Part shown: piece after piece, positions 1 to 35,700 of the stretch | How positions within the stretch are numbered: position 1 is the stretch's first letter | How the letters are laid out: the number at the start of each line of letters is the position of its first letter | From: Acidobacteriota bacterium | GTDB taxonomy: Bacteria; Acidobacteriota; Terriglobia; Bryobacterales; Bryobacteraceae | NCBI GenBank assembly: GCA_016870915.1 | Contig: VFZY01000043.1 | Coordinates: 1-35,700 of the forward strand | Length of the DNA stretch: 35,700 nucleotides | Direction: 5' to 3' | The notes under the pieces: generated by a model | Databases searched by the model: none | What the model was told of the DNA's origin: nothing | The model's input: the letters and a program-made list of their open reading frames with translations, nothing else | Position numbers and translations under genes: made by a program

Positions 1-126
1 GTTTTGTTTGTCACCCATTGGGTGCTGTCCTCCGCAGGGGTCTTCGCTGCCTTCAAACCCCTATCGATATTGATGCGGACGAGCATCCAGGAGATTCGCA
101 CGCGCGGCTCAAAACGGAAATGTGGG
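1..126 (-). mobile_element. End of an IS1380-type element, left copy (partial)
   Basis: These 126 bases are the exact reverse complement of 35301-35426, where the upstream region of an IS1380-type transposase lies. Identity stops abruptly at 126/127 (t here, g in the reverse complement of the other copy), which marks the element's outer end. In this copy the transposase would start on the minus strand at base 18 and run out of the window to the left, so only its first six codons are visible. The element's other end and any target-site duplication are outside the window. The match length of exactly 126 at a sequence edge also fits a contig ending at a repeat in a k-mer assembly. Confidence 0.85.
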
Positions 127-590
127 TTCAGATAGTCCGGGCGCGGTGTGCCGTCGGGGTCCAGCCCGCCCGTGTCCCACGGTTGGGACTTCGAATAGCC
201 TTCGGGGCTTCCTCCCTGCAGGCAGATCGTGAACGCCAGCAGTCCATGGCGCCGCCACTCGGGCATCGCCGCGATGAACTCGCGCGTGTTGCGCTCCGGG
301 TCCCAGCGTCCCGTGTCCGGGTACTTCCACCTCACGGCAGTCTCGGCGTTGCGGTCGTCGAAGATGCCCTGCACCATGCGTGAGTTCATCAGCAGGCCTT
401 CAATCTTGCGGCCTCTGAATTGCCGGCCTTTGTAGGTCGGTTGTCCATTGATGTGAAAGGCGTCGCCGTGGATGGAAACCACGGTCTTTGACGCTGCTGC
501 CGCGGGCAGCGCGGCCATGGTGGTCAAAGTGGCGGCGCCTCCCAGCAGGCGCCGGCGAGTAATCGAATTGGAGGCAAACGAAAAAAACAT
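127..590 (-). pseudogene. Tat-exported glycosidase-like TIM-barrel protein, truncated by the IS
   Basis: The frame opens with ATG at 590, only 4 nt after the glpK stop, so it is probably co-transcribed with glpK. It encodes 154 residues before the IS junction at 126/127. Residues 12-34 form a Tat-type signal (RRRLLGG, then a hydrophobic stretch and AAAAS), so the product would be exported. The rest (FHINGQPTYKGRQFRG, WKYPDTGRWDP, EFIAAMPEWRRHGLLAFTI, then LDPDG) resembles the N-terminus of acidobacterial and planctomycetal cellulase-like glycosyl hydrolases. The rest of the catalytic barrel is missing. The frame stays open through the IS to the window edge, so a fusion protein could be made, but the native C-terminus is lost. 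Family recall only; the exact GH family is not known to me. Confidence 0.65.
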
Positions 591-594
591 GAAA

Positions 595-2076
595 TCAACC
601 TTCCCAGTTACGTGCGCGCTCAACGGCTTTCTTCCAGCGGGCGCGCAGACTCGCCACTTCGTCGCGGGACCGGCCCGGTTCAAAGCGCTGGTCCATCGCC
701 CACTGCTGGCCAATCTCATCGGTGCTGCTCCAGAACCCCACCGCCAGGCCCGCCAGATACGCGGCCCCAAGCGCGGTGGTCTCAGTCACCTTCGGGCGGG
801 CCACGGAAACACCCAGAAGGTCCGCCTGGAACTGCATCAGAAGGTTGTTGCGCGACGCTCCGCCATCCACCCGCAGCTCAGCCAGCGCGATCCCCGCATC
901 GGCGTGCATCGCCTCCAGCAGATCGGCCGATTGATGCGCAATGCTCTCCAGCGCGGCCCGCGCCAGGTGCGCCGCCGTCGTGCCACGCGTAATGCCGCTC
1001 ACCGACCCGCGTGCGTACTGGTCCCAGTACGGAGCGCCCAGGCCCGCGAACGCCGGCACCAGATAGACGCCGCCCGTGTCGAACACCTGCGCCGCCAACG
1101 CCTCGATCTCCGGAGCCGTCCGGATCAGGCCCAGCCCGTCGCGCAGCCACTGCACCACGGCGCCGGCGATGAACACGCTGCCCTCCAGGGCATACTCCAC
1201 CGCGCCGCCCGCCCGCCACGCCACCGTGGTCAGCAGGTTGTTGCGGGAAGCCACCGCCTGTGTGCCCGTGTTCTGCAGCATGAAGCAGCCCGTGCCGTAG
1301 GTGTTCTTGGTCAGCCCCGGGCGGTAACAGGCCTGGCCGAACAGCGCCGCCTGCTGGTCGCCGGCCATGCCCGCAATCGCAATCCCGCCCAGCGCCTCCA
1401 CCGCCGCCGTGCCGTACACCTCGCTCGACCCGCGCACCTCCGGCAGCATCGCCCGCGGAATCCGGAACAACTCCAGCAACTCCGGGTCCCAGTCGCACGT
1501 GTGGATGTTCAGCAGCATCGTGCGCGACGCATTGGACACGTCCGTCACATGCACCCGGCCGCCGGTCAGGTTCCACACCAGCCATGTGTCTATCGTGCCG
1601 AACGCCAGTTCACCCGCCTCGGCGCGAGCCCGCGCACCCGCCACATTGTCCAGAATCCAGGCGATCTTGCTCCCGGAAAAGTAAGCGTCGATCACCAGCC
1701 CCGTCTTGGCCTGAATAGCCGCCGCGTGGCCCGCCGCCCGCAGGGAGTCGCAGAAGGCGGCCGTCCGGCGGTCCTGCCACACAATCGCGTTGTAGACCGG
1801 CTCGCCCGTCTTCCGGTCCCACACCACCGTGGTCTCGCGCTGGTTCGTGATGCCCGCCGCCGCCACCTGCGCCGGTGCGCAGCCCGCTGTCGCCAGCGCC
1901 TCGGCCGCCACCCCAAGCTGCGTTCCCCAGATCTCCATCGGGTTGTGCTCAACCCAGCCGGCCTGCGGAAAGATCTGCTCGAACTCCTTCTGCGCCACGG
2001 CCGCAATCGAGCCGTCGCGCCGGAACAGAATCGCCCGGGAACTCGTGGTCCCCTGGTCAAGCGCAAGGATGTACAT
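595..2076 (-). CDS. glpK: Glycerol kinase
   Basis: This cytoplasmic FGGY-family kinase phosphorylates glycerol with ATP to sn-glycerol 3-phosphate. The 493-residue length matches the family (about 500). The N-terminal phosphate-binding loop DQGTTSSR is at residues 7-14, the substrate-side segment [10 protein letters not shown] at 77-86, and [15 protein letters not shown] near 126-140. The C-terminal domain carries the FGGY-type stretch [19 protein letters not shown]. No glpF or glpD is visible. The next gene in the transcription direction is the truncated glycosidase-like gene 4 nt downstream, and a Gfo/Idh/MocA oxidoreductase is divergent. The start at 2076 is supported by the alignment of the first residues ([13 protein letters not shown]) and by a TACACT box 8 nt upstream; no clear ribosome-binding site is seen. 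Confidence 0.97.
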
Positions 2077-2119
2077 GAACCGCCAGTGTAGCGCGAACCG
2101 CCCGCTACAATGGCAGGTA
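2077..2119. promoter_or_regulatory. Divergent glpK / oxidoreductase promoter with a palindrome
   Basis: Only 43 bp separate two divergent start codons. A TACACT box lies on the minus strand (2090-2085, 8 nt before glpK) and a TACAAT box on the plus strand (2106-2111, 8 nt before the oxidoreductase). The inverted repeat TGTAGCG (2087-2093) / CGCTACA (2103-2109) overlaps both boxes with a 9-bp loop. No convincing -35 hexamer was found at 17 bp for either. The palindrome could be an operator or simply two mirrored -10 elements. Confidence 0.5.
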
Positions 2120-3130
2120 ATGTCTCAACCTGCCCGGCTGCGCGGAGCCATCATCGGCTGCGGATTCTTTGCCCAGTTCCATATCGATGGCTGGCGGCGC
2201 ATGGACGACGTTGAGATCGTCGCCGCCTGTGACGAACTGGTTGATCGTGCGGCCCAATTCGCGCCGCGCACCTACGCCACGCCCCGCGCCCTCCTCGCCA
2301 ACGAGAAGCTGGACTTCGTCGACATCGTCACCCGGCCCGATACGCATCTGCCGCTGGTGGCGCTGGCCATCCAGGCCGGGGTTCCGGCCATCTGCCAGAA
2401 GCCCATGGCGCCCACGTGGCCTGAGGCCTGTGACATGGCGCGTCTCGTGGCCGAAGCCCGGGCCCGTGTGATGATTCATGAGAACTGGCGATGGCAGCCC
2501 TGGTATCGCGAAGCGGGCCGCCGCCTGCGCGCGGGCGACATCGGCCAGCCGTACACATACCGGCTGCTCACCCGCCGCCGCGATGGATTCGGCGATGCGC
2601 CCTATGCGCACCAGCCGTACTTTAAGGACATGCCGCGGCTTCTCATCTATGAGACGCTGGTGCACCACCTGGATACGGCGCGGTTTCTGTTCGGTGAAGT
2701 CGAATGCCTCCACGCACTCGCCCGCAAACGGAATCCGGTCATCGCCGGTGAGGATCAGGTGCTCATCACCGTGCGCCATGACACGGGAGTCGACGGCTCC
2801 GTGGACGGCCACCGCTTTGGCGAACTGGAGCCGCCCAACGGCCCCGTCATGGGCGCGGCGTGGATCGAAGGCGAGACCGGCACGCTGTCGGTGGATGCCT
2901 CAGGCCGTGTGTTCCTGGAGGGGCGCCTGGTGTGGGATGAGGTGCCCGCCATCGGCTATCGCGGCGATTCGGTGCGTGCCACCCAGCGGCACTTCATCGA
3001 TTGCCTGCGCAGCGGCGCGGAGTTTGAGTCCGGCGCGGAAGAGTACCTGAAGACCTTCGCGCTGGTGGAAGCAGCCTATCGGAGTGCCGCCGAAGGGCGG
3101 CTGGTGAAGCCGTCCCTTGGGATGGTCTGA
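2120..3130 (+). CDS. Gfo/Idh/MocA family NAD(P)-dependent oxidoreductase
   Basis: The predicted enzyme has 336 residues. An N-terminal Rossmann fold carries the dinucleotide loop [11 protein letters not shown], followed by the family's Lys motif as CQKPMAPT (usually EKP; the Lys is kept and Glu is Gln). The C-terminal half has [13 protein letters not shown], matching the GVHxxD-type catalytic region. Family members oxidise or isomerise sugars, inositols or related polyols in the cytosol; the substrate here cannot be read from sequence. The open frame continues upstream inside the glpK antisense strand, but ATG 2120 is chosen because the Rossmann strand starts 9 residues later and a TACAAT box precedes it by 8 nt. 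A secreted esterase follows 26 nt downstream. Confidence 0.85.
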
Positions 3131-3133
3131 CGT

Positions 3134-3139
3134 TACGAT
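3134..3139 (+). promoter_or_regulatory. Possible -10 box (TACGAT) for the esterase gene
   Basis: TACGAT lies just after the stop of the upstream oxidoreductase gene, 17 nt before the chosen esterase start. GAGGAG at 3144-3149 is a good ribosome-binding site, but a transcript starting about 7 nt after the box would contain only part of it. Co-transcription with the upstream gene is equally possible. Confidence 0.3.
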
Positions 3140-3156
3140 GGATGAGGAGTTTTTCG

Positions 3157-4254
3157 ATGTACCGTTTCTACACAGCTTTCTTGATTCTCGGCCTGGCCTG
3201 GGGCCAGCAGCCGCCGCAGGCCGCGCCGCCAAAGCGCACGCCGCCGCCGGCCCGGGACCCGAATACGCCCGGCTACGTGAAGGCCACGGAACTGCCCGAC
3301 GGCCAGGTGCCGAAACCGGCGCAGGATGGCAACTTCATCATCGGGCCCACCCACAATCCGGCTCCGGAAATGGCCGTGCGCGAAGGCGTCCCTCAGGGCG
3401 ACATCTTCGAGTTCACCATGGAGTCCACCGACAGCAAAATCTATCCCGGCATTGCCCGCGAAGCCGGCACCTTCGCCGTCGTCGACCCGGCCGATCCGCG
3501 CAAGGTGATCGTCAACAGCTTCCCGCGGCCTTACACCCGCAAGGTGGCTGTCTACGTTCCCAAGCAGTATGTGAAGGGAACGGAAGCGCCCTTCATCGTC
3601 GGCGCCGACGGTCCGGACCGGTCGCTGTTCGTCGCCCTCGACAACCTCATCCATGAGAAGCGCGTGCCCGTCATGATCGCCATCTCCATCGGCAACGGCA
3701 GCGGTGACGCCCAGGGCAGCCAGCGCGGCCTGGAGTACGACACCATGTCCGGCCTCTACGCGACGTTCGTCGAAATGGAAGTGCTGCCGCTCGTCGAACA
3801 GAAATACGGTGTGAAGCTGACCAGGAATCCGGATGGCCGAGCCACCATGGGCTGCAGTTCCGGAGCCTCCGCCGCCCTGTCCATGGCCTGGTATCGCACG
3901 GACCTCTACCCCCGCGTCCTCAGCTACTCCGGCACCTACGTTTACCAGCAGTGGCCCTACAATGCCGAGACCCCGCGCGGGGCCTGGGAGTATCACGACT
4001 CCATCATCCCGAACAGCCCGAAGAAGCCGCTTCGGATCTGGATGCACATCAGCGACCGCGACAACCTGATCACCCGCGACGACTACCATGACTGGGTGCT
4101 GGCCAATGAGCGCATGGCGAAAGTGCTGGCCGACAAAGGCTACCCTTACCAGTTCGTGTTCGCCCGCAATGCCGCTCACTGCGACCGCGGCGTCAAGGCC
4201 CAGACCCTGCCCCTGGCCCTCGAATACGTGTGGCGCGGCTACTCGCCCCGGTGA
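3157..4254 (+). CDS. Secreted alpha/beta-hydrolase esterase (enterochelin-esterase-like)
   Basis: The 365-residue product has a signal peptide (MYRFYTAFLILGLAWGQ, cleavage near residue 16) and a proline-rich linker, then an esterase-D/Fes-like alpha/beta-hydrolase domain. The nucleophile elbow MGCSSG places Ser234, and His341 in NAAHCDRG is the likely catalytic His. SDRDN near residue 290 is a plausible acid region. An in-frame ATG at 3142 also exists, but 3157 is preferred because GAGGAG lies 7 nt upstream and the signal peptide starts there. Family members hydrolyse siderophore, sugar-feruloyl or similar esters in the periplasm; the substrate is unknown. The 3' end overlaps the convergent meaB by 16 bp. 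Confidence 0.8.
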   Translation: MYRFYTAFLILGLAWGQQPPQAAPPKRTPPPARDPNTPGYVKATELPDGQVPKPAQDGNFIIGPTHNPAPEMAVREGVPQGDIFEFTMESTDSKIYPGIAREAGTFAVVDPADPRKVIVNSFPRPYTRKVAVYVPKQYVKGTEAPFIVGADGPDRSLFVALDNLIHEKRVPVMIAISIGNGSGDAQGSQRGLEYDTMSGLYATFVEMEVLPLVEQKYGVKLTRNPDGRATMGCSSGASAALSMAWYRTDLYPRVLSYSGTYVYQQWPYNAETPRGAWEYHDSIIPNSPKKPLRIWMHISDRDNLITRDDYHDWVLANERMAKVLADKGYPYQFVFARNAAHCDRGVKAQTLPLALEYVWRGYSPR

Positions 4255-5188
4255 AGAAAACGGCGCACGCGCGCGGCGGCCCGTTCGCGCCGCGATCCTG
4301 AGTCCGCTTCGGCCGCGTAACGCCGGAAGCGCTCAAGCAACCCGGCCTCGGCCAGTTCGCGCACGGCGATCTCTTCCTGGGCGGCGCGCCGGGCGGCGAA
4401 AGCCCCGGCCGCCCTCAACGCTTCGGCCCTCCGCGTGATGGCTGCGGCGAGTTCAGGCACGCCCTCCCCGGTCATCGCCGAACCGGCGAGCACCACGGTG
4501 GATGACGTTGTGCTGAGCCGAAGGGCTCCTTCGATCTCAGCCCGCGCCTCCAGCGACTGGGCGCGCCGGTCGCCGTCGGCCTTGTTGACCAGCACCACGT
4601 CGGCCACCTCGAGCACACCTCGCTTCAACGCCTGCAGTTCGTCGCCGCCGCCGGAAAGCGTCACCAGCACAAGGATGTCGGTCAGGTCCCGCACGGCCTG
4701 CTCCGCCTGGCCCACGCCCACCGTCTCCACGACGATGGGCCCGTAGCCGGCGGCCTCGAACACAGTAATCGCATCGCGCGCCCCGGGCGCGACGCCGCCC
4801 AACTGACCGCTGTTCGGAGCCGGGCGGACAAAGGCCCGCGGGTGCGAGGCCAGGCGGGTCATCCGGGTCTTGTCGCCCAGGACGCTGCCGCCGGTGACGC
4901 CGCTCGACGGGTCAATCGCCAGCACGGCCGGGCGCAGCCCGCCGGACTCAATCCATTGCAGGCCCAGCGCCTCAATGAGCGTGCTCTTGCCCGCGCCCGG
5001 CAAACCGCTGATCCCGATGCGGAGCGCATCCGAGGGAACGCCCTCGCACAAGCCGAGCAGTTCGGCGGCCAGCGCGCGGTCGTCCGGGTGCGTGCTCTCA
5101 ACCAGGGTGAGCGCCTGGCCCAGAGCCGCACGGTCGCCCGAACGCAGCCGTTCGAAGTACTGTCCCGCGGTAACGGCGCGGCGAGGTG

Positions 5189-5192
<4 letters not shown>
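4239..5192 (-). CDS. meaB: Methylmalonyl-CoA mutase-associated GTPase MeaB
   Basis: This 317-residue G3E-family GTPase protects methylmalonyl-CoA mutase and gates its adenosylcobalamin loading. Walker A is GLPGAGKST at residues 63-71. The family stretch [20 protein letters not shown] is at 92-111, ETVGVGQ at 156-162, and the guanine-specificity motif NKAD at 203-206. It starts inside the mutase stop (ATGA, 4-bp overlap at 5189-5192), so it is translationally coupled as the last gene of the mce-mutase-meaB operon. Its 3' end overlaps the convergent esterase gene by 16 bp. Length and motifs are normal for the family. Confidence 0.95.
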
Positions 5193-7766
<2,574 letters not shown>

Positions 7767-7774
<8 letters not shown>

Positions 7775-8234
7775 CCGCGGGCGCCTCGACGATCTCGATC
7801 AGGTAGCCGAACGGTGTCTCGGCGTGCGACTTGGGGTGCAGGAAGAACACCCGGGTGCCGCGTGAACCGGGGCGCGGCGCGGCGTCAACGATCCGGAAGC
7901 CGGCCTTGGCCAGGGATTGATAGGCGGCCTCAATGTCGGGCACGCGGTAGGCGATGTGGGCAAAGCCGGGGCGGCCGCCGTTGCGCTCCACCACCTTCTG
8001 CACCGGGGACGCCGGCGAGAGCGGTTCGAGAAGCTGGATCAGATTCGGGCCGCCGCCGATGCGCAGCAGCACCTCCCGCACCTGATCGCCGCCCAGAACG
8101 TCCTCGCGGTGCACCTCAAGAAAGCCCAGGCGCCGGTAAGCCGCCACCTGCGCTTCCAACTCACCGGCCGGAACGGCGATGGCGATGTGGTCAATCCATT
8201 GCAGAGCGCTGTGATGTTCCGCGGGGGCCAACAT
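7767..8234 (-). CDS. mce: Methylmalonyl-CoA epimerase (VOC fold)
   Basis: This 155-residue metal-dependent epimerase interconverts (S)- and (R)-methylmalonyl-CoA and so supplies the mutase. The VOC-fold metal ligands are visible: His16 (WIDHIAIAV), Gln67 (NLIQLLE), His93 (GFAHIAYRV) and Glu147 (YLIEIVE). It is the first gene of the operon mce - mutase - meaB, overlapping the mutase start by 8 bp. The upstream spacing to the divergent transglutaminase-like gene is only 44 bp. No clear ribosome-binding site or well-placed -10 box is seen for this gene (TATGTT at 8243-8238 is only 3 nt away), so the exact start is less certain than the identity. Confidence 0.93.
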
Positions 8235-8265
8235 TGAACATAGCAGACGCCCGCGGGTTTCCTGA

Positions 8266-8271
8266 TACCCT
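8266..8271 (+). promoter_or_regulatory. -10 box TACCCT, 7 nt before a GTG start
   Basis: TACCCT lies 7 nt upstream of the GTG at 8279. The same spacing recurs at several other gene starts in the window, and it favours GTG 8279 over the GTG at 8288. No -35 element is recognisable. Confidence 0.4.
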
Positions 8272-8278
8272 CAGGGGC

Positions 8279-8887
8279 GTGACAGGAGTGAACGCTCTCG
8301 GCCGTCTGAAGAGTCCGGCGGCGATACAGGCTTTTCTCGACGATCTCGCCTACAACAAGGAGCCCGAGGGACCCACCTGCAAGGGGCCGGTGGCGGTGTT
8401 GAAAACCGGTTCGGCGCACTGCATGGAAGGGGCGCTGGTGGCGGCCCTGGCGTTGCGGATGAGGGGACACCCGGCGCTGCTGGTGGACCTGGAGGCGGTG
8501 CGCGACGATGACCACGTTCTGGCGGTGTTCAAGGAGCAGGGGCATTGGGGCGCGATCGCCAAGTCAAACTACGCCGGACTGCGCTTCCGGGAACCGGTTT
8601 ACCGCACGCTCCGCGAACTGGCGCTCTCCTACTTCGAGCACTACTACAATCCGGCGGGTGAGAAGACGCTGCGGGCCTTTTCGCGGCCGGTGAATCTGGC
8701 CCGGTTCGACCGGCTGGGCTGGGCGGTGACGGAAGACGAGGTGTGGTACATCCCGGAGCACCTCACCACGGTGCGGCACACGGCGCTGCTGGGTCCGGAA
8801 CTGGCGCGGGTGCGGCGGCGGATGGACCCGCGGTCCTACCGCGCCGGTCTGACCGGATCGGTGGAAGCCGGCCGGGAAGAAAAGTAA
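8279..8887 (+). CDS. Transglutaminase-like cysteine-protease-fold protein
   Basis: The 202-residue protein starts at GTG; no ATG lies near the conserved beginning, and the long upstream frame is only the antisense of the mce-mutase genes. Cys48 in SAHCMEGALVAALALRMRG starts a helix as in transglutaminase-like domains. His79 in DDDHVLAVF follows at the expected distance, and WGAIAKSNYAG (90-100) could supply the third residue. Such soluble domains act as proteases, peptide-modifying enzymes or non-catalytic folds, so the reaction is unknown. It is divergent from mce and sits 61 nt upstream of the DUF4159 operon. I saw no signal peptide, so a cytoplasmic location is likely. Confidence 0.65.
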   Translation: MTGVNALGRLKSPAAIQAFLDDLAYNKEPEGPTCKGPVAVLKTGSAHCMEGALVAALALRMRGHPALLVDLEAVRDDDHVLAVFKEQGHWGAIAKSNYAGLRFREPVYRTLRELALSYFEHYYNPAGEKTLRAFSRPVNLARFDRLGWAVTEDEVWYIPEHLTTVRHTALLGPELARVRRRMDPRSYRAGLTGSVEAGREEK

Positions 8888-8889
8888 CC

Positions 8890-8918
8890 TTGTGATATTC
8901 TGATCGTCGAACCATAGA
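8890..8918 (+). promoter_or_regulatory. Possible promoter of the MoxR-VWA operon
   Basis: TTGTGA (8890-8895) and CATAGA (8913-8918) are 17 bp apart, and TATTCT at 8896-8901 is an alternative -10 box. Either would give a leader long enough to hold the GAAGAGG ribosome-binding site near 8938-8944 before ATG 8949. Weak match; this is the only gap before eight tightly spaced genes. Confidence 0.25.
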
Positions 8919-8948
8919 GGACGCGCTGGTTGCGCGGGAAGAGGCAGA

Positions 8949-9752
8949 ATGCGCTTCAGGGCATGGACGGCGGGCGCTGTCTTGTTGGTGATCGCGTTGA
9001 GCGCGCTATACGGCCAGCGCCGTGGCGGCCGCGGATTCTTCGACGAAGACGAGTATGTTCCCGATCCGGCGGACAAGGACGAGAAGACCGAGTACGTGTT
9101 CACGCGCCTGCGGTATCCCTCCTACCGGGGCGGCTCGGGATCCTGGGGCTATCGCGGCAGCTGGACCACGGACTACCCGAAGGCGGACCGGCACTTTGTG
9201 CAGGGCGTCCGCCGGCTCACCCGCATCCATGTCCGGTCCGTTGAGCACGTGTTGGATCTGGACACCGACGACATCTACAACTATCCCTGGATCTACGCGG
9301 TGGAGGTTGGGCATTGGGACCTCTCGGACAAGCAGGCGGCGAAGCTGCGCGACTATCTGCTGCGCGGAGGGTTCCTGCTGGTGGATGACTTCCACGGCTC
9401 CATTGAATGGGAGATCTTCATGTCCTCCATGGCGCGGGTGTTCCCTGAGCACCCGGTGGAGGACATCGACAACAAGGACCACATCCTGAATGTTCTCTAC
9501 GATCTGAAGGACCGCTTCCAGGTGCCGGGCATCGTGATGTTCTACACCGGGCGCACCTACGAACAGGACGGCGTTGAGCCGCGCTGGCGGGCCATCCGGG
9601 ACGACAAAGGCCGAATCGTCGTGGCGATCTGCCACAACATGGACCTGGGCGATGCCTGGGAACATGCCGACCACCCGCGCTATCCCGAGAAGTATTCGGG
9701 GCTTGCCTACCGGACGGCGATCAACTACATCATCTATTCGATGACGCATTGA
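8949..9752 (+). CDS. DUF4159 domain-containing exported protein
   Basis: The product has 267 residues with an N-terminal signal peptide or anchor (MRFRAWTAGAVLLVIALSAL, then YGQ). The mature part matches DUF4159: FVFTRLRYP-like start (YVFTRLRYPSY), TDYPKADRHFVQGVRRLT, YAVEVGHWDLSD, LRDYLLRGGFLLVDDFHG and a C-terminal GLAYRTAINYIIYSMTH. DUF4159 has a glutamine-amidotransferase/flavodoxin-like fold without known activity, and is regularly found beside MoxR, DUF58 and VWA genes. It opens the eight-gene operon; the next gene starts 19 nt downstream. A GAAGAGG ribosome-binding site supports the start. The periplasmic location is inferred from the signal peptide. Confidence 0.85.
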   Translation: MRFRAWTAGAVLLVIALSALYGQRRGGRGFFDEDEYVPDPADKDEKTEYVFTRLRYPSYRGGSGSWGYRGSWTTDYPKADRHFVQGVRRLTRIHVRSVEHVLDLDTDDIYNYPWIYAVEVGHWDLSDKQAAKLRDYLLRGGFLLVDDFHGSIEWEIFMSSMARVFPEHPVEDIDNKDHILNVLYDLKDRFQVPGIVMFYTGRTYEQDGVEPRWRAIRDDKGRIVVAICHNMDLGDAWEHADHPRYPEKYSGLAYRTAINYIIYSMTH

Positions 9753-9771
9753 AGGAAGAACCAACGCCCGC

Positions 9772-12027
9772 ATGTTCGAGTTTCTGTTCAAGTATCCGGC
9801 GCGCGTCTTCGAGAAGGGCGAGTTCGTGCTTCTGGCCGGCCCGCCTGTCTGGATGCTGCTGGCGGCGATCGCGGCCGGCTGCGGATTCGTGGGCTGGCTG
9901 CTCTGGCGGCGGGGGCGGGAGCGGTTCAGTTGGCCGAGGCTGGCCACGCTGGGCGTGTTGGAGGCCGCGCTGATCGCGCTGCTGCTGACGATTCTGTGGC
10001 ACCCGGCGATGCAGGTGGCGGAGTTGAAACCCCAGCAGAACGTGCTGGCGGTGGTGATCGACGACTCGCGCAGCATGGGCCTGGCCGAGGGCGGATCGAC
10101 GCGGCTTGAGCAGGCGCGCAAGGTGGCCGAGGAGACCGTGGGCCGCGGCTTGGGCGAGAAGTTCCAGGTGCGCTACTACCGCCTGAACCGGGGTGTCCAG
10201 AGGGTGGAAGATCCCAAGGCGCCGGTGGCGCCGCAGGGCTCGGCGACGCGGATCGGCGAGGCGCTGAAGGGGCTGATGGCGGAGGCCTCCGGGCTGCCGG
10301 TGGGCGCGATTGTGCTGTTGAGCGACGGCGCCGACAACGGCGGCGGCATTGACCTGGAGACCATCGCCGAGGTGCGGCGCCAGCGCATTCCGGTGCACAC
10401 CATCGGGTTCGGGAGGCTGAAGTTCGACCGCGATATCGAGGTGACGAACGTCCAGGTGGCGGCGCGGACGCTGGCCGATTCCCGGATGTCGGCCCAGGTG
10501 ACGTTCCGGCAGCGGGGTTATGAGGGGAAGAAGGCGCGCCTGGTGGTTCGCGACGCCGGCAAGCCGCTGGCATCGCAGGAGGTGACGCTCAAGAGCGACG
10601 GATCGCCGCAGGTGGAAAACGTGCTGTTCAGCGCGGGGATTGCCGGGCCGCGGACGCTAGAGATTGGCGTGGAGCCGCTGGAGCGCGAGGAGAACGGGCG
10701 CAACAACTTTGTCAGCCGGCTGGTGAACGTTGAATCCTCGAAGACGCGCATCCTCTATATCGAAGGCGAGCCGAAGTGGGAATACAAGTTCATTCGCCGG
10801 GCGATTGAAGATGACCGCAGCCTTTCGGTGACCTCCATGCTGCGCACCACGCAGAACAAGATCTACCGGCAGGGCGTGGCCAACGAGAAGGAGCTGGAAG
10901 AGGGCTTTCCCACCACGGCGGAGGAGTTGTTCGAGTATCAGGGCCTGGTGATTGGCGGCGTGGAACTTGGGTACTTCACGCCGAATCAGCAGGAACTGAT
11001 CCGGCGGTTTGTCGATCAGCGCGGCGGCGGGCTGCTGTTTCTGGGCGGGCGCGCGGCGCTTGCCGAGGGGGGCTGGGCGACGTCCTCGCTGGCGGAACTG
11101 ATTCCGGTGGGGTTGAGCGACAGGAAGGGAAGCTTCAAGCGCGACCCGGCGAACGTGGAGTTGACGGTGGCCGGGCGCGACAGCCTGATCACCCGGCTTG
11201 AGGAGAACCCGGACAAGAACATGGAGCGTTGGAAGAAGCTGCCGTACCTGGCGAACTACCAGCAGACGGGAGCGCCGAAGCCGGGCGCGGTGGTTCTGGC
11301 CGAGTTCAACCCGGGCGGCACGGGCAAGCATCCGCTTCTGGTGACGCAGAACTACGGCCGCGGCCGGACGGCGCTGTTCGCCACCTCCGGCAGTTGGCGC
11401 TGGCAGATGACGCAGCCACTGGAAGACAAGACGCATGAGATGTTCTGGCAGCAGTTGCTGCGCTGGCTGATCACGGACACGTTGCCGCGCGTCACCACCA
11501 CGACGCCGCGCCAGGTGTTGTCCGATGAGACGCGGGTGACGCTGCGGGCCGAGATCCACGACCGCAAGTTCGATTCAGTGAACGATGCCACGGTGACGGC
11601 CCGCATCCTGGGGCCGGAAGGCGTGGCGGCCGAGGTGGAGATGACGCCGGAACCGCTGACGCAGGGCATCTACACGGCCACCTGGGAAGCGGAGAAGCCG
11701 GGCACCTATCTCACCGAAGTGATGGCCAAGCGCGGCGACCAGGAAGTGGGCCGGGACGTGTTCACATTCCGGCGGGAGGACGGCACGGCGGAAAACTTCG
11801 CGGTGGAGCAGAACAAGGAACTGCTGGAGAAGCTTTCGGCGCAGACGGGCGGGCAGTACTACAAGCCGGAGGACGCCGGGAAGCTCAGCCGCGAGATCGC
11901 CTATTCGGAAGCCGGCATCACGGTGAAGGAGACGAAGGATCTGTGGGATATGCCGGCGCTGTTTCTGCTGCTGGCGCTGCTGCGGACGGCCGACTGGCTG
12001 CTGCGCCGCCGCTGGGGGGCTGTATGA
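9772..12027 (+). CDS. Membrane-anchored VWA / glutamine-amidotransferase-like protein
   Basis: The 751-residue protein has two N-terminal membrane segments (about 19-46 and 58-77) and a von Willebrand A domain beginning VLAVVIDDSRSMG, where D97-x-S99-x-S101 is an intact MIDAS motif. A beta-rich region follows (about 235-330). Then comes a class-I GATase-like module (ILYIEGEPKWEYKFIRRAI, RRFVDQRGGGLLFLGGR, and YGRGRTALFATSGSWRWQM), and a C-terminal membrane helix near 725-743. No catalytic Cys-His pair of a true amidotransferase is obvious. This architecture is typical of the large VWA proteins that accompany MoxR/DUF58 genes. The next gene starts within its stop codon (ATGA), so the two are coupled. 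It probably displays its VWA and GATase-like domains in the periplasm. Confidence 0.85.
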   Translation: MFEFLFKYPARVFEKGEFVLLAGPPVWMLLAAIAAGCGFVGWLLWRRGRERFSWPRLATLGVLEAALIALLLTILWHPAMQVAELKPQQNVLAVVIDDSRSMGLAEGGSTRLEQARKVAEETVGRGLGEKFQVRYYRLNRGVQRVEDPKAPVAPQGSATRIGEALKGLMAEASGLPVGAIVLLSDGADNGGGIDLETIAEVRRQRIPVHTIGFGRLKFDRDIEVTNVQVAARTLADSRMSAQVTFRQRGYEGKKARLVVRDAGKPLASQEVTLKSDGSPQVENVLFSAGIAGPRTLEIGVEPLEREENGRNNFVSRLVNVESSKTRILYIEGEPKWEYKFIRRAIEDDRSLSVTSMLRTTQNKIYRQGVANEKELEEGFPTTAEELFEYQGLVIGGVELGYFTPNQQELIRRFVDQRGGGLLFLGGRAALAEGGWATSSLAELIPVGLSDRKGSFKRDPANVELTVAGRDSLITRLEENPDKNMERWKKLPYLANYQQTGAPKPGAVVLAEFNPGGTGKHPLLVTQNYGRGRTALFATSGSWRWQMTQPLEDKTHEMFWQQLLRWLITDTLPRVTTTTPRQVLSDETRVTLRAEIHDRKFDSVNDATVTARILGPEGVAAEVEMTPEPLTQGIYTATWEAEKPGTYLTEVMAKRGDQEVGRDVFTFRREDGTAENFAVEQNKELLEKLSAQTGGQYYKPEDAGKLSREIAYSEAGITVKETKDLWDMPALFLLLALLRTADWLLRRRWGAV

Positions 12028-12944
12028 GAGTTGCGGTGTGTGTTGCCGCTCTGGCGGCCGCGATTCCAGGATGGGCCGCGAACTATTACGTGACGCTGGG
12101 CGGGCTGGGAGGCGAGAAGGAGTTCGAGGTGCGCTTCTCGGGCTGGGTGAACGAGATGTCGAAGCTGTTGCAGGAGGGCGGCGCGAAGGTCAAGGTGCTC
12201 AATGGGGAATCGGCGACGCGGGACGCGCTGCGGGAGGCGCTGCAGACGATTGCCAGGGAGGCTTTGGCGGAGGACTCGGTGGCGCTGCTGATGGTGGGCC
12301 ACGGGACGTTTGACGGCGCCGACTACAAGATCAACCTGCCGGGGCCGGACATGGCGGCGACGGAGCTGGGCCGGCTGCTGGATGGGATCAAGGCGCGCGT
12401 GCTGGTGGTGAACATGACCAGCGCCAGCGGCGGGTCTCTGCCGATTCTTCAGAAAGAGAACCGGGCGATCATCACGGCCACCAAGAGCGGGACGGAGCGC
12501 AACGCCACGGTCTTTGCGCGGTATTGGATTGAGGCGCTGCGCGATGCCGCCGCCGATACGGACAAGAACGATGTGATCAGCGCGCTTGAGGCGTTCCGGT
12601 TCGCCGAACAGAAGACGGCCAAGTATTACGAGACGCAGAAACGGCTGGCCACCGAGCATGCGCTGCTTGAGGACACCGGCCGGGGCGAGGGCGTGAAGGA
12701 CCCTTCGGCGGCGAACGGGCAGGGGCTGCTGGCGGGCCGTTTCGCGGTGCTGCGCCTGGGCGCGGCGCAGGCGGCGGCACGGACGCCCGAAAAGCAGAAG
12801 CTGTATGAGCGCAAGGAGCAGTTGGAGCAGCAGATCGACCGGTTGAAGTATCAGAAGGCGGCGATGCCGGGCGAGGTGTACCGCAAGCAGTTGCAGGGGT
12901 TGCTGCTGGAACTGGCCAAGGTGCAGGCGGAGATCGATCAATGA
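12024..12944 (+). CDS. Caspase/C13-like protein with the catalytic Cys replaced
   Basis: The 306-residue protein has a signal peptide (MRVAVCVAALAAAIPGWAA) and a clan-CD-like domain. His93 in LLMVGHGTFDG fits the catalytic His-Gly position. At the second site, where legumain-like proteases have E-A-C-E-S-G, this protein has LVVNMTSASGG: Ser133 sits where Cys is expected. The segments ITATKSGTERN and ADTDKNDVISALEAFRFAE follow, then a charged C-terminal coiled-coil-like stretch (KQKLYERKEQLEQQIDRL). The start at 12024 is chosen over an upstream in-frame ATG at 11943 because of the signal peptide and the ATGA overlap with the previous stop. It is likely inactive as a Cys protease, or a Ser variant, or a peptide-binding module. 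It also overlaps the next gene by 4 bp. Confidence 0.7.
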   Translation: MRVAVCVAALAAAIPGWAANYYVTLGGLGGEKEFEVRFSGWVNEMSKLLQEGGAKVKVLNGESATRDALREALQTIAREALAEDSVALLMVGHGTFDGADYKINLPGPDMAATELGRLLDGIKARVLVVNMTSASGGSLPILQKENRAIITATKSGTERNATVFARYWIEALRDAAADTDKNDVISALEAFRFAEQKTAKYYETQKRLATEHALLEDTGRGEGVKDPSAANGQGLLAGRFAVLRLGAAQAAARTPEKQKLYERKEQLEQQIDRLKYQKAAMPGEVYRKQLQGLLLELAKVQAEIDQ

Positions 12945-15160
12945 GGCTTGTGCTGCTTGCGGGGATGGCCGGCGGATGGGTCTGGGGGCAGTCCCTGACG
13001 GACTGCCGCGCGTTCGATCATCGCGGAGCCACCGGGCAGGCGCAGGCGTGTTACCGGAAGCTGACGGCATCGCCGGACCCCTTCATTCAAGCCGAGGCCT
13101 TGTGGGCGCTGGGCGACTTCCAGCTTGCCAGCAAGCGCTTTGAAGAGGCGGTGAAGCGGAAGCCGAAGAGCGCGGATTACCGTGTGCGCTGGGGGCTGCT
13201 CTTCCTGGAGCGGTTCAACGCGACGGAGGCGGCGAAGCTGTTTGGCGAGGCCCTTGAGATCGACGAGAATCACGTTCCGGCGATGACCGGCATGGCGCGC
13301 GCGGCGGCGGAGCGGTTCGATCCGAAGGCCGTCGAGATGGCGGAGAAGGCCCTTGAAAAGGATCCGAAGTATGTGGCGGCACGATCGCTTCTGGCGCGGT
13401 TGACGCTGGAGGATTCCAACCCGGCGCGGGCGGTGGAGGAGGCGAACAAGGCGTTGGCCCTGGACGCGGAGAACCTGGAGGCGATGTCGGTGCTGGCGGC
13501 GGTGGATCTGCTGGCGAACAAGGGCACCTCGCCGTGGTTCGGGCGGATCCTGGCGATCAACCCGGTGTACGGTGAAGCGCACGCGATGTCGGGTGACCTG
13601 CTGGTGCTGAACCGACGGTACACCGAGGGGATCGCGGAGTATGAGAAGGCGCTGGCGTTGAAGCCCGCGCTGTGGAGCGCCCGGGCGGATCTGGGCGTGA
13701 ACCTGATGCGGCTGGGACGCGAGGCGGAGGCGAGGCGGCACCTGGAGCTGTGTTACGAGAACAGCTACCGTGACGCCAAGACGGTGAACACGTTGAAGCT
13801 GATGGACAGCTACAAGAACTTCGACCTGTTTGAGACGCCGAACACGATTCTGCGGCTGAACAAGAAAGAGTCGGCTCTGCTGCGGCCGTACATGGAGGCG
13901 GAGCTCAAGAAGGCGATCGCGGTTTTCGAGAAGAAGTACGGTGTCAAGCTCACGGTGCCGGTGCAGCTTGAGGTGTATCCGAATCATGAGGACTTCGCGG
14001 TGCGGACGATGGGCATGCCGGGGTTGGGCGCGCTGGGGGTGACGTTCGGCACGGTGGTGGCGATGGACAGCCCGTCGGGCCGGCGTCCGGGCGGGTTTCA
14101 CTGGGCGAGCACGCTGTGGCACGAGTTGAGCCATGTCTTTGTGCTGACGGCCACCAAGCATCAGGTGCCGCGCTGGTTCACCGAGGGGCTGGCGGTGTAT
14201 GAAGAGACGGCCGTGGAACCGGACTGGGGCGACAGGCTGGACCCGGAGACGATCACGGCCATCAAGGAAAAGAAGCTGCTGCCGATTGCGCAGCTTGACC
14301 GCGGGTTCATCCGGCCGAAGTACCAGGCTCAGGTGATCGTGTCGTATTTTCAAGCCGGGCGCATCTGCAGCTACATCGCGGAGAAGTGGGGTTTCCCGAA
14401 GCTGATGGAGATGATGCACGAGTTCACCAAGGCAACCCCGACGCCGGAGGTGGTGGAGAAGCTGCTGGGCATGAAGGCGGAGGAGTTCGACAAGCAGTTT
14501 CTGGCGTGGGTGGAGGCGCAGACCAAGACCACGGTGGAGGGTTTCGCGGAGTGGCAGAAGGCGGCCCGGGCGGTGACGCTGGCGGCGCGTGACAAGAAGT
14601 GGGACGAGGTGATCAAGGATGGTCCGCGAGTGCGCGACCTGTTCCCCGATTACGTGGAAGGCGGCAGCATTTACGAGTTGCTGGCCGATGCGTACATGGA
14701 ACGGAAGGACAAAGGCGCGGCGATGGCGGAACTGGAACGCTATGCCCGGGTAGGCGGGCGGAACCCGGCGACGTTGAAGCGTCTGGCCCAGTGGCAGGAA
14801 GAGGCGGGGCGTCTGGCGGAGGCGGCGCGGACGCTGGACAAGATCAACTACATTTATCCGGTGCAGGACGAGGAGTTGCACCGGCGCCTGGGCGGTGTGG
14901 CGATGAAGCTGGGGCAGCTGCCGCTGGCGATTCGCGAGTACCGGGCGGTGGTGGCATTGACCCCGATCGATCAGGCGTCGGCCCACTTCAATCTGGCCCG
15001 CGCGCTTCACGCGGCGGGACGGATGGGCGAGGCGGAAGAGGAATCGCTGCTGGCGCTTGAGGCGGCGCCGGGCTACAAACCGGCCCAAAAGCTTCTGCTA
15101 GAGTTGTCACAATCGGCAGCCGGGAAGGAAACGCTCCCGGTGAAGAACAAGGAACAATAG
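12941..15160 (+). CDS. Secreted TPR protein with an HExxH metallopeptidase domain
   Basis: The 739-residue product has a signal peptide (MRLVLLAGMAGGWVWGQ). TPR-like helical repeats cover about 30-275. A peptidase-MA-like zinc domain follows, with LWHELSHVFVL (His394, Glu395, His398) and the third ligand Glu415 in WFTEGLAVYEE, which is the gluzincin spacing. A second run of TPR-like repeats covers about 540-725. The zinc site appears complete, so an active periplasmic endopeptidase is plausible, with TPRs recruiting partners of the MoxR-VWA complex. ATG 12941 overlaps the previous stop (ATGA), and the moxR-like gene begins directly after its stop. The substrate is unknown. Confidence 0.82.
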   Translation: MRLVLLAGMAGGWVWGQSLTDCRAFDHRGATGQAQACYRKLTASPDPFIQAEALWALGDFQLASKRFEEAVKRKPKSADYRVRWGLLFLERFNATEAAKLFGEALEIDENHVPAMTGMARAAAERFDPKAVEMAEKALEKDPKYVAARSLLARLTLEDSNPARAVEEANKALALDAENLEAMSVLAAVDLLANKGTSPWFGRILAINPVYGEAHAMSGDLLVLNRRYTEGIAEYEKALALKPALWSARADLGVNLMRLGREAEARRHLELCYENSYRDAKTVNTLKLMDSYKNFDLFETPNTILRLNKKESALLRPYMEAELKKAIAVFEKKYGVKLTVPVQLEVYPNHEDFAVRTMGMPGLGALGVTFGTVVAMDSPSGRRPGGFHWASTLWHELSHVFVLTATKHQVPRWFTEGLAVYEETAVEPDWGDRLDPETITAIKEKKLLPIAQLDRGFIRPKYQAQVIVSYFQAGRICSYIAEKWGFPKLMEMMHEFTKATPTPEVVEKLLGMKAEEFDKQFLAWVEAQTKTTVEGFAEWQKAARAVTLAARDKKWDEVIKDGPRVRDLFPDYVEGGSIYELLADAYMERKDKGAAMAELERYARVGGRNPATLKRLAQWQEEAGRLAEAARTLDKINYIYPVQDEELHRRLGGVAMKLGQLPLAIREYRAVVALTPIDQASAHFNLARALHAAGRMGEAEEESLLALEAAPGYKPAQKLLLELSQSAAGKETLPVKNKEQ

Positions 15161-16189
15161 ATGTCGTCATTATCGGCGCCACCGGCGGATTCGGTGGACT
15201 TGAGAGCGCGGACCGAACGGTTTCAGAATTCGGCGGAGCGCATCGTCACGCAGGTGCGGCGTGTCATCGTCGGCCAGGACGAGGTGATTGAGCAGGTGCT
15301 GATCGGGCTGTTTGCCGGCGGCAACTGCCTGATTACGGGGCTGCCGGGCACGGCGAAGACACTGCTTGTCCGGACGCTGGCGCAGACGCTGGGGCTGATC
15401 TTCAAGCGCATCCAGTTCACGCCGGACCTGATGCCTTCCGACATCACGGGCACGGACATCATTGAGGAAGATCCCACCACCGGGCGCCGCACGTGGACGT
15501 TCGTTCCGGGCCCGGTGTTCGGGAACGTGCTGCTGGCCGATGAGATCAACCGCACGCCGCCCAAGACGCAATCGGCGCTGCTTGAGGCGATGCAGGAGAA
15601 GTCCTGCACGGTGCGCGGGAACATGTATAAGCTGCCGTCGCCGTTCTTTGTTCTGGCCACCCAGAACCCCATTGAACTGGAGGGCACTTACCCGCTGCCG
15701 GAAGCGCAGTTGGACCGTTTTCTGTTCAACATCACGCTGGACTATCTGTCGGCGGACGAAGAAGTGAAGGTGGTGGAGCGCACGACGGTGACCACCATCG
15801 CCGAGCCGGACACGGTGACCAATGCCGAAGAGATTCTGGATTTCCAGGAACTGGTGCGGATGGTGCCGATCGCCGAATCGGTGGCGCGGCACGCGGTGGA
15901 CATTGTGCGGGCCACGCGGTCGAGCGACCCGACGGCGCCTGAGGTGGTGAGGAAGTACGTGAACTATGGCTGCTCCGTTCGCGCGGCGCAGTTTCTGGTG
16001 CTGGCGGCGAAGGCCCGGGCGCTGATGCGCCGCCGCTATCACGTGACGTTCGAGGATATCCGGGCGCTGGCGATTCCGGTGCTGCGCCATCGCGTGCTGT
16101 TGAACTTCCAGGCCGAATCGGAGAGGCTGTCGACGGACCACGTGCTGAAGACGCTGCTGGAACATCTGCCGGTGCCCAAGGGCGAGTAG
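15161..16189 (+). CDS. MoxR-family AAA+ ATPase
   Basis: This 342-residue cytoplasmic ATPase has Walker A GLPGTAKT at 60-67, Walker B VLLADE at 123-128, a sensor-1-type LATQNP at 165-170, and the MoxR signatures DLMPSDITGT and EGTYPLPEAQLDRF. The C-terminal lid domain ends in LRHRVLLNFQAE. MoxR proteins act as chaperones that assemble or activate VWA-domain proteins, and here two VWA genes and a DUF58 gene flank it. ATG 15161 follows the previous stop directly, with AAGGA 7 nt upstream as ribosome-binding site. The Bat-operon context (MoxR then DUF58 then BatA) is retained in order. Confidence 0.95.
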   Translation: MSSLSAPPADSVDLRARTERFQNSAERIVTQVRRVIVGQDEVIEQVLIGLFAGGNCLITGLPGTAKTLLVRTLAQTLGLIFKRIQFTPDLMPSDITGTDIIEEDPTTGRRTWTFVPGPVFGNVLLADEINRTPPKTQSALLEAMQEKSCTVRGNMYKLPSPFFVLATQNPIELEGTYPLPEAQLDRFLFNITLDYLSADEEVKVVERTTVTTIAEPDTVTNAEEILDFQELVRMVPIAESVARHAVDIVRATRSSDPTAPEVVRKYVNYGCSVRAAQFLVLAAKARALMRRRYHVTFEDIRALAIPVLRHRVLLNFQAESERLSTDHVLKTLLEHLPVPKGE

Positions 16190-16201
16190 CGGCCGGCGGA
16201 C

Positions 16202-17089
16202 ATGCTGCAGCGATTTCTCAATCCGTCGGTTCTGGCGGGAATCTCGGGCCTGGAACTGGTGGCGAAGACCGTGGTGAAGGGCTTCGTGGCCGGGTTGCAC
16301 CGGTCGCCCGATTTCGGCTTCAGCCAGGAGTTCGCCGAATACCGGATGTATTCGCCGGGCGACGATCTGCGGCATGTGGACTGGAACGTTTTCGCGCGCA
16401 CGGAGCGTGCGTACCTGAAGCGTTATCGCGGCGAGACGAACACGCAGCTGACGCTGCTCATTGATGCGAGCGCGTCGATGGGGTACACCTCGCACGGGGT
16501 GACCAAGATGGACTACACGCGGTTCCTGACGGCCTCGCTGGCGTATCTTTCCATGGGCCAGCGGGACGCGGTGGGGCTGATTGTGTTCGATGACGAGGTG
16601 CGCCACTTCGTGCCGCCGTCCACCCGGCAGGGCCAGTTGATGCGGCTGCTGCACGGGATCGACAAGGCGGAGCCCCGCCAGAGAACCGATTACGGCAAGC
16701 CGTTCGACCACTTCCAGGAGTTCATCAAGCGGCGGGGCATGGCGATTGTGGTTTCCGACTTCTACGCGCCACCGGCGGAGGTGGTGAAGACGATTGCGCC
16801 GCTGACGTTCCGGGGCAATGAGGTGGTGTTGTTCCACGTGCTGGACCCGCAGGAGATTGAACCGCGCATCAAGGATCCGGCGCTCCTGATCGACCTGGAA
16901 ACAGACGATGCCCTGGAAGTGACGCCGGAGTACGCGCGGCATGAGTACCGGGCGAAGATCGACGCGCACATTGAGAACCTGAAGGAGGAGGCCCGGAAGG
17001 CGGGCATGGACTATCACCTTCATGTGACCGACCGTCCGCTGGACGAGGCGCTGCGCGAGTATCTCTTCCTGCGGCAGAGGAGGCGGTAG
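16202..17089 (+). CDS. DUF58 domain-containing protein
   Basis: The 295-residue protein carries the DUF58 signature EYRMYSPGDDLRHVDWNVFART at about 46-67, followed by a VWA-like fold with TLLIDASASM (D88-x-S90-x-S92, intact MIDAS). No membrane helix is apparent, so it is probably cytoplasmic at the membrane face. DUF58 proteins occur with MoxR ATPases in Bat and similar operons and are presumed clients or partners. It lies 12 nt after moxR, and its stop abuts the start of the BatA-like gene. The ribosome-binding site is weak. Confidence 0.92.
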   Translation: MLQRFLNPSVLAGISGLELVAKTVVKGFVAGLHRSPDFGFSQEFAEYRMYSPGDDLRHVDWNVFARTERAYLKRYRGETNTQLTLLIDASASMGYTSHGVTKMDYTRFLTASLAYLSMGQRDAVGLIVFDDEVRHFVPPSTRQGQLMRLLHGIDKAEPRQRTDYGKPFDHFQEFIKRRGMAIVVSDFYAPPAEVVKTIAPLTFRGNEVVLFHVLDPQEIEPRIKDPALLIDLETDDALEVTPEYARHEYRAKIDAHIENLKEEARKAGMDYHLHVTDRPLDEALREYLFLRQRRR

Positions 17090-19084
17090 ATGTTCACGTG
17101 GCCGTGGTTCCTGGCCGGCCTGGTGGGGCTTGGGCTGCCGGTTTGGCTGCACCTTCTTCAGCAGCACCGCATGGACCCGCTGAAGTTCGCCTCACTGATG
17201 TTCTTTGAGCGGCGGACGGAGACGTCGGTGAAGCAGCGGAAGTTGAAGTACAAGGTGCTGCTGGCGCTGCGGCTGCTCCTGATTCTGCTGATGGTGCTGT
17301 TGTTCGCGCGGCCGTTCTGGGAGCGCGACGCGGCTTCGGCGGCGGGCGAATCGAAGCTGGTGATTTATGCGGTGGACCGGTCCTATTCGATGCGGGCGGC
17401 GGGCCGTTTTGAGCGGGCGCGGCAGGAAGCGGCGTCGCTTGCGGGCGGCCAGCGGCCGAACGACCTGGGGCAGGCGATCGCGGTGTCATCGAATGTGGAG
17501 CTGTTGACGCAGGCGGTGGGAGACAAGCAGCAGATTCTGGCGGCGATTCAAGCGCTGCAGCCGGGCGACGGGCGGGGCCTGTACGGCGAGATTGCGCGTT
17601 CGGTGCGGACGATGGCGCAGGCGGCGGGGCGGCCGGTGGAGGTGCATCTGTTTACCGATGCCCAGAAATCGGGACTGCCGGCCGCGTTTTCGGAACTGGG
17701 CCTGCCGGTGGGCGTGACGCTGAAGGTGCATGCGGTGGCATCGGATTCGCCGAGGAACTGGACGGTGGAATCAGTGAACGCCCCGCGGACGATCGCCGAT
17801 CCGAAGAAGGGCCGTATTCAGGCGACGATCGCGGGGTTCAACACGGATGCCGCGCAGCGGCAGGTATCGCTGGTGGTGAACGGGAAGGCGGTGGGTTCAA
17901 AGACCGCATCCGTGCCGGCCAACGGGCGCGCCTCGGTGGAGTTCATCGGCTTTGACGCCAACTATGGATGGAACCGGGCGGAGGTGCGGGTGGATTCGGC
18001 CGACGGGTTCAAGGATGACGACGCCTTTGTGTTTTCGATGGAGCGGGCGGACCCGCGGCCGGTGCTGTTTGTGCGGGATCCGCGGCAGGCGCGGAGCGGT
18101 CTGTACTTCCGGGCGGCGCTCGAGTCGGCGGCCAATGCGTTGTACACGCTGGAGGAGATGACTCCGGACCAGGTGAGCGGCGTGCAGCCTTCGAAGTATG
18201 CCTTTGTGGTGCTTTCGGACGTGGGATCCGTGCCGGGCCCGTTCGAGGAGGCGCTGCGGAGCTATGTGCGGGGCGGCGGCGGCGCGCTGGTGGCGGCCGG
18301 ACCGGCGGCGGCGGCGCGGCAGAGGGTGCCGTTGACGGACCTTCGGGTGCTGGAATCGCGTTATGCCTCGCGGGGCGCGGAGCGGTTTCTGGCGGCGTCG
18401 TGGTTTGACCCGGCGCACCCTTCGGTGCGAAAGGCGAACCGCTGGGAGGGTGTGAAGTTTTATCAGGCCGTGCGGGTGGAACCGGGCGATTCCCGGGTGG
18501 TGGCCCGGTTGAACGACGAATCGCCGCTGTTGATTGAGCGGACGGTGGGTGAGGGGCGGGTGCTGGTGTTTACATCGGCGCTCGACAACCTGTCTAACGA
18601 TTTTCCGATTCGCGCGTCTTTTGTTCCATTCGTGGAGCAGACGGCACACCACTTGAGCCGGACGGAGGAGCGGGGCGCGGCGGCGCCGGTGGACTCCTAT
18701 CTTGAGTTGCGCAAGGACAAGGGCCGCGCCTCGGCTCTGGAAGTGCTGGATCCGGATGGCAAGCGGGCGTTATCGCTGGAAGAGGCGACGAAGGCGGAGA
18801 ACGTGAAGCTGGCGCGGGCCGGGTTCTACGACGTGCGGCGCGAGAACGGGCGGCGCGAACTGGTGGCGGTGAACGCGGACCGGCGCGAGAGCGACCTGAC
18901 GCAGATGGGTAAGGACACTTTGGCGCTGTGGCAGAACTCGGGTGGCGAGACGCGGGCGGCGGCCGGAGGTAAGCTGGAGAAGCGGGTCTATAGTCCCTGG
19001 TGGTGGCTGGCCTTGGGGTTGTTTCTGACGATGATGGCGGAGACGCTTCTGGCAAGCCGGCATTTGGGACGGCAGGAATCCTGA
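17090..19084 (+). CDS. BatA-type VWA membrane protein
   Basis: The 664-residue product begins with the aerotolerance-regulator N-terminal (BatA) domain: a first membrane segment at 3-20, the conserved LHLLQQHRMDPLKFASLMFFE region, and a second segment at 57-75. A VWA domain follows with YAVDRSYSMR (D96-x-S98-x-S100, MIDAS intact). Then come beta-rich regions, a GATase-like segment (FVVLSDVGSVPGPFEEALRSYVRGGGGALVAAGP), and a C-terminal helix at about 638-657. AGGAGG is placed 6 nt before ATG 17090, which abuts the DUF58 stop. Bat proteins are linked to oxidative-stress tolerance in Bacteroides; the role here is inferred only from the family and gene order. Confidence 0.9.
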   Translation: MFTWPWFLAGLVGLGLPVWLHLLQQHRMDPLKFASLMFFERRTETSVKQRKLKYKVLLALRLLLILLMVLLFARPFWERDAASAAGESKLVIYAVDRSYSMRAAGRFERARQEAASLAGGQRPNDLGQAIAVSSNVELLTQAVGDKQQILAAIQALQPGDGRGLYGEIARSVRTMAQAAGRPVEVHLFTDAQKSGLPAAFSELGLPVGVTLKVHAVASDSPRNWTVESVNAPRTIADPKKGRIQATIAGFNTDAAQRQVSLVVNGKAVGSKTASVPANGRASVEFIGFDANYGWNRAEVRVDSADGFKDDDAFVFSMERADPRPVLFVRDPRQARSGLYFRAALESAANALYTLEEMTPDQVSGVQPSKYAFVVLSDVGSVPGPFEEALRSYVRGGGGALVAAGPAAAARQRVPLTDLRVLESRYASRGAERFLAASWFDPAHPSVRKANRWEGVKFYQAVRVEPGDSRVVARLNDESPLLIERTVGEGRVLVFTSALDNLSNDFPIRASFVPFVEQTAHHLSRTEERGAAAPVDSYLELRKDKGRASALEVLDPDGKRALSLEEATKAENVKLARAGFYDVRRENGRRELVAVNADRRESDLTQMGKDTLALWQNSGGETRAAAGGKLEKRVYSPWWWLALGLFLTMMAETLLASRHLGRQES

Positions 19085-19097
19085 AGGTGAGGCTCCC

Positions 19098-22000
19098 ATG
19101 AGACCACTGGATTTGTTGAATGCGTATCTGGGCCAGGTGGAGCGGCGCTTGCGCCTGCACGCCCTGGCGCGCGGCGCGGCCATCGCTGCAGTGTCGGCCC
19201 TGGCGGCCACGGTGCTGCTGGTGCTGGTGGCGAACGCGTTCGCGTTCTCAGACGCGAGTGTAACCTGGGGGCGGCTGGCGCTGTTTCTGGCGCTGGCGTT
19301 CGCGGTGAGCTTTGGCGTGGTGATGCCGGTGTTGACGCTCAACCGGCGGCGGGCGGCACAGCGTGCCGAGGCGGCGTATCCCGAGTTCAACGAGCGGCTG
19401 CTGACGGTGACGGAGAAGGCATCGAGCGGGAACCCGTTCATCGACCTGCTGGCGGCGGACGCGATGGACGTGGCGGGGCGCAGCGGCGTGGACCGCGTGG
19501 CATCGCGCGCCTGGATGGCCGGCTTCAGTTCGGCGGCCGGGCTGGCGGTGGGGGCGCTGTTGTGGCTGGGCCTGGCGGCTCCCGGATTTCTGGGTTATGG
19601 CACGGGGCTTCTGTGGGGCGGGCCGCCGAAGGTGGGCGCGCAGCTTTTCTATGACATTCAGGTGACCCCCGGCGACAAGATGGTGCGGCGGCGGGCCGAC
19701 CAGCTGATTGAAGCCCGGCTGCTGGGCTTTGAGACTCCCAAGGTGCGGCTGATGGCGAAGTACAAGGGCACCTCGAAGTGGGAAGAAGCGGCGATGCAGG
19801 CGCAGCCGGGCGGGGGCGCCCACGAGTTTCTTTTCGCCGGCCTGGCGGAGACGGTTGAGTACTACGTGGAAGCCAATGGCGTGCGATCGAAGACGTTCAC
19901 GCTGACGGCGGTGGACCTGCCGGGGATCAAGAAACTGCGGGTGCGGTACAACTACCCGGCGTGGCTGGGGAAGCCCGCGGAGACGGAAGACCCGGGCGGG
20001 GATCTGCGGGCGGTGGCGGGCACCGAGGCGGACATTGAGATTGAGACGGACAAGCCGCTCAAGGACGGGCTGCTGGCGCTGGACGACAACACGAAGATTC
20101 CGTTGAAGAGCGGGGAGGGGAACTGGCTTTCGGCGCGGGTGAAGATTGCCAAGGACGGCGCCTATCATCTGGCCGGCGTGGAGCAGGGGCAGGAAGTGCG
20201 GCTGAGCGAGGATTACTTCATCGAAGCGCAGCAGGACAACGAGCCGACCATCAAGCTGACGCGGCCGGGGCGCGACTTCAAGGCGAATCCGATTGAGGAA
20301 GTGGCGGTGGAGGTGGCGGGCGACGACGATTTTGGCCTGCACGAGGTGACGCTGCACTATTCGGTGAACGGCGGCGAGACGAAGAAGGTGCCGCTGCTGA
20401 AGAGCAAGGGAGGGAAGAGCGCCACCGGCGGGGCGACGATCTACCTTGAGGACTACAAGCTGACGCCGGGCGACATTGTGACGGTTTATGCCACGGCGCG
20501 CGACGCCAGAAATACGGCGCAGACGGACATGTACTTCATCGAGACCCAGCCGTATGAGCGTGAGTACTCGCAGTCGCAGGTGTCCGAGGGCGGCGGTGGC
20601 GGCGGCGGCGGGGAGGAAGAGAAGATCTCGGCGCGGCAGAAGGAGTTGATCGCGGCCACCTGGAATGAGATTCGGGACAAGAACAAGCCGAAGGCGGAAG
20701 CGGCCGAGGATGCGCGGTTTCTTTCCGACACGCAGGCCAAGCTGAAGGAGCAGGTGAACAGCGTGGCGCGGCGCATGAAGGCTCGCGAGATCGCCGGGGC
20801 GAGTGAGGCGATGGCGCTGTTCGCCAAGGACATGGAAGAGGCGGCGAAGGCGATGACGCCGGCGGCCGACCAGTTGAAGGGTTTGAAGTGGCAGGATTCG
20901 CTGCCGCATCAGCAGCGCGCGCTGCAGTTTCTGCTTCGCGCGGAGGCCCGGTTCAAGGAGATTCAGGTGGCGTTTGGCCGCGGCGGTGGCGGCGGAGGCG
21001 GCGGGGGCGGCATGGGCCGCGATCTGGAGAGCCTCTTCGACCTGGAGATGGACACGGAGAAGAACCAGTACGAGACCGGGCAGCAGCAGGCTTCCGGGGA
21101 TCAGCGCCAGAAGGAGATTGACGAGGCGCTGCAGCGGCTGGAGCAGTTGGCGCGGCGGCAGCAGGAACTGGCGCAGCAGCGGAATTCGCAGAAGCAGCAG
21201 ACGCCGGAGCAGCGTTGGCAGCAGGAGATGCTGAGGCGCGAGGCGGAGCAGATTCAGCGGCGGATGGAGCAGTTGACGCGGGGCCAGGAATCGTCTCAGA
21301 ACCAGGGTCAGCAGGGTCAACAGGGCCAGCAGGGTCAACAGGGACAGCAGGGCCAGCAGGGCCAGCAGGGCCAGAGCGGGCAATCCGGGCAGCAGGGGCA
21401 GCAGGGTCAGCAAGGGCAGCAGGGGCAGCAAGGGCGCCAGAGCCAGACCCAGCAGCGGTTGAACGCGATGTCGGGCCGGGGGGGCCAGCAGGGGCAGATG
21501 GACCCGAAGGTGCGGCGGGCGCTGGAGCAGATTGCGCAGGCCACCGAGGACATGCGCCGGGCGACGGGCCAGCCGGGCCAGGATGGAAAGAGCAATGATG
21601 CCGAGGCGCGGCGCGCGGCGGAGCGTTTGGAAGAGGCTCGGAATCTGTTGCGCGGGATGCGGCAGGAGCAGGGCGCGGGCACGCTGGACAATCTGGCGGG
21701 GCGCACGGAGGAACTGGCGGCGCATCAGAAGGAGTTCGCTTCGCGGCTGCGGCAGGAGTACGGCGCGCAGCAGGCGCAGCAACAGCAGGGCCGGCCGATC
21801 GATCCGCGGCAGTACGCCGAGCAGCAGAGGAAGTCTCAGGAGTTCGCCAATGAGCAGGAGCGGCTGATGCAGGAGTATCAGCGGCTGGAGCGTGACATTC
21901 AGAATGCGATTCGCGATCTGAAGAGTTCGCAGAAATCGGCGTCATCGAAGCTGCGCGAGGCGATTGGAAATGCTCAGGGCGAAGAGGTGGGGACGAAGAT

Positions 22001-22901
22001 GAAGTTCCTGACCGAGTATCTGCGCCGCGGGCTGGGAGCGTATACGTGGACCCGGCAGGCGCCGGTGACGAACGCGCTGGAGAAGCTGCGGGATGAGGTG
22101 CGTGCGGCTCGGGATGCGGGCGGCAAGCCGGGTGAGCAGGGAACGACGGAGCGCGCTCTTTCGCAGATTGAGCAGTTGCGGAATGAGATGTCGCGGTTGG
22201 CGCGGCCGGGGCAGGGCCAGCAGCGGGGCCAGGGTCAGCAGGGTCAGCAGGAGCAACAGGGTCAGGGTCAGCAGGGGCAACAGGGTCAGGGTCAGCAGGG
22301 GCAGCAGGGCCAACAGGGTCAGGGCCAACAGGGGCAGCAGGGCCAAGGCGGCCAGCAGGGGCAACAGGGCCAGCAGGCGGGCAATGGTCAACAGGGCGGT
22401 CAACAGGGCGGCCAGCAGGGCGGCCAGCAGATGGGCGGCGGCCGCGGCTTTGGCGACACCCGGGATGGCGGAAGGTCGGGCGGTGACCGCAACGGGGCGT
22501 ACTCCGCGATGAACCGCGGCGATTGGCAGCCGAACGTTGGCGGCCAGGCGCCGGAGCCGCAGAATCTGGCCGGGCTGACGCGGGCGTATCAGGAAGGCCT
22601 GCGGACGCTCCAACAGATGCGGCAGGAGGGACAGCACAGCGGCGAAGCGGAGCAGGAGCTGCAGCAGTTGATCCGCGAGATGCAGAACCTGGATCCGCGC
22701 CGGTTCCCCGGCAATCCCGCTCTGGTGGAGCGGCTGCGCACGGAGATTCTGCCGAACCTGGAACAGCTTGAACTGCGGCTGCGCCGGGAAGTGGAAGACA
22801 AGGGCGGGCAGGTTCGCAGCGGGCTCTCAGACAAGGTGCCCACGGGCTATTCAAACCAGGTGGCTGATTACTTCCGCCGGTTGAGCAAGTCGAAGAACTG
22901 A
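19098..22901 (+). CDS. Giant DUF4175-family membrane protein with Gly-Gln-Gln repeats
   Basis: The 1267-residue protein has membrane segments at about 26-50, 56-78 and 150-172. Beta-rich periplasmic domains follow (about 190-480, including the FYDIQVTPGDKMVRR region), then a poly-Gly linker near 500. The rest is long Gln/Glu/Arg-rich coiled coil (for example QRLEQLARRQQELAQQRN) interrupted by two GQQ-type repeat blocks (about 736-779 and 1038-1111). The C-terminal part, from NVGGQAPEPQNLAGLTRAYQ onward, is a conserved helical end with PTGYSNQVADYFRRLSK at the terminus. DUF4175 proteins commonly close MoxR/DUF58/VWA operons. A ribosome-binding site AAGGTGAGG lies 6 nt before the start. It probably forms an extended envelope scaffold. 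Confidence 0.88.
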   Translation: MRPLDLLNAYLGQVERRLRLHALARGAAIAAVSALAATVLLVLVANAFAFSDASVTWGRLALFLALAFAVSFGVVMPVLTLNRRRAAQRAEAAYPEFNERLLTVTEKASSGNPFIDLLAADAMDVAGRSGVDRVASRAWMAGFSSAAGLAVGALLWLGLAAPGFLGYGTGLLWGGPPKVGAQLFYDIQVTPGDKMVRRRADQLIEARLLGFETPKVRLMAKYKGTSKWEEAAMQAQPGGGAHEFLFAGLAETVEYYVEANGVRSKTFTLTAVDLPGIKKLRVRYNYPAWLGKPAETEDPGGDLRAVAGTEADIEIETDKPLKDGLLALDDNTKIPLKSGEGNWLSARVKIAKDGAYHLAGVEQGQEVRLSEDYFIEAQQDNEPTIKLTRPGRDFKANPIEEVAVEVAGDDDFGLHEVTLHYSVNGGETKKVPLLKSKGGKSATGGATIYLEDYKLTPGDIVTVYATARDARNTAQTDMYFIETQPYEREYSQSQVSEGGGGGGGGEEEKISARQKELIAATWNEIRDKNKPKAEAAEDARFLSDTQAKLKEQVNSVARRMKAREIAGASEAMALFAKDMEEAAKAMTPAADQLKGLKWQDSLPHQQRALQFLLRAEARFKEIQVAFGRGGGGGGGGGGMGRDLESLFDLEMDTEKNQYETGQQQASGDQRQKEIDEALQRLEQLARRQQELAQQRNSQKQQTPEQRWQQEMLRREAEQIQRRMEQLTRGQESSQNQGQQGQQGQQGQQGQQGQQGQQGQSGQSGQQGQQGQQGQQGQQGRQSQTQQRLNAMSGRGGQQGQMDPKVRRALEQIAQATEDMRRATGQPGQDGKSNDAEARRAAERLEEARNLLRGMRQEQGAGTLDNLAGRTEELAAHQKEFASRLRQEYGAQQAQQQQGRPIDPRQYAEQQRKSQEFANEQERLMQEYQRLERDIQNAIRDLKSSQKSASSKLREAIGNAQGEEVGTKMKFLTEYLRRGLGAYTWTRQAPVTNALEKLRDEVRAARDAGGKPGEQGTTERALSQIEQLRNEMSRLARPGQGQQRGQGQQGQQEQQGQGQQGQQGQGQQGQQGQQGQGQQGQQGQGGQQGQQGQQAGNGQQGGQQGGQQGGQQMGGGRGFGDTRDGGRSGGDRNGAYSAMNRGDWQPNVGGQAPEPQNLAGLTRAYQEGLRTLQQMRQEGQHSGEAEQELQQLIREMQNLDPRRFPGNPALVERLRTEILPNLEQLELRLRREVEDKGGQVRSGLSDKVPTGYSNQVADYFRRLSKSKN
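20590..21017 (+). repeat. Two poly-glycine linkers inside the DUF4175 gene
   Basis: Runs of ggc/ggt/ggg codons near 20590-20613 and 20978-21011 encode glycine tracts that bound a helical segment. They are in frame and read as flexible linkers. The range given spans both runs and the helical segment between them. Confidence 0.6.
21303..21435 (+). repeat. First 9-bp GQQ codon repeat block
   Basis: Tandem 9-bp units (variants of cagcagggt / cagcagggc) encode Gly-Gln-Gln about fourteen times, with one GQSGQS interruption. Synonymous changes between units show an old or selected repeat rather than a recent perfect expansion. It lies in the DUF4175 gene at residues about 736-779. Confidence 0.9.
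22210..22431 (+). repeat. Second GQQ/GQG codon repeat block
   Basis: A longer and more mixed block encodes GQQ, GQGQQ and GGQQ units (residues about 1038-1111), ending with three GGQQ units before MGGGRGFGD. Together with the first block it brackets the coiled-coil region. Such tracts are prone to length change between strains and to assembly error. Confidence 0.9.
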
Positions 22902-22918
22902 CAGCCTCTGCCCGGCGC

Positions 22919-23584
22919 CTACTTGACTTTGATGGACACGCGGTGGCACTCCACCATGTCCGGCGTATCAACGGGAATCGCGGGAAGCCAGTCGTCCCGT
23001 TTCTGGTTGGTGAGCTTTTCCAGTTCGCGCATTGTCTGCCGGTGCACTTTGCCGGCACTATCGTGGTAGTCGATCAGGGCTGCTCCGCTTTGACCCACGA
23101 TGAACGCGGCGATCGCGCGCCGGTCGCCGGACTTTCCCCCGGCACTGCATTGATCCGCCGTCCATTCCCCTGCTGACACGTCAATGGTCGCTTTGCCCAC
23201 CGGTGTCATCTTCGAGGATCCTGGATAGACCCTGAACAGCCTGAGCGAGTAGTTGTCGGGAAGGGCTCGTTTGATCGTGCCTCGCACATCCACCGTGTTG
23301 ACTTCGTCGCCCTCGCGCGGAGCCGTAATCCTGATGCCATAGGCAGAGGCCTCAATGCGGGTCGTTTTTCGGGACGGCGCCCACATCCACGCACCGACCA
23401 CGAACGCTCCTCCCGCAACTATCGCGATGACTCTGAATGCAAGGTCCGGTATTGGCAGCCATCCGCTGTAGGTTATGCCACCCGCCAAGCCCAGCACGAT
23501 GAGAGCGACTCCAGACACGGTGACAAGGGCTGGCAAGCTATCGATCAACTTCTCTGCGATAGTCTTCTTAATGTCCTCGGCCAT
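22919..23584 (-). CDS. Hypothetical membrane-anchored protein with an Ig-like domain
   Basis: I do not recognise this 221-residue protein. It has a short cytoplasmic start (MAEDIKKTIAEKLIDS) and two membrane segments at about 18-37 and 48-67. A beta-rich soluble domain starting RITAPREGDEVNTVDVRGTI follows, which looks like an immunoglobulin-type or Gmad2-like fold. AGGAGG lies about 8 nt before ATG 23584, an unusually strong ribosome-binding site for this window. The gene is convergent with the DUF4175 gene (17 bp apart) and is not part of that operon. The third-position GC looks lower than in its neighbours by eye, which might indicate later acquisition. Confidence 0.6.
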   Translation of the reverse strand: MAEDIKKTIAEKLIDSLPALVTVSGVALIVLGLAGGITYSGWLPIPDLAFRVIAIVAGGAFVVGAWMWAPSRKTTRIEASAYGIRITAPREGDEVNTVDVRGTIKRALPDNYSLRLFRVYPGSSKMTPVGKATIDVSAGEWTADQCSAGGKSGDRRAIAAFIVGQSGAALIDYHDSAGKVHRQTMRELEKLTNQKRDDWLPAIPVDTPDMVECHRVSIKVK

Positions 23585-23890
23585 TGACGATCCTCCTGAT
23601 GAGCGAAGGAAAGCCTCTGTGTCCCCGATGCCGGCCAGTTGACCAGCATGCGAGCGTCACAGGGGGCTACGCCGCCCGCTTATCCGTGACCCCAAATCAC
23701 AGGAGTTTATCATGATCTGATGAGCGCAGTTGCCAAGACCGGCGTTGACAACGTAAGCCTTGGAGCCGGCCCGAGCGGCGGCCACGGCAATCAGAACGGC
23801 CAGAGCGTTGCGAGCGAAGATGCCTCTGGAACTCCTCCGCTTTTGAACCCTCCTGTTCGCCCGCGGAACAGCCGACGCGACATAATGTAG
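23585..23890. other. 306-bp gap with a possible 56-codon ORF (23720-23890)
   Basis: No recognised gene lies here. AGGAG (23700-23704) precedes a two-codon reading frame, ATG ATC TGA at 23712-23720. Its stop overlaps the ATG of a 56-codon plus-strand ORF (TGATG at 23718-23722) ending with TAG directly before ATG 23891. The encoded peptide (MSAVAKTGVDNVSLGAGPSG...) is Gly/Ser/Pro-rich and matches nothing I know, and its codon use is less GC-biased than real neighbours. It may be a leader peptide or chance. Near the right edge CATAAT (23881-23886) is a good -10 box for the next gene. Confidence 0.3.
23881..23886 (+). promoter_or_regulatory. -10 box CATAAT before the DUF1549/DUF1553 gene
   Basis: CATAAT lies 4 nt before ATG 23891 and 7 nt before ATG 23894. 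The 7-nt spacing equals that at other gene starts in the window and would favour 23894 as the used start on a leaderless transcript. No ribosome-binding site is visible for either ATG. Confidence 0.4.
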
Positions 23891-26437
23891 ATGATGCGGA
23901 TCGGAACTTTGGTGACGGGTCTGCCCGTGTTGCTGAGTGTGCCCGTGGCGGCGGCACAGGCTCCGGATTTTGCCCGCGAGATTGCACCTATCTTGGCGCG
24001 CAACTGTTCGGGGTGTCACGGCGCGGCGCAGCAGATGAGCGGTTTGCGGCTGGATGACGGCGTGGCGGCGTTGCGCGGCGGTTATTCGGGGGCGGTGATT
24101 GTGCCGGGGAATGCCAGCGGTTCAGCTCTGATGGCCCGGGTGACGTCGCAGAAGGAGAACTTCCGGATGCCGCCGGCGGGACCGCGGCTGGATGAGGCGG
24201 CGGTCGCCAAGTTGCGGGCGTGGATCGACGCGGGGGCGGTGTGGCCGGCTTCGGCGGCGAAGGCGGGGGGCGCGAAGGGATCGAACCATTGGGCCTTTCA
24301 ACCGGTGCGAAAGCCGGCGGTGCCGGCGATGGGCGCCGAGTGGGGCCGCAATCCGATCGACGCATTTGTTCTGGCGAAGCTGGCTGAGGCCGGGCTGAAG
24401 CCTTCGGGCGAGGCTCCGCGAGCGGTGCAGTTGCGCCGCGTGACGCTGGATCTGACGGGTCTTCCGCCGACACCGGAGGAGACCGCGGCGTTTCTTGCCG
24501 ACAGTTCGCCGGGCGCGTATCAGCGGGTGGTGGACCGGCTGTTGCGATCGCCTCATTACGGCGAACGGTGGGCGCGGCATTGGCTGGATCTGGCTCGGTA
24601 TGCCGACTCCGATGGGTTTGAGAAAGACCAGCCGCGTCCCTGGGCCTGGCGCTATCGCCAGTGGCTGATTGAGGCGCTCAATCGCGGCCAGAGCTTTGAC
24701 CAGTTCACCATTGATCAGATTGCGGGGGATCTGCTGCCGAACGCGACGCTCGATCAGCGGATCGCCACGGGGTTCCATCGCAACACGCTGCTCAATCGCG
24801 AGGCCGGGGTGGCGCGGGCAGAGGACCGTTTCGAGATTCTGGTGAACCGCGCGAACACCATTGCGACGACGTGGCTGGGGTTGACGGCGGGTTGCGCGCA
24901 GTGCCACGACCACAAGTACGACCCGATCACGCAGCGCGACTACTACTCGCTGATGGCGGTGATGAATCGGACCATCGACGATGAGATTGATGCGCCGGTG
25001 GAGGGCGAGTTTGGCCCGTGGCTGCGAACTCAGGCCGATTTTCTGGCCAAGCGGCGGGAGATCCTGAACAAGCACCGCATTCCGGAACTGGAAGCCGAGT
25101 GGGAAGTGAAGATGCGGCAAGCGATTCTCAACCCGGGTAAGGATGTGGAGTGGGATTTCGCGGTGACGGCGTGCCGGGCGATGCTGGACAACGCGGATAA
25201 GCTGCTGCTGATGGATCGCGACCGGAGGCCGGAGCGGCTGGCGCGGCGGATCACGGCGCAGTTCCTGAGTTCCGCGGGGCCCGATATTCCGCGGGACAAG
25301 GAGAAGCAGGACCGCGTGAAGAAGGCTCGCGGGGAGTTGACGGAGCTGGAGGGGGCGTTCCCGCGGCTTTCACAGGCGATGGTGGTGCAGGACGACCCGA
25401 CGGTGCCGCCCGCCTACATCGCCATTCGCGGCGATTACAAGCGTCAGGGGCTGACGGTGGAACCTCTGCCGCCCGCGTTCCTGCCCGCGATGAAGACCAC
25501 GGGCGAACCCGCGCGGCTGGCCTTTGCGCGATGGCTTGTGGCGCGCGAGAATCCGCTGACGGCACGCGTCATCATGAATCGCGTCTGGCAGGAGATGTTC
25601 GGGCGCGGGCTGGTGCGCACTTCGGAGGATTTCGGAACACAGGGTGAACGCCCGTCGCATCCGGAACTGCTGGATTGGCTGGCGGCTGAGTTCATGGATG
25701 GCGGCTGGTCCTTGAAAGAGATGCAGAAGCTGATGGTGATGTCGGCGGCATACCGGCAGTCATCCGCGGCGCGGCCGGATGCGGCGGCGAAGGATGCCGA
25801 CAATGCGCTGCTGGCGCGGCAATCGCGGCTGCGGCTTGCGGCGGAAAACATCCGGGATTCGGCGTTGGCGGCAAGCGGCTTGCTGTCGCGCACGGTGGGT
25901 GGGCGCAGCATTTATCCGCCCCAGCCGGCGGGGGTGGCGGAGCTTGGCTACGGGTCGCGGAAGTGGGTGGAGTCGGCGGGGGCGGAACGGTATCGCAGGG
26001 GACTCTACGTGCACTTCCAGCGGACCACGCCGCACCCTCAGTTGATGAACTTCGACGCGCCGGATTCGACATTGGCGTGCAGCCGGCGGCGCAATTCGAA
26101 CACGCCGCTGCAGGCGTTGAACCTGCTGAACGATCCGGTGTTCTTTGAAGCCGCGCAGGCGTTGGCTGTGCGTGTGCTGCGGGAATCGCCGGCGGGTTTC
26201 GCGCCGCGCCTGAACCGGGCTTTTGCCCTGACGGTGGCGCGGCCCCCATCGGCGCGTGAGAGCGAGCGCATGGCTCGGCTTTTCGATCAGCAACTGGGCA
26301 TTCTGGCGGGCGACGCCGGGGCGGTTCCGCAACTGATGCCGGTGGAAGTGGAAGGTGTCGCGCGCGTGGAGGCCGCCGCCTGGGCCGCGCTGTGCCGCGT
26401 GCTGCTCAATCTGGATGAGTTCATCACCCGGGAGTAG
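23891..26437 (+). CDS. Secreted cytochrome-domain DUF1549/DUF1553 (PSD1-type) protein
   Basis: The 848-residue protein has a signal peptide (residues 1-22) and an N-terminal planctomycete-type cytochrome c domain with the haem site C39-S-G-C42-H43 and likely distal Met in [13 protein letters not shown]1549 region follows ([47 protein letters not shown]) with a second CxxCH at C335-A-Q-C338-H339 ([11 protein letters not shown]). The C-terminal DUF1553 region includes [22 protein letters not shown] and [15 protein letters not shown]. It is abundant in Planctomycetes, Verrucomicrobia and Solibacter-type Acidobacteria, and its function is unproven. The partner DUF1501 gene starts 3 nt after its stop, an arrangement typical for the pair. 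The start may be ATG 23894. Confidence 0.92.
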
Positions 26438-26440
26438 ATC

Positions 26441-27853
26441 ATGAACGTTCGCCAATATCTTGAACTCACCAACCGGCGCCGGTTTCTGGGGCGCGTGGCC
26501 GGCGGCATTGGCGCCATGGCGCTGGGCGATCTGCTGGCCGCGGACACGAATCCTCTGGCGGCGCGCAAGGGTCATTTCACTGGGAAAGCCAAGAGCGTGA
26601 TCTTCATGTTCATGGAGGGCGGGCCCAGCCAGATGGATCTGTTCGACCCCAAGCCGGGCCTGCAGAAATGGCATGGCCAGGCGCTGCCCGATTCCTTCAC
26701 GCGCGATCTGAAGTTGGCGTTCATCAAGCCCAGTGCAGCGGTGCTGGCCAGCCCTCGCGTGTTCAAGCCGCATGGGCAATCGGGCACGCAGTTTTCAGAT
26801 TTCATTCCACACACGGCCAGTTGCGCCGACGATATCTGCCTGGTGCGCTCGATGAGCACGGAGGCGTTCAATCACCACCCCGGGCAGTTGCTGCTGTTCA
26901 CCGGGTCGACGCAGATCGGGCGGCCCACGATGGGCGCCTGGACTGTGTATGGGCTGGGCAGCGAATCGAGCAATCTGCCGGGCTTTGCGGTGCTCACTTC
27001 GGGCGCGGGCACCAGCGGCGGCGCGACGAATTTTTCCAGCGGCTTTCTGCCTTCGACGTTCCAGGGCACGCCGCTGCGCGGCTCCGGGGATCCCATTTTG
27101 TATCTGGCCAATCCGCCCGGGGTTTCGGGACTGACGCAGCGCGCGGGCCTGGACGCGCTGCGGGATCTGAATGAGGAGCATCATGCGGCGGTGGGCGACA
27201 TGGAGATCGCCTCGCGGATGGCGTCCTATGAACTGGCTTACCGGATGCAGAGCGCGGGGCCTGAACTGGCCGATTTTTCCGGCGAGTCCCGCGAGACGCT
27301 GGACCTGTATGGCGTGAACGACGAGACCTCGCGGCCGTTCGCCACCAACTGTCTGCTAGCGCGCAGGATGGTGGAGCGCGGCGTGCGGTTCATTCTTCTG
27401 ATGCATGCAAGCTGGGATGACCACGTGCAGTTGAACCGCAAGCTGAAGCGCAACTGCGACATCACGGACCGGCCGACGGCCGCGCTGCTGAAGGATCTGA
27501 AACGGCGCGGCCTGCTGGATTCAACGCTCGTGGTGTGGGGCGGCGAGTTCGGGCGCACGCCGATGCAGGAAGTGCGCAACACGCAGGAGGCGGACAACGC
27601 CGGGCGCGACCATCATCCGAACGCATACTCGATGTGGCTGGCCGGCGGCGGCATCAAGGGCGGGCAGGTGATCGGCAAGACGGACGATCTGGGGTTCAAC
27701 GTGGTGGAGGATCCGATGACCGTGCATGATCTGCAGGCCACCATCCTCAATCAACTGGGCTTTGACCACACGCGGCTCACCTATCGCCACATGGGCCGCG
27801 ATTTCCGGCTGACGGACGTGCACGGCGAAGTGGTGAGGAAGATGATCGCGTAG
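26441..27853 (+). CDS. Tat-exported DUF1501 (sulfatase-like) protein
   Basis: The 470-residue protein begins with a Tat-type signal (NRRRFLGRVAGGIGAMALGDLL). The mature part carries the DUF1501 signatures: KSVIFMFMEGGPSQMDLFDPKP, SMSTEAFNHHPGQLLLFTGS, TLVVWGGEFGRTP, NAGRDHHPNAYSMWLAGGGIKGGQVIGKTD and a C-terminal MTVHDLQATILNQLGFDHTRLTY. The fold is alkaline-phosphatase/sulfatase-like, and the His/Asp-rich motifs suggest metal binding, but no reaction is established. GGGAG near 26430 serves as ribosome-binding site. It is coupled to the DUF1549/DUF1553 gene (3-nt gap), so both probably act together in the periplasm. Confidence 0.93.
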   Translation: MNVRQYLELTNRRRFLGRVAGGIGAMALGDLLAADTNPLAARKGHFTGKAKSVIFMFMEGGPSQMDLFDPKPGLQKWHGQALPDSFTRDLKLAFIKPSAAVLASPRVFKPHGQSGTQFSDFIPHTASCADDICLVRSMSTEAFNHHPGQLLLFTGSTQIGRPTMGAWTVYGLGSESSNLPGFAVLTSGAGTSGGATNFSSGFLPSTFQGTPLRGSGDPILYLANPPGVSGLTQRAGLDALRDLNEEHHAAVGDMEIASRMASYELAYRMQSAGPELADFSGESRETLDLYGVNDETSRPFATNCLLARRMVERGVRFILLMHASWDDHVQLNRKLKRNCDITDRPTAALLKDLKRRGLLDSTLVVWGGEFGRTPMQEVRNTQEADNAGRDHHPNAYSMWLAGGGIKGGQVIGKTDDLGFNVVEDPMTVHDLQATILNQLGFDHTRLTYRHMGRDFRLTDVHGEVVRKMIA

Positions 27854-27877
27854 TTTCTTGCCTGGCCGAGGGCGCCG

Positions 27878-29209
27878 TCACCATTCGGCGACGCTGCCGT
27901 CTTCATGGAACACGCGCGCCATGGGGCGGGTTCCGCCGAAGGGATACTTCTTCAGCGCGGCTTCGGTGAGTTCGAAGCCGAGCCCGGGTTTGTCCGGCAG
28001 CGGGAAGCGGCCGTTCACCATGCGCATGGCCGGGAAGCCCAGCCATTCGGCCCACACCTTCTCTTTCATGTCCGGCTCGACGCCGCTGCAGATCTCCTGC
28101 ACGATGAAGTTCGGGGTGGCGGCGTCGACATGCACCGTGGCGATGCCACCGATGGGCCCTTCGCAGGCGTGCGGCGCCATGGAGATGCCGGAGGCTTCGG
28201 CCAGCGCGCCGGTCTTCCAGAGGGCGGTGATGCCGCCGACGTGGTTGATGTCGGTCTGGATGATGTCCACCACGCCCATTTCGACAAGTTCGCGGCAGGA
28301 GTAAGAGGCGATGAGCCGTTCTCCGGTGGCGATGGGAGTGGTGGACCGCCGAGCGATGCGCGCCATGGCCTTGACGTTTTCCGGCGGGCAGGGCTCCTCG
28401 ATGAACAGCAGGCGCAGGGGCTCCACTTCCTTCACCAGGATGGCGGCCACGGCGGGGCTGGTCTTGGCGTGGAAGTCCACGCCGATATCGATGTCGGGTC
28501 CAAGGCCCTCGCGCAGCATCTGCATCCATTCGACGGCGCGTTTGATCTTGGCGCTGGTTTCGATCCACTCGTAGTAGCCGGGGATGCCGCTCTTGAAGCA
28601 GGTGATGCCGTTGGCGCGCGCGATGGCGGCGGCGCGCCGCAGTTCCTCGCGATTGCCGCCGCGGATGTGATAGTAGCCGCGAACGCCGCGCTCATCGAAC
28701 GGTCCGCCCAGCAGCTTGTAGACCGGCATGCCCAGCATCTTGCCGCGGATGTCCCACAGCGCCTGATCGATGCCGGCGATGGCGGAGCCGATCACGGGCC
28801 CGGCGCGATAGAAGCTGTGGACGTACATCGATTGCCAGTGATGTTCCACCAGCATCGGGTCCGCGCCGATGAGGAATTCCTTGAAGTCGTCAATGCAGGC
28901 CATCACCGCGGCGGCCTTGCCTTCGAGCGTCGCTTCGCCCCATCCCACGACGCCTTCGCGCGTTTCGATTTTCACGAAGACGTACGGCCGGTCGGAATCG
29001 GGCGTCAGCGAGACGCCGAATACCTTCATCGCGGTAATGCGGTTCTTCGAACCAACGTTCTCAAACGCCCGCGCGCCGACGGGTCCCGATTGCGCCGCCT
29101 GCAAGGCCGGGGCGCAACCGCAATCCACGGGAGCCGCCCCGCGAGCGGCAGCCGCCGCCCCCGCCCCCGTCCCCGCCATTCCAGCCAGAAAATGACGCCG
29201 TCTCATCAC
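27878..29209 (-). CDS. Tat-exported enolase-superfamily sugar-acid dehydratase (galactonate-dehydratase type)
   Basis: The 443-residue protein starts with a Tat signal (MMRRRHFLAGMAGTGAGAAA) and a short Cys-containing linker (VDCGCAP). The enolase-superfamily capping and barrel domains follow. Metal ligands are present as Asp245 (with His247 in VDFHAK), Glu271 (FIEEP) and Glu297 (ATGER). The catalytic His347 lies in MAPHACEGPIGG. The DxH / EEP / TGE / PH set matches the D-galactonate dehydratase subgroup, which removes water from aldonic acids to give 2-keto-3-deoxy acids. The substrate is not proven. Export is unusual for such an enzyme but frequent, in my recall, in Solibacter-type genomes. 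It overlaps the degenerate paralogue by 4 bp (ATGA). Confidence 0.87.
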   Translation of the reverse strand: MMRRRHFLAGMAGTGAGAAAAARGAAPVDCGCAPALQAAQSGPVGARAFENVGSKNRITAMKVFGVSLTPDSDRPYVFVKIETREGVVGWGEATLEGKAAAVMACIDDFKEFLIGADPMLVEHHWQSMYVHSFYRAGPVIGSAIAGIDQALWDIRGKMLGMPVYKLLGGPFDERGVRGYYHIRGGNREELRRAAAIARANGITCFKSGIPGYYEWIETSAKIKRAVEWMQMLREGLGPDIDIGVDFHAKTSPAVAAILVKEVEPLRLLFIEEPCPPENVKAMARIARRSTTPIATGERLIASYSCRELVEMGVVDIIQTDINHVGGITALWKTGALAEASGISMAPHACEGPIGGIATVHVDAATPNFIVQEICSGVEPDMKEKVWAEWLGFPAMRMVNGRFPLPDKPGLGFELTEAALKKYPFGGTRPMARVFHEDGSVAEW

Positions 29210-30351
29210 GCACTCTCCCTGTACTTCGTCAACACGCTTTCGTCCACCCGCACGCCAAGACCCGGGCCCGTGGGCAGCGCGAGGAAGCCGCCGGTCACCT
29301 GTTCGATGGCGCCGGCCAGGGCGTTGCGCATGGCGCGCGCTTCGCCGGATGCCGCCGGAACTTCCTGAATGAAAAAGTTGGGAAGAGCCGCGGCCAGTTG
29401 AAGGGCGGCGGCGGTGGCGATGGGGCCGCCGTCGAGCCGGGGCGCCACGGCCACGTAGTAGGTTTCAGCCATGGCCGCCACGCGGCGGGCGCGGGCGATG
29501 CTCATCAGCGAAAGGTCGGGCCGCAGCAGGTCGGCGCACTCTTCACGGAGCAGGTTCTGGAACATGGCCGCATCGGCGATGCCGGCGCCGAAGCCGAGCG
29601 GCGTGACCGATTCCTGGGCGATTTTCCGCACCGCGCCCAGGTTCGCCACGGCGCATGGTTCGTTGAGCCACAGCGGATGGAACCGTTCCACGGCGGCGGC
29701 CACCGCGCTGGCGTCACCGGTGGTCATGCCGCCGGCGCCATCCAGCACCAGGTCGCCTGTGTCGCCGGCTGCCTCGCGAAGCGCGGCCATGCGCTCTTCG
29801 ACGGCGGTGATGAAATCCTTGCCATGGTTCGGCGAGAACGTCTTGATGCTTGGAAGCGGAACGGAAAACGCCTGGTATCCCCCCGCGCGAGCTTCAGCCA
29901 GACGCTCCGCCAGTTCGCGGTTCGTGCCGCCGGTGAGGGTGGCCAGGGCTCGCGCCTTGAAGCGCGTGGGCCCGCCCAGCACCTGATACACCGGCGCCTT
30001 GGCCGCCTTGCCGCACAGGTCGAGCAGCGCCATCACCACGCCGCACTGCGCCGTTGGGGTTCCGGCGAGACGGCGTTCCAGCACCTCGTACGCCGTGGCA
30101 GGCTGGCCCACCACGATGCCGCGCGTCTGATCCAACTGAGCCGCCGTGAGGCCGGAGCATTCGCCAAATCCTGTTGCGCCGCCCTGCGCCTTGACGCGAA
30201 GCACGGTGTAGCGGCGGCCTGTGCCTGGCTCCCGCAGCGGGTACGCGTCGATCGATGTAACGGTCAAGCCGCCTCCCGGGCTCGCGGTTTGCATCGCGGC
30301 CGGAGCCAGCGCGGTGAGCCGCGCCCGTCTCGCTATTGTCAGGTTCGCCAT
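29206..30351 (-). CDS. Degenerate enolase-superfamily protein (probable pseudoenzyme)
   Basis: The 381-residue protein keeps the enolase-superfamily layout (TGFGECSGL near 60-68, PVYQVLGGP at 120-128, FFIQEVPA near the end) but loses most of the active site. The first metal Asp is kept (Asp204 in VLDGAGG). The second ligand position is Asn230 (LNEP), the third has Ala255 (GFGAG in place of ATGE), and the catalytic His is Arg305 (APRLDGG). No KxK-type lysine pair is seen in FSVPLPS. It is therefore probably not a normal dehydratase or racemase. The first 25 residues (ARRARLTALAPAAMQ) could be a decayed Tat signal; Met20 is an alternative start. It is the first gene of the two-gene operon; a TATACT box lies 10 nt upstream. 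Confidence 0.8.
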   Translation of the reverse strand: MANLTIARRARLTALAPAAMQTASPGGGLTVTSIDAYPLREPGTGRRYTVLRVKAQGGATGFGECSGLTAAQLDQTRGIVVGQPATAYEVLERRLAGTPTAQCGVVMALLDLCGKAAKAPVYQVLGGPTRFKARALATLTGGTNRELAERLAEARAGGYQAFSVPLPSIKTFSPNHGKDFITAVEERMAALREAAGDTGDLVLDGAGGMTTGDASAVAAAVERFHPLWLNEPCAVANLGAVRKIAQESVTPLGFGAGIADAAMFQNLLREECADLLRPDLSLMSIARARRVAAMAETYYVAVAPRLDGGPIATAAALQLAAALPNFFIQEVPAASGEARAMRNALAGAIEQVTGGFLALPTGPGLGVRVDESVLTKYRESA

Positions 30352-30404
30352 GGCTTGGTTGAGTATAAGCCAACCGGCGGGCCGATGGTACGCTGAAGCA
30401 AGCC
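30352..30404. promoter_or_regulatory. Divergent promoter region between the enolase pair and the P1 peptidase
   Basis: In this 53-bp gap TATACT lies on the minus strand (30367-30362), 10 nt before the enolase-superfamily start, and TACGCT on the plus strand (30389-30394), 10 nt before the peptidase start. No ribosome-binding site is seen for either gene. Confidence 0.45.
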
Positions 30405-31361
30405 ATGAAGGGTTTGACCGATATTCCCGGCATTCTGGTGGGGCATGCGTCCGATTTCAAGGCGCTCACCGGTTGCACGGCCATTCTCTGTCCGGCGGGG
30501 GCGGTGGCCGGCGTGGATGTGCGCGGCTCGGCCACGGGTACGCAGGAGATTGAAACGCTGCAGCCCGATCATGTGACGCCGCAGGTCCACGGGATTCTGC
30601 TGACTGGCGGGAGTGCGTTCGGGCTGGAAGCAGCCAGCGGCGTGCGGCGGTTTCTTGAACGCAAGGGATACGGCTTTGAGACCTCCACGGCGCGAGTACC
30701 GATTGTGCCGGTGGCGGTGCTGTACGACCTTGCCATTGGCCGCGCCGATGTGCGCCCCGGGCGCGAGATGGGCGAAGCGGCGGCGGCGGCGGCCTCGGAT
30801 AAGGCCGTGGAAGAGGGCTGCGTGGGAGCCGGCACGGGCGCCACGGCGGGGAAGTTGCGGGGCATGGCGCAGGCGATGAAGTCGGGCATCGGGTCCGCCA
30901 CGGTGGAGCTTGAGGGCGAACTGGCGGGATTCCGCGTGGCCGCGCTGGCGGCGGTGAATCCCTTTGGCGACGTGATCGACCCGGCGAATGGCTCGATTGT
31001 GGCGGGGGCGCGCGTTTCGCCCACCAGCCGCGAGTTTCTGAACAGCGCGGCCCAGATGAAGCGGGGAGCCCGCGGCGGTTTTGCGCGCCAGAACACCACG
31101 CTGGTGGTGGTGGCTGCCAACGCGCGGCTGACGAAGGTGGAAGCCTGCAAGCTGGCGCAACTGGCCGGCCTGGGCATGGCGCGGTCCATCTCACCGGTCA
31201 ACACATTGTTCGACGGCGATGTGGTGTTTGCGCTGGCCAACGGCGAGAACCGGGCGGACCTGCATGCGCTGGGTGTGGCGGCGGCGGAAGCCGTGGCAGC
31301 CGCGATTCTGCGCGCCGTGCGGTCGGCGCATTCCATGGGCGGCGTACCAGGACTCCGCTAA
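30405..31361 (+). CDS. P1-family self-processing peptidase (DmpA/BapA-like aminopeptidase)
   Basis: The 318-residue protein is an Ntn-like hydrolase of the DmpA family. It begins GLTDIPGILVGHASD, carries the conserved GILLTGGSAFGLEAASGV near 63-80, NPFGDVIDP near 185-193, and the autocleavage region RQNTTLVVVAANA. There Thr231 after Asn230 is the predicted nucleophile exposed by self-cleavage into alpha and beta chains. The family includes D- and L-aminopeptidases and beta-peptidyl aminopeptidases. No signal peptide is seen, so it is cytoplasmic. It is divergent from the enolase pair. Its own TACGCT box and the lack of a ribosome-binding site suggest a short-leader transcript. Confidence 0.9.
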   Translation: MKGLTDIPGILVGHASDFKALTGCTAILCPAGAVAGVDVRGSATGTQEIETLQPDHVTPQVHGILLTGGSAFGLEAASGVRRFLERKGYGFETSTARVPIVPVAVLYDLAIGRADVRPGREMGEAAAAAASDKAVEEGCVGAGTGATAGKLRGMAQAMKSGIGSATVELEGELAGFRVAALAAVNPFGDVIDPANGSIVAGARVSPTSREFLNSAAQMKRGARGGFARQNTTLVVVAANARLTKVEACKLAQLAGLGMARSISPVNTLFDGDVVFALANGENRADLHALGVAAAEAVAAAILRAVRSAHSMGGVPGLR

Positions 31362-31375
31362 GCGGCCACCGGTGC

Positions 31376-31381
31376 TACACT
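31376..31381 (+). promoter_or_regulatory. -10 box TACACT, 6 nt before the cytochrome b start
   Basis: TACACT lies in the 26-bp gap after the peptidase stop and 6 nt before ATG 31388, the spacing expected for a leaderless transcript. No Shine-Dalgarno sequence is present between them. Confidence 0.45.
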
Positions 31382-31387
31382 GCCGGA

Positions 31388-32125
31388 ATGGCAGTCCCCG
31401 CCGCCACCCAAGGTTCCCAAGAGAGCCCCCGCCATTCCGCGGTGATTCGTGTGACGCACTGGATCACGGCTCTCTGCTTTATCGCCCTGGTGGTGACGGG
31501 TGCGGAGATCGTGATCTCGCACCCGCGTTTCTATTGGGGTGAAGCGGGCCACGTGCATATGCCCGCGCTGTTCCAGTTGCCCATTCCCGCTTCACGCGGA
31601 TCGGTGCCCACCGGCTACAGCTTCGTGCTTAAGGATCAGAACGGCTGGAGCCGGTCGCTACACTTTCAGTCGGCGTGGTTCGTGGTGTTTGCCGGCATCG
31701 CATACGCGGTCTCGGTGCTGCGGCGCGGCTACTTCCGCCGCCACCTGCTGCCGGAATCGGGCACGTTATCGCCGGCAAATCTCGGGCGCGTGGCGATGAA
31801 TCACCTGCGGCTTCGCCGGCCGCCGCCGGAAGAGGCATGGTCGTACAACCCGTTGCAGCGGCTGGCCTATCTGGGCGTGGTGCTCTTTCTGTTCCCGTTG
31901 ATGATCTGGACCGGCCTGGCGATGTCGCCCGGTTTCACCGCGGCCTTCCCGTTCACCGCAGAGGTGTTTGGCGGGCAGCAATCGGCACGGACCATTCATT
32001 TCTTCGCCACGCTGGCTCTGCTTGGTTTTTTCTTCACGCACATCGCCATGGTGATTCTGGCGGGATTCCGTTCCCGCATGCGTTCGATGATCGCCGGTAA
32101 CCCTTCGAAGGAGAGATCCTCATGA
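31388..32125 (+). CDS. b-type cytochrome membrane subunit (cytochrome b561 / reductase type)
   Basis: The 245-residue protein has about four membrane helices (near 22-43, 95-111, 159-179 and 203-226). Histidines at helix positions suitable for haem b are His24 (RVTHWITAL), His92 (SLHFQSAWF), His204 (TIHFFATLAL) and His218 (FFTHIAMVIL). It resembles the di-haem cytochrome b561 / thiosulfate-reductase cytochrome b group, which passes electrons between quinones and a periplasmic partner. The partner is the molybdoenzyme gene that starts within its stop codon (ATGA overlap at 32122-32125). The pair recalls MsrQ-MsrP in logic, although this cytochrome is of another family. Confidence 0.85.
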   Translation: MAVPAATQGSQESPRHSAVIRVTHWITALCFIALVVTGAEIVISHPRFYWGEAGHVHMPALFQLPIPASRGSVPTGYSFVLKDQNGWSRSLHFQSAWFVVFAGIAYAVSVLRRGYFRRHLLPESGTLSPANLGRVAMNHLRLRRPPPEEAWSYNPLQRLAYLGVVLFLFPLMIWTGLAMSPGFTAAFPFTAEVFGGQQSARTIHFFATLALLGFFFTHIAMVILAGFRSRMRSMIAGNPSKERSS

Positions 32126-32877
32126 GCCCATCCCGCCGGAAGTGGATTGCTCGCGGCGCCACGGCGCTGGCCGGCGCCTCGGGCGTGGCCGTGGCCGCGC
32201 GTCTGGCGGACAAGTATGGACTCATCCCGCCGGACGGCGTAGGGGTGTGGGGCCCCGGCGAGACGCTCACCTATGCCGCGCAGCGTCTGTTGGGGGCCAA
32301 TGCGCTGGCGCGTGAGTTCACCCGGGACCAGATCACCAAACCGCCGCGCGCCAACGGACGCCCTCCGCAGGACGAGGAGTTCAAACGGCTTGAGGCGTCT
32401 GGCTTCACCGATTGGCGCCTTGCCATCAGCGGCATGGTGGACCGGCCGGCCACCTTTTCCATCGCTGAACTGAAGAGCTTCCCCCAGCGCGGGCAGATTA
32501 CGCACCTGGCCTGTGAAGAGGGCTGGTCGTACATCGCCGAATGGGCCGGTGTGCCACTCAGCCACGTGCTGAATCTGGTGGGCATGCAGCCGCGGGCGCG
32601 CTTTGTGGTCTATTACTCGTTCCAGACGCGCTGGTGGGACAGCCTGGATATGGCGGACGCGCTGCATCCGCAGACCATCCTGGCGCTGGGCATGAACGGG
32701 GCGGAGATTCCCGTGGCGCATGGAGGGCCGCTGCGGCTGCGCGTGCCCCGGCACCTGGGCTACAAGAGCTTGAAGTATGTCACACGCATGGTGGTGACGG
32801 ACACGGTGAAGAACCTGGGCAAGGGCTTGGGCGGGGCGACGCCCGAGCGCGGCTATGCCTGGTACGCCGGCATCTGA
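32122..32877 (+). CDS. Sulfite-oxidase-fold molybdopterin oxidoreductase
   Basis: The 251-residue protein carries the sulfite-oxidase-type molybdopterin domain. Molybdenum-ligating Cys131 is in ITHLACEEGWSYIAEWAGVPLSH, and the pterin-binding stretch GAEIPVAHGGPLRLRVPRHLGYKSLK is near the C-terminus. The N-terminus has SRRKWIARGATALAGASGVAVAA, a Tat-like signal, so it is probably exported folded with cofactor. No C-terminal dimerisation domain is present, so it is a short single-domain member like MsrP/YedY. Electron exchange with the overlapping cytochrome b gene is the obvious role. The substrate (sulfite, sulfoxide or another oxoanion) cannot be told. Confidence 0.88.
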   Translation: MSPSRRKWIARGATALAGASGVAVAARLADKYGLIPPDGVGVWGPGETLTYAAQRLLGANALAREFTRDQITKPPRANGRPPQDEEFKRLEASGFTDWRLAISGMVDRPATFSIAELKSFPQRGQITHLACEEGWSYIAEWAGVPLSHVLNLVGMQPRARFVVYYSFQTRWWDSLDMADALHPQTILALGMNGAEIPVAHGGPLRLRVPRHLGYKSLKYVTRMVVTDTVKNLGKGLGGATPERGYAWYAGI

Positions 32878-32906
32878 GCAGGGAATGCACTGCCAGCACG
32901 GCGGGA

Positions 32907-32912
32907 TACAAC
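32907..32912 (+). promoter_or_regulatory. -10 box TACAAC, 7 nt before the SDR start
   Basis: TACAAC in the 42-bp gap after the molybdoenzyme gene is 7 nt before ATG 32920. It fits the same spacing rule as the other boxes, with C at the last position. No ribosome-binding site is evident. Confidence 0.35.
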
Positions 32913-32919
32913 GCCAGAC

Positions 32920-33594
32920 ATGATTCAGCTTCCTGGAACCACCGTACTCATCACCGGCGCCAAGGGCGGCCTTGGGACGTATGTCACGCAGGCGTTTCTG
33001 GACGCCGGCGCCACGGTGGCCGGTATGGCGCGTTCCATCATGCCCGCGGATTTTCCGGATCCGCGCTTCCATGCCGTTCCGGCGGACCTGGGCAAGCCGG
33101 AAACCCTGGCCGCGGCGCTTGCCGGAGCCCCGCCCATCAATGCTTTTGTGCATCTGGTGGGAGGCTGGACCGGCGGCACGTCCTTTGACGCCGCCTCCGA
33201 TCAGGATTTTCTGGGGATGATGGAGATCAACGCGCTCGCCTTTCTGCGAGCGGCGCGAGCGGTGCTGCCGCTGCTGCGATCGAACCGTCCCGGAAGAATC
33301 GTGGCGATTGGAAGCCACGCCGCCACCCATCCTCAGCCGGGCGCCGCCGCCTATAGCGCGTCGAAAGCCGCCCTGGTTTCGCTGGTGCAATCCCTGGCCG
33401 CGGAACTGCGCACCGAAGAGATCACCGCGAACGCCATCCTGCCCGGCACACTCGACACACCGGCCAATCGGGCCGCCATGCCAGGGGCTGACTTCGCCAA
33501 CTGGACCGATCCACGGCAGGTGGCCGCCACGGCGCTCTGGCTGGTGTCTCCCGGCGCCGCCCAGGTAACGGGGTCGGCGATTCGTGTGGGGTAA
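32920..33594 (+). CDS. Short-chain dehydrogenase/reductase
   Basis: This 224-residue classical SDR has the cofactor loop TGAKGGLG at 12-19 and the catalytic Ser132 (AIGSHAA), Tyr145 and Lys149 (YSASK). It ends in the family pattern AQVTGSAIRVG. It would reduce or oxidise a carbonyl/alcohol with NAD(P)(H) in the cytosol; the substrate is unknown. It is on the short side for the family (about 250) but appears complete. The SDR is preceded by its own putative -10 box and is not clearly in an operon with the molybdoenzyme. Confidence 0.92.
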   Translation: MIQLPGTTVLITGAKGGLGTYVTQAFLDAGATVAGMARSIMPADFPDPRFHAVPADLGKPETLAAALAGAPPINAFVHLVGGWTGGTSFDAASDQDFLGMMEINALAFLRAARAVLPLLRSNRPGRIVAIGSHAATHPQPGAAAYSASKAALVSLVQSLAAELRTEEITANAILPGTLDTPANRAAMPGADFANWTDPRQVAATALWLVSPGAAQVTGSAIRVG

Positions 33595-33946
33595 CCATGG
33601 AACCGTTGAGCGGGTTGAAAGTGGTGACTGCCCGCAAGTTTGAGTCCGAAGCGATAGCGAAATCTGGCGGCTCCATGTCATGTCAGGCCATTGAGGACGG
33701 AGTTCCCGCTGGACCGCATTGATGCCCCAACGGCAGAACTGATAGACGGAACTCCCAGGCAACAGCCGGCGGTAGCGCAGCCTTTGCAAGAGCTTTGCAA
33801 GAGCTGAAGATAATCAACTGTTATAGAATTAAGCATCCGCTTCCCGCCGCGCTTCCTGCATTTGCACTGTGTGTCCTCAACCTTTTCACCTTCGTGACTG
33901 CTCATTGACTTCAACCATTCCGTTCTTGGGAAAGGAGCGATTGTAA
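33595..33946. other. 352-bp gap with a possible gene remnant (33597-33722)
   Basis: A 41-codon ORF starts 2 nt after the SDR stop (33597-33722). Its start, MEPLSGLKVVTARKFESEA, resembles the first strand and helix of uroporphyrinogen-III-synthase-like proteins, but the frame ends early, so it may be the remnant of a deleted gene; this is a weak call. The rest is less GC-rich than the window, holds an 11-bp tandem repeat (33782-33803) and a TATAGA/TAGAAT -10-like sequence (33822-33829), and ends with AAAGGAG before the next gene. It is probably the promoter region of the flavoprotein cluster. Confidence 0.4.
33782..33803 (+). repeat. Exact 11-bp tandem direct repeat, possible operator
   Basis: The unit ctttgcaagag occurs twice without a gap, and each copy contains the palindrome TTGCAA. 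It ends about 18 bp upstream of a -10-like TATAGA. Tandem 11-bp direct repeats are the operator form known for light-responsive CarH/LitR-type MerR regulators, but the unit does not obviously match a published consensus and no regulator gene is visible. Confidence 0.45.
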
Positions 33947-34906
33947 ATGGATCCCTCATGTGTAATCGTCGGCGCCGGCATGTCCGGTCTGACCGCCGCC
34001 GGCGAATTGCGCGAGAGGGGCTGGAACGTCACGTTGCTCGACAAGGGCCGTGGCGCCGGCGGGCGCATGGCCACCAGGAGAATGGGCGAGAGCCGTTTCG
34101 ATCACGGCGCGCAGTTCTTCACGGTGCGGGACCCACGCTTTCGGGAGGCAACCAACCGATGGCAGCAGGCCAACTGGGTGGTCCCTTGGTTTGACGAAGG
34201 CGGGCATGTCCGGTACCGGGCAGCGGGTGGGATGAATGCGCTTGCGAAGCACTTGTCCATGCAGTTCGACGTGCGGACAGAGACTAAGGTGGCGCGCGTG
34301 GAGCCAGCGGACGAAGGCTGGCGGGTGATCACCGAGTCCGGCCTGACCCTGCGCGCGGGCGCTCTTGTGCTGACGGCCCCCGCGCCGCAGGCCTTGGCTC
34401 TGCTGGCAGCCTGTTCGGATCGGTTGCCCTCCCAACTCCTCTCCACTCTCGCTGCCATCTCCTTCGATCCTTGTCTTGCATTGCTTGTGACCATCGACGG
34501 ACCGAGCCGGGTTCCTCCGCCCGGCTACATTCGCCCGGAGCAGGGGCCGGTTGAGTGGATCGCGGACAATACGCAGAAAGGTGTCTCCAACGGAGCCGCG
34601 GCTCTGACGGTACACGCCCGGGCGGACTTCTCCCGCGACTATCTGGAAGCGCCGCAGGAGGACGCCGCCAGGCTTCTTCTGGAAGCGGCCGGACCATGGC
34701 TGGGAGGAGAAATCACAGCCTGGCAGTTGCATCGCTGGAGGTACAGCCGGCCGGTGGAGGCAGGCCAGAGGCCGGCTTGTCTCTTCTCGCGCCAACCGCC
34801 CCTCGCGATTGCGGGAGACGCCTTCGGCGGGTCGCGTCTGGAGGGCGCTTTCCTGTCCGGACTCGCCGCGGCGGAGATGATCGCGGAACTGGGCAGCTCA
34901 GACTGA
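33947..34906 (+). CDS. Renalase-like FAD/NAD(P)-dependent oxidoreductase
   Basis: This 319-residue flavoprotein starts with the FAD-binding loop VIVGAGMSGLTAAGEL, then the second FAD motif DKGRGAGGRMATRR and the renalase-group signature FDHGAQFFTVRDPRF. The C-terminal FAD contact is AIAGDAFGGSRLEGAFLSGLAAAEMI. Bacterial renalase-type proteins oxidise isomeric dihydronicotinamides or are uncharacterised amine-oxidase-like flavoproteins. AAAGGAG lies 9 nt before ATG 33947, one of the few clear ribosome-binding sites outside operons here. It is followed 101 bp later by DUF2256 and a photolyase-type fragment, and these three often neighbour each other in other bacteria (family knowledge, from recall). 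Confidence 0.9.
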   Translation: MDPSCVIVGAGMSGLTAAGELRERGWNVTLLDKGRGAGGRMATRRMGESRFDHGAQFFTVRDPRFREATNRWQQANWVVPWFDEGGHVRYRAAGGMNALAKHLSMQFDVRTETKVARVEPADEGWRVITESGLTLRAGALVLTAPAPQALALLAACSDRLPSQLLSTLAAISFDPCLALLVTIDGPSRVPPPGYIRPEQGPVEWIADNTQKGVSNGAAALTVHARADFSRDYLEAPQEDAARLLLEAAGPWLGGEITAWQLHRWRYSRPVEAGQRPACLFSRQPPLAIAGDAFGGSRLEGAFLSGLAAAEMIAELGSSD

Positions 34907-35007
34907 TCGAAACGCAGAGGGAGATTCGCACTGTCCCCCCTCGGCCCGCGGGATCTGAGGCGAGCGAAAAATGTGCGTCATAGGCTCCCCGCCGTCATCA
35001 ACTAAAC

Positions 35008-35154
35008 ATGGGAGGAGTGAGCAAACAGAACCTCCCCACCAAGATCTGCCAGGCATGCGGGCGGCCGTTCACCTGGCGCAAACGGTGGGAGCGCGTTTGG
35101 AATGATGTGAAGTATTGCAGCGACCGCTGCAGGGCCAAGCGAAAAACCTCATGA
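35008..35154 (+). CDS. DUF2256 small zinc-binding protein
   Basis: This 48-residue protein has Cys14-x2-Cys17 and Cys37-x3-Cys41 ([16 protein letters not shown], then [13 protein letters not shown]), a small treble-clef-like zinc site characteristic of DUF2256. The highly basic middle suggests nucleic-acid contact, but its function is not established. Its stop overlaps the start of the photolyase-type gene by 4 bp (ATGA at 35151-35154), so the two are translationally coupled. DUF2256 genes are usually found next to cryptochrome/photolyase genes. Confidence 0.88.
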
Positions 35155-35300
35155 ACCTTCGCCGCGATTTCCAGGACCGGGACGACCTGTTCGATTACCT
35201 GCGTGGGCAGTTTCCGAATGCCGGCGGCGGATTGAGCCCCTTTCGGGGAGGACGCGACGCCGCGGACGAACTTCTCAGGTCCTTTCCGGCATCCCATTAC
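35151..35300 (+). pseudogene. Photolyase-type FAD-binding protein, 5' fragment cut by the IS
   Basis: Fifty codons remain before the IS boundary at 35300/35301. The start RRDFQDRDDLFDYLRGQF and the following SPFRGGRDAADELLRSF match the N-terminus of the short FAD-binding proteins of the deoxyribodipyrimidine photolyase family, where the next expected element is a RNFLDGAVTRLSPYIRHG-like segment. The fragment instead reads five residues into the IS and stops at 35318. The whole FAD-binding helical domain is lost unless the remainder survives beyond the IS outside the window. The start is fixed by the ATGA overlap with DUF2256. Confidence 0.72.
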
Positions 35301-35700
35301 CCCACATTTCCGTTTTGAGCCGCGCGTGCGAATCTCCTGGATGCTCGTCCGCATCAATATCGATAGGGGTTTGAAGGCAGCGAAGACCCCTGCGGAGGAC
35401 AGCACCCAATGGGTGACAAACAAAACCAGCCCTTTCAGCTCTCGTTCAACGGCCTTCTCAAGATCGACTTCCAGGGATCGCGCGTTACTTCCGATGGTGG
35501 TCTGATCCTGGTGCGTGAGTTGGATGAACGGCTGGGCTTCGGTGCTCTCATTGCCCAACACCTGACTGACTCACGGCGCGGCAAGAATACCCAGCTTCCG
35601 CTGGCGGACCTACTGCGCCAGTCCGTCTACAGCCGGATTGCCGGCTACGAGGATGTCAACGATGCCGAGCGGCTCTCGCAGGATCCAACCTTCCGGCTGA
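35301..35700 (+). mobile_element. IS1380-type insertion sequence, right copy (partial)
   Basis: The element begins at 35301 (CCCACATTTCCGTTTTGAG...), set by the point where identity with the left copy begins and the photolyase-type frame ends. It has a 108-bp leader before the transposase and runs out of the window. The far end, inverted repeat and target duplication are not visible. Its first 126 bp are identical to the left copy, so the two are recent relatives, or the two edges share one assembled repeat. Confidence 0.85.
35409..35700 (+). CDS. IS1380 family transposase, N-terminal part
   Basis: The 97 visible codons begin MGDKQNQPFQLSFNGLLKID. They continue with RVTSDGGLILVRELDERLG (35490 onward), HLTDSRRGKN and LLRQSVYSRIAGYEDVNDAERLSQDP, the N-terminal signatures of IS1380-type DDE transposases, which move the element by cut-and-paste or copy. 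A GGAG sequence about 10 nt upstream may serve as ribosome-binding site. The catalytic DDE region is outside the window, so it cannot be said whether the protein is intact. Confidence 0.9.
   Translation, partial: MGDKQNQPFQLSFNGLLKIDFQGSRVTSDGGLILVRELDERLGFGALIAQHLTDSRRGKNTQLPLADLLRQSVYSRIAGYEDVNDAERLSQDPTFRL

Follow-up and report, generated by a model that had tools for sequence, protein, structure and literature searches.

A degenerate enolase-superfamily protein encoded beside an active-looking sugar-acid dehydratase in Acidobacteria: a probable non-catalytic subunit

Background

Why would a bacterium make a protein that has the fold of an enzyme and lacks most of its catalytic residues, from a gene that overlaps the gene of an active-looking paralogue? 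The question is raised by two genes, here called A and B, in a stretch of 35,700 nucleotides (the window), which is contig C43 in a draft genome of 6.6 Mb. The relatives with which they were compared are Bryobacteraceae and other Acidobacteria. The enolase superfamily, to which both products belong, is the textbook case of a single active site put to use in many different reactions, and as a rule its members are studied as homo-oligomers in which every subunit is active.

Results

Two overlapping genes on the minus strand. Gene A (29206..30351, 381 amino acids) encodes an enolase-superfamily pseudoenzyme of the MR subgroup, recognized by Pfam, by its AF2 model and by homologues in about 90 related loci at 40-56% identity. 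Gene B (27878..29209, 443 amino acids) lies directly downstream. It begins with GTG, its product has a twin-arginine N-terminus, and its match to NF010624, its similarity to 3rr1 and its invariant catalytic residues point to a galactonate-dehydratase-like acid-sugar dehydratase. Both genes are on the minus strand, which an earlier, sequence-only reading of this DNA had not specified. That reading described an overlap of 4 bp, and this is what is seen if B starts with GTG: the stop of A and the start of B share GTGA (29206..29209, minus strand). With the following codon, an ATG (MRRRHF), as the start of B, the overlap shrinks to 1 bp (TGATG). The same reading spoke of a fusion, which is not the case; A and B are separate genes that only overlap. 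The sequence GGGAG is found just 5' of the B start. Codon-position G+C in gene A (0.72/0.55/0.82) fits a coding frame. The antisense frame of A on the plus strand is also open throughout (452 codons), which is an effect of G+C content, so that in DNA this rich in G+C an open frame alone proves nothing. A PSD1/PSCyt and DUF1501 gene pair (23891-27853) is convergent to A and B and is not a recurrent neighbour of theirs.

Fold. The two proteins are 28% identical over 358 amino acids (BLASTP), and Pfam places both among MR_MLE proteins. In A, MR_MLE_C (PF13378, 3e-40) and MR_MLE_N (PF02746, 1e-7) both score above their cut-offs, and the protein has the MR_MLE fold of the superfamily, an N-terminal capping domain followed by a modified TIM barrel. 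The AF2 model of A (pLDDT 93.6, pTM 0.89) matches 3t4w, 3rcy and 3rr1 at Z scores of 42-43, with 3t4w the best at 43.3. The model of B has a pLDDT of 81.5, and nothing is drawn from the gap between the two values, as the alignments differ in depth and diversity. The galactonate dehydratase model NF010624 gives B 361 bits, above the curated cut-off of 311, and gives A 156 bits, half of that cut-off, which leaves A outside the family. The closest solved chain to B is 3rr1 (5e-78). Three segments of B are absent from A: 5 amino acids after the GxGE motif and about 9 around YVHSFYRAG, both in the N-terminal capping half, and the C-terminal tail. Judging by the model, A is a protein whose chemistry is lost and whose fold is kept.

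Catalytic positions. BLASTP, phmmer against PDB (including the alignment with 3rcy) and MAFFT agree on the correspondence of sites between A and B, which is D204/D245, A206/H247, N230/E271, A256/E297 and R305/H347, with B numbered from its GTG. The first metal ligand is kept in A as Asp204 (29740..29742, minus strand, as are all positions that follow), although it is lost in about one quarter of A homologues. The second has become Asn230 (29662..29664), where nearly all A homologues have Asp. The third is Ala256 (29584..29586), a position occupied by Arg in 68 of 92 homologues, and the catalytic His is replaced by Arg305 (29437..29439). All three alignment methods bear out the earlier statement that Asn230 and Arg305 stand in for a ligand and the His while Asp204 remains; its Ala255 has to be corrected to Ala256. 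One loss that it did not name is that of the DxH histidine, which aligns with Ala206 (29734..29736). Hence A does not present an acidic Mg2+ ligand on each of three successive barrel strands (it has D204, N230 and A256). None of the alternative alignments (BLASTP, phmmer, MAFFT) restores a Glu or His at these sites. Glu231 was considered as a ligand and rejected, being the second Glu of the EEP motif. A His one residue past the base site occurs in most A homologues; in the window it is Leu306, so it does not rescue this protein either.

In B, on the other hand, D245, H247, E271, E297, D320 and H347 are invariant in the alignment and form the complete DxH...E...E...D...H set. The expectation that B would have all metal ligands and the catalytic His holds for the whole family: DHEEH is present in 88 of 88 complete B sequences, as against a full catalytic set in 0 of 92 A homologues. 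This contrast, as it appears in the alignments, is far beyond chance. Other enolase-family proteins of the same genome retain the three acidic ligands in 30 of the 32 cases examined, so that the degeneration is specific to A.

A as a family. We searched 200 genomes of the window's family and found A, at roughly 40-56% identity, in 80 of them; ordinary enolases follow only after a distinct drop, at about 35%. The sites are degenerate as a class, and not a single one of the 92 homologues has its ligands restored. Site 1 is Asp in 67 of 92 (D, N, S, A, E and Q all occur), site 2 is Asp nearly everywhere and Asn in the A of the window only, and the base site is mostly Phe, Tyr, Arg or His, with Gly seen as well. 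R277, E296 and Y299 are invariant. In a tree of MR-subgroup paralogues A forms one clade (support 100), located beside B in the dehydratase-like part. Two further matches in the genome collection (L020 and L021, 27-28%) were considered as relatives beyond the phylum and set aside; they have ordinary EEP, GER and PH motifs.

Co-occurrence with B. Gene B is present in 76 of the 200 family genomes and gene A in 80, with both in 76, meaning that all 76 genomes with B carry A. Wherever the upstream sequence of B can be read, A lies directly 5' of it, so the constant neighbourhood that had been proposed is real. Among the four genomes with A only, two have a partial B at a contig edge, one has a frameshifted B beside A, and in the fourth just the start of B (MKRRQLL, overlapping the A stop) precedes the end of the contig. 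The only real exception is genome G126, in which an intact B is found 3' of a barrel-only A (L151, G126:C339) that has no N-terminal capping domain and comes right after a transporter gene. Association with the active paralogue is thus obligate in these genomes, apart from this one with a truncated A. Outside the window's family, A again precedes B in two families of the same class and, elsewhere in the phylum, in one genome of a further family. Of 87 pairs, 78 have overlapping frames, and the commonest overlap is exactly 4 bp. A co-occurrence p-value is not to be taken at face value, given linked genes and related genomes; the argument is the consistency across several families. No third constant operon member was found among the loci compared. 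A TonB-receptor-like protein (20 loci) and a DUF1080-like protein (16 loci), both read from the sequences, are the neighbours that we noted, and neither is constant.

A few observations on related loci may be recorded here. The genome has 42 matches to MR_MLE_C, 41 of them above the family cut-off, and hence a large repertoire of sugar-acid dehydratases. It also has a second A and B pair (L175 and L176, at C233:139-1262 and C230:1-1483). The A of this pair is intact and 44% identical to the first, and its B is interrupted by a repeat near the start and frameshifted near C230:655. The same repeat of 126-147 bp is also found at the two ends of the window, at 1-126 and at 35301-35447, and is probably a mobile element that breaks the assembly. 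In a distant family of the phylum, one genome (G386, L150) has an A that is 53-54% and a B that is 79% identical to those of the window, the result of either horizontal transfer or a misbinned contig.

Selection. In 22 close pairs, dN/dS for A is 0.025-0.239 (median 0.096), far below 1, and for B 0.015-0.129 (median 0.042). A is relaxed relative to B, yet far from neutral. Mean pairwise protein distance is 0.53 for A and 0.26 for B, which makes A about twice as fast. Conserved loss of catalytic residues is thus combined with purifying selection, as would be expected of a pseudoenzyme kept beside an active paralogue. The suggestion that A is not a decaying copy stands for the family, on dN/dS and intact frames. 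For the gene in the window, whose best relative, at 56% identity, is too distant for a dN/dS of its own, it rests on the family-invariant residues that are kept and on the confidently predicted fold. At the level of sequence, A is thus a family of pseudoenzymes that arose once, is maintained by purifying selection and is locked to B.

Arginines in the A pocket and at the B N-terminus. Across the 92 A sequences, Arg occurs at site 3 only in 66, at the base site only in 14, at both in 2 and at neither in 10. On the A tree, Arg appeared at the base site on about three occasions, in lineages that have mostly lost the Arg of site 3. The number of independent pairs and events is too small for a sign test on this exchange. 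The pattern suggests that a positive charge may be needed where Mg2+ was.

A twin-arginine RRxF motif is present in 90 of 90 B sequences and something comparable in 1 of 70 A sequences. In 83 of 90 B sequences CxC follows soon after RR, at a distance of 0-30 residues, and A almost never has either motif. The CxC at the B N-terminus (CGCAP, in the window at about 29100-29209) is conserved, and there is no canonical lipobox. Some B sequences are almost devoid of a hydrophobic stretch following RR, which makes Tat export doubtful for them.

Discussion

The explanation that we consider probable on this sequence evidence is that the acid-sugar dehydratase of these soil Acidobacteria is a hetero-oligomer in which A is the obligate non-catalytic subunit and B its partner. 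The two genes overlap and are probably coupled in translation, and their products would assemble into one hetero-oligomer. In this complex B would perform the Mg2+-dependent dehydration, and A would give it structural or allosteric support, perhaps ride along in the Tat export of B, or both. What we infer is the physical complex, which way regulation runs, the export of B and its exact substrate (D-galactonate or another sugar acid). In Tat complexes a partner subunit can travel bound to the chain that bears the signal; by analogy, a weak case can be made that A travels with an exported B. Some points count against the interpretation. At the protein level the rate of change in A is about double that in B, which is more than expected if its whole surface were constrained by B; overlapping genes can encode proteins that do not interact; and G126, with an intact B and an A that has no N-terminal domain, speaks against an obligate partnership.

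A more specific version of the subunit hypothesis, which we put forward as a tentative and on balance doubtful addition, is that Arg has taken the place of the catalytic Mg2+ in A, either at site 3 (GFGR) or, in three lineages including that of the window, at the base site. On this view the bacterial hetero-oligomeric dehydratase would include a subunit devoid of metal, namely A, which may regulate B and bind the sugar acid.

The main rival is that the chemistry of A has not been lost but changed. A could be an enzyme that needs no metal, for example a lactonase, epimerase or isomerase for the sugar acid that B handles, with the conserved Asp, Arg and other residues of the former pocket put to new use and its step coming before or after that of B. 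The Asp at site 2 in nearly all A, the Arg that 82 of 92 have at site 3 or at the base site, and the invariant R277, E296 and Y299 would make sense for such an enzyme, and a two-step pathway would also explain the tight pairing of the genes. However, the positions that could be catalytic vary, both site 1 and the base site accepting five or six different residues; A has no counterpart of the three B segments described above; and the A of the window has lost both the family Asp at site 2 and the family Arg at site 3. We regard changed chemistry as unlikely.

Less likely still is a role of A as a free regulator or sensor, which would bind a sugar acid independently of metal, act elsewhere (e.g. 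in transcription or uptake) and be coupled to B for dosage only. A metal-free pocket with an Arg would suit this role and a shared ligand would account for the pairing, but Pfam finds no DNA-binding or signalling domain in A and no further gene recurs beside the pair. That A is a decaying duplicate, held in place by its upstream position in the operon, is rejected by dN/dS and has hardly any probability left: the faster evolution of A, its truncation in G126 and the frameshifts seen in G052 would agree with it, but the origin is single and ancient, A is spread over several bacterial families with no reversion, frames are intact nearly everywhere and the predicted fold is a confident one.

If A is a subunit of the B enzyme, as we prefer to think, the pair can be compared with partnerships of dead and live paralogues already known elsewhere. 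According to two reports, the trypanosomatid AdoMetDC and prozyme (PMC5201418) and deoxyhypusine synthase and DHSp (PMC3663545) are such pairs, in which a dead paralogue activates a weak or inactive live paralogue as a hetero-oligomer. As described there, they have unrelated folds, are eukaryotic and have been shown biochemically, whereas A and B are bacterial, have overlapping genes and are known from sequence. In the pair KIAA0157-BRCC36 (PMC5106787), a paralogue that has no metal-binding motif pairs with a metal enzyme and promotes its activity; the enzyme is a Zn deubiquitinase and its fold differs from that of A and B. Vertebrate ENO4 (PMC7132099) is an enolase relative with substitutions of critical residues, and its authors suggest a heterodimer with ENO1. 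Unlike A and B, it belongs to the true-enolase subgroup, is eukaryotic, has no gene pair, and its activity is unsettled. Within the superfamily, the galactonate dehydratases of the PRK14017 group (3rr1/3rra) resemble B, which scores above the cut-off and has the catalytic set, and not A, which has no catalytic set and 156 bits where 311 are needed. In the open-access literature (subscription papers were outside the search) we found no description of the A and B pair, or of any dead and live pair among enolase-superfamily sugar-acid dehydratases.

Implications

If the hypothesis is correct, an old, widespread and selected pair of a dead and a live paralogue would add pseudoenzyme partnership to the picture of the enolase superfamily. 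Screens for activity with B alone may then fail, and genes of the A type that are labelled as galactonate dehydratase or mandelate racemase would be misnamed. The pair is small and bacterial and comes in about 90 variants, which makes it a direct testing ground for regulation by pseudoenzymes.
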